DNA of 64,000 bases from Methanohalophilus halophilus (lineage in GTDB: Archaea; Halobacteriota; Methanosarcinia; Methanosarcinales; Methanosarcinaceae), in assembly GCF_001889405.1 (NCBI RefSeq), contig NZ_CP017921.1:1626057-1690056 (forward strand), written 5' to 3'. Positions 1 through 64,000 of the stretch are shown here, piece after piece. Position 1 is the stretch's first letter; each line of letters starts with the position of its first letter. The notes beneath the pieces are model-generated. The model searched no databases. It worked only from the letters and a program-made list of their open reading frames with translations, and was not told the DNA's origin. Made by a program: the position numbers and the translations under genes.

Positions 1-40
1 TATAAATTTATGAAAAAACAACCATCTATCATCCATAACC

Positions 41-113
41 AGTTTCTTTCTTTTTTTATTCATAAATAGGCTGTTTTAAGAGATGGAGGATGTACACAAT
101 GCATTGAAAATCG
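41..113 (+). repeat. Conserved leader of surface gene, copy 1
   Basis: This stretch upstream of the beta-helix gene aligns with 11029-11103, upstream of the S-layer-type gene. The best part is 75-113 against 11065-11103, where the blocks AGATGGAGGAT and ATGCATTGAAAAT are shared with only a few differences between and around them. A T-rich tract precedes both. The block contains an ATG opening a 23-codon reading frame (82-150). It may be a promoter or 5' UTR element or a relic of a duplicated gene start; which one cannot be told from sequence alone. Confidence 0.7.
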
Positions 114-284
114 ATGTATTGTATTCCAATATTGAAGAAAATCTATCATAGATTGCTTTATACAGACCTGTAATTAGAACTGATGTTCATAACCATTAGT
201 TCTTATTTCTATTTATTAAATATTAGATTAAGTAATTAATAGTCTAATCATCTGTACGCGAATGGAAATTTTGGTGGTATTCTA

Positions 285-2081
285 ATGGGAGTGGAAAAAT
301 ATCTTGCAATAGCGACATTATTGTTTGTAATTTTATCAGGAATAGGAACAGCAGCTACACTCAATGTTGGTGGCGGTGGATCTGGCAACTACACAACGAT
401 ACAGGCTGCTATAAACGCTGCGAACGATACGGATACAATCATTGTTTATCCAAGTGCATATAACGAGAATGTGGACGTTAACAAATCAGTAACCATAATA
501 TCAGAATCCGGGAATCCTGATGATACCAAAGTTCAGGCTGCTTCTACAAGTGACCATGTATTTGACGTGACCAGAGATAATGTGGCAATCAGTGGTTTCA
601 ATATAACAGGTGCCGCAAGTAGCTCTAAAGCTGGAATATACCTTGGTGGTGTACAGAATACTAATATCAATAATAATGAATTGTCGAATAATTCCCGTGG
701 CATTTTTCTTGACGGTTCAAGATACAATAATCTGAATAACAACATTGCAAATTCTAACAAAGCTGAAGGTATTGAACTTTTGAATTCCAGTGATAATGAT
801 TTGATTGAAAATAATGCATCAAAAAACAATATTGATGGCATTTATATTCGCAAATCCAGCAATAACAACAATCTTATCAATAACACGGTATTGAATAACG
901 GTTTCCGAGGGATCTATCTTGACAGTTCTAACAACAATATTTTGAACAATAATACAGTATTGGACACTGAAACCGAAGGAATATATCTTACTTCATCCAG
1001 TAATAATATTTTATCCAATAATAATGCATCTAATAACAAACGAGGAATCTATCTTGACAAGTCTAACGACAACAGCCTGAACAATAATAATGCATCAAAC
1101 AACAATTTTCAAGGAATCTATCTTCGGAGGTTCAGCAATAATAACAAAATAACCAATAACAATGCATCTCACAACAATAAAGGCATCTATCTTGATGATT
1201 CTAGCAATAACACGCTGACTAATAACAATGTGTTAAACAGCAGCTTTGATGGAATTGAGTTTTCTTATTCCAACAATAACACATTGACCAACAACAATGT
1301 ATTGTACACCGATGATGATGGCATCTATCTATCTAGATCCAACAATAATACGATAGACAACAACAATGCATCATACAACAGTTATGACGGCATCCGCCTT
1401 TTTGAATCCAGCAATAATACGATAGACAATAACAATGCATTTTACAACGGTGATGATGGTGGTTTTTATCTTTCTAGCTTCAGCAATAATAACACATTGA
1501 CCAACAACAATGCATTGTACAACGATAAGAATGGCATTCGTCTTGCTCGTTCCAGCAATAACACACTGACCAATAACAATGCGTCTAACAACATTAATGA
1601 TAATGGAATCTATATTTTTAGGTCTAACAATAATATATTGAAAGGTAATGTCATCTGTAACAATACTAAATATGGTATTGAATTGTCTAATGGTAATAAC
1701 AACACGATATATAACAACTTCTTCAACAACACCAACAATATAGGGATAGATGACAGTACAGGAAACATTTGGAACGTTACCAAAACCCCAGGTCCAAATA
1801 TCGTAAACGGCCCTAATATAGGCGGTAATTACTGGGCACACCCCAACGGTACAGGATATAGCCAAACTTGCATGGATTCTGATAATGATGGATTCTGCGA
1901 TTCCCAATTTGACATAGATTCAAATAATACAGATTACCTGCCATTGACATTGGTAGAACAAGAAACTGGGCCCGTAATTCATCCACAACCCAATTTCGAT
2001 GTGCCGACAGCAAATCCAATGTTAATTATAGGAATGCTAGGATTTGCGGTTGTACTGGTGCTGAGAAGGGAAGAGGATTAA
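285..2081 (+). CDS. Secreted beta-helix (NosD/pectate-lyase-like) surface protein
   Basis: The 598-residue protein has an N-terminal signal-type hydrophobic stretch (about residues 5-24, ending in GTAA). An IQAAINAA segment typical of the first turn of NosD/pectin-lyase-like beta-helix proteins follows. From about residue 110 to 480 there are some fifteen rungs of 20-25 residues with the pattern GIYL..SSNN.L.NNN. The C-terminus has a short spacer, VPTANP, one membrane segment and a basic RRE tail, so the protein is probably exported and anchored. The low-complexity Asn-rich core makes a substrate guess unsafe; such helices often bind polysaccharide or form surface layers. Its leader, C-terminal anchor and 3' flank resemble those of the S-layer-type gene at 11295, although the cores differ. 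The ATG at 285 places the signal peptide correctly. Confidence 0.85.
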   Translation: MGVEKYLAIATLLFVILSGIGTAATLNVGGGGSGNYTTIQAAINAANDTDTIIVYPSAYNENVDVNKSVTIISESGNPDDTKVQAASTSDHVFDVTRDNVAISGFNITGAASSSKAGIYLGGVQNTNINNNELSNNSRGIFLDGSRYNNLNNNIANSNKAEGIELLNSSDNDLIENNASKNNIDGIYIRKSSNNNNLINNTVLNNGFRGIYLDSSNNNILNNNTVLDTETEGIYLTSSSNNILSNNNASNNKRGIYLDKSNDNSLNNNNASNNNFQGIYLRRFSNNNKITNNNASHNNKGIYLDDSSNNTLTNNNVLNSSFDGIEFSYSNNNTLTNNNVLYTDDDGIYLSRSNNNTIDNNNASYNSYDGIRLFESSNNTIDNNNAFYNGDDGGFYLSSFSNNNTLTNNNALYNDKNGIRLARSSNNTLTNNNASNNINDNGIYIFRSNNNILKGNVICNNTKYGIELSNGNNNTIYNNFFNNTNNIGIDDSTGNIWNVTKTPGPNIVNGPNIGGNYWAHPNGTGYSQTCMDSDNDGFCDSQFDIDSNNTDYLPLTLVEQETGPVIHPQPNFDVPTANPMLIIGMLGFAVVLVLRREED

Positions 2082-2083
2082 TT

Positions 2084-2118
2084 GAGGAAGGAAATTTATC
2101 TTCCTCTTCCTTATTTCT
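2084..2118 (+). terminator. Hairpin terminator after the beta-helix gene
   Basis: A GAGGAAGGAA arm is followed shortly by TTCCTCTTCC and a T-rich run, directly after the stop codon at 2081. The same arrangement, with related sequence, follows the second surface gene at 13723. Confidence 0.55.
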
Positions 2119-2190
2119 AAATTAAAAGCAATTATTTTTTAACAAAATAATTGATTTCTTGAGAATCTGATTACTTCCAGAATTTATCTT

Positions 2191-2237
2191 AAGGGTTGTA
2201 TTTTTTACTTCTACCTATAACCCTAAGATTTGGTGCG
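2191..2237 (+). repeat. Direct repeat, distal copy of the tRNA-Leu 3' flank
   Basis: These 47 bp match 13855-13901 at 41 of 47 positions, with a perfect 27-bp block at 2211-2237. In the other copy the block runs into the encoded CCA and last acceptor bases of tRNA-Leu; here no tRNA follows. The orientation is direct. It may be a remnant attachment site or the tail of a duplicated surface-gene locus. The surrounding 2082-2400 stretch otherwise holds a terminator and an AT-rich promoter-like region but no gene that I can see. Confidence 0.85.
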
Positions 2238-2249
2238 GGGTTATAGGTA
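2212..2249. repeat. Perfect 12-bp inverted repeat
   Basis: Arms 2212-2223 (TACCTATAACCC) and 2238-2249 (GGGTTATAGGTA) are exact reverse complements around a 14-nt loop. The left arm and loop lie in the direct repeat. The right arm replaces the position where tRNA-Leu begins in the other copy. It could act as a terminator or mark a rearrangement junction. Confidence 0.75.
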
Positions 2250-2400
2250 TCCTAGAAAATAGATACTCAGAAATTTGGAAAGTTATATTTGATATTTTTG
2301 TTCATTTCATTTTTTATTTGAACAAGACTTATAATGTAGAAGTTTTAGACTTTCATTTTTTTAGGAAGCTTTATATTATATACCCCTATAAAATAAATCC

Positions 2401-3753
2401 ATGTCTCATAATATTTTAGAAGATTTTCTTTCAAAGCTTTCTGAAAATAAAATAGACCATGAAATTGAACATAACGATGATGAATCACCAAAGATGCTTA
2501 CTTTTCAAATAAAGGGTGGCAGAATGGATTATGATCTAAGATACCCTATTGATGATCATCTGTTAAATTTATTGAATGTTACCAATATTGAAAAAATTAA
2601 CTTTATCCAAGATTATGAGGCAATTTGGTCATCTGATAGAAAAAATATAGAATGTGAAATTAATCTAATTAATGCCGATAATAGACCTGTTCCTACAAGT
2701 TTTTTGCTAAGACGACTTCAGATTTTTAGTGATGAAGATTTTGAAAAATCAAATGGTGAAGATTCAGAGAAATTGGATAGGATCTCATTTCCTTGCAAAG
2801 GAAATATAGATATTTCAATTGGAATTTGTTCTGATGAGTTCGCTATTTTACAATATGGTAAAAGAGATTCTTCACCGTTTTTATTTTCAAGAAAACGGGC
2901 AAATGGAGAGAATGTTGCATCTATAAGACATCCACTAACTTTGAAGTTATCAAATGTCGACGTAGAACAACATGATGATGCAGTAGATATTTTACGAAAG
3001 CTTGCAAACTCACTTTTTTTCCAAATTGATTTGTTGGTTGATGTTCCATTAAATTTAGTACCTCAAAGAGAAAATATGATTGAAAAACGTAAAAGAAGAA
3101 TGAGACAACATTCACGTGTAAAAAATGATGCTAAAATAAACAAGTTGAAATATAAATATGATGACGAGCCCATCTCATCATATTGGAATGCAAAAGCTAA
3201 TTCAAATATGCCTTTATTTCAATTTTTAGCATTTTATCAAGTTGTCGAGTTCTATTTTCCCATTTATTCAAAAATAGAAGTTCATAAGAAAATAAAAAAT
3301 TGGATAAAAGATCCACGTTTTAATTCGAACTCAGATTCTGATCTCTCCAAAATAATTAACATAATAAAAATGTCAAAAATGTCTAATGCTTTTGGAAATG
3401 AAAAAGAGCAACTAAAATCAACTATTACTTATTGTGTAAGTGAAGATGAAATTAAAGATTTCTTAGAACTTGATGCAGCTCGAAAAAAATACTATGTAGA
3501 TAGAAAAGGAAATAAAATATCTATGTGTCATTTTTCATATAGTAAAAAAACTCAAACTTTAATAGAAGAAAATCTCATAAATGAAGTAGCTGATAGAATT
3601 TATGGTATAAGGTGCAAGATTGTACATAGTAAATCAAATGAAAGCGAATATATTAATCCATTTTCCAAAGAAGTAAATCAATTGATTTATGATATAGAAC
3701 TAGTTGAATTTTTAGCCAGAAAAGTTTTAATTGCAAGTTCTACATCCCTTTGA
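2401..3753 (+). CDS. HEPN-motif protein (ApeA-like?), putative defence protein
   Basis: I do not recognise the N-terminal 250 residues of this 450-residue, very AT-rich gene. The C-terminal part is helical and contains R404-C-K-I-V-H409, an RX4H motif of the kind that forms the active site of HEPN ribonucleases, followed by a helix with an INPFSKEV segment. The layout (large N-terminal domain, C-terminal HEPN-like helices) resembles ApeA/abortive-infection type proteins, but I cannot confirm a family. It lies immediately upstream of a type I restriction-modification operon and inside a block bounded by direct repeats, a usual setting for antiviral genes. Composition is lower in GC than the housekeeping genes, consistent with transfer. 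The ATG at 2401 follows an AT-rich promoter-like stretch with no clear ribosome binding site, so translation may be leaderless. Confidence 0.6.
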   Translation: MSHNILEDFLSKLSENKIDHEIEHNDDESPKMLTFQIKGGRMDYDLRYPIDDHLLNLLNVTNIEKINFIQDYEAIWSSDRKNIECEINLINADNRPVPTSFLLRRLQIFSDEDFEKSNGEDSEKLDRISFPCKGNIDISIGICSDEFAILQYGKRDSSPFLFSRKRANGENVASIRHPLTLKLSNVDVEQHDDAVDILRKLANSLFFQIDLLVDVPLNLVPQRENMIEKRKRRMRQHSRVKNDAKINKLKYKYDDEPISSYWNAKANSNMPLFQFLAFYQVVEFYFPIYSKIEVHKKIKNWIKDPRFNSNSDSDLSKIINIIKMSKMSNAFGNEKEQLKSTITYCVSEDEIKDFLELDAARKKYYVDRKGNKISMCHFSYSKKTQTLIEENLINEVADRIYGIRCKIVHSKSNESEYINPFSKEVNQLIYDIELVEFLARKVLIASSTSL

Positions 3754-3964
3754 ACACCAGTGAATATAAAATACTTTATTGTTAGTCATTTAAGACTGAC
3801 TATTTCTTTGTGTATTTTATATCACTAATAATCATTTTTTACAATTTTAATATACTATTTTTGGTTTTTTCTAACACCATACACTATTTTGATATCAATT
3901 CTAACATAAGAATTTTATAATTTATTGCACAATTCTTACTGCACAATAATTTATCGATGGTAAT

Positions 3965-6325
3965 ATGGGTCACAACGAAGCAGACACCAGAGCGAAACTA
4001 ATAGATCCAAAACTGCATGATATGGGTTGGAAAGAGGATCTTATCAGGCGTGAAACTACTGCTGGTGCTGTAGAAATAATAAATGGTGGACCCAGAAGAA
4101 AAAGTGGCAGAGCCGATTACCTTTTGTGTTTACCAGCGGAAAAAGGCCAAAATCCTTTACCTGTGGCCGTAATTGAGGCCAAAAAAGAAGATGAACATGC
4201 GGATATTGGTATTGATCAGGCCAAAGAATATGCCAGATATCTCAATATTCCTTTTGTTTTTTCAACCAATGGCCATCTGTTTGTTCAATATGATGATTTC
4301 AACAAGAGGGTTACTGATGTATTCCCTCTTGATAGTTTTCCGACTCCTGAATATCTCAAATCCTGCTATGAAAATGGTAAGGGTTTATCTCTTGAGGATG
4401 AATATGCTAAACCTTTGATAATTCCCTACAAGGGAGGACAAGCGGAAAGGCGTTATTATCAAGATGCAGCAATCAGAGCCGCTTTTGAAAAGATTGCTTC
4501 AAGGCAGGATAAATGGAATAGGGTTTTGCTATCCCTTGCTACAGGCACAGGTAAAACCAGAATTGCTTCTCAGATACTTTACAAACTGGCTGAAAGTGGG
4601 CATTTGAAAAGGGCCTTGTTTGTTTGCGATAGGAACGAGTTGAGAAGACAGGCTTATGGTAGGATGTATTCTGTTTTTGGAGACAATGTGGATTTTGTAG
4701 AAAACAAGAATCCTAAGAAAAATGCACGTATAATTGTCTCAACCTATCAGGCCCTTGGTATTGACGAAGAAGGAGATCAATCATTTTTCCTTGAAAACTT
4801 CCCACGAAATTATTTTAGCCATATCATCATTGATGAATGCCATAGAAGCGCATGGAATAAATGGAGTATTGTCCTGACAAATAATCCTGATGCTGTCCAG
4901 ATTGGTTTAACTGCCACACCTAGGAAAATAGAAGAAAGCAATGCGGCTGGAAAGGGCAAGGATGAGGAAATCAGCCGTAACAATATAGAATATTTTGGTG
5001 AACCTGTATATGAATATCCATACCATAAAGGCCAAGAGGATGGATATCTGGCGGCCTGTGAGATTGTAAAGAGGCATCCTGACATTGATGATAGGATTCT
5101 CAGTGGACCGGAGATTGTTAATTTGGGTGCTCAGGATGCAAAAACTGGTAACCCATTAACCATCCATGATGCTAGAGATGCTTACGGAAAAAAGAATTTT
5201 GAAAGATCTATTATCTTGCCGGATCGAGTAAAGGCCATGTGTGAAGATTTGATGAAGATGTTTGAGCAGACCGGTGATGTCAGGCAAAAGACCATCATTT
5301 TTTGTGTGAATGATAAACATGCGGGTGATGTGGCAAATACCTTGAACAATCTCTATATTGAAAAAGGATTACCGGAGTGTGAAAAATTTGCTTTTAAGTG
5401 TACTCAAAAGGGTATTTCAGCAGGTACACTGGGAGAATCCCAGGAAATTTTAATCTCAAATATGAGGGGAAATAAGAATTCTCATTTTATTGCAACAACA
5501 GTGGACCTTCTGACCACAGGTGTGGATATTCCCTGTATTGAAAATATTGTTTTCTTTAATTATGTTAATTCACCCATCCAGTTTTATCAGATGGTAGGGC
5601 GTGGAACCAGAATTGATGAGGGTTTCAACAAATATATGTTCAGACTTTATGATTATACCAATGTCACAAACTTATTTGGTAAAGAGTTTATTTCAAGTCC
5701 TAAACCTGCTCCTTCCAAGCCTACTAAGAAAAAACAAGGAGAAAAACAAAAAATAGCCAGGGTACATGGCTATGATGTTGAGATCAAGGATGAAGGGACT
5801 TTTATCCTGATGCGTGATGATGTCACAGGTAAAGAAAAGCCTGTTACTGTTGAAGAATATAAAGAAAAACTGGCAGAGTCTCTTGTTGCTCAGGCCCAAG
5901 ATATAGATCTCCTGAGGGAATTGTGGGTTAAGCCGGAGGACCGAAAACACCTGATATCAGCCCTGCCGGGTGGTACCCAGGGTGCTTATTTGCTGCGAAA
6001 TTTGCTTGAATTGGATAATTGTGATATATTTGACCTATTCGCTGAGATTGGTTTTGGAGTTGCTGCCAAGACCAGAGATGAAAGGGTTGAGGCTTTTGGT
6101 TACAAAAATAGCGAATGGCTCATGTCTCTACCCTCTGACTCTTCAGAGGTGATAAGGGCGCTGGCAAACCAGTTCAAAGAAAACGGCATTGAAGAACTGG
6201 AAAGCAGGGATGTTTTCAGTGTGCCTGAGGTCAAAAATTCAGGTGGCATAAAGGCGCTTGGCAAAGTTGGGATCAAGGTGAATAACCTGATTACTGATGT
6301 AAAAGAACGTTTACTGGCTGCTTGA
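3965..6325 (+). CDS. hsdR: Type I restriction enzyme, R (endonuclease/translocase) subunit
   Basis: The 786-residue protein has the order expected of EcoEI/EcoAI-type HsdR subunits. An N-terminal nuclease domain carries D51 and E71-x-K73 (PD-(D/E)xK type). A SF2 helicase motor follows, with Walker A ATGTGKT at 192-198 and a DECH box at 290-293, then a second RecA lobe containing MVGRGTRID. The C-terminal domain from about residue 560 is of EcoEI_R_C type and should contact the methylase core. The motor would pull DNA past the complex and cut at random distances from the unmethylated target. It is full length with no visible lesion. It starts about 210 bp after the HEPN gene and precedes hsdS by about 96 bp. 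Confidence 0.95.
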   Translation: MGHNEADTRAKLIDPKLHDMGWKEDLIRRETTAGAVEIINGGPRRKSGRADYLLCLPAEKGQNPLPVAVIEAKKEDEHADIGIDQAKEYARYLNIPFVFSTNGHLFVQYDDFNKRVTDVFPLDSFPTPEYLKSCYENGKGLSLEDEYAKPLIIPYKGGQAERRYYQDAAIRAAFEKIASRQDKWNRVLLSLATGTGKTRIASQILYKLAESGHLKRALFVCDRNELRRQAYGRMYSVFGDNVDFVENKNPKKNARIIVSTYQALGIDEEGDQSFFLENFPRNYFSHIIIDECHRSAWNKWSIVLTNNPDAVQIGLTATPRKIEESNAAGKGKDEEISRNNIEYFGEPVYEYPYHKGQEDGYLAACEIVKRHPDIDDRILSGPEIVNLGAQDAKTGNPLTIHDARDAYGKKNFERSIILPDRVKAMCEDLMKMFEQTGDVRQKTIIFCVNDKHAGDVANTLNNLYIEKGLPECEKFAFKCTQKGISAGTLGESQEILISNMRGNKNSHFIATTVDLLTTGVDIPCIENIVFFNYVNSPIQFYQMVGRGTRIDEGFNKYMFRLYDYTNVTNLFGKEFISSPKPAPSKPTKKKQGEKQKIARVHGYDVEIKDEGTFILMRDDVTGKEKPVTVEEYKEKLAESLVAQAQDIDLLRELWVKPEDRKHLISALPGGTQGAYLLRNLLELDNCDIFDLFAEIGFGVAAKTRDERVEAFGYKNSEWLMSLPSDSSEVIRALANQFKENGIEELESRDVFSVPEVKNSGGIKALGKVGIKVNNLITDVKERLLAA

Positions 6326-6421
6326 GCATGGAACTTAATCAGAAACTGTTTTATTCCTACTTGTTATATTGGTTCCAGACACACAAGGTTTTTAACATGA
6401 ATTAACTGGAAGTTCTGGAAA

Positions 6422-7645
6422 ATGGAAAAGGAAAAACTGCCTGTTGGATGGGAATGGAAGAAGATAAAAGACATTTGTAAAGTTGTTAGCGGCTCTACAC
6501 CCAAAACTTCAGTTCCAGATTATTGGGGCGGAGATATACTTTGGATTACACCAAAAGACCTGAGTCAATTTGAAGGAAACACTATTTACAATACATCCCG
6601 TAAAATTACAAAAAAGGGATATGATTCATGTTCTACTACCTTATTACCGAAAGGTTCAGTTTTGATGTCAAGTCGGGCTCCAATTGGACTTTTAGCAATT
6701 GCTGGAAAAGAAATCTGCACAAATCAGGGGTTCAAAAGTTTTGTATGTTCTGATTCGATTTATAACAAATATTTATATTATTATCTAAAAGCAATAATGC
6801 CAAAAATAAAATATCAAGGATCAGGTGCAACCTTTTCAGAAATATCAAAAACCAAAGTTGAAAATATCAAAATCGTTATTCCCCCCCTCGCGACTCAGCA
6901 AGAAATTGTTGCTAAACTTGATAACCAAATGGCCGAAATTGAGAGGATAAAAAAAGAAGCTGAAAATGAACTAATCAATGCCAATAGCCTTTATAAATCT
7001 TATTTGATAAAGGTTTTTGAGAATAGTGGGAACTGGAATTTCATTAAAATAGGGGATATTTTCAGTACTAGATATGGTATATCAAAATCTTCTGTAAAAG
7101 ATTCTTCTAAAACTTCAGCACTACGGATGAACAATATTACTTATGAAGGAAAATTAGTTACTGATAATATTACTTACTTGGACCTTACTGAAGATGAGTT
7201 TAATAAACATAAGCTAAAGAGACAAGATTTGCTATTTAACAGGACAAATAGTGCTGAATTAGTAGGTAAAACAACTGTTTTTGATAAAGATGAGGATTAT
7301 GTTGCTGTTTCTTACTTAATCGTAGCAACTCCAAAAATAAAAGATATTAATTCTAAATTTATTTCTTATTATTTAAATACACCTTGTATGAAAAGATATT
7401 TTTTTGAAAATTGCAACCGAGCCATATCTCAAGCAAACTTTAATGCAACAAAGCTCTCCAACATAAAAGTTCCTGTTCCAGATTCAGAAACTCAAAATAT
7501 AGTTGTCAATAAAATAGAAGGTATTAGCATTGAAATAGATAGATTAAAAGAATTTTTAACTAAACAAAATGAAACAATTAACCAACTACCTGCCTCCATC
7601 CTAAATGAAGTGTTCGGCAAATATGAAATCCCTGAAGAGGTGTGA
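6422..7645 (+). CDS. hsdS: Type I restriction-modification specificity subunit S
   Basis: This 407-residue protein sets the DNA target of the type I complex. It shows the usual two target-recognition domains: TRD1 at about residues 8-155 and TRD2 at about 190-375. Each is followed by a conserved helical spacer, and the first spacer begins at IPPLATQQEIVAKLD (153-167). The second TRD differs from the first, so an asymmetric bipartite target is expected, but the sequence recognised cannot be read from the protein. Its stop overlaps the probable GTG start of hsdM (GTGA), implying translational coupling. The order R-S-M is less common than R-M-S or M-S-R. Confidence 0.93.
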   Translation: MEKEKLPVGWEWKKIKDICKVVSGSTPKTSVPDYWGGDILWITPKDLSQFEGNTIYNTSRKITKKGYDSCSTTLLPKGSVLMSSRAPIGLLAIAGKEICTNQGFKSFVCSDSIYNKYLYYYLKAIMPKIKYQGSGATFSEISKTKVENIKIVIPPLATQQEIVAKLDNQMAEIERIKKEAENELINANSLYKSYLIKVFENSGNWNFIKIGDIFSTRYGISKSSVKDSSKTSALRMNNITYEGKLVTDNITYLDLTEDEFNKHKLKRQDLLFNRTNSAELVGKTTVFDKDEDYVAVSYLIVATPKIKDINSKFISYYLNTPCMKRYFFENCNRAISQANFNATKLSNIKVPVPDSETQNIVVNKIEGISIEIDRLKEFLTKQNETINQLPASILNEVFGKYEIPEEV

Positions 7646-9192
7646 ATTTGGCTAAAAATAACAGTAGAAATATGTCTGATCAATCCAGCATGAATGGTTA
7701 CATTAAGTCCATTTGTGATATTATGCGCAGGGATAATACAAAGGGTGCTATGGAGTATATTCCTGAACTTACCTGGATGATGTTCTTGCGGATTCTGGAT
7801 GAAAAGGAAGAAGATGAACATCTTCAGAGTGAAGCCGTTGGGGAGATTTTTGAACCTTCTCTGAAATATCCTTATAGGTGGAGAGATTGGGGGAGTCCTG
7901 AAGGTAAGAAAAGGAAAGAACTTCAGGAAGGCCACATGGATGATTTCCTAAATTTTGTAAATGATGACTTAATCCCACATTTGAAGTCATTTGAAGAAAA
8001 AACAAATGCCACCAAAAGGCAAAAGATCATTTCCCAAATATTCAGAAACCTCACTCATACAAGGCTTGGAAGTGAAAAGAATCTGCTAGACGTTCTGGAT
8101 AAAGTTGACCATCTAACGTCTGAAAACATAGATGATACTCACCAGTTCCCCTTATCTCAAATATATGAAGGATTACTGCTGAAAATGGGTGAAAAGAACA
8201 ATGATGGTGGCCAGTTCTTCACACCAAGAGAAGTTATCAGGGCTATGATCAGAGCGGTCAAACCTGATGTCAAACACAATGGGGAATATGCAACATTTTA
8301 TGACCCGGGCTGTGGCACAGGTGGCTTTCTTGCTGAAAATTACACATATCTAACCACTCCCGAAATTTCAGACCTGAAACTCAATGCTTCCGATTACAAC
8401 CATCTCAAACATGATGGCTTTTGGGGTCTGGACAATAGTTTTACGGCTTTCCCTATAGCCCTTGCAAATCTTGTTTTGCATGGTATTGATCAGCCTCATA
8501 TTGGTCTCAAAAACACCTTGAGTGGAAGAGAAACCTATATGGACCTGTTTGAAGGCGCTCCTTACAAATTTGACTATATCTTTACCAATCCTCCTTTTGG
8601 AGGTAAAGAGGGAGACGACTCAAAAGCCAACTTTGCTTTTAAGACAGGAAATACCCAGATCCTTTTCATCCAGCATATTATTGATCATCTGGCAGAAGAC
8701 GGAACCTGTGCAATGGTCATTGATGAAGGAGTACTTTTCAGAACCAATGAAAATGCCTTTTTGCAGACCAAAAGAAAACTTCTGGATGAATGTAATCTTT
8801 GGTGTATCTTAAGCCTTCCACAAAATGTATTTGTAAATGCCGGTGCAGGGGTGAAAACTAATCTGTTATTCTTTACAAAAGGTGAAACTACTGAAAAAGT
8901 ATGGTACTATGATATGTCTGATTTCAAAGTGCTTAAGAAAAATCCTCTGACAATCAATAAGTTTGATGATTTCCTCATGAGACTTCACTCTGATAAGGAA
9001 GAAGATAAGATCAGTGAGAAAAGTTGGTATGTAGATATTGATACTATCAAGAAAAAGGATTACGATATCAAAGCAGTTAATCCTAACATCAAAGAAAAAG
9101 AGATTCCCAAACCTGACGAATTAATAAAGATCATTGAGGAATCCCAGGTTAAGATCAATGAGAGTTTGCAGAAACTCAAGGAATTGACTTAA
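7642..9192 (+). CDS. hsdM: Type I restriction-modification DNA methyltransferase subunit M
   Basis: An N6-adenine methyltransferase of 516 residues. The N-terminal HsdM_N helical domain (about 15-165) is followed by the catalytic domain. That domain has GQFFTPREVI (190-199), the AdoMet-binding motif DPGCGTGGF (221-229) and the catalytic NPPF (316-319). A C-terminal coiled tail probably contacts HsdS. A GTG at 7642 overlaps the hsdS stop; an internal ATG at 7672 is an alternative start that would lose ten residues. M and S modify host DNA; with R they form the restriction complex. No frameshift or missing motif is seen, so the system looks functional. Confidence 0.94.
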   Translation: MNLAKNNSRNMSDQSSMNGYIKSICDIMRRDNTKGAMEYIPELTWMMFLRILDEKEEDEHLQSEAVGEIFEPSLKYPYRWRDWGSPEGKKRKELQEGHMDDFLNFVNDDLIPHLKSFEEKTNATKRQKIISQIFRNLTHTRLGSEKNLLDVLDKVDHLTSENIDDTHQFPLSQIYEGLLLKMGEKNNDGGQFFTPREVIRAMIRAVKPDVKHNGEYATFYDPGCGTGGFLAENYTYLTTPEISDLKLNASDYNHLKHDGFWGLDNSFTAFPIALANLVLHGIDQPHIGLKNTLSGRETYMDLFEGAPYKFDYIFTNPPFGGKEGDDSKANFAFKTGNTQILFIQHIIDHLAEDGTCAMVIDEGVLFRTNENAFLQTKRKLLDECNLWCILSLPQNVFVNAGAGVKTNLLFFTKGETTEKVWYYDMSDFKVLKKNPLTINKFDDFLMRLHSDKEEDKISEKSWYVDIDTIKKKDYDIKAVNPNIKEKEIPKPDELIKIIEESQVKINESLQKLKELT

Positions 9193-9262
9193 CGTTTCCT
9201 TTTTCTTTAGTTCTTGCCACAACAGATAATACATATAGTTTCCATAGTTTTCTTTGATAAGT

Positions 9263-9583
9263 ATGATTGTAACTTCTTGGAACAATGGTAAATTATCTGA
9301 TTCAGGGGCTGGGTATGGTTTAAAGATAGATGAAAATGATAGGGATCAATATTTCAAAAAAGAGTGGGATAATGTAGAGTTGCAATTAATCAATTATCCA
9401 CATATAGTTGAAGTTAATATTAATAAACAATCATTTTGGAGTGGAAATTGTAGGGAACTGATAAACAAAGATATTGGCATTTGGTTAATTGAAAATGGAT
9501 TAGCTCCTTGGAAAAAAGGTCAGCCACCAAAATTAACGATGGAACCAATATCCAAAAATAGATTTTTAGTTAAACCTATTTAA
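9263..9583 (+). CDS. Small conserved-looking protein of unknown function
   Basis: This 106-residue protein begins at an ATG; a TTG nine bases upstream is the alternative. It has a compact, mostly beta pattern with SWNNG near the start, a GYGLKI segment, DRDQYF, a central W-rich SFWSGNCREL and a late IGIWLIENGLAPWKKGQPPK. There is no signal peptide or membrane segment. It lies about 70 bp after hsdM and could be a late member of that transcription unit, or a stand-alone cargo gene. I do not assign a function. Confidence 0.6.
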   Translation: MIVTSWNNGKLSDSGAGYGLKIDENDRDQYFKKEWDNVELQLINYPHIVEVNINKQSFWSGNCRELINKDIGIWLIENGLAPWKKGQPPKLTMEPISKNRFLVKPI

Positions 9584-9606
9584 AAAAATTCCAACATTGA
9601 AGACTA

Positions 9607-10311
9607 TCAAATCTCCACTTTACTAACCAATTGAGCCCATTGATTGAGTCTCTCCTGTACATGTTTATTCAAAGTAAACGGTTTCCCAGATTTAGCATTC
9701 TGTTTCATATAATGTAGAGTACCCTTTGAGAAACCCAATTTTTTCCACTCAACGTAGGAAATATCAAGAATCAACTGTCTGATTTCCATGTTGTCCTGTC
9801 TTTCAATTTCATATACCGGAGACACGAAATCAACAGTTTTGTGTTTGCCAACAAGGTATTGAGCCAGTTCTCTTGTCTTCAGGAGCAATATAGCACTCCA
9901 TGTATGCTGTTTATTCCTGTATTGAGAACGTTTATTTAACCATTGATTAACTTCCTCAGTAACCTTCCTGGCCCCTGTAGGCTTAACCCTTAGCGCATAG
10001 GTTTCTGTCCGGATAAAATCCTCTTTCTCCATTGCTCCCTTCTCAACCAGTGAAAATACAGCCAGATCAACAATAAACCTGAATAGTTCCTGTAAATCAT
10101 AAGCAAGACTATTTTTGCTCGAATTCATCTCATGCAAAAACCCAACATGAGCATCTAAGCCAACTGAGTTTATGGCCCTCAGACATTCCGCCTCAAGCAG
10201 AGCATAGCCATAGTTGAGCATCACGTTGACCTTATCGCCTGCAGCAAAACGACTTCTGGCCAGATGTGTTCTTTGTTGACAGGAAAGCAGGAATATGTGG
10301 AATGTAACCAA
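9607..10311 (-). pseudogene. cas1: 3' fragment of cas1 (CRISPR integrase), orphan and inactive
   Basis: The 234 residues match the C-terminal two thirds of archaeal Cas1. They include the LNYGYALLEAECLRAI helix, GFLHE with the metal-binding His (H60 here), LAYDLQELFR with the metal-binding Asp (D72), and the trailing GTLHYMKQNA segment. The N-terminal beta domain and the region holding the catalytic Glu of full-length Cas1 (about 320-340 residues) are missing; the first 15-20 residues look like unrelated lead-in sequence. Without that Glu it should not integrate spacers. No cas2, effector cas gene or CRISPR array is visible in the window. It faces opposite to the hsd genes. This is best read as debris of a lost CRISPR-Cas locus. 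Confidence 0.85.
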
Positions 10312-10348
10312 TAAGATTACAAATCCATATTATTCGATAATATGCTCG

Positions 10349-10430
10349 ATATTCCAGAAATAGTCCTTTAATATTCCCAGAAATTCCCGGATATTCCTAT
10401 TAAATTCTATAATATTCCAAGATATATTCA
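10349..10430 (+). promoter_or_regulatory. Helically phased ATATTCC heptamer array
   Basis: Between the divergent cas1 fragment and the zinc-ribbon gene, ATATTCC or a one-base variant starts at 10349, 10371, 10381, 10391, 10412 and 10424. Spacings are 22, 10, 10, 21 and 12 bp, close to whole turns of B-DNA, so all copies would face the same side of the helix. This looks like a cooperative operator or a curved region. It ends about 30 bp before the start codon at 10463. The link to regulation is inference. Confidence 0.45.
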
Positions 10431-10462
10431 GTAAATAAACGAAAAATAAGAGAGGTTGTACT

Positions 10463-11017
10463 ATGGAAGAATTCAAAAATTTGGTTTGTTCGGATTGTAA
10501 ACATCAATTCAAATCGAACATTCAGACGAAAAAACCCAGGTGTTCTGCCTGTGGCTCGTATAGTGTCGTTGAAATGGATGGTGACATTCCTGCAATTGAC
10601 ATTTTGGACGAGTTGAAGAATGATATTGTAAAGGAAATGGAAGAGATTAATGACAGTATTGGAGAGGAATTACTGTCCGATCTGTCAGAGAACCTTGATC
10701 AGTTGAAAGAAGCTATCATTAAGGACGTGCATCGAACAAGTGATACTGACAGAAAGATACAAAATTACGAAATCGAGAATATGGTCAAGCAGGTTTATGG
10801 TGAACTTGTAGCTGAGATAAAGGGATTGCATGATGAATCTGGGAAACGGTCAGACATGAAACTTGATTCACTTGCAAACAGGATAAGTGAACTTGAAGAG
10901 AAGAATGATCTGTTGATTGCCAAGCATGAAGAGGTAATTGATGTTGTATCACGGAAACTGGATGCTCTGAACGGCAATATTGAGAAGATTGTAAGGGATG
11001 GGGGATTTACTCGATGA
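10463..11017 (+). CDS. Zinc-ribbon plus coiled-coil protein of unknown function
   Basis: The 184-residue protein opens with a zinc ribbon of form CSDC (residues 9-12) and CSAC (27-30). The rest is acidic, strongly heptad-like helix (about 45-180) with several ISELEEKNDLL-type repeats, so a rod-like oligomer is likely. There is no membrane segment. The zinc ribbon suggests nucleic-acid or protein binding and the coil suggests assembly, but no family is recognised. A GAGAGGTTG ribosome site precedes the ATG, and the phased ATATTCC motifs lie just upstream. Confidence 0.65.
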   Translation: MEEFKNLVCSDCKHQFKSNIQTKKPRCSACGSYSVVEMDGDIPAIDILDELKNDIVKEMEEINDSIGEELLSDLSENLDQLKEAIIKDVHRTSDTDRKIQNYEIENMVKQVYGELVAEIKGLHDESGKRSDMKLDSLANRISELEEKNDLLIAKHEEVIDVVSRKLDALNGNIEKIVRDGGFTR

Positions 11018-11028
11018 AGTGAAACTTA

Positions 11029-11103
11029 CTTCCTTCCTTATTTTTTATTTACAAATTGGTTTTTTTAATAGATGGAGGATCAACTCTATGCATTGAAAAT
11101 TCA
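11029..11103 (+). repeat. Conserved leader of surface gene, copy 2
   Basis: Counterpart of 41-113. It begins just after the zinc-ribbon gene and precedes the S-layer-type gene by about 190 bp. The ATG at 11072 opens a frame of 36 codons beginning MEDQLYALKI; the first copy begins MEDVHNALKI. Further downstream weaker similarity continues (TAACCA.T.ATTC and ATAGTCTAA blocks) up to the gene. Confidence 0.7.
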
Positions 11104-11294
11104 AATTCGTAGAAGTATTTCTAACCACTCATTCCTACTATCATATTGCACAGTTTCTACAAACAAGATATGGATAGTCTAAATTGTTTTAGACGTAATT
11201 GGGGATGATATTCAAAAAAGATATTATTATCCATCTTTTTTATTATTTGGATGAAATATTATTTCTTGTCATTATACTATCGAGAGGAGTGGGG

Positions 11295-13723
11295 ATGAAA
11301 AGTAAACAAAGAATGTCAATTTGTTTTGGAATAGCATTTGCTTTGATGATTGCAAGTATCACAATGATGATAGGCCCAGTATCTGCAACCACAAGTGATC
11401 AAGAGCATATATTTCCTGATAAAACACCATTACAAAATTCAATAATGGAAAACATGGGACAGAGTGAAAGTAGTAAGTATTCAATTATGAGCACTTCCAA
11501 TACTTCATTCAATCCCAGTAATGTAGAATACAAAACAGAAGTATTGGAAAAGAGCAAAAATCATATTAAATTAAAAGGGACAACTATAATTCAGTTTGCT
11601 AATCCTATAGAAGCCGGTCATTCTGATAACAAGTGGCCTAAAATACAGATATCAGAAAATCCAGAATTTATAGAAGAAGGAACTGTAGTCCCGGGGGAGT
11701 ATGATCAAGCTATAAAGGATTATATACTGTCCCAGATTCAAGAAATTGAAGATGAGGAGGAAAGAGAAGCAGCATTATCAGCATGGGAAAATTATGATTT
11801 TGAGTCTGGACCAAGGGAACACACGATTACGGAATATTATGAAATAACTTATCCAGAGGAGTCACAATCGGTTATGTACTATGCGGCAGCATCAGATTTT
11901 CCTGCAGCCACCAATGATGTTCTCATGGGTTTTACTTATGAAGCACCTAATATTGATTGGATTATTGAGGATAGGGTGACTATAATTGGATTTGAGATAG
12001 CTCACTACAAGGCAGGTATTGAATTCGATGCAGCTTTGGGATTGCGGTTGCCAGCAGAGGTGACAATAAATCACCCTAGTAAGATGTATGAGCCTGGATC
12101 ACACATAATGTCTTCATCCATAAATGGAGTAGATTGGAATGCAGATCAATATATTGCAGCAAATGTACCAGCAGAGAATGGAAATGAATTCGTAGCTCGA
12201 ATGGATGCTTTTGCAGGGATAATAGTTGAGATTCTTGGAAAAACGGTAGGTGATTCGGGAATTGATATAGACAAGGACTATGGTGACTCTTTTGAAACAC
12301 CTTTTGGCCCCGATGAAGAGTTTCCACTTCAAAGTTTATCTTTAAGTCCTGATGATACAGGGCTTAAATGGGGTATTGATGCTGTCAGTTTAGGAATAGG
12401 TCTGACAATGGACCCCAACATTGGTTCAGAAACAATTAATGCTGACTGGACTGCCAGTGGTGATGCTACAGGAAAAGGAACAATCATTTACAGTCACCCC
12501 GATGAACTTTATAATTTCGGACCATTGATTGCAAATACTTCAGCTTCCTCTTCTAACTATGCAGACATACAGCTTTCTGATTTTGAATACCATTTCGATA
12601 AATGTAATTTTGATTTGTATGCAAACATCGATTTGGAGATATTGAGTATTGATTTCGATATTATCGAAATACCAATAATACACAAAGATGTAAGTGAGGT
12701 CACTGGCGGTTTATACGTTGGAGTACATGAGGGGACAAACGCAGATTCTGCTAATGTCATTATTCCTGTAATAGAAGAAAACAGTTATGTTAAAGGAATG
12801 GTGTATAGTGGTAAAGACCTTCATGATATCATCGGTGTCGATGGTGAATATATTCAAATGGATGGAAGAAACTTTGAAGGTTTCTTGTATGAATCTCATG
12901 AAAAATCTTAACAGAGACTTTCAGAATATTTGGTGGAACTAATGTCTCTGAAAGAACTATCGAAGAGGGTGGACTTACCTACATTTCCACCATCGAAGGA
13001 ATCAGTTTTGAGTCTGATGCGTTTGAAGAGACCTACTATAATATCATTGGACTCTTTGGAGATGTGTATGTCCCTTTAAAGGGTAACACGCCAGACAAAC
13101 TCGCCAGGTTGCTTTTGGACTGTTGTGAGGAATACAGACTGGTTACAGGGGAGACACTCGATCTTGGAAGCGGTTATGAACTAACTGTAAAGCAGATTTA
13201 TGTGAAAGATGATGAAGTCTGGATGGAATTATCCAAAGAAGGTGTACTTATTGATGATGAAATAATAGATATTTCAGATGGTGGGACATGGATTCTGGAT
13301 ATGGATATTGAGGGTGAAAATGATGTTGTAGTATTCAGAACTCATGTTAATAATTTACTCAAAGATGGAAATCTTGTTGTGATTGATGGTCTCTGGATGA
13401 TTGATTATGATGACGTTTTTGTCATCGAATCCGGTGATTCATTTGGTATACTTGAAATCGATACTATAGGTTCAACATGGCTGGCCATGTACAACAACGA
13501 CACAATAAACCTGACTAGAGGTTCAATTCAGGAAATTGGAGGTGGTTTGAAGTTCATGGTAGCTGATTCCAATAATCTGGAATTTACCCTAATCAAAGAG
13601 CGTACAGAATATCCTAATTTGTGCCCAGTTCGTGAAGAAGAAGTACCAACATCTTCTCCCTTCATGACGGCGGGTGTGCTTGGGATTGCTCTTGTGCTTT
13701 TCCAGAGAAGAAAACAGAAATAA
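11295..13723 (+). pseudogene. S-layer-type surface protein split by a frameshift
   Basis: The 5' part (11295-12911, 538 residues) starts at an ATG behind GAGGAGTGGGG. It has a clear signal peptide ending about VSATT and a long exported region, and closes with MDGRNFEGFLYE just before its stop. The 3' part stays open from 12902 to 13723 in another frame without a good start. It continues with TFRIFGG, RTIEEGGLTYIS and GLFGDVYVPLKGN, then an ETLDLGSGYELTVKQIYV domain, VPTSSP, a membrane segment and RRKQK. Together these follow the order of the Methanosarcina S-layer (DUF1608-type) domain, NFAGFYYD...RTIEEG...YVPL...LGSGY. A one-base loss in the A-run at 12901-12905 explains the break. It could be real inactivation, phase variation or a sequencing error. 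The 3' part alone lacks a signal peptide. Confidence 0.75.
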
Positions 13724-13724
13724 T

Positions 13725-13758
13725 TGTGGAAAATGAATTTCATTTTCTCTTTTATTTT
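13725..13758 (+). terminator. Hairpin terminator after the S-layer-type gene
   Basis: GAAAATGAA is followed directly by TTCATTTTC and a T-rich run. Position and sequence parallel the terminator after the beta-helix gene. Confidence 0.55.
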
Positions 13759-13854
13759 TATCAATTAACAATTATTTATTAATATAATACAGAATAAGTT
13801 AATTAATAAAATATATAAAGTAATAATGGGTGTTGAACTTTCGATACTTTTGTC

Positions 13855-13901
13855 AAGGGTTGCATTTTTCTAGCCTACCTATAACCCTAAGATTTGGTGC
13901 G
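13855..13901 (+). repeat. Direct repeat, proximal copy at the tRNA-Leu 3' end
   Basis: Matches 2191-2237 at 41 of 47 positions, with all differences in the first 20 bases. The last seven bases cover the encoded CCA, the discriminator and the final acceptor bases of the minus-strand tRNA-Leu. Together with the distal copy it brackets the 11.6-kb defence and surface block. Confidence 0.85.
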
Positions 13902-13982
13902 AGGGGAGGGATTCGAACCCTCGAATTCCTTCGAAACCGGATCTTAAGTCCGGCGCCTTTGACCGGGCTGGGCAACCCTCGC
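13895..13982 (-). tRNA. tRNA-Leu (anticodon UAA), CCA encoded
   Basis: Read on the minus strand, a 7-bp acceptor GCGAGGG pairs with CCCTCGC. The anticodon stem CCGGA/TCCGG encloses CTTAAGA with anticodon TAA. A long variable arm typical of class II tRNAs and a T arm with GGTTCGAATCC follow. Discriminator A and CCA (13895-13897) are encoded. The gene reads leucine UUA codons. Its 3' flank is the direct repeat also found at 2191. Confidence 0.96.
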
Positions 13983-14081
13983 AGGAAGAGTTTTAGAATT
14001 AGCCTTTGCCGGTTGGTTATGAATGGGGTTTATAAAGCCATTCGGAATCCATAATTAGAGTTAAGTTACTTAAACCTTATT

Positions 14082-14843
14082 ATGGTAAGCATGAAAATAC
14101 AATTCCTTGGTAGCGGTGTGGCAATTCCCCAACCCGGCAGGGTGCAGTCCGGGATTGCAGTTGAGACTGAAAACGACAATTTATTACTTTTTGACTGCGG
14201 GGCCGGTGTGCTGCAACGCCTCTATGAAAGTGGTCGCGATCCCAGGGATGTCGATGCAATCATCCTGACCCACCTTCATCTGGATCATGTGGCTGATGTC
14301 CTGCCCCTGCTCAAAAGCCGCTGGTTGTGCGAGAAAAGGGATTGTGTCATCTACGGGCCAGAGGGCACCCGGGACTGGCTGGACGGCCTGATCGGGCTGT
14401 ATCCCTATTTACAGGGCAGGTTTGACCTCTCTGTCATCGAACTCAAACCCGGCCGGCAAATTGCACTTGACGGTAATGATTGCCGGCTCAGCTGTGCCCC
14501 AGGAATGCACAGCGTACCCTCCCTGGGTTACAGACTGGAAGATGGAGGGAAAATAATGGTATATAGCGGGGACACCCAACCCTGCGACTCCCTCATGGAA
14601 CTGGCACAGGGAAGCGATGTCCTCATCCACGAATGTTCGTTCCCTCCGGGTTTTGAAGTCGACTTCCACACCACACCGGATATGCTGGAGCCCTATCTCG
14701 GAAAACTTGATACAGGCAAACTCTACCTGACCCATCTCTACCCTCAAATGCAGGGCCGTGAACAGGAATCACTCGAATATATGCGCAGCCGATTCAAAGG
14801 TGAGGTGCATATCGCCTCGGACCTGCTGGAAATCGATCCCTGA
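14082..14843 (+). CDS. MBL-fold metallo-hydrolase (ElaC/AtsA-like)
   Basis: The 253-residue protein has the metallo-beta-lactamase fold signature: LTHLHLDHVADVLP (HxHxDH zinc site), a later His in PGMHSVPS, the Asp in YSGDTQP and a closing His in LYLTHLYP. It resembles RNase Z/arylsulfatase-type hydrolases, but the core motif is HLHLDH rather than the HGDH common in tRNase Z, and it is shorter than archaeal RNase Z. A general phosphodiesterase or other hydrolase role is therefore safer. Starts at 14082 and 14091 are both possible. It is GC-richer than the block to its left, sits next to tRNA-Leu and converges on the phosphoesterase gene three bases after its stop. Confidence 0.85.
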   Translation: MVSMKIQFLGSGVAIPQPGRVQSGIAVETENDNLLLFDCGAGVLQRLYESGRDPRDVDAIILTHLHLDHVADVLPLLKSRWLCEKRDCVIYGPEGTRDWLDGLIGLYPYLQGRFDLSVIELKPGRQIALDGNDCRLSCAPGMHSVPSLGYRLEDGGKIMVYSGDTQPCDSLMELAQGSDVLIHECSFPPGFEVDFHTTPDMLEPYLGKLDTGKLYLTHLYPQMQGREQESLEYMRSRFKGEVHIASDLLEIDP

Positions 14844-14846
14844 GTT

Positions 14847-15497
14847 TCAGACCTGCAGCATCTCGATATCCAGCTTCCCCGAATTCTCATCCAGTTCGAT
14901 AAGGACAGCCGATCCTTCTGAAGCCATACCGGTGTTCACGACAGTTGTACCTGCCACTTCCATGACTCCCTTGTCCTCATGGATATGGCCACAGACGATC
15001 AGGTCCACCTTGCCCAGCATATCGGCTACAGCCTTGCAGCCCACATTACCGGCTTCGATGCGATCCAGTGTGCAGTAAGGGGGTGAATGGGACAGCAGCA
15101 CCAGGTAATCTCCCTTTTGTCTTCCTTCAGCAGCCAGTTTGTCCAGGGTGGCTGCAATTTCCTCTTCCTCTATTTCGTAGGGAGTTTTGAAGGGTGTGGG
15201 GTTGGATCCGCCCATCCCTATGAAAGCCACATTATCCATGGTCCACAAACGCTCGTGGAGATTTATGGCCCTTGACTCATCCAGAATACTGCAGATACTT
15301 TGCAGGTCACAGTTGCCCGGAATGGCCAGGGTTGGTTTGTCAAACATTCCCATCATCTCCAGGGCCTGCTCATCCGGTCCGAAGTTGGTAATATCTCCTG
15401 CAACCATTATCAAATCCACATCCCCTGCCCTCTCAAGTATGGCAGGGATGCGGGTATAATTTCCGTGTGCATCGGACATTGCAAGTATACGCATCAT
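14847..15497 (-). CDS. Calcineurin-like metallophosphoesterase (YfcE/MJ0936-like)
   Basis: A 216-residue single-domain enzyme with the full metal-site set: DAHGN near the N-terminus, VAGDITNFG, IPGNCD, LLSHSPP and VCGHIHEDKG. Small archaeal relatives hydrolyse phosphodiesters or phosphomonoesters with Mn or Ni; the physiological substrate is unknown. It lies 9 bp downstream of the AIM24-like gene on the same strand, so the two are probably co-transcribed. Confidence 0.9.
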   Translation of the reverse strand: MMRILAMSDAHGNYTRIPAILERAGDVDLIMVAGDITNFGPDEQALEMMGMFDKPTLAIPGNCDLQSICSILDESRAINLHERLWTMDNVAFIGMGGSNPTPFKTPYEIEEEEIAATLDKLAAEGRQKGDYLVLLSHSPPYCTLDRIEAGNVGCKAVADMLGKVDLIVCGHIHEDKGVMEVAGTTVVNTGMASEGSAVLIELDENSGKLDIEMLQV

Positions 15498-15506
15498 TTA
15501 TGCTCC

Positions 15507-16265
15507 TTAGAAGTTCTTATCGCCGCCGAGGATGCCGCTCAAGCCGCCGCCTTCGCCCCTGTTACTCTGGGAACCAAGGCCTGTTGCAGCCGATATCCTG
15601 TCAGCCAGCCTGGAGAATGGCAGGCTCTGCAGATACACCGTACCGGGCCCTGATACTGTAGCAAGGACCACTCCCTCTCCGCCAAAGAGTGCATTCTTAA
15701 ATCCGCCTACCAATTTTATGTCATAGTTCACAGATTCAGAAAAAGCCACAAGACAGCCGGTATCCACACGCATGGTCTCTCCTGCACTCAGTTCTTTTTT
15801 GATTATCGTTCCACCGGCATGCACAAAAGCCAGCCCGTCTCCTTCAAGTCTCTGGAGAATGAAACCTTCTCCCCCGAAAAGCCCGGCACCGATTCTCTTG
15901 GAAAATGCAATACCCACCTCTATACCCTTGGCAGCACACAGGAAAGCATCTTTCTGGCACAGGAAACTTCCACCCTCTTCATTCAGGTCTATAGGAATAA
16001 TCTTGCCCGGGTATGGTGCACCAAATGCGACCCTTTCCTTACCGTCTCCCTCATTGGTAAAGGAAGTGATGAAGAAACTTTCACCGGTAACCATTCTCTT
16101 GAGTCCCTTAAAAAGTCCGCCGCCTGTTGATGTCTGCATTTTGATGTCCTGGCCCATATACATCATGGCTCCGGCCTCTGCCCTCACACTTTCGGAAGGG
16201 TCAAGTTCGATCTCCACAAGCTGCATGTCATTCCCAATGATGTCGTAATCGATTTCGTCTGCCAT
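15507..16265 (-). CDS. AIM24/TIGR00266 family protein
   Basis: The 252-residue beta-rich protein matches the TIGR00266/AIM24 family: [17 protein letters not shown] at the start, [12 protein letters not shown], then repeated beta strands with [15 protein letters not shown] and FLHAGG-like segments (VHAGGTI). The C-terminal tail is Gly-rich. The family is widespread and structurally related to the trp RNA-binding attenuation fold. Its biochemical role is not established. It has no signal peptide. It is transcribed away from trmY across a shared AT-rich promoter region (16266-16403). Confidence 0.85.
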
Positions 16266-16403
16266 TTGTGTGACTCCTGTTGGATTTACAATAATTTAAT
16301 ACTCCTTTAAATTTATAAACTTGGTGAATTAGCAAAATACATAATCAAATTTAAATAGTACTGCATATTTTATCGCCATCAGAACTTGAAAGGATAAAAC
16401 ACC
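16266..16403. promoter_or_regulatory. Divergent promoter region AIM24 / trmY
   Basis: Two TATA-like boxes face outward: TTTATAAATTTAAAGG on the minus strand near 16302-16317 and TTTAAATAG near 16349 on the plus strand. Assignment rests on box sequence and distance only. Confidence 0.5.
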
Positions 16404-17006
16404 ATGAAACATTTTCTCATTATTGCCCATAAGGCGCATACCGCCGATGATTTTTCCCTGAATGACCTGCCTGGTTCTGCCGGTAGGATGGATATACTGT
16501 GCAGGTGCGTAAACTCAGCCCTTTTTCTATCCCATGACCTGCGCCGGGACGTACAGATCCACCTGCTGCTTCTGGGAGAACCCGACCCTGGCAGGGTTGT
16601 CAAATTCGATGGTGAGAATGTACGTTACCTGAATCCGGATGAAAGAAGCAGCGGCTCCCTTATCAAAAAGGCACTTGATAAGGATTCTTCTGACTTTGAG
16701 ATTCGCTCTACCCCCGGTGTCACCGTGCGTGATGCAAGCCTATCCACCCTCCTTTCGGAATTCAAGCAGCAGGGTTGCTCCCTTTATTATCTACTTGAAG
16801 ACGGAAAGGAAATCCGGGAAGAAACCCTTCCCAGAGGGGATATGGTCTTTATTCTGGGTGATCACAACGGTGTTACTGAAGAAGAAGAGGCACAGATAGA
16901 AAAAGCCGGTGCAATAAAACTTAATATAGGTCCGATCTCGCTCCATTCAGATCATTGCATTACAATTTTGCACAACGAACTCGACCGCAGGGAAAAAGAA
17001 TATTAA
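16404..17006 (+). CDS. trmY: tRNA (pseudouridine54-N1)-methyltransferase TrmY
   Basis: The 200-residue protein is a SPOUT methyltransferase of the TrmY family. It begins MKHFLIIAHKA, has AGRMDILCRCVNSALFLSH and a deep-trefoil-knot AdoMet region with FILGDHNG and IGPISLHSDHC near the C-terminus. It methylates N1 of pseudouridine 54 in archaeal tRNA, the local replacement for ribothymidine. Its substrate pseudouridine is made by Pus10, encoded 25 bp downstream, which explains the pairing. Full length. Confidence 0.95.
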   Translation: MKHFLIIAHKAHTADDFSLNDLPGSAGRMDILCRCVNSALFLSHDLRRDVQIHLLLLGEPDPGRVVKFDGENVRYLNPDERSSGSLIKKALDKDSSDFEIRSTPGVTVRDASLSTLLSEFKQQGCSLYYLLEDGKEIREETLPRGDMVFILGDHNGVTEEEEAQIEKAGAIKLNIGPISLHSDHCITILHNELDRREKEY

Positions 17007-17031
17007 CCTTTTTGCTATTGGAAGTGAATAC

Positions 17032-18324
17032 ATGACCATAATGCAAACAGCAGCACGAATCATTGAGGAAGGCCCAATATGCGATAATTGTATGGGCAGG
17101 CAATTTGCCCGCTTGCTTACTGGCCTGACAAATGCTGAAAGAGGAGAGGCTATCAAACTAACCCTCTCTTTAGACGCTGCACGCCTGATGAAAGAAGAAG
17201 GCTATAAGGATTTATTGGAAAAACTTGCTCCTTCCAACTCTTACGCATGTAAGACACTGAATGCCTCCTGCGAGGAAGAGGAATGCTGGGTATGTATCGG
17301 GCTCTTTGATAATCTGGATGAATGGGTGGACAGAGCCATAAAGGCTCTTGAAGGACTTGAGTATTCCACTTTTGTAGTGGGTACAAAGGTTAGTGGACTG
17401 CTGGCTGAGAATGAAGAGATCCTCTGGGCTGAATGCGGGGCTGACTATGCCGAGCAATTGAAAACCGAACTTAACAGGGAGATCGGAAAACGCCTGGCAG
17501 CCCGCAGCGGCAAGGAAGTAAACATCAAAATGCCCGATGTTGTTGTTATGCTTGACATAGCAGAAGAAAATATCATACTGGAAATCCGCTCGGTTTACGT
17601 GGAAGGTCGCTATCGCAAACTTGTGCGCGGTATACCCCAGACCCGGTGGCCCTGCCGCAAATGCAAGGGCAGGGGATGTCAGAGCTGTGATGATACAGGA
17701 AAACAATATCCTGAATCCGTGGACGAATTGGTTAGTGAACCTGTAATTGAAGCATTTGGCAGTGATGATACTAAATTCCACGGTGCTGGAAGGGAAGACA
17801 TCGACGCCTTAATGCTTGGTGCAGGTCGCCCCTTTGTAATCGAAGCTCTTAGTCCGGGTAGGCGTGACTACGATCTTTCAGACCTGGAAGAACAAATAAA
17901 CAACAAAGCTGACGGGAAAATTGAAGTTGAAAGTCTCAAATTTGCGGACAAGGCCAGAGTTCAGACCCTTAAGAACTCTACGGCGGATAAAGTTTATAAG
18001 CTTAAAGTTACATTCAGTGCCCCTGTTACGGAAGATGCCATCAGGTCTGCTCTTGACAAACTCAAGGGTAATCTTATCGAACAGCGCACACCGCAAAGGG
18101 TGTCGCATCGAAGGGCTGATATTGTAAGGAAACGACAGGTGCATTCGATAGAACTCCTCGAATATCATCAGGATTATGCAATAATCAGGGTTGACTGTGA
18201 AGGCGGGCTTTACGTGAAAGAGCTTATATCCAGTGACGAGGGACGTACGACACCGAGCCTCACCGGCCTGCTTGGAATTGATGCAATGGTTGAAGAACTC
18301 GATGTGGTCGATGTGAAGATCTAA
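17032..18324 (+). CDS. pus10: tRNA pseudouridine synthase Pus10
   Basis: A 430-residue archaeal Pus10 that makes pseudouridine 54 and 55 in the tRNA T-loop. An N-terminal zinc module (CDNCMGRQF near 19-27 and CEEEECWVC around 79-87) leads into a THUMP-like RNA-binding region. A second Cys cluster, CRKCKGRGCQSCDDTG, is followed by the catalytic core with GAGREDIDALMLGAGRPF, in which the Asp of REDID is the expected catalytic residue. The C-terminus contains HRRADIVRKRQV and ends with a GLLGIDA segment. An ATG at 17041 is an alternative start. It probably shares a transcript with trmY. Confidence 0.95.
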   Translation: MTIMQTAARIIEEGPICDNCMGRQFARLLTGLTNAERGEAIKLTLSLDAARLMKEEGYKDLLEKLAPSNSYACKTLNASCEEEECWVCIGLFDNLDEWVDRAIKALEGLEYSTFVVGTKVSGLLAENEEILWAECGADYAEQLKTELNREIGKRLAARSGKEVNIKMPDVVVMLDIAEENIILEIRSVYVEGRYRKLVRGIPQTRWPCRKCKGRGCQSCDDTGKQYPESVDELVSEPVIEAFGSDDTKFHGAGREDIDALMLGAGRPFVIEALSPGRRDYDLSDLEEQINNKADGKIEVESLKFADKARVQTLKNSTADKVYKLKVTFSAPVTEDAIRSALDKLKGNLIEQRTPQRVSHRRADIVRKRQVHSIELLEYHQDYAIIRVDCEGGLYVKELISSDEGRTTPSLTGLLGIDAMVEELDVVDVKI

Positions 18325-18366
18325 TTAACCGAATTATAATTTATATATCATCAACGGAGGAACATT

Positions 18367-18660
18367 ATGCCAAAATCAAATGGTGAAAGATACTGTACAA
18401 GATACAAGCTTAAAAAGTCAATCAGGGAAAGAGGTCTCTCTCCTGTGAGCAGGGCAATCCAGAGTTTCAGTGAAGGACAGAGAGTTCATATCGATATTGA
18501 CCCAAGTGTCCAGAAAGGAATGCCAAATCCCAGATATCAGGGTAAAACCGGTAAGGTACTTTCTCAGCGCGGGCGTGCCTACATCCTTGAAGTACGTGAA
18601 GGAAATGCAAATAAGCAGGTAATCGTCCTGCCACAACACCTTAAACCCCAGAAATACTGA
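18367..18660 (+). CDS. rpl21e: Large-subunit ribosomal protein L21e
   Basis: A basic protein of 97 residues with the typical L21e order: [52 protein letters not shown] and a closing [10 protein letters not shown]. The ATG lies 8 bp after an ideal GGAGG site. An AT-rich TATATA stretch at 18338-18349 could give it its own promoter besides read-through from pus10. It is followed by rpoF, the usual archaeal order. Confidence 0.97.
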
Positions 18661-18745
18661 TTTCTGGTTAGAAATGTAAATATCAAAGGCCTGCAGAAAT
18701 AGCTATATCTGCTTTGCCTCTGATAGTTTAGTCTGTTGCATTATT

Positions 18746-18776
18746 CCTGCCTTAATGGCAGGTCAACTTAAGGCAG
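18746..18776 (+). promoter_or_regulatory. Mutually exclusive hairpins in the rpoF leader
   Basis: Arm CCTGCC (18746-18751) can pair with GGCAGG (18757-18762). Alternatively CTGCCTTAA (18747-18755) pairs perfectly with TTAAGGCAG (18768-18776). The two stems share bases and exclude each other. The second ends 19 nt before the rpoF ATG, close to the AAAGGA ribosome site. The design suggests attenuation or translational control, but function is inference. Confidence 0.45.
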
Positions 18777-18795
18777 AAAGGATGAGTGCTTTCCA

Positions 18796-19149
18796 ATGAT
18801 AGTTAAAAAAGTTCTTGATGAAGAATTACTTACGTTACCCGAGGTCAGGGGAATTCTCCACCAGATTCTGGAAGAACGTGTCAATAACGAAGAAGAGCTT
18901 GGATATGAGCTGCGTAAAGCCATAAACCATGCAGACATGTTCTCAAGGACAAGTGCTGAAAAAGCACGCGAGTTTGTCAACAAATTGCTTGAAGTGGAGA
19001 AAATGAAACCGGAGATTGCAATTCGGATAGTGGACACAATGCCACTTTCCAGGGATGAACTCCGTACACTTTACGCTAAAGAGAGATATACTCTCACAGA
19101 TGAAGAGCTTGACACCATCCTTGAACTCGTAATGGATTATATGGAATAA
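18796..19149 (+). CDS. rpoF: RNA polymerase subunit Rpo4 (RpoF)
   Basis: The 117-residue protein is the archaeal homologue of Rpb4, which forms the polymerase stalk with Rpo7. It begins MIVKKVLDEELLTLPEV and has the helical HRDC-like C-terminal half, with PEIAIRIVDTMPLSRDELR and ELDTILELVMDYME at the end. It lies between rpl21e and the DUF655 gene, the conserved archaeal neighbourhood. The 135-bp leader holds alternative hairpins. Confidence 0.95.
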   Translation: MIVKKVLDEELLTLPEVRGILHQILEERVNNEEELGYELRKAINHADMFSRTSAEKAREFVNKLLEVEKMKPEIAIRIVDTMPLSRDELRTLYAKERYTLTDEELDTILELVMDYME

Positions 19150-19219
19150 ATTTATATTCCATATACGACTTTTTCTTTTAGATAATATCAATAGTCTTAC
19201 TTGCACCGTGGAGGATATA

Positions 19220-19816
19220 ATGAATACAAAGGGGAAACAAACTGAAAGAGAAGAGTACGCATGGGTTCTGGATTATCTTCCTTATGGAAATCCTAATGAT
19301 CCGCGTCCCACATACCAGAAAATACCCTTAGTTCAGGCAGTGGGTGATTCTAAATTCGTACTCATGGAACTTGTCCCCAAGGAAAAAGTCACTCCTCAGA
19401 TACAGTCCAGGGTTTATATTGGAGAGGGTGACAGGGAAGAAATTGATCATGTCAAGCATCGGATTCATTACAGTGATCTTACAAGTGGTGCACAACTTGA
19501 GCTTCCATATGTACTGGAGCAATCGGTAAAACATCATGAGGAGCGTTTTGTAAAATTCTTCAATGAAGCTCATCCAATAACTACTCGCCAGCACATGCTA
19601 GAGCTTTTACCCGGTATTGGCAAAAAACTCATGTGGGCGATAATTGATGAACGTAAAAAGGGTGAGTTCAAAAGTCTTGAAGAACTCCATGAACGTGTGG
19701 GTGGAGTACATACGCCCCAAAAGGCTATTGTCAATCGTATCATGGAAGAACTGAAAGACGATAATATCAAGTACAGACTCTTCACAAGACCACATCGCCG
19801 CCCCCATAATGAATAA
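19220..19816 (+). CDS. DUF655 family protein with C-terminal helix-hairpin-helix
   Basis: The 198-residue protein is of the archaeal DUF655 family. An N-terminal beta-rich OB-like part includes YAWVLDYLPYGN and KFVLMELVPKEKV. The C-terminal half has a helix-hairpin-helix, LELLPGIGKKLMWAIIDER, followed by FKSLEELHERVGG. The HhH implies nucleic-acid binding, and the location between rpoF and ksgA suggests RNA or ribosome work. The exact role is not established. The ATG at 19220 follows GGAGG correctly; a GTG at 19208 overlaps that site and is less likely. Confidence 0.9.
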   Translation: MNTKGKQTEREEYAWVLDYLPYGNPNDPRPTYQKIPLVQAVGDSKFVLMELVPKEKVTPQIQSRVYIGEGDREEIDHVKHRIHYSDLTSGAQLELPYVLEQSVKHHEERFVKFFNEAHPITTRQHMLELLPGIGKKLMWAIIDERKKGEFKSLEELHERVGGVHTPQKAIVNRIMEELKDDNIKYRLFTRPHRRPHNE

Positions 19817-19827
19817 AGGGTGTAGGT

Positions 19828-20631
19828 GTGGTATACTCTATTCTTAAAAAATATGGGATCAGGGGTGGCTTCCTTGACCAACATTTTTTGGTAAATGAAC
19901 CGATACTGGACTCAATAACAGAAGCTGCAGACCTGCAAGATGATGATGTTGTGCTTGAGATAGGCGGTGGTATCGGAAATCTGACAGAGCGTCTGGTCGC
20001 CAGGGCAGGCAGGATTATTGTGATTGAAAGGGACCCCCGTCTGGTGGCAGTGCTGCAGGATCGGTTCCACGAAGTATCCAATATTGATATAATTGAAGGG
20101 GATGCAATGAAAGTTGAACTCCCTGCCTTCAATAAAGTGGTAGCAAATTTACCTTATTCGATTTCCTCTCCCATAACTTTCCGCCTTCTTAACCACGGTT
20201 TTGAAAAAGGGATTTTAATGTATCAGTACGAGTTTGCCAGAAGAATGGTGGAAGTGCCAGGCTCAAAGATTTATGGTCGCCTTTCGGTGGATACACAGTA
20301 TTTTGCTGATGTCAGGCTACTTCGCAAAATTTCTCCCTCTGCTTTTACTCCAGCTCCAAAAGTCTGGTCTGCAGTAGTCGAAGTGATACCCAGGCCACCG
20401 GTCTTTGAGGTTAAGGATGAGCAACTATTTTTCAGGGTTGTTGAGGCGGCCTTTGGCCAGAGGCGCAAGAAAATGAAAAATGCCCTTACGAAATGCAATC
20501 CACCCCTGGCAAATCAGGAAGATATTCTTCGATTAATTCCTGAAGATTTCCTGGGAAAACGTGCCGAGCAGCTTTTTCCAGAGGATTTTGCAACCATATC
20601 CAATATTATCTATGAAGCAAGGGATAACTAA
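19828..20631 (+). CDS. ksgA: 16S rRNA dimethyladenosine transferase KsgA/RsmA
   Basis: A 267-residue Rossmann methyltransferase that dimethylates two adjacent adenosines in helix 45 of 16S rRNA. Seen are FLDQHFLV, the AdoMet loop LEIGGGIGNLTERL, the acidic VIERDP, IEGDAMK and the catalytic NLPYSISSPI motif, then the helical C-terminal domain with AFGQRRKKMKNAL. It starts at GTG behind AGGGTGTAGG. The stop overlaps the ATG of the next gene by one base, so translation is coupled. Confidence 0.95.
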   Translation: MVYSILKKYGIRGGFLDQHFLVNEPILDSITEAADLQDDDVVLEIGGGIGNLTERLVARAGRIIVIERDPRLVAVLQDRFHEVSNIDIIEGDAMKVELPAFNKVVANLPYSISSPITFRLLNHGFEKGILMYQYEFARRMVEVPGSKIYGRLSVDTQYFADVRLLRKISPSAFTPAPKVWSAVVEVIPRPPVFEVKDEQLFFRVVEAAFGQRRKKMKNALTKCNPPLANQEDILRLIPEDFLGKRAEQLFPEDFATISNIIYEARDN

Positions 20632-21224
20632 TGGCTCCCATCTCATATCGCAATGCTTATGTTAGCATTGAAAAAGATGTGTATGAACCTGCAGAGGATT
20701 CTTTCTTACTTGCAGATGTTGCTGTAGACCGTATTAGTGATGGTATGAATGTGCTGGAAATGGGTGTGGGCAGTGGCTTTGTTTCTGCAGTGATTGCCGC
20801 TAATAAGAACGTAGAACCCATAGGCTGTGACATAAATCCTGATGCTCTTGAATGCGCATATAAGAACGGAATTCAGGTTTTCCGCAGTAACCTTTTTGCA
20901 GGGCTTACGAAAAAAGGATATTTTGATATTATACTTTTTAATCCTCCCTATCTTCCGACATCCGAAGACGAAAAGGTAGAGGGTTGGCTCAATTATGCTT
21001 TTGATGGAGGAGTTGAGGGAAGGGATACTATAGCAACCTTTTTTGCTGAAGTATCTGGCTATCTCAAACCCGGCGGGAGTGTTCTGTTATTCATTTCTTC
21101 CCTTACAGGTAAGAGGGAAGTATTTGATATCATAAAGCGAGAGAGGTTCAGTGGCTATGTGGTAGCTGAGACCCGTTCGTTTTTTGAAAAATTGATGGTT
21201 ATTGAATGTAAACACAACTGCTGA
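20631..21224 (+). CDS. HemK/Mtq2-like glutamine N5-methyltransferase
   Basis: The 197-residue protein has YEPAEDSFLLAD, the AdoMet loop LEMGVGSGFVS, the acidic CDINPDAL and the catalytic NPPYLP motif that accepts glutamine amide. Size and motif spacing fit HemK2/Mtq2 proteins, which methylate the GGQ glutamine of the release factor aRF1; they lack the N-terminal helical domain of bacterial PrmC. Coupled to ksgA by a one-base overlap and followed by a hairpin terminator, it is the last gene of the cluster. Confidence 0.9.
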   Translation: MAPISYRNAYVSIEKDVYEPAEDSFLLADVAVDRISDGMNVLEMGVGSGFVSAVIAANKNVEPIGCDINPDALECAYKNGIQVFRSNLFAGLTKKGYFDIILFNPPYLPTSEDEKVEGWLNYAFDGGVEGRDTIATFFAEVSGYLKPGGSVLLFISSLTGKREVFDIIKRERFSGYVVAETRSFFEKLMVIECKHNC

Positions 21225-21244
21225 AATACAGGTGTATTTTTCAG
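21221..21244 (+). terminator. Hairpin terminator of the ksgA-mtq2 unit
   Basis: CTGAAATACA pairs with TGTATTTTTCAG around a GG loop with a two-base bulge, spanning the stop codon. AT-rich sequence follows to 21415, holding promoter-like TATA stretches but no gene. Confidence 0.55.
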
Positions 21245-21415
21245 TATTTAATTATTTTTAAATAATAAAAAAGAAAAACCACCTTTATTAAGCGAAAGGA
21301 AAACGAAAGGTTTATCGTTGTACAGGTTGACGGTATTGTTGCATAAGAGAAATTAAAATTTCAATCTTAAATTAAATATAATATTTCCTACTTAAAAATT
21401 GCCAGAGGGTTACAA

Positions 21416-23365
21416 ATGAAATACAGTCTTGGTATAGATGCCGGTGGAACATATACAGATGCCGTAATCCTGCGGGATTCGGATGGGAAGATTATTGATC
21501 ATGGAAAGGCCCGCACGACCTATCCTGATTTACTGGATGGAATTCAGGAAGTGCTTGACGGCCTGGACCAGGCATATCTGGAAAAAGTATCTCTGGTATC
21601 GGTCTCTACTACTCTTGCAACCAATACTATTCTGGAAGGTACAGGTTATCCAGTAGCTCTTATCATGATAGGGGAAGAGGTTCCAAACGATTCATCAATC
21701 AAATATTCAATATCTGTACAGGGGGGCCATTCTTCCGGAGGGAACGAAAAATATCCCCTTGACATGGATTCTATAAAAGAATTTGTAGGAGAAGTTCAGG
21801 ATAAGGTATCGGCATTTGCGGTTTCTTCTTATTTCAGTGTAAGAAACCCGGATCATGAATTGAAGGCAAGGGAAGTTATAGATGCAATGACCGGTTTGCC
21901 TGTGATTTGTGGTCATGAACTTTCCCAGTCTCTGGGAGCATATGAAAGAGGTGTTACAGCCTATCTAAACGCCCAGCTTTTGCCCATATCTACCCGGTTT
22001 ATGGAAACAGTTGCATCTGAGATAGATCGAAGGGGAATCGATGCAAAACTTATGATGCTCAAATGTGATGGTTCCATAGTGGGTATGAAAGAAGCTCTCA
22101 AACACCCGATCGAATCAATATTTACCGGTCCTGCAGCAAGTCTTGTTGGTGCTTCGTATCTTGCCAAAAGCAAGGATTGCCTGGTCATTGATGTCGGAGG
22201 TACAAGTACCGATGTTGCTATGGTTATTGATAATCTCCCTGAAATAACCGATGAAGGGGCAACTGTTGGTGGTTGGCCAACCAAGGTGGAAGCCATCAGA
22301 ATGGAAACCTCTGCAATGGGGGGGGACAGTCATGTGTGGGTCAAGAATCATAATGTTTTCATAGGCCCACGCCGAGTCGTTCCTCTCTGTGTGGCTGCCA
22401 GTAAATATCCCGCAATCACTACAAAACTCAAGAAAGGACAGAGTATCCTGAAAAGCCAGCTAGGGGAAAATATCCAGCCCACAAAATTCTTCATCAGAAC
22501 CAAACAGGAACCCATTGAACTTACAGAGCGCGAAGAAGATCTTCTTTCCCGCATAAAGGATGAACCCCTGACAGTTAGTGACATCTACTGGGACAGTAAA
22601 GCATTGCCATCGCCTATGGTCATGGCAAGCCTGATCCAGAAACGTCTGGTGCAGGCCATTGGTTTTACTCCAACGGACGCCCTTCATGTTCTTGGGGAAT
22701 ATGATGAGTGGGACAGTGAAGCTGCCAGAGTCGGTGCAGAAATACTTGGATATTTCGCAGATCTGGATGCTGATGAAATTGCCGGTAAAGTTAAAGATGA
22801 AGTTGCAAAGAACATGGCACAGAACCTTCTTTCATATGTCTTTCATGATCTCGAGGATTCACAGATCAATAAAGTTGTCCGTGGCAATCATTATGGTGGA
22901 TTTCATGTGGATGTTCCCGTGGTACTTCTTGGAGGTCCTGTACAGGCCTATGTAAATGATATGCAAAGGTTAGTAGATGCGGAAATAATCCTGCCTGAAT
23001 ATGCCGAGGTTGGTAATGCGGTAGGGGCTCTTGCAGGTAAGGGGATAAAGCGTATTGAAGTGCTAATTCGTCCGAATTTTGGTGAATCTAAATATAATCT
23101 ACGTCCTTCTTCTGTATCATTGTTCTATCCCGGCGGGAATGAAAATTTCAAGTCCCATGAAGAAGCTGTGCAGGCTGCACGTGAGATCGGTCATAGATTG
23201 ATAATGGATTACATGCATGAAGCCGAACTGGACGAAGGTGAAATAACTATAGATGTTGACCGCAAGGATGTTCAGGTGCATGGGGTCGGTATTCCAATGG
23301 AAACAAGGTTTACTTTCCTGGGGGTTGGGGACATCAAAATGGGGAAGAAAGATATAAGGATATAA
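21416..23365 (+). CDS. Hydantoinase/oxoprolinase (HyuA-like) family protein
   Basis: The 649-residue protein is of the actin-like ATPase family that includes N-methylhydantoinase A and 5-oxoprolinase. The phosphate-1 loop is at the N-terminus (SLGIDAGGTYTDAV) and phosphate-2 in VIDVGGTSTDVAM, with GPAASLVGA just before it. A C-terminal domain contains VPVVLLGGPVQAY. Known members use ATP to open cyclic amides such as hydantoins or 5-oxoproline, usually with a HyuB partner. No hyuB is present nearby, so the substrate and even the hydrolytic role remain open in this archaeon. The ATG follows a GAGGGTT site. Confidence 0.85.
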   Translation: MKYSLGIDAGGTYTDAVILRDSDGKIIDHGKARTTYPDLLDGIQEVLDGLDQAYLEKVSLVSVSTTLATNTILEGTGYPVALIMIGEEVPNDSSIKYSISVQGGHSSGGNEKYPLDMDSIKEFVGEVQDKVSAFAVSSYFSVRNPDHELKAREVIDAMTGLPVICGHELSQSLGAYERGVTAYLNAQLLPISTRFMETVASEIDRRGIDAKLMMLKCDGSIVGMKEALKHPIESIFTGPAASLVGASYLAKSKDCLVIDVGGTSTDVAMVIDNLPEITDEGATVGGWPTKVEAIRMETSAMGGDSHVWVKNHNVFIGPRRVVPLCVAASKYPAITTKLKKGQSILKSQLGENIQPTKFFIRTKQEPIELTEREEDLLSRIKDEPLTVSDIYWDSKALPSPMVMASLIQKRLVQAIGFTPTDALHVLGEYDEWDSEAARVGAEILGYFADLDADEIAGKVKDEVAKNMAQNLLSYVFHDLEDSQINKVVRGNHYGGFHVDVPVVLLGGPVQAYVNDMQRLVDAEIILPEYAEVGNAVGALAGKGIKRIEVLIRPNFGESKYNLRPSSVSLFYPGGNENFKSHEEAVQAAREIGHRLIMDYMHEAELDEGEITIDVDRKDVQVHGVGIPMETRFTFLGVGDIKMGKKDIRI

Positions 23366-23423
23366 TTTTCCTTTTTTTCTTCCCTTGATCAATTTTAAAT
23401 AAAAGGTAGCTTTATTTCCATCT

Positions 23424-23969
23424 ATGCTGGAATTTAGAAAACAAGAGCCTTACAGTCTGCGTACCAGACCCGATATTGTAGAATCTGAATACGATTTTCG
23501 ACAAAATCTGGACATTTCGGATGTAAATGGTGTATTGTTCAATGTTCTGGCTTCCCGCAATTCATCCACTCTTGCAGAATATGATGCTGTCTGGTGGAGG
23601 GAAAACAGGGTCTGTTTTCTGGAATATAAAGATTCAACTGCTGCCTATCGGCGTATGAATGCAAAACGGGCACAACAGGTTCAGGACACATCCAGGAACC
23701 TGGCTCGTACATATGGTTTCCTGGAATTCAATTATTCACTTGTAGTTAAAGGACTGGAGGAAAAGACTACAAAGGGAAGTGTTGCAGTAATACCACTTGA
23801 AGATTTGTCTTCATACAGGCCGGAATTTACTTCTGCTCATGTTGAACTTGATTTTATTGACAAGTTGACGGATAAATACAGCAGGGAGAAAAATCCCGTT
23901 GAATTAGAGCGGGATACAATTATTGCTGATATTAGTAAACTTAAAGAAATGTTTGAACAGCAACTCTGA
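23424..23969 (+). CDS. Uncharacterised protein with nuclease-like EYK motif
   Basis: This 181-residue protein is not one I recognise. A central stretch reads EYDAVWWRENRVCFLEYKDS, an acidic residue some 15 positions before E-Y-K, in the pattern of PD-(D/E)xK nuclease cores. It continues with a basic helical part (RMNAKRAQQVQD). The C-terminus is charged and helical. There is no membrane segment. It sits 18 bp before the shikimate kinase gene and may be co-transcribed. The nuclease idea rests on one short motif and is weak. Confidence 0.55.
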   Translation: MLEFRKQEPYSLRTRPDIVESEYDFRQNLDISDVNGVLFNVLASRNSSTLAEYDAVWWRENRVCFLEYKDSTAAYRRMNAKRAQQVQDTSRNLARTYGFLEFNYSLVVKGLEEKTTKGSVAVIPLEDLSSYRPEFTSAHVELDFIDKLTDKYSREKNPVELERDTIIADISKLKEMFEQQL

Positions 23970-23987
23970 TAGAAGGAGAGATTTTTC

Positions 23988-24845
23988 ATGACTGTAACAG
24001 GATATGGGCAAGCGTTGGGTGCAGGCACCATCCTCAATGCAATTTCTACCTGGAAAGGTGCAGCTTTTGGATTGGACCTCAAGACATTTGCCAGGGTTGA
24101 ATTATCACAGGGTGATGGTCCTATAGAAGGCATCATTGAAGAAAATGGGGATATGGATACCACTCTGATCGAGAATGCAGTTGGTATAACTCTTGACCTG
24201 TTTAATTTGAAAATGCAGGGCACGGTACAAACAAGAAGTGAAATTCCTCATGCAAGCGGACTAAAAAGCAGCAGTGCTGCTGCTAACGCTGTTATTATTG
24301 CTACTCTGGATGCCATAAAAGAATCAATGGAACCCCTGGATATGGTAAAATTAGGGGTCGAAGCTGCTAAAAAATCCGGAGTGACAATCACAGGGGCTTT
24401 CGATGATGCCTGTGCATCTTTTTTTGGTGGTGTGGTAGTAACTGATAACAAAGAAGATATTCTTTTCAAACGCATCAAGAAAAACAGTGAAGTACTTGTT
24501 TTTGTTCCTCCTCAAAAGGCATATAGTTCGGAGACTGACGTAACAGGATCAAAATTAATTGGACCCTGGATAGACATGGCTTATGACCTTGTTATCCATC
24601 GGGAATTTGAGAAAGCAATGACATTAAATGGTTTTCTCTACTGTGGTGCTTTGGGTTTTGATACCAAACCAATGATGGTAGCCCTTGAAAGTGGCATTGA
24701 AGGTGTCACCCTTTCTGGTACCGGTCCTGCATATGTGGCAATGGGAGATAGCTCTGCTTTGGACAAACTTGCAAAAGCCTGGAAAAAAAATAGTACGGGC
24801 GGAAATGTGATAAGGACAAAGATCAATAATGAAGGGGCAATTTAA
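23988..24845 (+). CDS. aroK: Shikimate kinase, archaeal GHMP type
   Basis: The 285-residue enzyme phosphorylates shikimate at the 3-hydroxyl in the chorismate pathway. It is of the archaeal GHMP-kinase class, not the bacterial P-loop type. Features are GYGQALGAGTILNAI at the start, the ATP-binding Ser-rich loop PHASGLKSSSAAANA (about 85-99), GAFDDACASFFGG and the C-terminal glycine motif LSGTGPAYVA. A GGAGAG site precedes the ATG. The chorismate mutase gene follows 21 bp later, placing two steps of aromatic biosynthesis together. Confidence 0.95.
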   Translation: MTVTGYGQALGAGTILNAISTWKGAAFGLDLKTFARVELSQGDGPIEGIIEENGDMDTTLIENAVGITLDLFNLKMQGTVQTRSEIPHASGLKSSSAAANAVIIATLDAIKESMEPLDMVKLGVEAAKKSGVTITGAFDDACASFFGGVVVTDNKEDILFKRIKKNSEVLVFVPPQKAYSSETDVTGSKLIGPWIDMAYDLVIHREFEKAMTLNGFLYCGALGFDTKPMMVALESGIEGVTLSGTGPAYVAMGDSSALDKLAKAWKKNSTGGNVIRTKINNEGAI

Positions 24846-24866
24846 ACCAGGTAACTGTTGGTTTTT

Positions 24867-25151
24867 ATGACAATCGAAAATGTAAGACAGGAGATCGAGA
24901 ATATTGATAGGGAACTGGTGGAACTCATTGCAAAAAGAGTTGAATTTGCAGATGATATCTTAAAATACAAACACCAGGCCAATCTTCCTATCAATGACGA
25001 CACACAAAATGATGTGGTAATAGAAAGAGCTGTGTATATTGCTACTGAAAAAGGTTTAGACTCCACTGTGGTAAAACAGATTTTCAATCTCCTTATACAG
25101 ATGAATATAGAAAGGCAACATGAATTAAGCGGCGAAGGTAATCTTCCCTGA
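24867..25151 (+). CDS. Chorismate mutase, AroQ type
   Basis: A 94-residue all-helical protein with the AroQ pattern: [30 protein letters not shown], in which R, K and E residues line the active site. A closing helix, [15 protein letters not shown], follows. It converts chorismate to prephenate for phenylalanine and tyrosine. The ATG at 24867 is preferred; a TTG three codons upstream is the alternative. It lies between aroK and purE on one strand. Confidence 0.9.
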
Positions 25152-25165
25152 AAAGAGGTACAAAA

Positions 25166-25558
25166 ATGGTAGATATTGCAATAGTAATGGGATCTGAATC
25201 GGACCGGGCAATTTCGAATCGTGTAACCAATGTATTGGACAACACAGATTACAGTTATGATGTACAGGTAATTTCTGCTCACCGCAATCCCGATGAACTG
25301 GATGAATATGTAGGTAAGGACGAAGCTTTCGTTTACATTGCGATAGCCGGACTTTCCGCCGCACTTCCCGGCGTGATAGCATCAAAGACTGGCAAACCTG
25401 TAATCGGGGTGCCTGTGGGTGCCAAGCTTGGGGGACTGGATGCATTATTATCCACAGCACAGATGCCACCGGGTGTACCGGTTGCGACTGTTGGTATTGA
25501 TAACGGGGCAAATGCAGCTCATATGGCAATTCGTATCCTGGAACTCAAAGGAGAATGA
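25166..25558 (+). CDS. purE: Phosphoribosylaminoimidazole carboxylase PurE
   Basis: A 130-residue PurE acting in purine synthesis on (carboxy)aminoimidazole ribotide. Diagnostic segments are [11 protein letters not shown] (phosphate loop), [10 protein letters not shown] with the conserved catalytic His, [15 protein letters not shown] and [21 protein letters not shown]. It is a single catalytic domain, shorter than bacterial PurE (about 160) but normal for short archaeal forms. Whether it uses AIR directly or N5-CAIR is not decided by sequence here. Confidence 0.93.
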
Positions 25559-25562
25559 GTTA

Positions 25563-26420
25563 TCATTCTCTTTCTATACAGATATCAAAACAACAATGGT
25601 CGTCCCCATTGCCCATTGTTTTATTTACGTTAACTTCGCCGTCGGTGACTCCGTTAACCATTTTTGAGAAAACTCCGGTAGTGAGGTTACACATTATGGG
25701 GTTTATTTTACTTTCTTCTCCCCATGGGCACTTGTGTGCTTTTATGATCGAACACCCGTTTTTGTCACCGTCACCGTCCACAAAATAACTGGCTCCCAGT
25801 TGATTCATAGCCTTACAGCAAATTTCGGCTACATCTTGTGAGTCTGTAGTTTCTCCTTCACAACCAGTGCATGAACTACGTACAATATCTTCCACCATAT
25901 CAACCATTTGACGAATGATTATTTTCTTCTGTTCGGGTGGGGCACTACTTAGTAGTGAGGGAATAATTGAGGTCAAAACCTTACGAATGTGGTTTTGCAT
26001 TTTAAGATGTTCTTTTTCAGTCACCAGCTCATCATGAAGACTTTTGATGCGCAACAATGACTTTACACGGGTTAGAAGCTCCACCCGATTTACAGGTTTT
26101 GTAAGAAAATCATCTGCACCAACTTCAATACCTTTAATGCGGTCCTCTTTTTCAGACAATGCAGTTACCATTATGATCGGGATATGGCGTGTACTTTGTG
26201 ATTCTTTTAGAGATTTAGCAACATCATAGCCACTCATGCCCGGCATCATAATGTCAAGAAGAATAAGATCGATTTCCTTTTCTTTCACTTTTTGGAGGCA
26301 TTCCTCTCCACTTTTAGCCAGAGTAAGTTCGTATAATTGAGAGAGGTATGCTTCCATTAAATCCAGATTTTGTGGTTCATCATCCACTATGAGTATTTTG
26401 GGTGTGATTTCGCTTTCCAT
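25563..26420 (-). CDS. Response regulator with Cys-rich methanogen-type output domain
   Basis: The first 125 residues are a receiver domain: VDDEPQN, the phospho-acceptor Asp in LILLDIMMPG, the T/A switch in VTALS and K in TKPV. A short coil follows. The C-terminal domain (about 160-285) carries many cysteines (SSCTGC, ICCKA, HKCPWGEE, MCNLTTG, DDHCCFDIC) and looks like methanogen output domain 1 (MetOD1), proposed as a signalling output in methanogens. It has no DNA-binding helix-turn-helix. It lies about 60 bp after the KaiC-like gene, same strand, and converges on purE. Confidence 0.85.
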   Translation of the reverse strand: MESEITPKILIVDDEPQNLDLMEAYLSQLYELTLAKSGEECLQKVKEKEIDLILLDIMMPGMSGYDVAKSLKESQSTRHIPIIMVTALSEKEDRIKGIEVGADDFLTKPVNRVELLTRVKSLLRIKSLHDELVTEKEHLKMQNHIRKVLTSIIPSLLSSAPPEQKKIIIRQMVDMVEDIVRSSCTGCEGETTDSQDVAEICCKAMNQLGASYFVDGDGDKNGCSIIKAHKCPWGEESKINPIMCNLTTGVFSKMVNGVTDGEVNVNKTMGNGDDHCCFDICIERE

Positions 26421-26478
26421 ATTTTCTGTGTTACGTTAGGAATACTTGGCTAATAAATCTTTTTAACAAAAAGGGCTA

Positions 26479-27192
26479 TCAAGTATCTTTTTTGCCCTTT
26501 ATATCTATGCCTTTTGATGTAATATCAAACGGAATAGGGTCAAGGGAAATGGCTGTATTTCTCATCTTTGGTGTGAAAATAAAACGCTCCATTTTCCCAG
26601 TGTAGGGATTTTCCTTTACCAGTAACTTAATGTTTCCAAAAGTCGAGTAATCTGCGACCTCATGGGTCATCTGGTGGGCAGCTTCATCCATCACAAACAG
26701 TGTTGTTGCATCTTTTTGTGAAAGTAAAAGGTTTAATGTATCAAACTGATCACGAAATTCCCGTGTTGTTAAACCAATTGCGAAAACTCCGATATTATCT
26801 ATTACTATTACTTCGGCATCATAAGGTATCATTTCAGGCAGACTTATGAGGTCAACCTCTTTTAAACTCAATCCATCTATCATTTCAGCAGCTTTAGTTA
26901 CGTTCCGACTTCTCATTTCCAGTATTTTTACAACTTCAAGTAAACCGTTTTTTATATATTCGTCAAAAGGAAAATCAAACATTTTTGCCTGTTCGGTAAT
27001 ATCCTCTTCAGTCTCTTCTGTTGCCATTATAACAGATTTTTTCCCATATTCGCATGCCTGGTTTATTGCGTGCATTGCAAAAATAGTTTTACCAGATCCG
27101 GGGGCACCGGTGATAAGAATCCCTTTTTTTCCCGGATATCCATCACCAATCTTTTTGTCAAGACCTTGAATTCCTGTAGATAACCTTTCCAT
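26479..27192 (-). CDS. KaiC/RAD55-like RecA-family ATPase
   Basis: The 237-residue protein is a single RecA-fold domain of the KaiC-like/RAD55 class common in methanogens. It begins MERLSTGIQGLDKKI, with Walker A GAPGSGKT and Walker B in EVIVIDNIGVF, and closes with a short basic tail. Such proteins often accompany histidine kinases and response regulators as signalling ATPases. A longer frame runs back to a TTG at 27252, but that stretch contains a TATATAAAG box at about 27222-27230, so the ATG at 27192 is chosen. A response-regulator gene follows in the same direction. Confidence 0.85.
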   Translation of the reverse strand: MERLSTGIQGLDKKIGDGYPGKKGILITGAPGSGKTIFAMHAINQACEYGKKSVIMATEETEEDITEQAKMFDFPFDEYIKNGLLEVVKILEMRSRNVTKAAEMIDGLSLKEVDLISLPEMIPYDAEVIVIDNIGVFAIGLTTREFRDQFDTLNLLLSQKDATTLFVMDEAAHQMTHEVADYSTFGNIKLLVKENPYTGKMERFIFTPKMRNTAISLDPIPFDITSKGIDIKGKKDT

Positions 27193-27480
27193 TGGCACAC
27201 CGCTGATTACTATACAAGTCTTTATATATAGAGTGTTTCTTCCTTTTAACAAATTTCCTGCACTTTATGTTTATTGTAATCATGTTATGAGCCTGAAAAT
27301 AGGTAAATATAATTGTCACAACATGCCAGACAAATTTTCCCGAAAAGGACAGGTTGAACGGTTAAATATATTTATCAGGAATGAGTTTATTTCATGCATT
27401 ATACCAATCTACTGATTATATACTTTTGATAGACTCTAGAAATTGTGAACTTTTAATATTGATTTAAACGTGAGTAAACT
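27193..27480. promoter_or_regulatory. Divergent promoter region KaiC-like / lonB
   Basis: A minus-strand TATA box lies at about 27222-27230 for the KaiC-like gene. A plus-strand TTAAATATATTTATC at 27361-27375 is a good TATA candidate for lonB, giving a leader of about 80 nt. No gene is visible between. Confidence 0.5.
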
Positions 27481-29373
27481 ATGGCGGAAGAAATGGCTTC
27501 TAAAGATGAGGAATTGGAAGAATCATTTGACACCACCAGTTCCATCGAAGTGCCTAAACTATTGATCGACCAGATCATTGGTCAGGATCATGCGGTGGAG
27601 GTTGTCAAGAAAGCTGCAAGTCAGAGGAGACATGTGATGATGATCGGTACTCCTGGTACCGGTAAATCCATGCTTGCAAAGGCAATGGCTGAATTGCTTC
27701 CAAAGGAGGAACTGCAGGATATCCTTGCATATCCCAATGTTGAAGACAACAACAATCCACGTATTCGTACCGTTCCTGCCGGAAAAGGTAGGGAGATTGT
27801 TATGGCTCATAAAATGGAGGCCAGAAAGAAATCCCAATCAAGGAACATGTTGATGATGTTCCTTATTTTTGGTATTGTGATGTATTCTTTCTATGTGGGT
27901 CAACTTCTCTGGGGTATCATTGCAGCTATAATGATGCTTATTCTTAGCAGGCAATTTATGCCAAAAGAAGAAATGATGATCCCAAAGATGCTGGTTTCAA
28001 ATTATGAACAGGATAATGCTCCGTATATTGATGCCACCGGTACCCATGCAGGAGCCCTTCTCGGAGATGTCAGGCATGACCCATTCCAGTCAGGTGGACT
28101 GGAAACCCCGTCTCATGACAGGGTGGAGAGTGGAGATATTCACAAGTCCCACAAAGGTGTACTCTTCATTGATGAGATCAACACCCTCAGGATTGAATCC
28201 CAGCAAAGCCTGCTTACGGCAATCCAGGAGAAAGAATATCCGATTACAGGTCAGTCAGAGCGCAGTTCCGGCGCCCTTGTGAAAACAGAACCGGTTCCAT
28301 GTGACTTTATAATGGTAGCTGCAGGTAATCTGGATGCTGTGGAAAAAATGCATCCTGCACTCAGGTCACGTATAAAGGGTTATGGATATGAGCTCTACAT
28401 GCGTGAATCCATGGAAGACACTGCTGATAACCGCAAGTATCTTGTTCGGTTCGTGGCACAGGAAGTTAAGCGGGACGGACATATACCTGATTTTGATCAG
28501 TCAGCAGTTGATGAAGTCATTCAGGAAGCTCGAAGGCGGGCCGGAAGAAAAGGCCATCTAACTTTGAAATTGCGTGATCTTGGAGGACTTGTGAGAGTAG
28601 CAGGAGATATTGCACATGCTGAAGACACAAAGATCACCTCTGCAAAACATGTACTTGCAGCCAAGAAAATGGCACGCTCCATAGAACAACAACTTGCTGA
28701 CAGTTATCTGGAAAGAAGAAAAGATTACCAGTTGTTTTCCAAGAAAGGTGCTGCTGTCGGTAAGGTCAATGGGCTTGCTGTAATGGGAGGAGATTCCGGA
28801 ATAGTCTTGCCTATTATGGCAGAAGTAACTCCTCCACAATCACATGCTGAAGGCAAAGTAATTGCCACCGGTATGCTCAAGGATATTGCTAAGGAAGCTG
28901 TTCTTAATGTGTCAGCTGTGATCAAAAAGGTGACAGGCCAGGATATAATGAATAGGGATATTCATATCCAGTTTGTCGGTACCTATGAAGGAGTTGAGGG
29001 AGACAGTGCTTCTGTGTCCATTGCAACGGCCGTAATTTCGGCCATTGAAGGTATACCTATTGATCAGAGTGTTGCGATGACAGGTTCCCTGTCTGTAAGA
29101 GGCGATGTATTGCCGGTGGGCGGTGTAACCTACAAGATCGAAGCCGCAGCCCAGGGTGGAATTAAAAAAGTTATTATACCCTGGACTAATAAGGATGATG
29201 TGTTGATTGAAGAAGCTTACAAGGATCAGGTTGAAATAATTCCTGTCAAAACAATATCCGAAGTTATAGAGCACAGTCTTGTGGGCACCAAAAAGGAAGG
29301 AATTCGGGATAAACTCAAGGAGCTGACAGATATGAAAGTTGATCTGGAAATTCCTGAATCCGTGCCCAGTTAA
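27481..29373 (+). CDS. lonB: Archaeal membrane-anchored Lon protease (LonB)
   Basis: The 630-residue LonB degrades misfolded and regulatory proteins at the membrane using ATP. Walker A GTPGTGKS is at 56-63. A two-segment membrane insertion lies at about 121-155. The sensor and arginine region of the AAA domain follows, and the protease domain holds the catalytic dyad S509 (GDSAS) and K552 (TYKIEAA). The 43-residue Ser-Lys spacing is standard for Lon. It precedes tldD by 25 bp, and tldE follows, making a compact proteolysis unit. Confidence 0.95.
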   Translation: MAEEMASKDEELEESFDTTSSIEVPKLLIDQIIGQDHAVEVVKKAASQRRHVMMIGTPGTGKSMLAKAMAELLPKEELQDILAYPNVEDNNNPRIRTVPAGKGREIVMAHKMEARKKSQSRNMLMMFLIFGIVMYSFYVGQLLWGIIAAIMMLILSRQFMPKEEMMIPKMLVSNYEQDNAPYIDATGTHAGALLGDVRHDPFQSGGLETPSHDRVESGDIHKSHKGVLFIDEINTLRIESQQSLLTAIQEKEYPITGQSERSSGALVKTEPVPCDFIMVAAGNLDAVEKMHPALRSRIKGYGYELYMRESMEDTADNRKYLVRFVAQEVKRDGHIPDFDQSAVDEVIQEARRRAGRKGHLTLKLRDLGGLVRVAGDIAHAEDTKITSAKHVLAAKKMARSIEQQLADSYLERRKDYQLFSKKGAAVGKVNGLAVMGGDSGIVLPIMAEVTPPQSHAEGKVIATGMLKDIAKEAVLNVSAVIKKVTGQDIMNRDIHIQFVGTYEGVEGDSASVSIATAVISAIEGIPIDQSVAMTGSLSVRGDVLPVGGVTYKIEAAAQGGIKKVIIPWTNKDDVLIEEAYKDQVEIIPVKTISEVIEHSLVGTKKEGIRDKLKELTDMKVDLEIPESVPS

Positions 29374-29398
29374 ACAATACTTACAGGGAATCCAGTAA

Positions 29399-30733
29399 AT
29401 GAGAGAATCAGAATTTCATGATGTGAGGTGGATAGAGGGAGAATCAACTTCTATCCTTCTCGACAACGGGAAAGTAGAGGACATAAATACCAACTATGGT
29501 AATGGTTGTGGGGTACGTGCTCTTTGTGGCGGTTCCTGGGGTTATACTTCATCTGAAGGGGTCGATGGTATTGATGCTGCAATAAAAGCAGCTATAGAGT
29601 TGGCTTCTGATGTGAATAAACACAGTCCAAGAGAAAAAGTAACTCTTGCATCTTACTGTGAACCCAATGTTGACAATCTGCCGTCTATAAAGGAAAATCC
29701 CCGGGATGTTGCGGTTGAAGAAAAGGTTGAGTTGTTGAAAGACCTTTCCAATAATGCTTCATGCAAAGGAATTAGCAGTACATCTGCATCATACTCTGAA
29801 TCTACCTTTAAGGTTCATTATACAAATTCTGAAGGTGCGGATTGCGAATATGAACTTACTAGAGTAGGGTTTGCAATTTCAGCCATTGCTTCAGACGGTG
29901 CAGCCTATCAGGTAGGAAGAGAAAGCAACTTTGACGTATGCGGTTATGAAATGTTCCGTGACCCTGGAATTCTGGAAAAGGCACAATCTGCCGGAAAGAC
30001 AGCTGTGGATTTGCTGGGTGCCCGCCAGGCAAAAGGAGGCAAAGGTCCTGTAATTCTTGACCCGGAACTTGCCGGGGTATTTGCCCATGAAGCGGTTGGA
30101 CATGCTTCAGAAGCCGATCTGGTGCTGGAAGGAAGTTCAATTCTAGCAGATAGAATAGGTGAAGAAATCGCTTCACCACTTGTTAATATCATAGATGACC
30201 CTACACTTCATAAGTTCGGTTACTATCCCTTTGATGCAGAGGGAATGAAAGCTCATAAAACAGATATTATCACGGATGGAGTATTAAATTCATATCTACA
30301 TTCCAGGGAAACCGCAGGTAAACTCGGTGGCGCATCAGGTAACAGTCGCAGTCAGGGATACTCTGCACCTGTTGTCAGAATGAGTAATACATATGTTGAC
30401 AACGGAAATTCAAATCTTGATGAAATGCTGGAAGAACTGGGTGACGGAATATACCTTGCGGGTACCCGTGGAGGACAGGTTAATACAGGTGAAGGAATCT
30501 TCCAGTTCAATGCCGAGAAAGGCTATATTGTGGAAAATGGGGAAATCGGAGATCTTGTGCGCGATGTGTCCCTGTCTGGCAATACTCTGGAAATCCTGAA
30601 AAATGTTTTACTGGTAGGAAATGATCTTAAAATGCATTCGGGTAGATGTGGCAAAAGCGGTCAGGCAATTCCGGTATCGGACGGTTCCCCCCATCTTCTC
30701 ATTTCTGATGCCCTTGTGGGAGGTGTCCAGTAA
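29399..30733 (+). CDS. tldD: TldD metalloprotease subunit
   Basis: The 444-residue protein has the zinc-binding HExxxH signature of TldD (H230-E-A-V-G-H235) in a FAHEAVGHASEAD context and the downstream Gly-rich TRGGQVNTGEGIFQF region. With TldE it forms a heterodimeric peptidase that trims unfolded peptides; in bacteria it matures microcin B17 and degrades CcdA. The stop shares one base with the tldE ATG, so the two are translationally coupled. Confidence 0.94.
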   Translation: MRESEFHDVRWIEGESTSILLDNGKVEDINTNYGNGCGVRALCGGSWGYTSSEGVDGIDAAIKAAIELASDVNKHSPREKVTLASYCEPNVDNLPSIKENPRDVAVEEKVELLKDLSNNASCKGISSTSASYSESTFKVHYTNSEGADCEYELTRVGFAISAIASDGAAYQVGRESNFDVCGYEMFRDPGILEKAQSAGKTAVDLLGARQAKGGKGPVILDPELAGVFAHEAVGHASEADLVLEGSSILADRIGEEIASPLVNIIDDPTLHKFGYYPFDAEGMKAHKTDIITDGVLNSYLHSRETAGKLGGASGNSRSQGYSAPVVRMSNTYVDNGNSNLDEMLEELGDGIYLAGTRGGQVNTGEGIFQFNAEKGYIVENGEIGDLVRDVSLSGNTLEILKNVLLVGNDLKMHSGRCGKSGQAIPVSDGSPHLLISDALVGGVQ

Positions 30734-32049
30734 TGCAGAATTACGATATTGGCAACCAAGTCCTTGAATTTGCCAACAAATATGGAGCAGATGAGGCTGA
30801 GGTCTTCATCTCAGCAAACCAAGTGACTTCTGCAAGTGTCCGTCGCAGCCTTATTGAAAGTGCCAGGAATCAACAAAGCCAGGGATTGGGGATAAGGGTT
30901 GTTAAAGATGGTGCAGTGGGATTTGCAAGTACTAACATTTTCAATCGGCTTGAGGAAACTGTGAAAAGTGCGATTGCAATGGCAAAGGTACGCGATTCAG
31001 ATGAAGATTGGAAAAACCTGCCTTCAAATGGTAAATATCCTGCTGTAAATGGCATTTTCAGTAAAAAGGTAAATGAACTTGAGCTTGAAGATTGCATCTC
31101 CCTGACAAAAGAAATGATTGACGGTGTTTGTTCTTTTAGCGATATAATAGCCCCTTCAGGTTCTTTTTCTCGTATGATTTCCAACCAGCTTATCATGAAC
31201 ACTAACGGTGTTGAAGTTGAGGAAAAGGGCACTGCAGTATCGGGTTTTATTGATGTGATCACAACTTCCGATATTCCATCTACTGCATACGATTTCCGTA
31301 TATCCCGGGATATGGATATTGATTTTTATGGAATCGGGAAAGAAGCCGCAAACCTGGCCAATTCCTGCAAAAATGGTGTTTCTGTGGAAAGTGGACAGAA
31401 GGATGTCGTATTTCATCCCTTTGCCTTTTCGGACATAATGGAATCTTCATTCTTATCTTCAATAGAAGCGGATAATATACAGAAAGGCAGATCCAGCCTA
31501 ACAGGAAAATTGAACACCGATATTGCAGCCAGAGGTCTTACAATAACTGATGATGGTATCCTGAATGGAGGGATTGCATCTTCGATTTCTGATGATGAGG
31601 GTACTCCTTCACAATCCACCGGTATAATCAAAGATGGCTTACTCAAATCTTACATCTATGATTCCTATACTGCTGGTAAGGAAGAACGGTCCAGTACCGG
31701 CAATGCTGTAAGAGGTTCCTATTCTTCCACTCCAAGCGTTGGTACCCGCAATGTTGTTTTTGAACATCCAGCTTCTGACATAATTTCTGAGATAAAAGAT
31801 GGAGTATTTGTTACAAATGTAATAGGTGCACATACTGCAAACCCGATCTCCGGAGATTTTTCAGTGGAAGCTCGTAATGCTTTTGTGATTAAGGATGGCC
31901 AGATAGAAAAACCGATCAAGTCCCTTATGGTGTCTGGCAATATTTTTGAGTTGCTCAGAAATGTGAAAGGCGCCGGAGATGATGTCCGGATTGTTGGTAG
32001 TATTATTACCCCTTCAATATGGGTATCTAATATGAATGTAATAGGCTGA
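30733..32049 (+). CDS. tldE: TldE/PmbA peptidase partner
   Basis: The 438-residue paralogue of TldD lacks the HExxxH site, as expected of the non-catalytic TldE/PmbA partner. Typical segments are GADEAEVFIS near the start, VRRSLIESARNQQSQGLGIRVV and the late GAHTANPISGDFSVEARNAF. It supports substrate binding in the heterodimer. It is the last gene of the lonB-tldD-tldE run and is followed by a small hairpin. Confidence 0.94.
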   Translation: MQNYDIGNQVLEFANKYGADEAEVFISANQVTSASVRRSLIESARNQQSQGLGIRVVKDGAVGFASTNIFNRLEETVKSAIAMAKVRDSDEDWKNLPSNGKYPAVNGIFSKKVNELELEDCISLTKEMIDGVCSFSDIIAPSGSFSRMISNQLIMNTNGVEVEEKGTAVSGFIDVITTSDIPSTAYDFRISRDMDIDFYGIGKEAANLANSCKNGVSVESGQKDVVFHPFAFSDIMESSFLSSIEADNIQKGRSSLTGKLNTDIAARGLTITDDGILNGGIASSISDDEGTPSQSTGIIKDGLLKSYIYDSYTAGKEERSSTGNAVRGSYSSTPSVGTRNVVFEHPASDIISEIKDGVFVTNVIGAHTANPISGDFSVEARNAFVIKDGQIEKPIKSLMVSGNIFELLRNVKGAGDDVRIVGSIITPSIWVSNMNVIG

Positions 32050-32052
32050 CTG

Positions 32053-32066
32053 CTGATTTTAATCAG
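32053..32066 (+). terminator. Short hairpin after tldE
   Basis: CTGATT (32053-32058) pairs with AATCAG (32061-32066) three bases after the tldE stop. It is followed within ten bases by an ATTATATATAA box that may start the next gene's transcript. Confidence 0.4.
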
Positions 32067-32181
32067 TAATCATTATATATAACCCTCCCTAACTATGTAT
32101 ATACAAAATCAAATACCAAAAGTTTTTCAAATTCACTTGATAAATACTGTTCAGACGGAACTATAATAACCAGGTGTCAAT

Positions 32182-33006
32182 ATGACAGATGAGGGGATAA
32201 GGACAAAAATTCTTGTAGTCGACGATGAGCCTGATAATGTCGAATTACTTACGGCTTATCTATTGAATGATTATGACATTATTCCTGCTTACAGTGGTAG
32301 TGAAGCACTGGACATACTGAAATCCTGTGAGGATGACCTGCCGGATCTTATACTCATGGATATAATGCTCAAAGATGGTATGGATGGTGTAGAAGCTGCC
32401 CATTTCATAAAAATCAATTATGATATTCCTTTAGTTTATATTACGGCTTATGCCGATGATAATATAATGCGAAGGGCCAAACTCACGGAGCCTTTTGGTT
32501 ATATCCTCAAGCCATTTGAAGAGTCCGAATTACGTACAAACATAGAAATTGCGTTATACAAATATGAAATGGAACGCAGGCTCAAAGAAAGCAAGAAATG
32601 GCTTACTGCTGTGCTCAATAGTATCGGGGATGCAGTAATTGCAACAGACGAAGAGGGCCTGGTCAAATTCATTAACCCATTTGCAGAAGCTCTAACCGGT
32701 TGGGATCAGGATGAAGCAATTGGTTTGCCTTTGTCAGAAGTATTTGTGGTTGAGAATGAAGTTCCTGGTGAAAAGGCCGATGATCCAATCCAGAAAGTCA
32801 TGAAGGAAGGTATGTTTTACGGCCTTGGAAGTCATACAGTGCTTGTTACTAAAAGCAAAACCCAGATTCCTGTAGATGTAATTGGCTCTCCCATTCGTAA
32901 TGAAGCAGGTAAACTACTGGGTACTTTGGTGTTGTTCTATGATATCTCTGAACGCAAACGTGTTGAGAATATGATTTATTACCAGAATAGTCAGAAGGAT
33001 ATGTGA
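32182..33006 (+). CDS. Response regulator with PAS domain (REC-PAS)
   Basis: The 274-residue protein has an N-terminal receiver with VVDDEPDN, phospho-acceptor Asp in LILMDIMLKDG, VYITAYAD and the K of ILKPFEE. A PAS sensor domain follows (about 135-260, with WLTAVLNSIGDAVIATDEEG and ISERKR at the end). There is no kinase or DNA-binding output, so it probably relays signals within a phosphorelay. The gene stands alone between tldE and the convergent subtilase. Confidence 0.9.
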   Translation: MTDEGIRTKILVVDDEPDNVELLTAYLLNDYDIIPAYSGSEALDILKSCEDDLPDLILMDIMLKDGMDGVEAAHFIKINYDIPLVYITAYADDNIMRRAKLTEPFGYILKPFEESELRTNIEIALYKYEMERRLKESKKWLTAVLNSIGDAVIATDEEGLVKFINPFAEALTGWDQDEAIGLPLSEVFVVENEVPGEKADDPIQKVMKEGMFYGLGSHTVLVTKSKTQIPVDVIGSPIRNEAGKLLGTLVLFYDISERKRVENMIYYQNSQKDM

Positions 33007-33033
33007 TCTTATTAAATAACGGGTTCGTATTCT

Positions 33034-36000
33034 TTATTCAATTTTTCTTCTTACAATAAAAGCTATTATCAAAATCCATGCAGGAAGCATTTTGTCCATT
33101 ATTTTTTCTGGACCCAATGCATTTTTCTCTGCTTTTCCTGATACATTATTGACACTTTCATTTGTGTCTGTTTTTTGTGTATTCAAGTTATTAGTTTCAG
33201 CAATCACATTCTCATTTTTGGTATTGGATTTTAATATCTTTTTGCTTCCTGCAATTACAAATGGTGAATTGAGGTATTTATCGGTAGCAGTTTTGAAATG
33301 TACATAATTGCCAGCCTGATCGATATATTCTGTTGGCAGTGCAATCCATTGACCGTCTTCAAAGACTTCCAGATGAATGTTCTCTATGTCGATATTCTCT
33401 TGCGTAATCCATTCCTTTTCCACCTTGAAAGTTACTGAAGAATTCCTGATGTGATTTTCAAATCCACTACTGCCTACCCAAATATTGAAATTCATGTATA
33501 CTGTATCAATTGGTGCCTTATTTGCTAGTGTTGAAGTGTTTTTCAGAATTTCGATGATTAATTTGACCTGCCCGCTATTTCTAGATGATATAAGGTCAAT
33601 ATTGCCAACAAGATTTCCTTTTTCTTCGAAATTATATATGGTGGGTATTTCGGCTTTGACTGATCTAATGGAAAAATCCTTGTATTTTATGTTTGAATAG
33701 TCTTCACCTGTTGCAGAACCTCCGCCTCCTCCACTACTTCCTTTTTCGTCATTGGAATCACTTGGTTTGTCCTGAGCGTCATAGATGGTAGAATTATTCC
33801 AGGCTGTATTTCCAGAAGCATCAGTAGCCGAAATATTTACGGTATTGGTACCAGAATTTGCGATTAGTGTACCGGTATAGTTGTCGCCTGTATCCAGAGT
33901 CAGTTCTATAGGAGAAGACATTGAACCGTTGTAAGCGGTGACATTCATAATACCGATGTTATCACTTGTGTTGACCTTTATTATTACCGGATCATCAACA
34001 AAAGGAGTCGGAGCGTCAATGCTTATATTATTGATAACGGGTTTTTCATCATCTCCTGCAATGTAAAAAGTATCATTATACCAGCCAGTGTTACCGGAGT
34101 TATCGGTAGCTGAGACATTTACTGTATTGAGGCCTGTTTTTGAGATTAGTATACCGGTATAGTTGCCATTGTCATTCGATGTAAGTTCTACAGGAGAAGA
34201 CATCGAACCGTTGTAAGCGGTGACATTCATAATACCGATGTTGTCGCTGACATTGACTTTCAAAGCAATATCTTCCCCAATATCAAGGATGTAATTATCA
34301 AGAATTACCGAAGCGATAATAGGGGTGGTGACATCTTTCCCTTCATAAGAAGTACTGTTATCCCAGTGAGTGTTGGAGGCATTATCTGTCACAGAAATAT
34401 TTACACTGTGCTGGCCATATTCAGCATTGAAGGTAGCAGTATAATTTCCGGAGGTGGTGTTGTAATCCAGGGGAATTGACGGTGCCGTTCCATCCGTAAA
34501 AGCGGTGACATTTCCTATACCACTTTCTGCATCAGTGGCGTTGACATTCAAGGTGACCGTTTCATCGATAGCCGGTGTATAATTGTTCAGGGATGCGGAG
34601 TAAACCACGGGAAGCAGGGTATCTTCTTTTGTAGTAGCAGTATCATTTTGCCAGGTTGTGTTGATGTTACCATTCACATCAACCGTTTGTGTGGCGATTT
34701 CATAGGTGGTATTTGGATACAGGCCAGTAGCATTGTAAAATTCATTGGATACATTTTCTTTTAATTCACCATCAAGATATATCATTGTGTGATTGAAATC
34801 AGTATCATCCGGATTTGTCCAGGTCCAGTTGATCCATGTAACGCCATCGGCGGTCTCATTAAGGTTACTGACGCTTGTGGGAGCTGTACTATCAATAATT
34901 GCGGAAAACACTAGTGAAAATGCCTGAGGGCCTTGATTGACACTTGTCCCATTGACACATACTCTATAGGTTCCTTTTTCAGGAGATTCTATCAGAACTT
35001 GTTCAACATTGTTGATTCGATCTGCCCCTTCCCCACCATTTCCATACAGGACAGTACCATTGGAATTCATAATCGTCAAATCCAGATCATTCACAAGTGC
35101 CTGATCCGCACCAATGGCTCCTGGATGATCTGTCCACACAAGAGTTGCCTTAAAAGGTGTCTGGTTTGATTTAACATATTTTTCTGTCTGCCATGTTTCA
35201 CCGGTATTAAGGGATATATTATCATAATATGTCACCTCAGCAGGTGCTGGTGGAAAAAGAGACGCAGTGAGATTGATCCGTCCCCATCCCTGTGTTGTTC
35301 GATTGTAACCAAGATCATCAGCGCCATTGATAAGGGTTGCTTTGAGCAATGCAGCGGTTGGGTTTATGGATAGGTTCTCCATATAATACTGCCTTACAAG
35401 AGCAACCGTACCGGCAGCAAGCGGTGTTGCCATGCTGGTACCACCCATGTAGGCATAACTGTCATTGAGTGGTTCCCAGAAAATAGAATCATTATTAGTT
35501 TTGCTGGAACGGGTGGAGATTATCCAGGTACCCGCAGCCACAAGGTCGGGCTTGATCCTTCCATCAGCGGTAGGTCCCCGGCTACTGAAAGAAGCAATCT
35601 CATCTGGATCATCCCCCAAGTCTCCTTTTTCAGGTCTCAGATTTTCCGTGGCACCTATTGCGAGGATATTCTTGGCGGTGGCCGGCGAACCCACAGTGTA
35701 ATTTCCATTTTCACCATCATTGCCAGCGGCAAACAATACCAACATGTCCGAATGGTTCCACATGAATTCATCTGCAACCTGTGAATAGGAAGTATAGGAA
35801 TTTTCTTCACTTCCCCAGCTGTTACTGTGAATTCTTGCATCTTTGGTATAGGCAAAACTGAGTAGTTCAAATAAGTCTTCTGAGGTACTGAGGCCAGTGA
35901 GATTGCCGTTTTCATCTCCGATTGCCTGGAAAACCAACTTTGCTGCAGGGGCTGTACCGCTATATTTTCCTCCAGAAAGGAAACCGTTGCCCAGTGCAGA

Positions 36001-36819
36001 ACCTGCAACATGGGTACCATGACCATGGGTATCCGAGGCATCTTCATCTCCCCACGAGGAGATATTGATGATACGTCCCTCTATATCATCGTGCATTGAT
36101 TCATCGTTAATACCGGTGTCCAATCCAGTGTCTGAGATTCCTATTATCTGTCCTGATCCGGTAAGGCTATAGTTTTGGTGAATGGTTGTTACATTCATTA
36201 TTTTGGAGGCATTATTGTTTAAGATGACAGGAGGATGATGCTTTTCTATCCACTCAACATTTTCTAAAGCAGCAATAGAATCAATAAGTGAGGAATTAAT
36301 ATGTACTTGCAATAATCTGGAATTGCCGGATTGCACAATTCCTCCCATTTTTTTGATATTTTTCGTTGTATACAGGGCCTTATCATTTCTGTAAAATTTG
36401 ATATTGAGTGTGATATTTCCCTTTATTTTCCTTATTCCGGGTTCAATTTTATATCCAGGCTTTATTTCACCCATCCATTTGAAATAGGGAAGTGCCTTTA
36501 TGTGACTGGCTTTTGTATCATTAAGATAGAGAACATAAGCATTTTCAGGGATATAACCATAAATGCGACTGATGTTTTGGATTTCCTCTTGCCATTTTGG
36601 TTGGATTATTCCCTTAAATTGCACTATAAAATATCCTTTTTCGAAAGGAGCGACTGATTGGGTATGGAAAGTAGAACCTGCTTCATCTGTATTTATATGG
36701 GAATTCTTGAGCAATATCCAGTCACTATGATTCTGCATTTGCTCTGGATTTTGATCTGCACTACCCAATGGAATCAATAAAATGATGATACTTACTAAAA
36801 GCAATAATCGAAAATGCAT
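33034..36819 (-). CDS. Large secreted subtilisin-like (S8) protease
   Basis: The 1261-residue extracellular protein has a signal peptide (about 1-20, ending PLGSA) and a propeptide-like region to about 205. The S8 catalytic domain carries D230, H267 (HGHGTHVAG), N366 (AAGNDG) and S461 (GGTSMATP). A jelly-roll/P-domain-like part follows, then an Fn3-like module, and three Ig-like modules of about 90-95 residues sharing NVTAYNGSMSSP-type strands. A Gly-rich linker leads to a region resembling the PGF-pre-PGF domain of archaeal surface proteins, and the protein ends with a membrane segment and RRKIE. It is probably a cell-surface protease. The last two Ig modules are nearly identical at the DNA level in places, suggesting recent internal duplication. 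Confidence 0.92.
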   Translation of the reverse strand: MHFRLLLLVSIIILLIPLGSADQNPEQMQNHSDWILLKNSHINTDEAGSTFHTQSVAPFEKGYFIVQFKGIIQPKWQEEIQNISRIYGYIPENAYVLYLNDTKASHIKALPYFKWMGEIKPGYKIEPGIRKIKGNITLNIKFYRNDKALYTTKNIKKMGGIVQSGNSRLLQVHINSSLIDSIAALENVEWIEKHHPPVILNNNASKIMNVTTIHQNYSLTGSGQIIGISDTGLDTGINDESMHDDIEGRIINISSWGDEDASDTHGHGTHVAGSALGNGFLSGGKYSGTAPAAKLVFQAIGDENGNLTGLSTSEDLFELLSFAYTKDARIHSNSWGSEENSYTSYSQVADEFMWNHSDMLVLFAAGNDGENGNYTVGSPATAKNILAIGATENLRPEKGDLGDDPDEIASFSSRGPTADGRIKPDLVAAGTWIISTRSSKTNNDSIFWEPLNDSYAYMGGTSMATPLAAGTVALVRQYYMENLSINPTAALLKATLINGADDLGYNRTTQGWGRINLTASLFPPAPAEVTYYDNISLNTGETWQTEKYVKSNQTPFKATLVWTDHPGAIGADQALVNDLDLTIMNSNGTVLYGNGGEGADRINNVEQVLIESPEKGTYRVCVNGTSVNQGPQAFSLVFSAIIDSTAPTSVSNLNETADGVTWINWTWTNPDDTDFNHTMIYLDGELKENVSNEFYNATGLYPNTTYEIATQTVDVNGNINTTWQNDTATTKEDTLLPVVYSASLNNYTPAIDETVTLNVNATDAESGIGNVTAFTDGTAPSIPLDYNTTSGNYTATFNAEYGQHSVNISVTDNASNTHWDNSTSYEGKDVTTPIIASVILDNYILDIGEDIALKVNVSDNIGIMNVTAYNGSMSSPVELTSNDNGNYTGILISKTGLNTVNVSATDNSGNTGWYNDTFYIAGDDEKPVINNISIDAPTPFVDDPVIIKVNTSDNIGIMNVTAYNGSMSSPIELTLDTGDNYTGTLIANSGTNTVNISATDASGNTAWNNSTIYDAQDKPSDSNDEKGSSGGGGGSATGEDYSNIKYKDFSIRSVKAEIPTIYNFEEKGNLVGNIDLISSRNSGQVKLIIEILKNTSTLANKAPIDTVYMNFNIWVGSSGFENHIRNSSVTFKVEKEWITQENIDIENIHLEVFEDGQWIALPTEYIDQAGNYVHFKTATDKYLNSPFVIAGSKKILKSNTKNENVIAETNNLNTQKTDTNESVNNVSGKAEKNALGPEKIMDKMLPAWILIIAFIVRRKIE

Positions 36820-36875
36820 GCGACACGTTCTATATTTTCAATATTATTTATTTGTTTGTTATTTTGATTGCTATT

Positions 36876-37298
36876 CTACCATACAAATGCGCATCCAATA
36901 TGAGCAATTCCTGCATCATAATGTATTCCCTCATATTCGCAGAAGCCAAATTTTTTGTAAAACCCCATCGCCCGAATCCGGGAACTTAAGTGCATCTCAA
37001 TTGCACCTTCATGTTTTCCTTTCTTGATCAATTCTTTCATTACCAATCTCCCAAATCCCCGGTCTCTGGAATTGGAAATCACACATACCCTGCCTATGTA
37101 AAACATATCATTTTTTTTAAACAACCTGCCGATTGCAATTGGTTTATTTTTATCAAAAATCGTTATGTGTGTGGCGATTGGATCAATTTCAAGTTCTTCA
37201 GGGATGTCCTGCTCGCCGATGAATACCTCTTTGCGTACCTGATAAACTTCATCAAAACCATCAAGGCCTTCTGTCCAGCGTATTTTGACCAATTCCAT
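36876..37298 (-). CDS. GNAT-family N-acetyltransferase
   Basis: The 140-residue GNAT domain resembles the ElaA/YjcF group. VYQVRKEVFIGEQDIPEELEID comes first, IAIGRLF in the core, and the acetyl-CoA loop reads SRDRGFGRLVMKELI. The closing AMGFYKKFGFCEYEG strand-helix is typical. The acceptor is unknown; small metabolites are more likely than ribosomal proteins. Its ATG lies five bases after the stop of a tiny membrane ORF, with GGAGA in front, and it may be the last gene of the long minus-strand run starting at 43405. Confidence 0.88.
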   Translation of the reverse strand: MELVKIRWTEGLDGFDEVYQVRKEVFIGEQDIPEELEIDPIATHITIFDKNKPIAIGRLFKKNDMFYIGRVCVISNSRDRGFGRLVMKELIKKGKHEGAIEMHLSSRIRAMGFYKKFGFCEYEGIHYDAGIAHIGCAFVW

Positions 37299-37303
37299 TC
37301 TCC

Positions 37304-37498
37304 TTACGTATGCTTTATTTGAAGGTAAACCAGAACTATGATTGCTGCAACCAAACCTGCAGGTATTCCCAGAAGAAGAGAAAAATAAACCGTATCTGCA
37401 AAAAATTCAGTTATCGTGATCCCAATTGTCAAAAATACCAGAAGGGATGTGAGAATATTTCTGATTATTTTGATTGGATAATTGAAACCAATTGCTCC
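37304..37498 (-). CDS. Tiny membrane ORF with no standard start
   Basis: After the TGA of the upstream membrane protein, the same reading frame stays open for 64 codons to a TAA at 37304. It encodes a basic IGFNYPIKIIRN lead and two strongly hydrophobic segments (LLVFLTIGITI and LLLGIPAGLVAAIIVLVYL), ending QIKHT. There is no ATG or GTG. ATT at about 37492, two bases after GAGGAG, or an internal TTG are the only starts, or it is a read-through or degraded C-terminal extension. The hydrophobic pattern and its fit between two genes argue that it is, or was, coding. Confidence 0.45.
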   Translation of the reverse strand, partial: GAIGFNYPIKIIRNILTSLLVFLTIGITITEFFADTVYFSLLLGIPAGLVAAIIVLVYLQIKHT

Positions 37499-38311
37499 TC
37501 ATTTTATTTTTTGTATTATATAATATACAGTTGATCCACCAATTGCTGTCCATAGGGGAAAAATTGAAATAAATGAATTTAGCCCTCCAAATAATGTCAG
37601 CAAGCCAGCTAAAAGCGCAATCATACGGGTGGCAATTATTCTTTCTTTTGACAATGGTTTTGATTTTACATCAGATAAAGTCCGGGGAATTCCAGTGTTT
37701 ATAATCTTTACAATGGAAAACACAATTAATAGCAGTAAAATAAAAATCTGGTATTGTGATGGAAAAAGGATTTCGATATTACTTCTGTAAAGTACAAAAA
37801 GGCTGATAATAAGGCAAATAAAAGCAAAAATGAAATGTCTTTTTATGGGTTCATTTAGTCTGGTATCCATAAAAAAAGCAAAACTCATCAACAACCCTTG
37901 TATCCAGTTTCCTGTATATATTAGGTATGTGCCTGTAAGAAGGATCAGTATACTGTCAAACAGCGTAGGTATTATTCCAGAGATCCGGTTTGTAATTCTA
38001 AAAAGGAATAAGAGCAATACAAGGGGTAATATAAATGGACTCTCTAGAAATAGCAGGCAACAAACGCACAGGCCAGCAGCAATTAATGCTGCATGTGGGT
38101 TATCAGGATCAATCTCTTTTGTAATTGCCCAGGCAAAAAAGATAGAAAGAGCGGACCTACCAGCCCATATAATCGCTTCATTCAGACGTTCTCCTGAAAG
38201 AATCTGATATGAGATAGATGCAATAAATATCACAGTAGAAAGATAAATGATTATCCGGTTGTCCGGATAATCCATATCAATGGGTCGTGAAAGGGCTGAT
38301 CTAATTTCCAT
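37499..38311 (-). CDS. Polytopic membrane protein of unknown function
   Basis: The 270-residue protein has about seven or eight hydrophobic segments. A conserved-looking cytosolic or membrane-edge patch, WAITKEIDPDNPHAALIAA, lies after the second. I do not recognise a family. It starts eight bases after the stop of the 2-oxoacid oxidoreductase gene, which suggests co-transcription, but the start lacks a good ribosome site. A role in transport or lipid work is conceivable but not supported by any motif. Confidence 0.75.
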   Translation of the reverse strand: MEIRSALSRPIDMDYPDNRIIIYLSTVIFIASISYQILSGERLNEAIIWAGRSALSIFFAWAITKEIDPDNPHAALIAAGLCVCCLLFLESPFILPLVLLLFLFRITNRISGIIPTLFDSILILLTGTYLIYTGNWIQGLLMSFAFFMDTRLNEPIKRHFIFAFICLIISLFVLYRSNIEILFPSQYQIFILLLLIVFSIVKIINTGIPRTLSDVKSKPLSKERIIATRMIALLAGLLTLFGGLNSFISIFPLWTAIGGSTVYYIIQKIK

Positions 38312-38319
38312 GTGTGATA

Positions 38320-39744
38320 TCAGAGGTTCTCAGAAGCCCATTTTGCTCCTTCTTTCAATATTTGCTGGTTGAGAGGTATGAGTTTTTGCTTTGCTGCAAA
38401 AGTCTCCTCAATGGCTTCCATATAGTCCTCAACATCAAGACCTGTTACCCCAAGCTGCATCAATACACCTATTATTGCAGTATTGGCAGCCCTTTCAGAG
38501 CCTCCTTCCTTTGCAATTTGGGTGGCAGGTACCTTGATTGCCCTTACACCTTCAGGTGCCTCGAAGTCACCGACAGTGGCATCATAAAGGATAATTCCGC
38601 CCTGTTTGACATCAGAGGCAAATTTTTCCAGTGACGGCAGGTTCATGGCCACCAGGATATCCGATTCATACACTACAGGGGAGCCGATTTCCTCTCCTGA
38701 AATGACCACAGAACAATTTGAAGTACCTCCCCTCTGCTCCGGGCCATAGGAAGGATACCAGGAAGTGAATCTTTTGGCACGACATCCTGCACGGGCCAGT
38801 ATCAGGCCCATACTGAGTACTCCCTGGCCTCCAAACCCTGCAATCTTGGCAAGTATACGTGTAAATTCAGGATCCTCCACAGCGTCAGGGGATGCGGAAT
38901 CGTCGATCTTGTAAATATGATCGATATTTTCCTTTGAAAAGTTACTTTCCGGGCAGGGAAGTGGTTCTCTCTCTTCAGCCAGGTCCCTGAGGTTACCCAG
39001 CGGGAATTCCTTCTCCATTTCCTCATTAATGAATTTAGTACTCTGCTCGGCATTCTGTTTCAGGTTTGTCGGACAGGCAGCAAGTACTTCCACAAATGCA
39101 TAACCTCTGCCTTCCTTCTGGATCTCAAGAGCCCTTTTGACCGCCTTTCTTGCCTTGCGTATATGGGAGATGTCTGACACCGATACCCTCTCAATAAAGA
39201 CAGGCCCATCCAGGTTATTGAGAAGTTCACACATATGCAATGGGTATCCTGCAAACCTGGGATCCCTGCCTGTGGGACATGTCACTGTTTTTTCACCGAT
39301 GAGTGTGGTAGGTGCCATCTGGCCTCCGGTCATCCCGAAAACGGTATTGTTAACGAAGAAGACCGCCATCTTTTCTCCGCGGTTGGCAGCCTGGATTGTT
39401 TCATTCATGCCGATGGATGCCAGATCACCGTCACCCTGGTATGCAATGACAACTGCATCTCCTTCTGATCTCGATAGGCCTGTTCCTACTGCAGGTGCCC
39501 TTCCGTGGGCTACCTGGAGATTGCCACAATTGAAATAATAATAGGCAAAAACAGCACATCCCACAGGGCTGATCATAACTGAACGGTCCTGTATCTCAAG
39601 ATCGTCCATGGCTTCAGCAATAAGTTTATGGAGTATGCCATGCCCACAACCCGGGCAATAATGAGTGGCCGTCGGAGCGGCTCCACCCTTGCGTGTGAAT
39701 TCATCGTAGAGGGAATCCGGCTTCTTGATAACTTTTTCTTCCAT
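38320..39744 (-). CDS. 2-oxoacid:ferredoxin oxidoreductase, fused beta and gamma subunits
   Basis: The 474-residue protein joins two subunits. Residues 1-280 are the thiamine-diphosphate-binding beta chain ([14 protein letters not shown], then [12 protein letters not shown] and FFVNN forming the TPP/Mg site). Residues 290-474 are the gamma chain ([20 protein letters not shown]). Separate genes are usual, so this is a natural fusion. With the alpha chain and the ferredoxin it oxidises 2-oxoacids to acyl-CoA and CO2, or runs in reverse for biosynthesis. Whether it prefers 2-oxoglutarate (Kor) or branched-chain oxoacids (Vor) cannot be told from sequence; the acyl-CoA synthetase upstream in the operon favours the latter or related acids. 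Confidence 0.9.
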
Positions 39745-39746
39745 TT

Positions 39747-40805
39747 TTATTCCTCCTTGCCTGCGACTTCCCTTAATTTACCCAGTACCTGATCCATTGT
39801 AATAAGATTGCCACCCATGCGGTTTACCAATTCCACAGGTTTCCTGCAGCCAGTTGCCAGTTTTATGTCATCCAGAAGTTGGCCGTTACTCATTTCCACT
39901 GAAATGAAACTGACATCCTTTCCGGCAAGTTCAGACAGTTCTTTTTCAGGGAACGGGAAAAGTGTAATTGGTCTGAAAAGTCCTGCCTTGATGCCTTCCT
40001 TGCGGGCAAGTTCAACAGCAGAACGACAGATCCGGCTGCTAATTCCATATGATACAAGGACGATCTCGGCATCATCCATCATGTATTCATCGACATCAAC
40101 TTCCTTTTCCTTTATTGTTTCGTACTTTTCCTGGAGTTTATAGTTAAAGTCTTCCAGTTCACCAAAGTCAAGGAAAATGGAAGTTACAAGGTTGTGGTAG
40201 GTTTTCTTATTACCACAAACAGCCCAGGAAGTATCAATTTCCGGTTTGACTGCTTTTTCAGGGAATTTCAGTGGTTCGACCATCTGCCCGAGTACACCAT
40301 CGGCCAATACTACTACAGGATTTCTGTATTTTGTAGACAGCTCAAAAGCCTTGATTGTCAAATCACACATTTCCTGGACTGAATTGGGTGCAACCACGAT
40401 GTTGCGATAATTCCCATGTCCGCCACCTTTTACTACCTGATTATAATCGCCCTGTTCCGGGCCGATATTTCCCAGGCCGGGGCCGGCTCTCATGATATCA
40501 ACAATTACACAGGGAAGCTGTGCACCTGCAAGATAGGATACACCTTCCTGTTTAAGGCTGATTCCCGGCCCTGAGGATGCCGTCATAACCCTGTGTCCTG
40601 CGGAGGCTGCTCCGAATACCATGTTTATTGCGGCTTCCTCTGATTCTGCCTGCACGAATTTCCGGCCGAGCTGGGGGAAGGTCCGTGATGCTTCATGAAG
40701 AATTTCGCTTGCAGGGGTTATTGGGTAACCAAAGTAGCAGTCACATCCTCCGTATAGTGCCCCTATTATCACTGCATCATTACCTTTTGTAAGTTGTGTG
40801 GCCAT
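39747..40805 (-). CDS. 2-oxoacid:ferredoxin oxidoreductase alpha subunit
   Basis: The 352-residue alpha chain starts [35 protein letters not shown], with the YPITP motif that positions the substrate and TPP aminopyrimidine. [13 protein letters not shown] and [11 protein letters not shown] follow. The C-terminal third is the transketolase-C-like domain ([11 protein letters not shown]). Two bases separate it from the beta-gamma gene and three from the ferredoxin gene, so one complex from one operon is certain in practice. Confidence 0.93.
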
Positions 40806-40808
40806 ATC

Positions 40809-41048
40809 TTAACACCTCTTTTTAACAGGGATATGTATTTCTATTGCAAGAGGTTCCGGACATGTGTAATAACAATTAGCACAGCCGGTACACCCTTTAC
40901 CTTTATACTGGGCATAATGGTAACCTCTTCTGTTGAGTTCATCACTCATTTCCAGCACGTTTTTTGGACAAGCAGTAATGCACCTTGTACAGCCTTTGCA
41001 TTCAATAATATTGATTAAGGGATATGGTTCTTTTTTTTCTTCCTTCAT
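40809..41048 (-). CDS. 2[4Fe-4S] ferredoxin subunit of the 2-oxoacid oxidoreductase
   Basis: The 79-residue protein has two CxxCxxCxxxC clusters, [12 protein letters not shown] and [12 protein letters not shown], which carry electrons from the TPP centre to free ferredoxin. It is the delta (KorD/VorD-like) subunit. It is first of the three oxidoreductase genes and follows the acyl-CoA synthetase by 60 bp. Confidence 0.92.
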
Positions 41049-41108
41049 AAAAACAACTCATGGTGCCTTTTTATTATCTGAAAAATAGAAAGGAAAAGGA
41101 AATATAAA

Positions 41109-42788
41109 TTAGTTGTCTCCCTTTTCGTCGTCGTGTTGTCTGATTTCTACCCTGCGAATCTTGCCACTTATGGTCTTGGGAAGTTCAGGTACAAATTCCA
41201 CGATTCTCGGATACTTGTAGGGTGCGGTAACTTTCTTTACATGATCCTGCAACTCTTTCTTGAGTTGCTCACTTGCTTCATAGTCTTTAGTAAGTACAAT
41301 GGTGGCTTTTACAACCTGCCCACGTACAGGATGAGGGGATGCAGTGATTGCACATTCAAGGACTGCAGGATGCTGCATAAGTGCACTTTCAACTTCAAAC
41401 GGTCCTATTTTGTAACCGGAACTCTTGATGATATCATCGGCTCGTCCTACAAACCACATATATCCATCTTCATCTTTCCATGCCATGTCACCGGTATGGT
41501 AATAACCGTCACGCCATGCGGCCTCTGTCTTTTCAGGATCTGCACGATAACCTGCAAACAAACCTGTGGGCCTGTTTTGTGATGTATCGATTACAATTTC
41601 TCCTTCTTCTCCGACATCTGCAAGTTTTCCGTCAGGACGCATCAAATGGATATTATAGATGGGTGAGGGCTTTCCCATAGAGCCGGGTTTTGGTTCCAGC
41701 CATGGATAAGTTGCAATGGCTACAACAGTTTCTGTCTGCCCGAATCCTTCCATTAGTTTGAGATCGGTATATTCCAGGAATTTTTCATACACCTCGGGAT
41801 TCAGCGGCTCTCCTGCAACCACACAGTAATTGAGACTGCTAAAATCATACTGGCTCATGTCTTCCTTTATCAGGAAGCGATATACTGTAGGCGGTGCACA
41901 GAATGTTGTAACACCATAATGGCTGGCTTTTTCCAGCATATTTTTGGCATCGAATCGTTCATAATCATAAGCAAAGACAGCTGAGCCGCAAATCCATTGA
42001 CCGTAGATTTTGCCCCAGGCACATTTAGCCCAGCCGGAATCTGCTACTGTAAGATGCAGACCATTGTCCATTACATTCTGCCAGTAGCCGGCTGTGAGTA
42101 TATGAGCAAGGGGATATGTAAAATCATGTTGTACCATTTTTGGGAAACCAGTTGTGCCGGATGAGAAATACATCAGGGATATGTCTTTGTTCTGTGTTGC
42201 TTGCCCCCCTTTTGGACGTACAAATTTGGCGGGTGATTTTTCCAGTTCTTCTGTAAAGTTAATCCAGCCGGGACGATTGTGGTTAATTACAAATTTGTGC
42301 TTAAGCACATTTTTGAAATCCTTGTGTGCCTCATCTATGTAATCCAAAAGCCCCTCATCAGCATCACTGACGACCATTTGTATGTCTGCTCTTTCAATGC
42401 GGTACTTGAGATCCCTGGTTGTTAACATGTGGGTGCCGGGAAGAGCGATGGCACCAATTCTGTGCAATCCTAATATACATATCCAGAATTCATATCTTCC
42501 CTTTAAGGTAAGTTTTACCACATCACCCTTTTTTATTCCATATTCACTGAAAAGGTTGGCAGCTTTTTCACTGTAATATTTCAGATCAGCAAAAGTGAAT
42601 ATATTTTCTTCGCCGTCATCGTTACACCAGACAAGAGCCTTTTTTTCAGGCTGTTCCTTGGCGTACAGGTCAACAACATCATATACGAAATTAAAATTTT
42701 CAGGGATGTTGATCTTGAAATTAGTGTAAAAGTCATCGTATGATTCAAAATCTGTTTTTGCCAGGAAATTATTTATAAGTGAGGTCAT
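41109..42788 (-). CDS. Acyl-CoA synthetase (MacS-like, AMP-forming)
   Basis: The 559-residue ANL-superfamily enzyme activates a carboxylic acid with ATP to an acyl-adenylate and then acyl-CoA. Motifs: [15 protein letters not shown] (P-loop), [17 protein letters not shown] and the C-terminal lysine in TISGKIRR. It resembles the Methanosarcina medium-chain acyl-CoA synthetase that prefers 2-methylbutyrate-like acids rather than acetate; the assignment to that substrate is from family knowledge. Followed by a 2-oxoacid:ferredoxin oxidoreductase, it would feed acyl-CoA for reductive carboxylation to 2-oxoacids, precursors of branched-chain amino acids. Confidence 0.9.
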
Positions 42789-42817
42789 TCTTGCACCCGT
42801 TTTGTTTATTTTGGAAT

Positions 42818-43405
42818 TTAGAAGATTATTGCAAGGAATTTTGCAGCTTTGTCTCCGACTGCCTGCATTGAATGGTTGTAATTTGAATCGAAGTATATTG
42901 AGTCACCTTCGTTGATAATTATTTCATTATTATGGATGATAACTTTCAGGGACCCTTCAAGTACATAATCAAATTCCTGTCCGGGATGGGAATTGGGAGT
43001 GGAATCCTGGTTGGATTGGGGTTCAACGGTAACTACGAATGGTTCTGCCTTTTTGTGAATGAAATTCGGAGCCAGTCCTTCGTACTGGTACTGTTTTCTT
43101 CTTTCTACACTTACTCCTTCATCCTTACGGGTAATGGTGAAAATATGCATCCTCGGATCTTCACCGGTAAGCAGCACCGTCATATCAACTTCGAGCAATT
43201 GTGCAATCTCAAAGAGGATACTGGCAGGGATGTCAAGTTCCCCTGATTCGTATTTTTTATATTCTTCTAATGCGATATCAAGGGAGGAGGCTATTTCCTC
43301 TGCACTTATACCGGATAACCCACGCAATTCTTTGACACGTGATGGAATTTCTTTTATTTTTTCCTGCATTTTGAGCCTACCATTTAAACTGTCATATTTA
43401 TTCAT
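42818..43405 (-). CDS. XRE-type HTH plus cupin transcriptional regulator
   Basis: The 195-residue protein has an N-terminal helix-turn-helix ([22 protein letters not shown]...[20 protein letters not shown]) and a C-terminal cupin domain ([19 protein letters not shown]...[13 protein letters not shown]). This is the architecture of small-molecule-responsive repressors. It is the first gene of the run that continues with the acyl-CoA synthetase 29 bp later, so autoregulation and control of that operon by an acid or acyl-CoA are likely. The start could also be the ATG at 43369. A TATA stretch (ATATATTTAAA) lies near 43440-43455. Confidence 0.9.
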
Positions 43406-43542
43406 GATTTAAGTTTTAATCATTTTAACAACAATATTTTAAATATATTTGTGAATTATGAAAACGTGAATCATGCTAACAAGGAACAGTAAAAATATTG
43501 TATTTCATATCAAAATACAACAAACTAAAAAATAAATATGAA

Positions 43543-43752
43543 TCATCTATCAACCAGCATCGGCCATATGAGCAGGAAAATAATAAAACTTAATAGAAAT
43601 ACAAAAATCGACCCTGCAACAATATCAACATCTGCAAATTTGTCCGGATTTCCATTATTGATTGAGATGGCAACTCCTGCAAAAAGTGCTGTTGTAATCA
43701 TGGAACTTGCAAGAGCCAGGATTCTGTTTTTATTCTGTTTTTTCTTATCCAT
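43543..43752 (-). CDS. Small two-TM membrane protein in the copper operon
   Basis: The 69-residue protein has a basic N-terminus (MDKKKQNKNR) and two membrane segments (about 12-30 and 45-66). It starts two bases after the copA stop, which points to co-expression with copZ and copA. No metal-binding Cys, His or Met motif is obvious. It may support the ATPase, but this is inference from position alone. Confidence 0.65.
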   Translation of the reverse strand: MDKKKQNKNRILALASSMITTALFAGVAISINNGNPDKFADVDIVAGSIFVFLLSFIIFLLIWPMLVDR

Positions 43753-43754
43753 AA

Positions 43755-46484
43755 TTACTCGACCCTTTTCCTTTTCATTAACAGGGAATTTGTCATCACA
43801 GAGACCGAACTCAGGGCCATGAATGCTGCCGCCATCGCCGGTGTTATTAGTGTTTGTCCAAATACCGGGAATAGCACACCTGCAGCTATTGGTATACCAA
43901 GTGTATTGTAACCAAATGCCCAGAAAAGGTTTTGTTTGATCTTTTTCATTGTCAGTTTACTTAAATTCAGGGCCTTTAAAATATCCTTCACGTCATTTTT
44001 GATAAGAACAATATCCGCAGACTCAATGGCGACATCCACTCCTGCACCCATGGCAATTCCAACATCAGCCTGTGAAAGGGCCGGTGCATCATTGATGCCA
44101 TCCCCAACCATTGCTACTCTTTTGCCCTGGCTTTGCAGTTTTTCAACTTCTGCTGCCTTTTCACCGGGCAATACTTCTGCAAAGACCGTATCAATTCCTG
44201 CCTGCCTTGCAATTGAATGTGCAGTTTTGCTGTTATCACCTGTTATCATGGCAACTTCAAGTCCATATTTCTGCAGTCGGGATATTACTGATGGTGCCTC
44301 CTCTTTCAATACATCGGCAACAGCCAGGACACCGGCAATTGTACCATCAATGGCGATCAGTATTGCTGTTTTTCCTTCATCTTCAAAATTATCCGAATAT
44401 TTGACTACTTCACCTGGATCAATTGCTTTTTCTTCCATGAGACGTTTGGTGCCGATAATCACAGAGTGATCATCCCATTCTCCTGCAACTCCTTTGCCGG
44501 ATAATGATTCAAAACCGGATATATTTTTTAGCTGGAGTTTTCTGGATTTTGCTCCCTCCACTATCGCTTCAGCAAGCGGATGCTCGGAAAGTTTTTCAAC
44601 TGAAGCTGCTGCCTGGAGCAGATAGTTTTCTTCATAATTGCCTGTTGTTGCAACATCTGTAAGGAAGGGTTTACCAATTGTCAGAGTACCGGTTTTATCA
44701 AACACAATTGTATCTACTTTGGGAGTAGTTTCCAGACTTTCCCCGTCACGGATGAGGATTCCATTTTCAGCACCCATCCCGGTACCTACAATTATGGCAA
44801 CAGGTGTGGCAAGGCCCAAGGCGCAGGGACACGAGATTACAAGTACCGTGATGGCAATCAGCAGTGCGAAGAGAAACGGGCTGGCAACACCTGTGAGTTC
44901 AGCAACATTAAATGCTGCGTAGCCTGTGAAGAACCAGAAGAAAAATGCTAACAGTGCAATGGACATCACAATGACAATAAAATATCCTGCTACAATGTCA
45001 GCAAGGCGCTGAATGGGTGCCTTTGATGTCTGGGCCCTTTCTACCAGTTTTATGATCTGTGACAGGGCAGTATCAGCACCAACCTTTGTAGCTTTGAACC
45101 TGAATGATCCCGTCTTATTGATCGTTGCACCGATCACTGTATCTCCTGTGTTTTTTTCAACAGGGATGCTTTCGCCTGTGATCATTGATTCATCAACAGC
45201 AGAATTACCTTCTATGACTTCACCGTCAACCGGTATTTTTTCTCCCGGTTTTATCACTACGGTGTCACCCGGTTTTACTTCTTCGACAGGAATGTCTTTT
45301 TCTTCACCATCCTCTATTACCCGGGCAGTTTTTGCCTGCAGCCCCATAAGTTTACGTATCGCTTCTGATGTCTTACCCCTGCTTTTGGCTTCTAAATAAC
45401 GTCCAAAAAGGATGAATGTAATAAGCATGGCAGCCGAATCGAAGTATGTGTGTTCATATCCCGCACCCAGGTTCAGGAAGGCTGCTGCAGTACTTGCAAT
45501 ATAAGCGGCTCCGGTACCCGAGGCCACCAGTAAGTTCATGTCGGCAGACCCGTGCTGTAATCCCCTAAAGGCTCCGGTGAAAAACTGTCTGCCGGGGAAA
45601 ATTAAAGTGAGGGTTGCCAGGACGAATTGAACAATATTGTTGGCGAGAATATCAGGCACATAAGGGTCAATCCTCAACAGTCCCTGCATGGCACCGAGGG
45701 TAAGAGGCAATGTCAAAGCAAAGGCTATCAAAACGTTTTTTTGTTGCTCAAGTCTTTCCTGTTCTTGTTTGTCTTTCAAATTATTTTGTGTATCTTCCGG
45801 TATTGAAGCACCGTAACCCGCTTTTTCTATGGCTTTGATAAGACCTTCCTGATTGATTATGGAACGATCGAAAATGACATCCACTTTTTCCAGGGATAGG
45901 TTTACATTTGCTTCAAATACCCCGGGTTGATTTTTGAGCGCCATTTCTACATTGGATACACAGGAGGTGCAGCTCATCCCGGTAATATCCAGAGTCAGAC
46001 GGTCACTGCGAATTCCGTAACCAAGGGACTCGATCCGGTCACGTATATCATTTAAATCCAACTTATTAGCATCATATGTTATAGAGGCTTTTTCCAATGC
46101 AAAGTTGACAGAGACTTCCTCCACTCCATCTACTTTTGCAAGGCCTGTTTCAATACGCTTTGCACAGGCAGTGCAGGACATACCAGAAATATTCAATATC
46201 AGGGTCCTTTCAGTACCCCGGCTTGATATTTCTTCAATGTTTACAGGACAGGTTTCTTCACATGCATTCTCTTCCTGGCCTTCAACAGAATACCCTGCCT
46301 GGCTGATAGTCTCCTTCATGGTTTCAACACTGGTGGATGAAGGATCATAATTCACCGTGGCAATACCACTGTCAAGGTCTACCTCTACAGATTTCACTCC
46401 TTCAAGGCTTTCAAGTGCATCGTGAACACTTTTTGTGCAGTGTCCGCAACTCATACCGCTTACATGTAAAAGAATCTCGGTCAT
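43755..46484 (-). CDS. copA: Copper-exporting P1B-type ATPase CopA
   Basis: A heavy-metal ATPase of 909 residues. Three N-terminal HMA domains carry [17 protein letters not shown] and [10 protein letters not shown]. Eight membrane segments follow, including the [10 protein letters not shown] metal-binding helix. The actuator has TGES and the catalytic core DKTGTLT, with HP in SEHPLAE and [13 protein letters not shown] plus this core fits Cu(I) export. The ATG at 46484 begins directly with [16 protein letters not shown]; a longer start at 46511 would overlap copZ by 20 bases. Three HMA domains is more than the usual one or two. Confidence 0.95.
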
Positions 46485-46491
46485 GGTTATA

Positions 46492-46692
46492 TTATGCCTC
46501 GTAACCTGCATCCCTGACAGCTTTTTTCAGGCTTTCTATATTTATGTCAGGTTCATATTCCACATGGACTTCACCTTTCTCGAGGTCTACTTCAGCTTTG
46601 GATACAGAGGTAATATTTTGTAATGCCTTCTCAACTGCCATCTTGCAATGGCCACATGCCATTCCTTTTACTTTAATGTCTATCTTTTCCAT
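46492..46692 (-). CDS. copZ: Copper chaperone CopZ-like HMA protein
   Basis: This single-domain 66-residue protein has the metal motif GMACGHC near residue 10 and the ferredoxin-like beta-alpha-beta pattern ([17 protein letters not shown]). It would deliver Cu(I) to the HMA domains of the ATPase encoded 7 bp downstream. It is first of the copper genes and is transcribed divergently from nadA. Confidence 0.92.
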
Positions 46693-46777
46693 AAAATATC
46701 ACCGGTTTAGGTTATTGTCCAACAATTTAATATATTTGCCTCTCAAATATAGTTAACGCCGTGAATTAGAAATCAAG

Positions 46778-47686
46778 ATGATTTATATGGATCAAATAAT
46801 TGCTAAAATCGAAGAACTGAAGACAAAAATGAATGCTGTTATTCTGGCTCATAATTACCAGCGATGTGAAATACAGCAACTGGCAGATTATACGGGTGAT
46901 TCACTTGGACTGAGCCGTCAGGCAGTGGAACATGACTGTGATGTCATTGTCTTTTGCGGGGTGGATTTCATGGCGGAGAGTGCAGCCATTCTTTCCCCGG
47001 GTAAGCAGGTACTACTGCCTGCAAAGGATGCCCATTGTCCTATGGCAGCAATGGTTGATGTGCCATCACTCAGAAAAGCTAAAGCAAAAAACCCTGATGC
47101 TGCAGTTGTATGTTATGTAAATTCCTCAGCAGCTGTAAAGGCAGAAAGCGATATATGTTGTACTTCCTCAAATGCTGTCAATGTGGTAAATTCCCTTGAA
47201 GAAGATAAAGTAATTTTTGTGCCGGATAAGAACCTGGCACATTATGTCTCCCTTCATACAGAAAAACAAATAATCTTCTGGGAAGGTTATTGTCCGGTTC
47301 ATCACCAGATAATGCCGGAAGAAATCATAATGGCAAAACAGGAGCATCCGGATGCTGAATTCTTGGCTCATCCGGAATGCAGACCTGAAGTTGTTGAGAT
47401 GGCAGATGCCGTACTCAGTACGTCGGGAATTATTGAAAGGGCGGGCAAACCAGGTGTAAACGAATTTATTATCGGGACGGAAAATGGTATTCTTTGCAGG
47501 CTCAAGGAGCAGCATCCTGATAAAACGTTCTATTTTGCATCTCCCTTTGCCTCATGTGCAAACATGAAAATGGTTACACCATCCATTTTGCTGGATTCAA
47601 TGGAAAAAATGCAATATGAAGTGACTGTAGAAGAAAGTATAAGGGAAAAGGCAAAAAAAGCCCTTGACAGGATGCTTGAAATTTAA
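46778..47686 (+). CDS. nadA: Quinolinate synthase NadA
   Basis: The 302-residue enzyme condenses iminoaspartate with dihydroxyacetone phosphate to quinolinate in NAD synthesis. The three [4Fe-4S] cysteines are in [17 protein letters not shown] and SCANMKM. The three-fold repeated fold is visible with AHNYQ near the start. Usual partners nadB and nadC are not in the window. The start may be 46778 or the ATG at 46787. The 3' end overlaps the broken permease remnant by a few bases. Confidence 0.94.
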
Positions 47687-48119
47687 TCTGTATTTTTGTA
47701 CTTAAAGGGCATCAGGCGTTTTTCAAGGGCTGTGAATCCCCCATCTATTATGAGGGCAATCAAAATTGCCGGAATTGTCCTGCAAATATTTTCTCATTGT
47801 TGGAACTGATAGGCCCTTCAAATATCAGCTCTCCAAGCCCGCCACTTCCTATATAAGCTGTCAATATTGCAACACTGTTGACCAGTATGGCAGCAAACTT
47901 GATACCTGCAAAAATGGCAGGATAGGCATTTGGAAGGCGTATATAGCGGTGTATCTGCCATTTGCTCATACCTACTCCCCTTGCATAATCCACAAGTGCC
48001 GGATCTATATTGGAAAGTCCAATGTAGGTATTTTTTATTATCGGTAATAATGCATGTAGCAGGATTGCATCAAGGGCAGAGTTACTGACAGAATTATTAG
48101 AATTTGTTATCATTGACAC
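47683..48119 (-). pseudogene. Broken betaine-type ABC permease (OpuAB/ProW-like)
   Basis: Homology starts abruptly at about LLHALLPIIKNTYIGLSNID, so the N-terminal half of the permease (several membrane segments) is gone. The EAA-like VGMSKWQIHRYIRLPNAYPAIFAGIK motif and GSGGLGELIF follow, then a stop after FAGQFRQF. In the next frame the expected ending IPAILIALIIDGG...LEKRL continues to a TAA at 47683. One base is missing near 47777-47779. Double damage argues for decay rather than sequencing error. No ATPase or substrate-binding gene is nearby. Intact relatives import glycine betaine or proline betaine. Confidence 0.85.
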
Positions 48120-48171
48120 TCATTTCATTTTAGGAAAAGGTTATATGTTACAACTGACCAACGTATTTATT

Positions 48172-48822
48172 ATGTCATTGAAAGCTCTCTTTTTAAACTG
48201 TACACTGAAAAAATCACCTGAAGTATCGAATACAAAAGCCCTTATTGATAAAGCAGTTGAACTGTTTCAGGATTTTGGTGTGGATAGTGAGGTAATACGC
48301 ATTGTAGACCACAATATAGCTTTTGGTGTATCCTCTGATGAAGGAGGAGATGATGAGTGGCCACAGATTCTTGAAAAAATAAAAGCCTGTGATATACTCG
48401 TAATAGGGTCTCCCATATGGTTTGGAGTAAGGTCTGCAGTGGCACAGATGACACTTGAAAGATTGGATGGATCTTATGCAGATGCTGACCCCGAAACAGG
48501 GCAATATCCGCTTTATGGCAAGGTAGCCGGAGTTATTGTGACGGGCAATGAGGATGGTGCACACAATGTTTCTGCAAATACGCTTTTCAATCTGACCCAT
48601 CTTGGCTGTACAATTCCGCCAAATGCTGATTGTTACTGGGTGGGTGATGCAGGTCCGGGTCCAAGTTATATTGATGCAGGAGGAGACAGGCATCTTTACA
48701 CAAACAGGACTGTCAGGTATATGGTAAACAATCTTGCTTATATGGCAAAACTTCTGAGGGACAATCCTATCCCTACAAAACTAAAGGAACTGGATGAAGC
48801 TGCAAAAAAGGTAAGTGACTGA
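48172..48822 (+). CDS. Flavodoxin-like NAD(P)H-dependent FMN reductase
   Basis: The 216-residue protein has the FMN-binding pattern of the flavodoxin/NADPH-dependent FMN reductase family: ALFLNCTLKKSPEVSNT at the start, ILVIGSPIWFGVRSAVAQ and VIVTGNEDGAHNVSANTLF. It would reduce flavin or quinone-like acceptors. A TATA-like GGTTATATG about 30 bp before the ATG at 48172 suggests leaderless or short-leader translation; a longer frame begins at 48145 but overlaps that promoter. Confidence 0.88.
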   Translation: MSLKALFLNCTLKKSPEVSNTKALIDKAVELFQDFGVDSEVIRIVDHNIAFGVSSDEGGDDEWPQILEKIKACDILVIGSPIWFGVRSAVAQMTLERLDGSYADADPETGQYPLYGKVAGVIVTGNEDGAHNVSANTLFNLTHLGCTIPPNADCYWVGDAGPGPSYIDAGGDRHLYTNRTVRYMVNNLAYMAKLLRDNPIPTKLKELDEAAKKVSD

Positions 48823-48855
48823 TCTGAAAATAGAGAATATGTGATGCCGATTGCA

Positions 48856-50088
48856 TCACATTGCACTTTTGCCAATTTGTGCGATAGTTTCATCAATATC
48901 TTTCTGGAGTTCATCCGGGATTCCGGAGATACCTACATCAAGGAAACCACGCACTATCATTCCTACAGCCTCTTCTTCGGAAAGACCACGTGCCATTAGA
49001 TATTCTACCTGATCCCTTGCAATCCTGCCAACCGCCGCTTCGTGTGTCAGTTCAATATCATCCACGTTTGCTTCAAGGATGGGGATTGCTCTCTGTGTTC
49101 CTTTTTTGCTCAGGACAAGTCCGTGGCATTCCAGATGACCCTTTGAATGGACTTCATTTCCTACCATTTCTCCTCTTGCAATAACAGTCCCGCCGGTTGT
49201 GATCGTCCTGGAGACAAGCTCTGCTTTTGTGTTGGGTGCATCAAATATAACACGACTACCAAGATCCAATTCAGAACCGGGATGTGCCACCGCAATGGTA
49301 TTGAACCTGGCAAAGGCTCCCTTGCCGGTAAGGCGGGCTGTCGGATAGCTCTGAATAGATTTTACCGCTTTGAGCGTAATATAATTGTTGATGAAGGTGG
49401 CATCTTCTTCCAGATGAATTACTGTTCTGGGACGTACACCAATTTGTTCTGCCCAATTATGGATCATGGTGAAGTTTAGTGTGCCACCCTTCTTAACATA
49501 CATTTCCGAAATGCCCAGATGCATAGCTTTGTCCACATCGCTGCTTGTGGAGCAGCCGGTAATCACATCCAATCTGGCATTTTCTTCTACTATTACAATA
49601 TTGTGAACTGTCTGAGAGACATCTTTTGAACCCATTAGCAGACAGGTTTGGATGGGTAATTTTGTTTTCACTCCCTTAGGAGCTCTTATAAAATAACCAT
49701 TGGCGTTTTCCAGATAACTGGTCGCAGTGTATTTATCTGCATCCACAGGCACCAGATTCCAGGAATAATCTTTAAGCCAATCATGTTTTTGCATTGCAAA
49801 GTGAAGAGGCATCAATTCAATTTCTTTATCGGAAACTGAAGAATGAGATATGGCATTATCAACCATTACAAGACTGCCACCTCTGCCTTCCCCGCTGGGA
49901 ATAACTCCTACATTGAGAAGAGTTCTCTGGGATTTTTCATCGAGTTCCTTCAGGTTATCAGTATATTTAGTTTCCTTTGGAGCAATCGAATACTCATCCA
50001 GATCAAATTTCTCTCCGTATGCAGCTTCCTTTTGTAGTGCTGCTTCTGCCCTTTTTTTCAGGCTTTCTTCAGTTTGCATGTAATACAC
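48856..50088 (-). CDS. sufB: Fe-S cluster assembly scaffold SufB/SufD
   Basis: The 410-residue protein shows the SufB/SufD core: an N-terminal helical part, then a right-handed beta-helix with TARLTGKGAFARFNTIAVAHPGSELDLGSR, a conserved CHGLVLSKKGTQRAIP region, and the C-terminal GRIARDQVEYLMARGLSEEEAVGMIVRGFL. In methanogens one SufB-like protein pairs with SufC. It binds nascent Fe-S clusters. The start overlaps the end of sufC by 31 bp (M1) or 22 bp (M4), so translation is coupled. Confidence 0.93.
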   Translation of the reverse strand: MYYMQTEESLKKRAEAALQKEAAYGEKFDLDEYSIAPKETKYTDNLKELDEKSQRTLLNVGVIPSGEGRGGSLVMVDNAISHSSVSDKEIELMPLHFAMQKHDWLKDYSWNLVPVDADKYTATSYLENANGYFIRAPKGVKTKLPIQTCLLMGSKDVSQTVHNIVIVEENARLDVITGCSTSSDVDKAMHLGISEMYVKKGGTLNFTMIHNWAEQIGVRPRTVIHLEEDATFINNYITLKAVKSIQSYPTARLTGKGAFARFNTIAVAHPGSELDLGSRVIFDAPNTKAELVSRTITTGGTVIARGEMVGNEVHSKGHLECHGLVLSKKGTQRAIPILEANVDDIELTHEAAVGRIARDQVEYLMARGLSEEEAVGMIVRGFLDVGISGIPDELQKDIDETIAQIGKSAM

Positions 50089-50801
50089 TCCTCATAACCG
50101 TTTTCTTTGATCTCCTGAAGCATTTCCCTTGGATTACCTTCGCACATTATTGTTCCGTTGCAGAGGACATAAGCACGATCTGCTTCTATGTAATCCAGGA
50201 TCTGACCTGTATGTGTAATGATTAAAGCTGACTTGCCATGGCCTTTACGGTCACCAGGGCAGGTTGAATCACCATGAACCAGATTATTTATTGTGCTTCC
50301 AATAATGTCAATGCTCATAAGGTCCACACCGGATTCTGGCTCATCAAACAAATAGATACATGGTCTCTGGGCAGCAAGTTGTAATAATTCGGATCTTTTG
50401 ATTTCTCCACCTGAAAATCCCACATTAATATCTCTTTCCATGAATCGCATCATATCAAGGGATTCTGCCATATGTTCCATTTCCTTATCCCCTGCTATTA
50501 GTTTTAAGAGGTTTTTCAGTTTGACTCCGGTCATGTTCGGAGGGCGCTGGGTCATAATCCCGATTCCTTTTGTTGCCCTTTCATCAATAGACATATGAGT
50601 AATGTCCTCACCTTTGAATAATATCTGCCCACTTACTATCTTGTAACCACTAAATCCCATCAATGTCATCAAAAGAGCAGATTTTCCTGCACCGTTTGGC
50701 CCCAGAATAATATTTGTGTAACCCTTTTCTACTTTGAAGTTGACATCTTTTAGCAGCTCTTTTCCACCAACCTCAACAGTAAGGTCTTTTACTTCTAACA
50801 T
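50058..50801 (-). CDS. sufC: Fe-S assembly ATPase SufC
   Basis: An ABC-type ATPase of 247 residues that drives the SufB scaffold. Walker A is GPNGAGKSAL, the signature is NVGFSGGEIKRSELL, Walker B is CIYLFDEPESGVD, and the switch His is in LIITHTGQIL. The SufC-type IMTQRPPNMTGVKL segment distinguishes it from transporter ATPases. A GGAGG site lies in front of the ATG. Confidence 0.95.
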   Translation of the reverse strand: MLEVKDLTVEVGGKELLKDVNFKVEKGYTNIILGPNGAGKSALLMTLMGFSGYKIVSGQILFKGEDITHMSIDERATKGIGIMTQRPPNMTGVKLKNLLKLIAGDKEMEHMAESLDMMRFMERDINVGFSGGEIKRSELLQLAAQRPCIYLFDEPESGVDLMSIDIIGSTINNLVHGDSTCPGDRKGHGKSALIITHTGQILDYIEADRAYVLCNGTIMCEGNPREMLQEIKENGYEECITCKLKKA

Positions 50802-51020
50802 GTAATCCTCCGCTTATTATTCATAAAAACTATTTCAGCTAGATGATGCTTTAAGTATTTACATCTATCCTGATGCTTAAAAAGTTATTTGTTATGGCTG
50901 AATTAGAAGCTTAAACAGAATACACTGCCCTGTTTCCCAGGATTTTTTCCACACCAGTAGTACTGACGTTTATCAATCCCTTCTCCCTGGTTTACTAATA
51001 AGTATTTATTTTAAAAACTA

Positions 51021-52301
51021 TTAGAAATCCTTTTTTATACTGAAAGTTATCATCTCAATAACCCTGTCATATTTATCCACAAGTTCGGACCGTTTGTTTG
51101 CTCCTATAAAAATATCTGCAAGTTCATAGCTATAACTGTCCTGCAACTCCATTTTTGCTAATTGCTGTCCCTCGTTAACCAGCACTTTAACTATTGTGTC
51201 CGGCATTTCATTCATAACCAACGCAATTTCTTCATCTGACGGAACTGCAACTACTTTACCGGAATCAAATGTCCTGAGCATGAATTTTGCTGCATACCGG
51301 AATTTCCCATTATTGCCCAGAGATTTTGGTTTTTCACCAAGGGCAAGTTGTAGCATGATTTGATGATGTGAAACACCATGGACCTTTTCAAAAAGGTCAG
51401 CATGAGACTGGGATATCCTTGTGTTTATTTCCAGTAGATATACCTGTTTATGGAATGGGTCATAAAAAAATTCGACATTGAAAGCCGAATTATCAAGTCC
51501 AATCGATCTTATGAAACGTTTGCAAACTTTCATCATTTTTTTCTGGACCCATTTTGGTAATGATGAAGGATATTCATAACGTGAGAATGAAGAAAAATGT
51601 TGGTCCCTGACAGAATCCACAACACCATACACCTTTACCTTTCCATTGTACACATAGCCTTCCAGGGTACATTGCCTTCCGTAAAGAGGTGTTTCTGCTA
51701 TACAGCTCTCTTTCATTTGAGTTATATCTGCAGGAAGATTCTGGTTCTGTAAAAGTTGCATAAACGGTTTGTGAATGAAATCAATACCTTCACGTATTTC
51801 TTCTATTATTCCTTCGAATTGTCCGCGGTTTTCTATTTCGAAAGCAAGAAATGAACGGAATGACCTGAAAGGCTTTATCCAGAAAGGAAATGGCATATTT
51901 ATAGAATCAAATATATCTTCAGCAAAAGGATCAAAGGCACTGAATGTGGGTATATGTTTTGAGATTACCTTCTGTTGCTCTAACCGGCTCCAGTATTTGT
52001 GTTCACATTTAAGGACACTTTCAAAACTTGGGCCCGGTAAACCCATTCTTGATGCCAGAATTGGAACCATATCCTGTGCAGGAAAATCGAAATATGTAAT
52101 TACACCGGCTGGTCCACCTTCAACAGCCCTCATTCTACTTTCCGCAAGTGATAATAGTTTATCCACATCAAATTTATCCACATTCCGCATCTCATCAATA
52201 TCAATAGCTGAATGAAATACACACTCTTCGGCAGCCGGCACTTTTTCAAGTTTTTCCAAATTGAAGGAATCCATTCCTACAACAAAAATATTTTTCTTCA
52301 T
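51021..52301 (-). CDS. ATP-grasp domain ligase of unknown substrate
   Basis: The 426-residue protein has the ATP-grasp layout. There is an N-terminal Rossmann-like part (FVVGMDSFNLEKL), a central lysine region (PFPFWIKPFRSFRSF), and the metal-binding acidic residues in NVEFFYDPFHKQVYLLEINTR (E and N of the EINTR motif). Such enzymes join a carboxylate to an amine or thiol through an acyl-phosphate. Substrates are unknown. The gene follows a CocE/NonD hydrolase gene by 9 bp, and a GAGG site overlaps that gene's stop, so the two are expressed together. Confidence 0.85.
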   Translation of the reverse strand: MKKNIFVVGMDSFNLEKLEKVPAAEECVFHSAIDIDEMRNVDKFDVDKLLSLAESRMRAVEGGPAGVITYFDFPAQDMVPILASRMGLPGPSFESVLKCEHKYWSRLEQQKVISKHIPTFSAFDPFAEDIFDSINMPFPFWIKPFRSFRSFLAFEIENRGQFEGIIEEIREGIDFIHKPFMQLLQNQNLPADITQMKESCIAETPLYGRQCTLEGYVYNGKVKVYGVVDSVRDQHFSSFSRYEYPSSLPKWVQKKMMKVCKRFIRSIGLDNSAFNVEFFYDPFHKQVYLLEINTRISQSHADLFEKVHGVSHHQIMLQLALGEKPKSLGNNGKFRYAAKFMLRTFDSGKVVAVPSDEEIALVMNEMPDTIVKVLVNEGQQLAKMELQDSYSYELADIFIGANKRSELVDKYDRVIEMITFSIKKDF

Positions 52302-52310
52302 TTATCTACC

Positions 52311-54314
52311 TCACATCATGTCACGTGGAATCAAATCATCCCAACTTTTGCTAAAAATTCGTGTATCACCCTCATACGCATCAAGGATTGCCCGAATTTG
52401 AAAATGAGTCGGTGTGGATGTAAGTACTGTTCTTGTCAGGGTTTTTATCTTCCAGATACCACGTGCCAGACTTCTTGTACTTTCCACTTCTCCCCTAACA
52501 GTATTGTAATTGTTATTCAGATAAGAATAAACTTCAGTTGTTTCTTTCCCAATTTCCAGATTGATATCATCCAGCCTTAAGAACGCATCATTGTTGATAA
52601 TCTGTTGTTTCACTTCATTTGTTGCAAGATTATGTTGAACTGTCCATTCTCTCTTTGCAGGCTCCAGAAGTGTGGATTTAATTGGTTCTGATAAGACCGG
52701 TTCTCCAATGTATGATAATTTATCATCTTCTTTGTTTTTTGGTCTTACAGGTAATATGAGTTTACCTTTGCTCTTTATGGTCAAAGCTGCAGGCTCAGGA
52801 GCAGGCCACGCAAACGGCCAGTACGAAGTTGAAATAGACAGGCGTATTTTATTGCCTGCGGGGAAATTTTGTGCCACATAATTCATTTTTACGCAAATCC
52901 TGTACGTATTACCAACTTCAAGCACAGCAGGATTTTCATTCCCATCCCTGTGTGCAAGGTTAAGAAGTCCATACGTAACTCTTGTGGAGGTTCCTTCCCG
53001 ACATACGTCATTTAGTCGCAGGGCAATCATAGCTATAGGTTGGTCTGACTCTAATTCGAGTTCTACTTCCGGAGACCCAAGTATTTCAATATCTTCCTCT
53101 AATTCAGGTGTATCAAAAACAAGGGCTCCTCCATCTTCTTCGCTCTGGTCATGAGGAAGGTCAGTTGACTCTGAGTATGAGTACCATTTACCTGCAAAAA
53201 GTCCGACACTTAAGGGACTTCTGATCCTCATATCTTCATTTTTGATTTCATCTTCTTCAAGATGGATCCTACCTTTTGATAAGAAGAATTCTTGATTTTC
53301 AATTTTGGCAGAAGGCCAATTGTTTTCTGCTATCCATCTGCCAGGACAACTTGAGATCAGGGGGGATACACTATCCTGCATCCAAAGGCGTAACATGGGT
53401 TCCTCATCTACTCCATTATCGATCTTTTTAAGCCATCTATCCCACCACCGTGTGGCTTCTCTTAAAAAGTCAATTCCGATTCCCTCTCCCCCAAAATTAG
53501 GATATTTATGACCCCATCCCCCTACAAGGGCTTTGCGTGGGACCTGCAGGTTTTCCATAAGCCTGAATACGGTGTTGGAATATCCATCTGCCCACCCACT
53601 TACTGCAAAAACGGGGCATGAAATCGCTTCATAATTTTCTGCAACTGAAGCATGTTTCCAGTATTCATCCCTTCTCTGGTGCTGAAGCCATTTCTTCAGC
53701 CACAGACCACTTCCTTCCAGTCTGTCCAGCCACATCTCTTTCCATTTATCCCCTACAATAGCAGGGTCTGGTGGAAGAGAGTTATAGGAAAACATTGTTG
53801 AGGCCCATGAAAGGTTGTCCGTTAACATGCAACCTCCCATGTAATGAACATCATCTGCATAACGGTCATCGGATGATGAAACTGTAATTATCGCTTTTAG
53901 ATGGGGTGTATCCTTTGCTGCTATCTGAAGAGCATTGAAACCACCCCAGGAAATACCTATCATTCCTACATTTCCAGTACACCAGGGTTGCGAGGCAATC
54001 CATTCGATGATCTCGACACCATCATTGAGTTCCTGAGGCAGGTATTCATCTTCCAGTACTCCATCTGAATCCCCGCTGCCACGCATGTCTACTCTTATAG
54101 CCGCGTAACCATTTTGGGCAAAATATCTATGTATTTTGGAATCGCGAATCGCTTTGAAATCACGTTTCCTATAAGGAATATATTCAAGAACAGCGGGTAC
54201 AGGTTTTTCCTCCGCATCTTCTGGCAACCATATTTTGGCTGCAAGTTTGCAGCCGTCAGGCATGGTTATCCATTCATTTTCAATTTCTCTGAATGTAGTA
54301 TTACTGTCGTACAC
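52311..54314 (-). CDS. CocE/NonD-family serine hydrolase
   Basis: The 667-residue alpha/beta-hydrolase of the X-Pro dipeptidyl-peptidase S15/CocE class has nucleophile S122 in GISWGGFN and VDMRGSGDSDG upstream. A helical cap lies at about 150-230, and a C-terminal jelly-roll domain (from about 400, with SPLSVGLFAG and GLLNLAHRDG) is of PepX_C type. No signal peptide is visible, so it acts in the cytosol. It may cleave peptides, amides or esters. Coupling to an ATP-grasp ligase suggests that both act on one metabolite, but this is inference. Confidence 0.9.
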   Translation of the reverse strand: MYDSNTTFREIENEWITMPDGCKLAAKIWLPEDAEEKPVPAVLEYIPYRKRDFKAIRDSKIHRYFAQNGYAAIRVDMRGSGDSDGVLEDEYLPQELNDGVEIIEWIASQPWCTGNVGMIGISWGGFNALQIAAKDTPHLKAIITVSSSDDRYADDVHYMGGCMLTDNLSWASTMFSYNSLPPDPAIVGDKWKEMWLDRLEGSGLWLKKWLQHQRRDEYWKHASVAENYEAISCPVFAVSGWADGYSNTVFRLMENLQVPRKALVGGWGHKYPNFGGEGIGIDFLREATRWWDRWLKKIDNGVDEEPMLRLWMQDSVSPLISSCPGRWIAENNWPSAKIENQEFFLSKGRIHLEEDEIKNEDMRIRSPLSVGLFAGKWYSYSESTDLPHDQSEEDGGALVFDTPELEEDIEILGSPEVELELESDQPIAMIALRLNDVCREGTSTRVTYGLLNLAHRDGNENPAVLEVGNTYRICVKMNYVAQNFPAGNKIRLSISTSYWPFAWPAPEPAALTIKSKGKLILPVRPKNKEDDKLSYIGEPVLSEPIKSTLLEPAKREWTVQHNLATNEVKQQIINNDAFLRLDDINLEIGKETTEVYSYLNNNYNTVRGEVESTRSLARGIWKIKTLTRTVLTSTPTHFQIRAILDAYEGDTRIFSKSWDDLIPRDMM

Positions 54315-54617
54315 CTTTTCTCTCCTCTTGATGTATAGTTGGCTAGCTTCCGGGATAACTCAATAAAAAAAGCTTTGCAGGATTATTTCCCCAGGCAGAA
54401 ATGCATCATAGAAATTAGTTATACCTGCGGTTGACCAGAATGAAATAAATTTGCCCCCCTCAAATAATTTAACCTCATAACTTCATTGTGCATTTCTTTT
54501 TAATAGTTATTAAAAGTATCGCAGTTTGTTCACCTATGGATTTTTAGTACCTACAGGAACACATAATACTTTCCGGAATCATATAACCAACTAATTGAAA
54601 ATAGTAGTGGGGTTACA
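54315..54617. promoter_or_regulatory. Divergent intergenic region CocE / ppsA
   Basis: About 300 bp without a gene. AT-rich stretches near 54500-54515 (TTTTTAATAGTTATT) could be the ppsA promoter. A GAGAGG ribosome site for the CocE gene lies just past its start. Nothing else is recognised. Confidence 0.4.
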
Positions 54618-57026
54618 ATGAGTGATAACAAATACATACGATGGTTTGAAGAGATTACGATTGATGATGTGTCCCTGGTGGGGGGGAAAAATGCATCATT
54701 GGGTGAAATGTACAGGGAACTTACGGATAAGGACATACGTATACCTAATGGTTTTGCAATCACTGCTGAGGCCTACTGGCATGTGCTGGACTCGGCAGGT
54801 GTGCTGGAAGACCTACGAAGGATTCTGGATGAATTGGACACGAAAAATCTCAGCAACCTTGCTGATGTCGGCAAAAAGGCACGGCACACAATTCTGGATG
54901 CACCTATTCCTGAAGACCTCTGGGATGAAATTAAAACTGCATACGACAAACTTTGTGAACAGTATGGTGTTGACACCGATGTCGCAGTACGCAGTTCAGC
55001 CACTGCTGAAGACCTGCCGAATGCATCTTTTGCAGGCCAGCAGGAAACTTATCTCAACATCCACGGCTATCATGCCCTGAATGATGCATGCAGCCGCTGT
55101 TTTGCCTCGTTGTTCACCGATAGGGCCATTTCCTACAGGATAAATAACAAATTCGATCATTTTGATGTGGGCCTTTCTATTGGCATAATGAAAATGGTTC
55201 GTTCCGATCTTGCATCCAGCGGAGTGATGTTCACTATCGATACAGAAACTGGTTTTGAGGATGTGGTCTTTATCACCGGCTCATATGGGTTAGGTGAGAA
55301 TATCGTGCAGGGGCTGGTAAATCCGGATGAGTTCTACGTATTCAAACCGACCCTTGAAGAAGGTTATAAGCCCATTATCCGCAAAAAGGTAGGCAGCAAA
55401 GAGATTAAGATGATCTATGGCCGGGGTGATTCCAGGGTACTTACGCGTAATGTGGATGTCCCTGAAAGTGACAGGAAAGGCTTCTGCATCAATAATGAAG
55501 AGATACTGCAACTTGCCAGGTATGCTGTCACGATTGAAAATCACTATTCCGGCAAATCAAATAAAGCAAAGCCTATGGATATAGAGTGGGCAAAGGACGG
55601 TGATACAGGAGAATTGTTCATCGTTCAGGCAAGACCGGAGACCGTACAATCCCAGAAAAGGAAGGATGTGCTTGAAACCTATTACATGGATGAAAAAGGC
55701 AAGGTACTTGTCACAGGCAGAAGTGTTGGGTCCAGGATATCCTCGGGCAGGGTGCATGTTATAAAGGATGTCTCTGGTTTGTCTTCCTTCAAACCGGGAG
55801 AAATCCTGGTGGCAGATACAACCACTCCTGATTGGGAACCTGTGATGAAAAATGCGACAGCCATCATTACCAATAAAGGAGGCAGGACCTGTCATGCGGC
55901 TATTGTCAGTCGTGAGCTTGACATTCCTGCTGTTGTGGGGGCAAATAGCAGCACAGAAATCCTTGAAACCGGCAGGCAAGTCACTGTAAGCTGTGCTGAA
56001 GGAGATACAGGCAGGGTCTATGAAGGCCAACTTGGATTCCATAAGGAAACCACAGAACTGGAAGATATCAGCAAGACCCAAACAGAAATAATGATGAACC
56101 TGGGTAACCCCGAAGAAGCTTTTGCACTGTCACGGGTGCCCAATGATGGAATCGGGCTGGCCCGACTTGAATTTATCATAAACAGCTATATAGGGATCCA
56201 TCCGATGGCGCTGGTTCACACTGAAAAAGTCAAGGATCAGGATGCAGTCAATCAGATTGAAAAATTGACACAGGGTTATTCGGATAAAGGGGAGTACTTT
56301 GTGGAAAGGCTTGCCGAAGGTGTCGCGACAATTACAGCTGCATTCTATCCAAAGCCTGTAGTTGTACGTATGAGCGATTTCAAATCCAATGAATATGCAA
56401 CCCTGCTGGGTGGAGAAGCTTTTGAGGCAAAGGAAAATAATCCCATGCTTGGTTTCAGGGGAGCTTCGCGTTATTATGATGAAAGATACAGGGAAGGGTT
56501 TGCCCTTGAATGCAGGGCGATGAAAAAGGTTAGGGATGAAATGGGGCTTACCAACCTTATCATAATGATTCCTTTCTGCAGGCGTGTGGAGGAGGCCCGC
56601 AAGGTTATCGAAGAAATGGGAAAACACGGCCTTAAAAGGGGTGAAAATGACCTGCAGGTATATATGATGTGTGAAATTCCCAGTAATGCACTCCTGGTCG
56701 ATAAATTTAGCAAATATTTCGATGGTTTTTCGATCGGGTCCAATGATCTGACACAACTCACACTTGGTGTTGATCGGGATTCTGAGATCCTGGCTTCAAT
56801 CTTTGATGAGAGGGATGAAGCTGTAAAAGAGATTGTATCCATGGCAATAAAAGGTGCAAAACGAAACAATAAGCACAGCGGGATCTGTGGTCAGGCGCCA
56901 AGTGATTTCCCGGAATTTGCTGAATTCCTAGTGCAGGAAGGCATTGATTCCATTTCTCTGAATCCTGATTCGATACTCAAAATATATCTCAAGGTGATGG
57001 AAACCGAGAAAAGTATCGGGAAATGA
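54618..57026 (+). CDS. ppsA: Phosphoenolpyruvate synthase
   Basis: The 802-residue enzyme makes PEP from pyruvate and ATP for gluconeogenesis. It has the three usual parts: the N-terminal nucleotide-binding PPDK_N domain (starting WFEEITIDDVSLVGGKNASLGEM), the swivelling phosphohistidine domain with H426 in GGRTCHAAIVSRELDIPAVVG, and the C-terminal PEP/pyruvate barrel containing GFRGASRYY, FSIGSNDLTQLTLGVDRD and the Cys of GICGQ. It is complete, with no split. A TAGTGGGGTT site precedes the ATG. A hairpin terminator follows. Confidence 0.96.
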   Translation: MSDNKYIRWFEEITIDDVSLVGGKNASLGEMYRELTDKDIRIPNGFAITAEAYWHVLDSAGVLEDLRRILDELDTKNLSNLADVGKKARHTILDAPIPEDLWDEIKTAYDKLCEQYGVDTDVAVRSSATAEDLPNASFAGQQETYLNIHGYHALNDACSRCFASLFTDRAISYRINNKFDHFDVGLSIGIMKMVRSDLASSGVMFTIDTETGFEDVVFITGSYGLGENIVQGLVNPDEFYVFKPTLEEGYKPIIRKKVGSKEIKMIYGRGDSRVLTRNVDVPESDRKGFCINNEEILQLARYAVTIENHYSGKSNKAKPMDIEWAKDGDTGELFIVQARPETVQSQKRKDVLETYYMDEKGKVLVTGRSVGSRISSGRVHVIKDVSGLSSFKPGEILVADTTTPDWEPVMKNATAIITNKGGRTCHAAIVSRELDIPAVVGANSSTEILETGRQVTVSCAEGDTGRVYEGQLGFHKETTELEDISKTQTEIMMNLGNPEEAFALSRVPNDGIGLARLEFIINSYIGIHPMALVHTEKVKDQDAVNQIEKLTQGYSDKGEYFVERLAEGVATITAAFYPKPVVVRMSDFKSNEYATLLGGEAFEAKENNPMLGFRGASRYYDERYREGFALECRAMKKVRDEMGLTNLIIMIPFCRRVEEARKVIEEMGKHGLKRGENDLQVYMMCEIPSNALLVDKFSKYFDGFSIGSNDLTQLTLGVDRDSEILASIFDERDEAVKEIVSMAIKGAKRNNKHSGICGQAPSDFPEFAEFLVQEGIDSISLNPDSILKIYLKVMETEKSIGK

Positions 57027-57036
57027 AAACATTTCA

Positions 57037-57058
57037 GCAACCTTTTCTAGGGTTGCTA
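57037..57058. terminator. Bidirectional hairpin between ppsA and the kinase gene
   Basis: AGCAACC (57037-57043) pairs with GGTTGCT (57052-57058), followed by an AT-rich run. It lies between two convergent genes. Confidence 0.6.
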
Positions 57059-57098
57059 TTATTACTCTTTATAGGCCAGATATGATTTTTTCCTGTAG

Positions 57099-58211
57099 TC
57101 AGAAGCGTATCGTAAAAGTCGTACCCTCGGATATGTTCAGATCTATTGTGCCATCGATCTGGGAAACAAGATTAGTTACAAGTTGCAGCCCAAGGGATTC
57201 TGTATTCTTGAAATCTATTTCTTTGGGAAAGTGGCCACTGTCATGCACAACCAGGATATAATCACTATTTTCTTTAGCGAAATGAATTTCGATTACACCA
57301 TCCTGTCCTTCCTTAAAAGCATGTTGCAGGGCATTGGAAACCAGTTCATTAATTATGATTCCAAGGGGCACGGCCCTGTCCATTTCAAGATGGAACTTAT
57401 CCACATTGACATTTACAATTACTTTGTTGGTATCAAGATCATAGGAATGAATAAGATATTGCATAAGCTCATTAACATAATCCAAAAAATCGAGGGTTTT
57501 GCAGTTGCTGGACTGGTATAACTTTTCGTGTATAAGGGCTATAGAACGCACCCGATTTTCACTTTGTTTGAAAGCTTCCACTACTTTATTGGGATCATAA
57601 TTTGTTGATTCAAGATACAGCAGTCCGGAGACAACCTGTAGATTGTTCTTTATCCTGTGATGGATCTCTTTTATCCTCATATCTTCAAATTCACGGAGGG
57701 ACCTTTCTGCACGTTCCCGTTCAGCAATTTCCTTCTGTAGTTGGTGGTTGGCAAGGGTTAGTTCAGAAGTACGCTTTTCTACGATTTCTTCCAGGTTCTT
57801 GCGGTAACTGCTGAGTTCTTTTTCCACATGAATCAGTTTGATGGCATCTCCTATTCTTTCCGCTAAGGCATCAATCAGCTTGCGCTCTTCCCTGAGGAAC
57901 GGACCCTCGTTTGCATGTGGCTTTTCTTCGAGATAAAAGACCTCGAGGCAACCTGCATTCTTTTTTTCAATAATTAATGGGGCGGACTGTTTCCACTGGC
58001 TTTCCTGAAAATGCGGGCTCATAAATGTATTTTCTTTCAAAGTAATCCTTGCGCAAGCTATGTGCGGGTATTGCCAGGCAGAAGGAATGAAGTCTACTAT
58101 TTCCTGTAAAATTGTGTCCAGATCGCTTCTCTTTTCAACAATTCTGGATATCTGGTAGAGGCAGTCTAATTCCTTGACTCGCTCTTCCAAATCATGTGTC
58201 CGCTTTCTCAA
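57099..58211 (-). CDS. Sensor histidine kinase with GAF domain (HisKA_2 type)
   Basis: The 370-residue protein has an N-terminal coiled lead and a GAF sensor (about 20-130), then a coiled linker. A HisKA_2 dimerisation helix carries the phospho-His in IHHRIKNNLQVVSGLL, and the HATPase domain has the N box INELVSNALQHAF and a G box. It has no membrane segment, so it senses an internal signal. The start is uncertain: the frame stays open upstream of the TTG at 58211 for over 25 codons without ATG or GTG. Its cognate regulator could be one of the two in this window. Confidence 0.88.
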   Translation of the reverse strand: MRKRTHDLEERVKELDCLYQISRIVEKRSDLDTILQEIVDFIPSAWQYPHIACARITLKENTFMSPHFQESQWKQSAPLIIEKKNAGCLEVFYLEEKPHANEGPFLREERKLIDALAERIGDAIKLIHVEKELSSYRKNLEEIVEKRTSELTLANHQLQKEIAERERAERSLREFEDMRIKEIHHRIKNNLQVVSGLLYLESTNYDPNKVVEAFKQSENRVRSIALIHEKLYQSSNCKTLDFLDYVNELMQYLIHSYDLDTNKVIVNVNVDKFHLEMDRAVPLGIIINELVSNALQHAFKEGQDGVIEIHFAKENSDYILVVHDSGHFPKEIDFKNTESLGLQLVTNLVSQIDGTIDLNISEGTTFTIRF

Positions 58212-58404
58212 TGCAGATTCGACACATTTTGTATTCGGTTTATCCTCCGTTTTCTTGATGCTATTGCCTCCAACACATCGTATATTGGAGATTACTTACA
58301 TATCACTAATCTCAGTATCTATTGTATGTATTTATATGTTACACTTATAAGATCAGTCATATAGAAATAAATAAAATATTTAAAAAATTAACAAAAAAGT
58401 TTAG

Positions 58405-58477
58405 TAGCCCGGCACGGATTCGAACCGAGGTTGCAGGATCCAGAGTCCCACATGATTGACCACTACACTACCGGGCT
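58405..58477 (-). tRNA. tRNA-Gln (anticodon CUG)
   Basis: Minus strand: acceptor AGCCCGG pairs with CCGGGCT. The anticodon loop CTCTGGA carries CTG, and the T arm GGTTCGAATCC is standard. The discriminator is A. CCA is not encoded (the next bases are CT), unlike the tRNA-Leu in this window. Confidence 0.95.
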
Positions 58478-58529
58478 GCTACGAAAACGTATCCTACATT
58501 GGATATTTAGTATATAAAATTATCGGGAA

Positions 58530-58931
58530 TTATATTTCATCCGGGTCTTTATTTAATATAGCAGTAGACCACCAGTTGGCCATATCTATAAGATCTTTAC
58601 TGAACTGACTCGATAGACGGTATTCCTTATTCTTGTTAGATATGAGTCCCGCACCAAGTAATTTGTTGCGCATTGCATAGAAAGATGCTCGTCCAACGTC
58701 AAGCTCTTTCATTATTGATTCCCATTCACTTGTTTTAACCGCATTGCCACTCTTTTGGCGTTCTTCGATCAAAGTCAGAAATTGCTGTCCGCGCCGTGCA
58801 GTAGCATCTTCCTGAAAAAGCCTGCTCATAAGGCTATAATAAGGATCTCTGGAGTGGGTAATCCGGGATCCCGAATCAGAACGTATTATTAGGGTTGTGG
58901 ATGTACGCGGAGCATCCTTTATTGCTACCAT
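58530..58931 (-). CDS. Probable winged-helix DNA-binding protein
   Basis: This 133-residue protein is not in a family I can name. Residues 50-105 read as a winged helix (WESIMKELDVGRASFYAMRNKLLGAGLISNKNKEYRLS), with a recognition-like helix and a short wing. The N-terminal 45 residues look disordered and basic. The C-terminal helix is Trp-rich. It follows a DUF2551 gene by 10 bp on the same strand, so the pair may be a small regulatory unit. Confidence 0.65.
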   Translation of the reverse strand: MVAIKDAPRTSTTLIIRSDSGSRITHSRDPYYSLMSRLFQEDATARRGQQFLTLIEERQKSGNAVKTSEWESIMKELDVGRASFYAMRNKLLGAGLISNKNKEYRLSSQFSKDLIDMANWWSTAILNKDPDEI

Positions 58932-58941
58932 GAATACTCAT

Positions 58942-59262
58942 TCATGTGGATGGTTTTTCTCGCGTGGTAATGGCATTCTGTATCAAGTCTACATACTCTT
59001 CTTTTAGTGAGTATGTTGTAGGTGTTTTATATGACTCCTTATGGGATCTCAGAATACCTAACTTTGAATGTATATAACCTACCATAGAGGCCACTACACT
59101 TCTGGATGCGTCGAACTGCTTGTTGATCTTTTCGTGAAGATCATCAACCGTAAACTGTTTTACGTTGAGAAGAATAGATAGTATATGGGTACGCAGTCCG
59201 CTCACGTCAAGTTCTACGAACTTTTTGAGACGGTTTTTTATTTTAGATCTAATAGCTTTCAT
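58942..59262 (-). CDS. DUF2551-type small archaeal protein
   Basis: The 106-residue basic protein begins MKAIRSKIKNRLKKFVELD and has a winged-helix-like core (FTVDDLHEKINKQFDASRSVVASMVGYIHSKLGIL). It resembles the DUF2551 family known from Methanosarcinales. The fold suggests DNA binding; no target is known. The TATA-like GTATATATATGAATT lies about 30 bp upstream of the ATG on the minus strand. The gene is divergent from the zinc-finger-like gene at 59366. Confidence 0.75.
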   Translation of the reverse strand: MKAIRSKIKNRLKKFVELDVSGLRTHILSILLNVKQFTVDDLHEKINKQFDASRSVVASMVGYIHSKLGILRSHKESYKTPTTYSLKEEYVDLIQNAITTREKPST

Positions 59263-59365
59263 AGAATTACCCCTATCTATGTATTAATTCATATATATAC
59301 AATCAAACTATTTATATGTTTGTAAAGTAATGTTGTTTCTGTAACCTTAATAGAGGCCTAATATA

Positions 59366-59860
59366 ATGAATGTTTCTTTTGATAAATCAACCTTGCGCTA
59401 TTCATTGCCAAATAAACTATTGTGTATAGATGATAATCGGTTAATTCCTCCTTTTGAAGAAGAAGAAAATGAAATGGGTGTATGCAGTGAATGTGAGGGT
59501 CAGTTGTTTTCCTTCACTTATCACAATTTTCAGGATTATACGGCAGTAGTATGTCGCTGTGTAGATTGCTCTCTTCTAAGGATAATTCTTTTTGATCCTG
59601 CATGGGAATGGGTTGGGGAGTACCCGGTGTCAATTATCGATGACGTCTCACAAACCAGTGCCAATTCAGTTGAAAGGAACTCTATCTCAGATATTGGAAA
59701 CATTGCAGCAATAAAACTAGAGACTGTGTTTTCGCCCAGGGAAATTGAAGCTATGATTCAGAAATCAAAGGGTGAAAACTATGTTCGTCAGTATCTCTAT
59801 AATGCAAGGAAAAAATATTCACTATTCAATGAATTGTTTGGTTATTCTCTGGAGATTTAA
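59366..59860 (+). CDS. Uncharacterised protein with CxxC pairs
   Basis: The 164-residue protein has CSECEG (residues 40-45) and, about 25 residues on, CRCVDC, probably one zinc site (CxxC...CxxC). The C-terminal part is helical and charged, with SPREIEAMIQKS. No family is recognised. A TATA-like CTATTTATATG lies at about 59307-59317. The gene is divergent from the DUF2551 unit, so the two could share regulation. Confidence 0.6.
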   Translation: MNVSFDKSTLRYSLPNKLLCIDDNRLIPPFEEEENEMGVCSECEGQLFSFTYHNFQDYTAVVCRCVDCSLLRIILFDPAWEWVGEYPVSIIDDVSQTSANSVERNSISDIGNIAAIKLETVFSPREIEAMIQKSKGENYVRQYLYNARKKYSLFNELFGYSLEI

Positions 59861-61060
59861 ATCTCACTTTTTGTTGACTCTTTCTTTATAAAATAGTCTT
59901 ATTTTATATTAATTATTAAATTTATTCGGATGTCGTTTAACTGTCAGTATAAATGTTTTTATCTAAACAGACAGGAATAATATTTGCTTAATTTTATTTT
60001 ATGTAATATTTTTAAATTACTGGAAAGCACTGTTTTTTAGTAATGATTACATGTTACAATAGTAATTTTTAAGTTAAGTTTACTAATTAAAATTATTACT
60101 AATTCAATTAATAAGTTTAGTATTTTGTCTTTAGAAAAATTATTATTTTACCATTATGCCAGTCTTGTAAAGTGAGATGTTATTTAGTGAGGTTTGGCGC
60201 ATTAAATGCTTTATAGGCGAGTTGGAGTATATTACACATCATATATGAATGAAACTTTGATATTTGACAAATATGCGTTTCTTCTCTTTTTTTTGCACTA
60301 AATGGGGCGGTAGTGGAGTGTAACTGCTGTATTACTATAGTATTTGTAATAATTGTGTTTACTGAAACTGTGCATTATACCAGATTTACAAAATCATTCA
60401 TATATATTGTATGAATAAAGGAAATCTAGGTGCAGACAAATGATTTCCCCAGGGGATCTCCTCTCTAATTAGATTACCTGGGTAGTTATTTTTGTGGCAT
60501 GTTCTTAGCCATTATGTGGTGAAAAATAAACCTATGCTTTATATGGCATTTTTTATCTATTAGGTGTATAGGTAGAGACTAATAATAGTATGTATACACA
60601 TAGCCTTATAATTTAGTTATTTACTATTGTTTGTATATGTTCTTTTACTTCTTTATTCAAGATTGCAATGGAGGCAGAAAATTCTGCTATGTTTTTTATG
60701 TCTTTTTCTGCTCGCTACGTATAGGAGTATTAACTTAATTATGTGTATATAAACATACCATTATAATATTTATCTTCTTTTTATCCCTCAATTTTCATTA
60801 TTGGCTCATAAAATAATGTATTCTTAAAATGAGAATTGCCATTCTTTACTGTAATATTGTGTAAACACCAGCATAAGTTATGCATACTAAAATATATGTT
60901 TTGTGAAGTATATAATATATAATATTATAACTCAATTTAATAATACATTTTATATTATATATAGTGTATTGCATGCTTTTTGAAAAATATATTGCTATAA
61001 ATATTTTCAAAAATGCACTTAACAAAATATAATTCGGTGTAGTGTAAAATTTTCGTATTG
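59861..61060. other. 1.2-kb AT-rich non-coding region
   Basis: No convincing coding frame on either strand. Sequence is very AT-rich, with long ATATAAT runs near 60905-60965. The one stronger dyad is CCCAGG (60448-60453) with CCTGGG (60477-60482). A GC-richer segment at about 60425-60490 around it could be part of a small RNA. No long direct repeats are seen by eye. It lies between an intact gene and a pseudogene, so decayed DNA is the simplest reading. No replication initiator gene is near, so an origin is unlikely. Confidence 0.5.
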
Positions 61061-61530
61061 CTAATTTAAAAGAATCTTAATAATAACCAATAAAATAAGA
61101 AAATTACAAACCTTGCTGAGGAAAGATTTTGTCCGTTCATGTCGGGTATTTGTGAAAAGATCTTCAGTGCTACCTTCCTCCACTACCGGGCCGTCGTCCA
61201 TAAAGAAGGCCCTATCAGCTACTTCTCTTGCAAAGCCCATTGTGACAACAACCATGGTCATACCTCTTTTGCAAGATCCCGGATGACAGCCAATACTTCC
61301 CCTACCATTTCAGGATCCAATGCCGAAGTGGGTTCATCAAATAGCATCACTTTTGGATGCATTGCAAGAGCTCTTGCAATTGCCACCCTCTGTTTCTGGC
61401 CGCCTGAAAGGGAGGCTGGATAAGCATTTGCTTTGTCCTTTAATCCGACTTTCGTGAGGAGTCCCATCGCACGGATATTTGCTTTCTCTTCATCCATCCC
61501 TCTCACAATAATGGGAGAAAGTGAGACATC
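61061..61530 (-). pseudogene. Broken amino-acid ABC transporter ATPase (GlnQ-like)
   Basis: Three lesions are visible. The first 100 or so residues, including Walker A, are missing; homology begins at [16 protein letters not shown]. The signature [17 protein letters not shown] and Walker [22 protein letters not shown] are intact. The frame then ends at LAKEV because one base is lost (about 61262). In the next frame MTMVVVT is followed directly by MGFAREVADRAFF, lacking the two residues (His-Glu) of the usual VTHEMGFA, so the switch histidine is gone. No permease or binding protein is nearby. It is clearly a relic. Confidence 0.88.
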
Positions 61531-61734
61531 CGTCCTATATTATATACTGGGGCATATGCAATATACTTGCACTTGCATATTTAGACAGTATTATTTATTG
61601 AGTAACTCAGGTTAGCATATGTCTATAAAAATCTTCCTGTTTAATACGTATCATCTGGCATATTTATGCTGCTGTGATGAATGAAATCCCTTAAATAGGC
61701 AAAGAAAACAGAAGAAATAAAGTTAAAATAAAAA

Positions 61735-62217
61735 TCAATTCAAAGTAGAAGCCACTCTTCGTTTATACCTAATATCCATTACTCCATGGCTGCAACTGAT
61801 CGACTCACTATCTGGATCAACACTTGCAGGCAGAGTTACGTGTTGTGTCTCAGTGCATCCAGCGTCCGGGAAATGCACTGCAATGTCTACTTCATTGTGG
61901 CGTGAGGCAATTGACACAAGATCTTCGTCAACTTTAATGTCGACTGTAACGTAAACTTCATCGTCGGTCTTAAATGTCTCAACCAGGGGAGTTTGGTCTT
62001 TTACAAAAACATCCTCTGGTGTCTCCTCTGCTGGTGGTGATTGTTCATTGAATTGATCATTATCCATAGGGTTATGAGCAATGGAAAACCCATATACGAA
62101 GGGCTTATTGTCATTACCTTCTCTCATCTTTTCAAAAACATACTGAAGAAGGTCTTCGATGTCTTCGAAAGAATTATTTTCGTCTCTATTGTTGTCATCT
62201 TTTTTGCGATCATTCAT
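61735..62217 (-). CDS. Hsp20-like (alpha-crystallin/GvpH-like) protein
   Basis: The 160-residue acidic protein has an extended N-terminal region with FEDIEDLLQYVFEKMREG and YGFSIAHNP. A CS/alpha-crystallin-like beta sandwich follows (about 80-155: ETFKTDDEVYVTVDIKVDEDLVSI, then VTLPASVDPDSESISCSHGVMDIRYKRR). The GVMDIRY strand matches the conserved GVL motif of small heat-shock proteins. It resembles archaeal Hsp20/GvpH proteins; no gas-vesicle genes are present, so a chaperone role is preferred. It is divergent from msrA across a dyad. Confidence 0.75.
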   Translation of the reverse strand: MNDRKKDDNNRDENNSFEDIEDLLQYVFEKMREGNDNKPFVYGFSIAHNPMDNDQFNEQSPPAEETPEDVFVKDQTPLVETFKTDDEVYVTVDIKVDEDLVSIASRHNEVDIAVHFPDAGCTETQHVTLPASVDPDSESISCSHGVMDIRYKRRVASTLN

Positions 62218-62251
62218 GTTCTCTACCTCCCCGGTTTAGTAAAAAAAAGAT

Positions 62252-62283
62252 TGTTCGAACATATGCGAACATCGTATATAAAC
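62252..62283. promoter_or_regulatory. Operator-like dyad and TATA box between hsp20 and msrA
   Basis: TGTTCG (62252-62257) and CGAACA (62266-62271) form a perfect dyad around eight bases. They directly abut CGTATATAAAC (62273-62283), which reads as a TATA box in both directions. A repressor bound here could control both stress-type genes. The regulator is unknown. Confidence 0.5.
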
Positions 62284-62348
62284 TATTCCCTAGAAGCCAT
62301 TGAATAATTATATCTGGCAGAAAACCAATGAGATTATGGGGATTATAA

Positions 62349-62843
62349 ATGAGTTTGAAACCTATGGAAAAAGCGACATTTGCTGCCGGATGCTTCTGGG
62401 GGATTGAGGCAGCATTCAGGGAAGTTGAAGGCGTTATTAGCACACGGGTTGGTTACACAGGAGGGAGTGTACCCAATCCCTCTTATAAGGAAGTTTGTAC
62501 CGGACGTACAGGCCACGCTGAAGCTGTTGAGATTACTTATGATCCACAAATTGTAAGTTATGAACAAATGCTGGATATTTTCTGGAATATTCATGATCCT
62601 ACAACATCTAATCGACAGGGGCCGGATGTTGGAACACAATATCGCTCTGCTATATTTTATCATGACAAAAAACAAAAAGAAATTGCTCTGAGTTGCCTTC
62701 ATAAGCTACAGCAATCAGGCAAATTCAAGGCTATAGTTACAGAAATTGAGCCCGCTTCTGAATTTTATCCTGCAGAAGATTATCATCAGCAATATTTCGA
62801 AAAAATGGGGATATGTAGTTCCGGAAAATGTGGCTGGAAATAA
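62349..62843 (+). CDS. msrA: Peptide methionine-S-sulfoxide reductase MsrA
   Basis: The 164-residue enzyme repairs oxidised methionine. The catalytic Cys is in [12 protein letters not shown]. Further conserved parts are [41 protein letters not shown] and [14 protein letters not shown]. The C-terminal SSGKCGWK could supply a resolving Cys. The gene is complete. The DUF2115 gene follows three bases after its stop. Confidence 0.95.
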
Positions 62844-62845
62844 GT

Positions 62846-63361
62846 ATGATCTGCGACCATTTAAACAATGGGCAAGAATTAACTACCAATCTCAAGAAGA
62901 AGGCAAACCGGTTTACTCCTTCAGATTTTATGAAAATAAGATCTCTGATGTTGCAAAGTACTGAAAACCTCCCTTCAAAATACAGACAGATATATGGTGA
63001 GGATTTATTCAGGCATCTTTATGAAACCATAGAGGAGATTAAAAGATACAACGCAACCACTCTACTCTTAACTTTTGATAGGAAGGATTGCCTGGATCTA
63101 ATTCAGCGTATCGATTTAATGCAGGAAGAGGATAATGAAAAAAACAGGTTGTTCACAGATCTGGCCAAATTGACTTCAATATACCTCATATTTGTTGCAG
63201 GCAAGCCCCTCCATCCTTTAAATATGGAATTCCCTGGAGGTAGCAAAATTGCAAAAAAGGACAATGTGTATTATTGTCCCGCGAAAAACAAACAGAAAGA
63301 TGTGGAGATTGCATTATGCAAGTTTTGCATATGCAGGGATATGGATGAAATGGGGGAGTGA
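62846..63361 (+). CDS. DUF2115/UPF0305 family protein
   Basis: The 171-residue protein matches the methanogen DUF2115 family. A helical N-terminal part contains ENLPSKYRQIYGEDLFRHLYETI. After a central HPLNMEFPGG segment the Cys-rich C-terminus reads VYYCPAKNKQKDVEIALCKFCIC, which suggests a metal or Fe-S site. Function is unknown. The ATG at 62846 lies three bases after msrA; an in-frame ATG at 62828 would overlap msrA. Coupling with msrA hints at oxidative-stress context. Confidence 0.85.
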   Translation: MICDHLNNGQELTTNLKKKANRFTPSDFMKIRSLMLQSTENLPSKYRQIYGEDLFRHLYETIEEIKRYNATTLLLTFDRKDCLDLIQRIDLMQEEDNEKNRLFTDLAKLTSIYLIFVAGKPLHPLNMEFPGGSKIAKKDNVYYCPAKNKQKDVEIALCKFCICRDMDEMGE

Positions 63362-63368
63362 AAATCAC

Positions 63369-63548
63369 TCAGATATTTGCTTCATCAACAAGCCTTTTGA
63401 AAAAAGCATCAGAAGCTCCCTGTCCATCCAGTGGTCCACAAAACTTGATTAATTCCCAACCTTCGTTTCCCATTTCATTTAATTCGTCTTTTGTTTTACT
63501 CCAGTCATCAGTTCTTATTGGTTTTATATCATATTCCCAGCAAGGCAT
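63369..63548 (-). CDS. Small DUF4177-like protein
   Basis: A 59-residue protein. It begins MPCWEYDIKPIRTDDW, has the family's hallmark ELNEMGNEGWELIKF in the middle and ends with AFFKRLVDEANI. The pattern of an N-terminal strand, a helix with LN..G.EGWEL and a FKR strand fits DUF4177-type proteins, whose role is unknown. An AAAAGGTGG site precedes the ATG by suitable spacing. It converges on the DUF2115 gene with 7 bp between stops. Confidence 0.8.
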   Translation of the reverse strand: MPCWEYDIKPIRTDDWSKTKDELNEMGNEGWELIKFCGPLDGQGASDAFFKRLVDEANI

Positions 63549-63880
63549 GTATTAACCACCTTTTTATTGTGTAGCTAAAAGTTGCAACTGCATCATATAT
63601 AACACTTATTAAAAATTGTTTTTTATGACTGTACAAGTAAACTTTATTCCAGTCGCGCAATATCTAATAGTATTACTTTTGGAAATTAAACGTTTTTGAT
63701 TATTAAGTTCTTTTAGTTTTGCATTCTATTCAATATAAATATTATTTTATTTTTAGTTTCTTTGGATTTATGAATTTATTATTTCGCTATGTAACTTGAA
63801 ACATTATTGGATATTGATGCATTATTAAATATGATGAAATCGTAGTTCCACCGTATTCTACATATCGAGGAGAACTTATT

Positions 63881-64000
63881 ATGACATCCACACGTTTTGT
63901 TATCACTGTAATTGGAATAGATAAAGTCGGGATAGTAGCACATATAACAAATGTATTGGCCCAATTCGAGGTGAACATTGTGGACATAAGCCAGACTATA
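63881..64000 (+). CDS. ACT-domain protein (UPF0237-like), 5' part only
   Basis: The window ends after 40 codons. The reading is MTSTRFVITVIGIDKVGIVAHI followed by TNVLAQFEVNIVDISQT, the first strand-helix-strand of an ACT domain of the UPF0237 type. Such small proteins (about 90 residues) probably bind an amino acid. A CGAGGAGAAC ribosome site precedes the ATG. The rest lies beyond the window. Confidence 0.85.
   Translation, partial: MTSTRFVITVIGIDKVGIVAHITNVLAQFEVNIVDISQTI

Follow-up and report, generated by a model that had tools for sequence, protein, structure and literature searches.

HEPN ribonucleases are widespread RNA-cutting defense toxins, and PrrC with EcoprrI is a precedent for an arm linked to a restriction-modification (RM) system. 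HepT, of the HepT/MntA toxin-antitoxin pair, and SO_3166 are HEPN toxins with an RX4H motif, which takes the form RX4HXY in HepT. RnlA and LsoA (RNase LS) carry a C-terminal HEPN domain plus N-terminal alpha/beta domains, and ApeA has a HEPN domain and a large N-terminal domain, with some members found in an RM setting (PMC3710099). A published analysis of HEPN proteins linked the Rx4-6H motif to metal-independent RNase activity, gave N, D, or H as the usual residue after the arginine in HEPN RNases, and catalogued numerous HEPN proteins of the Abi type or linked to RM systems (PMC3710099).

We analyzed a stretch of 64,000 nucleotides (the window) from the 2.02-Mb genome of Methanohalophilus halophilus. 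A gene with an ATG start at window positions 2401 to 3753 on the + strand encodes a HEPN-type protein of 450 aa. The first-pass annotation proposed that this protein may be an RNase that backs up an adjacent type I RM system. We consider it likely that the protein is instead a self-contained, single-gene HEPN ribonuclease effector with an N-terminal restraint or sensor, located in a defense hotspot and independent of the RM system.

The gene had been described as lying directly upstream of a type I RM operon. Its position agrees with this description: it shares a strand with hsdR and ends 211 bp before it, and the downstream RM set is complete, comprising hsdR (restriction subunit, 3965 to 6325), hsdS (specificity subunit, 6422 to 7645), and hsdM (methyltransferase subunit, 7642 to 9192), all on the + strand and all neighbors outside the HEPN unit. 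Less in keeping with it is a strong hairpin in the gap before hsdR, at 3759 to 3826 on the + strand (dG -19.8 kcal/mol, z -4.9), which is likely a transcription end. We also considered the hairpin as a repeat element and rejected that possibility; it is present as a single copy in the genome. Upstream of the gene, a TATA-box-like stretch read from the sequence, CTTTATATTATATA (2369 to 2382, + strand, 19 to 32 nt before the ATG), suggests that the gene has its own promoter and a leaderless transcript. The GC content of the HEPN gene is 28.1%, that of hsdR 40.4%, of hsdS 31.5%, of hsdM 38.2%, and of the core 41.6%.

We compared this locus with other genomes of the genus. Synteny with them begins at window position ~13,860 and continues from there; on the upstream side, down to -14 kb at least, only dispersed repeats are shared. 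Two genus relatives carry other type I hsdM genes 3.5 to 4 kb from the same junction (G003:C1 about 880640 and G007:C1 about 1068453). Because synteny breaks here and these two relatives carry different hsdM genes at the same place, the window locus is a variable defense hotspot in the genus. The HEPN gene was absent from all seven genus relatives and from all other relatives first searched, and it was found in 6 of 393 genomes of the phylum, its own included.

Because an R-x4-H pattern arose in 43% of shuffles of the 450-aa protein, conservation of the motif had to be tested; we take the value of the RX4H motif to rest on conservation, since the motif alone means little. The candidate active-site motif, R404-C-K-I-V-H409, is encoded at 3610 to 3627 (+ strand). 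In an alignment of 64 full-length homologues (alignment A2), R404 and H409 were both invariant (64 of 64), and the R and H were kept in all 80 genome-derived and all 15 viral homologous open reading frames (ORFs), as its reading as a HEPN ribonuclease motif would predict. The pattern used for the genome scan covers the region around residues 275 to 284 and does not include the motif, and R404 and H409 were not forced by it. E283, a second conserved acidic residue upstream, was present in 64 of 64 homologues, with both Y279 and E283 being forced by the scan pattern; these two residues were also invariant in alignment A1, in which the other seven rows are BLAST finds made without the pattern. 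The typical Ex3[KR] form was not seen around E283 in this family. The residue after the arginine is Cys in the clade that includes the window protein, where it is the norm (39 of the 80 genome homologues), and is commonly Asn in the sister clade.

We predicted the structure of the full-length protein with AlphaFold2, using alignment A2 as input (pLDDT 87.8, pTM 0.88). The C-terminal part, residues 251 to 450 (3151 to 3750, + strand), is modeled as a helical bundle of HEPN-like fold. When we compared this bundle with known structures using VIA-align, four HEPN toxin chains topped all rows, with Z scores of 6.2 to 7.1, values that a helical bundle can reach by chance and that are not decisive. 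The best match was the HEPN toxin 7ae6 (Z 7.1 over 118 aa), followed by 5yep (SO_3166, 6.8), 6m6w (HepT, 6.6), and 6m6u (HepT, 6.2); the HEPN chains of RnlA (3.9) and Csx1 (3.8) ranked lower. With plain Foldseek, the full-length model had no significant match in the PDB or among viral models, and a PDB sequence search with the protein returned nothing relevant. Because the HEPN-type fold matches and the invariant motif agree, HEPN is the clear reading of the protein, an assignment that is well supported by model and alignment together. The first-pass annotation had named two findings that would speak against it, a model lacking the helical bundle and a lack of conservation of R404 and H409; the reverse was observed for both.

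The N-terminal ~220 residues, previously noted as a large unassigned domain, are confidently predicted to form an alpha/beta domain that is without a clear relative. Modeled alone (pLDDT 88.6, pTM 0.84), this part comprises subdomain 1, residues 1 to 60, of alpha-beta-beta-beta-alpha arrangement (2401 to 2580, + strand), and subdomain 2, residues 61 to 220, a mixed alpha/beta unit that is the putative sensor or regulatory part (2581 to 3060, + strand) and in which A74, E84, and F207 are at least 90% conserved (alignment A4). VIA-align gave weak matches for the N-terminal domain: the dsRBD region of DCL4 was the best (Z 5.6, 62 residues, a weak match assigned to subdomain 1), and ARPC2 of Arp2/3 (4.1) and the N terminus of RnlA (3.5) followed. 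Foldseek found no significant match to the N-terminal model in the PDB. We considered a dsRBD and rejected it after reading the sequence, in which the KKxAK-type RNA-binding signature was not seen.

We then compared the family with profile collections and named systems. The earlier description of an unknown family stands with respect to NCBIfam, in which no model matches any of the 64 members, and gives way to distant links with two other models. The first is Pfam MauJ (PF17419), which matches 62 of 64 members (E up to 0.1, best 7e-16) and aligns with residues 266 to 337 of the window protein, within the HEPN part, at 24.8 bits, under the Pfam cut-off of 28; when 39 genomes were searched, MauJ exceeded the cut-off in three of them. 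The model takes its name from methylamine utilization, but no mau genes were seen around the window gene, and we found no literature on MauJ as a HEPN or defense protein. One homologue, on Priestia megaterium plasmid pB1.3 (L008:1716-3098), is labeled "methylamine utilization protein MauJ" and adjoins a gene for a CHAT-domain protein; for this homologue, the name is probably misleading.

The second link is to DzbB of the Dazbog system (PADLOC PDLC03836), which matches 61 of 64 members (best 3e-13) and the C-terminal half of the window protein at an E value of 7e-10. The family shares a homologous C-terminal region with DzbB, but the match spans only positions 172 to 310 of the 341 in the DzbB profile. 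DzbA had no match in the 39 genomes with a homologue, the window's own included, in a search whose control was also silent. As in ApeA, a HEPN domain is joined to a large N-terminal domain; across 33 genomes, no ORF of the family matched the HEPN_Apea model (PF18739) at E <= 0.001, and 2 of 64 members matched it at an E value of about 0.01, with the window protein unmatched. HepT and SO_3166 share the RX4H motif and include the top structural matches to the bundle, whereas the window protein is without an MNT partner and the HXY form and has an extra N-terminal domain of 220 residues. RnlA resembles the window protein in domain layout, and both parts of the window protein match it weakly in fold and in the same order, but there was no Pfam RnlA match in any member and no antitoxin partner was seen.

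Our scan of genome contigs yielded 80 loci with a homologue, and that of viral contigs yielded 15 homologous ORFs, located on 15 IMG/VR contigs. The closest homologues are bacterial (Bacteroidota and Pseudomonadota) and 33 to 37% identical to the window protein over most of its length; a homologue is also present on a Methanosarcina contig (L068). Searches by tblastn with the HEPN-type protein found no match in phages and two weak matches in plasmids, and PHROGs matches were weak and unnamed. In a quick tree, in which the inner branches are weak, the window protein groups with bacterial and viral proteins in a clade supported at SH-aLRT 98 and marked by RC[KR][IV]VHTK-type motifs, and other Methanobacteriota members fall in a sister clade with the motif RN[SA][IL]VHSK. 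This tree is consistent with the archaeon having received the gene from bacteria, the direction being our interpretation.

We next examined the genomic neighborhoods of the homologues. No neighbor gene was constant in size or spacing across these loci. We took two genes on each side at 43 loci, most of which belong to the window clade. The 143 neighbor proteins of bacterial relatives match 129 PADLOC models at 1e-10, compared to 6 models for a control set of 127 proteins encoded elsewhere in 12 of these genomes; with one control set, redundant models that inflate the counts, and slightly different set sizes, this is a rough contrast and not a statistic. The defense neighbors include Lamassu LmuA/LmuB, bSEFIR, an OLD/AriA-like protein, a UvrD/GajB-like helicase, and PDC-S46, and phage integrases and S24 repressors are also found among the neighbors. 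The bacterial relatives are thus located in defense islands, and the window gene, with its type I hsd set, was aptly called a defense-island neighbor. The suggested survey of co-occurrence with hsd genes did not bear out a link to restriction: using 10 diverse HsdM queries and flanks of up to 8 to 10 kb, some shortened by contig ends, we found hsd genes at 1 of 95 loci. That locus, in Drancourtella (L087:3425-13852), is a same-strand run of hsdR, a PD-(D/E)XK-like gene, hsdM, hsdS, the HEPN homologue, and a HamA-family gene.

The proposal that the HEPN protein serves the adjacent type I RM system as an abortive-infection arm, set off by failed restriction, would account for the 211-bp same-strand spacing from hsdR and for the Drancourtella homologue 13 bp after hsdS, and several RM-linked HEPN families have been described (PMC3710099). 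Nevertheless, we regard it as unlikely: hsd linkage among the homologues is nearly absent, the hairpin intervenes, the GC content of the gene is much lower than that of hsdR, and G003 and G007 have hsd genes at the same hotspot while the HEPN gene occurs in none of the seven genus relatives. A direct link with restriction may still exist, but adjacency is all that we found in its favor. It is similarly improbable that the protein acts as the toxin in a toxin-antitoxin pair such as HepT/MntA. Its bundle is closest to HepT-type toxins, and the island that holds the gene has a HepT/MNT pair at another place, but homologues have no constant small partner gene beside them, the window gene has no adjacent MNT antitoxin (the next same-strand gene is hsdR), HepT does not have the 220-residue N-terminal domain, and the sequence H409-S410-K411 departs from the RX4HXY variant of HepT.

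A function outside defense, in housekeeping or regulatory RNA processing or as a MauJ-like metabolic accessory, is suggested by the name of the nearest Pfam model. We consider this even less probable given the patchy distribution of the gene in genus and phylum, the homologues on viral contigs and in defense islands, the low GC content, and surrounding genes that, as far as seen, are not mau genes. Least probable, in our view, is a HEPN protein that has degenerated or lost its catalytic activity; the Cys that replaces Asn after R404 in the window clade would fit such a loss, but it is the clade norm, and the R and H are kept without exception.

A self-contained HEPN effector accommodates these observations, and we propose the following model for it. 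The C-terminal bundle with its RX4H motif would cleave RNA without metal, as other HEPN enzymes do, probably as a dimer; by analogy with characterized HEPN enzymes, H409 and R404 would promote attack by the RNA 2'-OH with no metal involved (PMC3710099). The N-terminal alpha/beta region (residues 1 to 220) would keep the enzyme inactive until an infection signal releases it, and the released RNase would cause growth arrest or abortive infection. The gene would be transcribed independently of the neighboring type I RM genes. It is an accessory gene with bacterial kin that was probably acquired from bacteria into a hypervariable defense hotspot.

More tentatively, the protein may represent a stand-alone HEPN RNase defense family that is undescribed so far and common to bacteria, viral contigs, and archaea, with an N-terminal domain that could be a new type of direct infection sensor. 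The lack of an NCBIfam model, the misleading Pfam name, and the partial PADLOC link to Dazbog make it likely that the family is overlooked or mis-annotated. If it were recognized, the known defense repertoire would gain a candidate system of one gene whose regulatory domain is distinct, and its bacterial homologues, such as that of Pseudomonas rhizoryzae (L013), make this candidate testable in laboratory strains.

Other genes around this locus are recorded here as separate observations. The HepT-like/MNT toxin-antitoxin pair of the variable island lies on the window's own contig (G000:C1) at window coordinates -8813 to -8135 (L123:11244-11922). Window positions 285 to 2081 encode a repetitive Asn-rich surface protein, of parallel beta-helix type by appearance, the start of which is near-identical to an ORF at -11813 to -10227. 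Just after hsdM is a 109-aa ORF (9254 to 9583), followed on the - strand by a solo Cas1 C-terminal fragment (9607 to 10311). A full 400-aa Cas1 ORF, with a 302-aa ORF before it, lies near G000:C1:247904-249106, and no CRISPR array was seen there in 7 kb. Several further partial or degenerate cas1 copies (61 to 89% identity) are found in this genome, and also in genus relatives; together, these copies look like a dispersed, decaying cas1 element.
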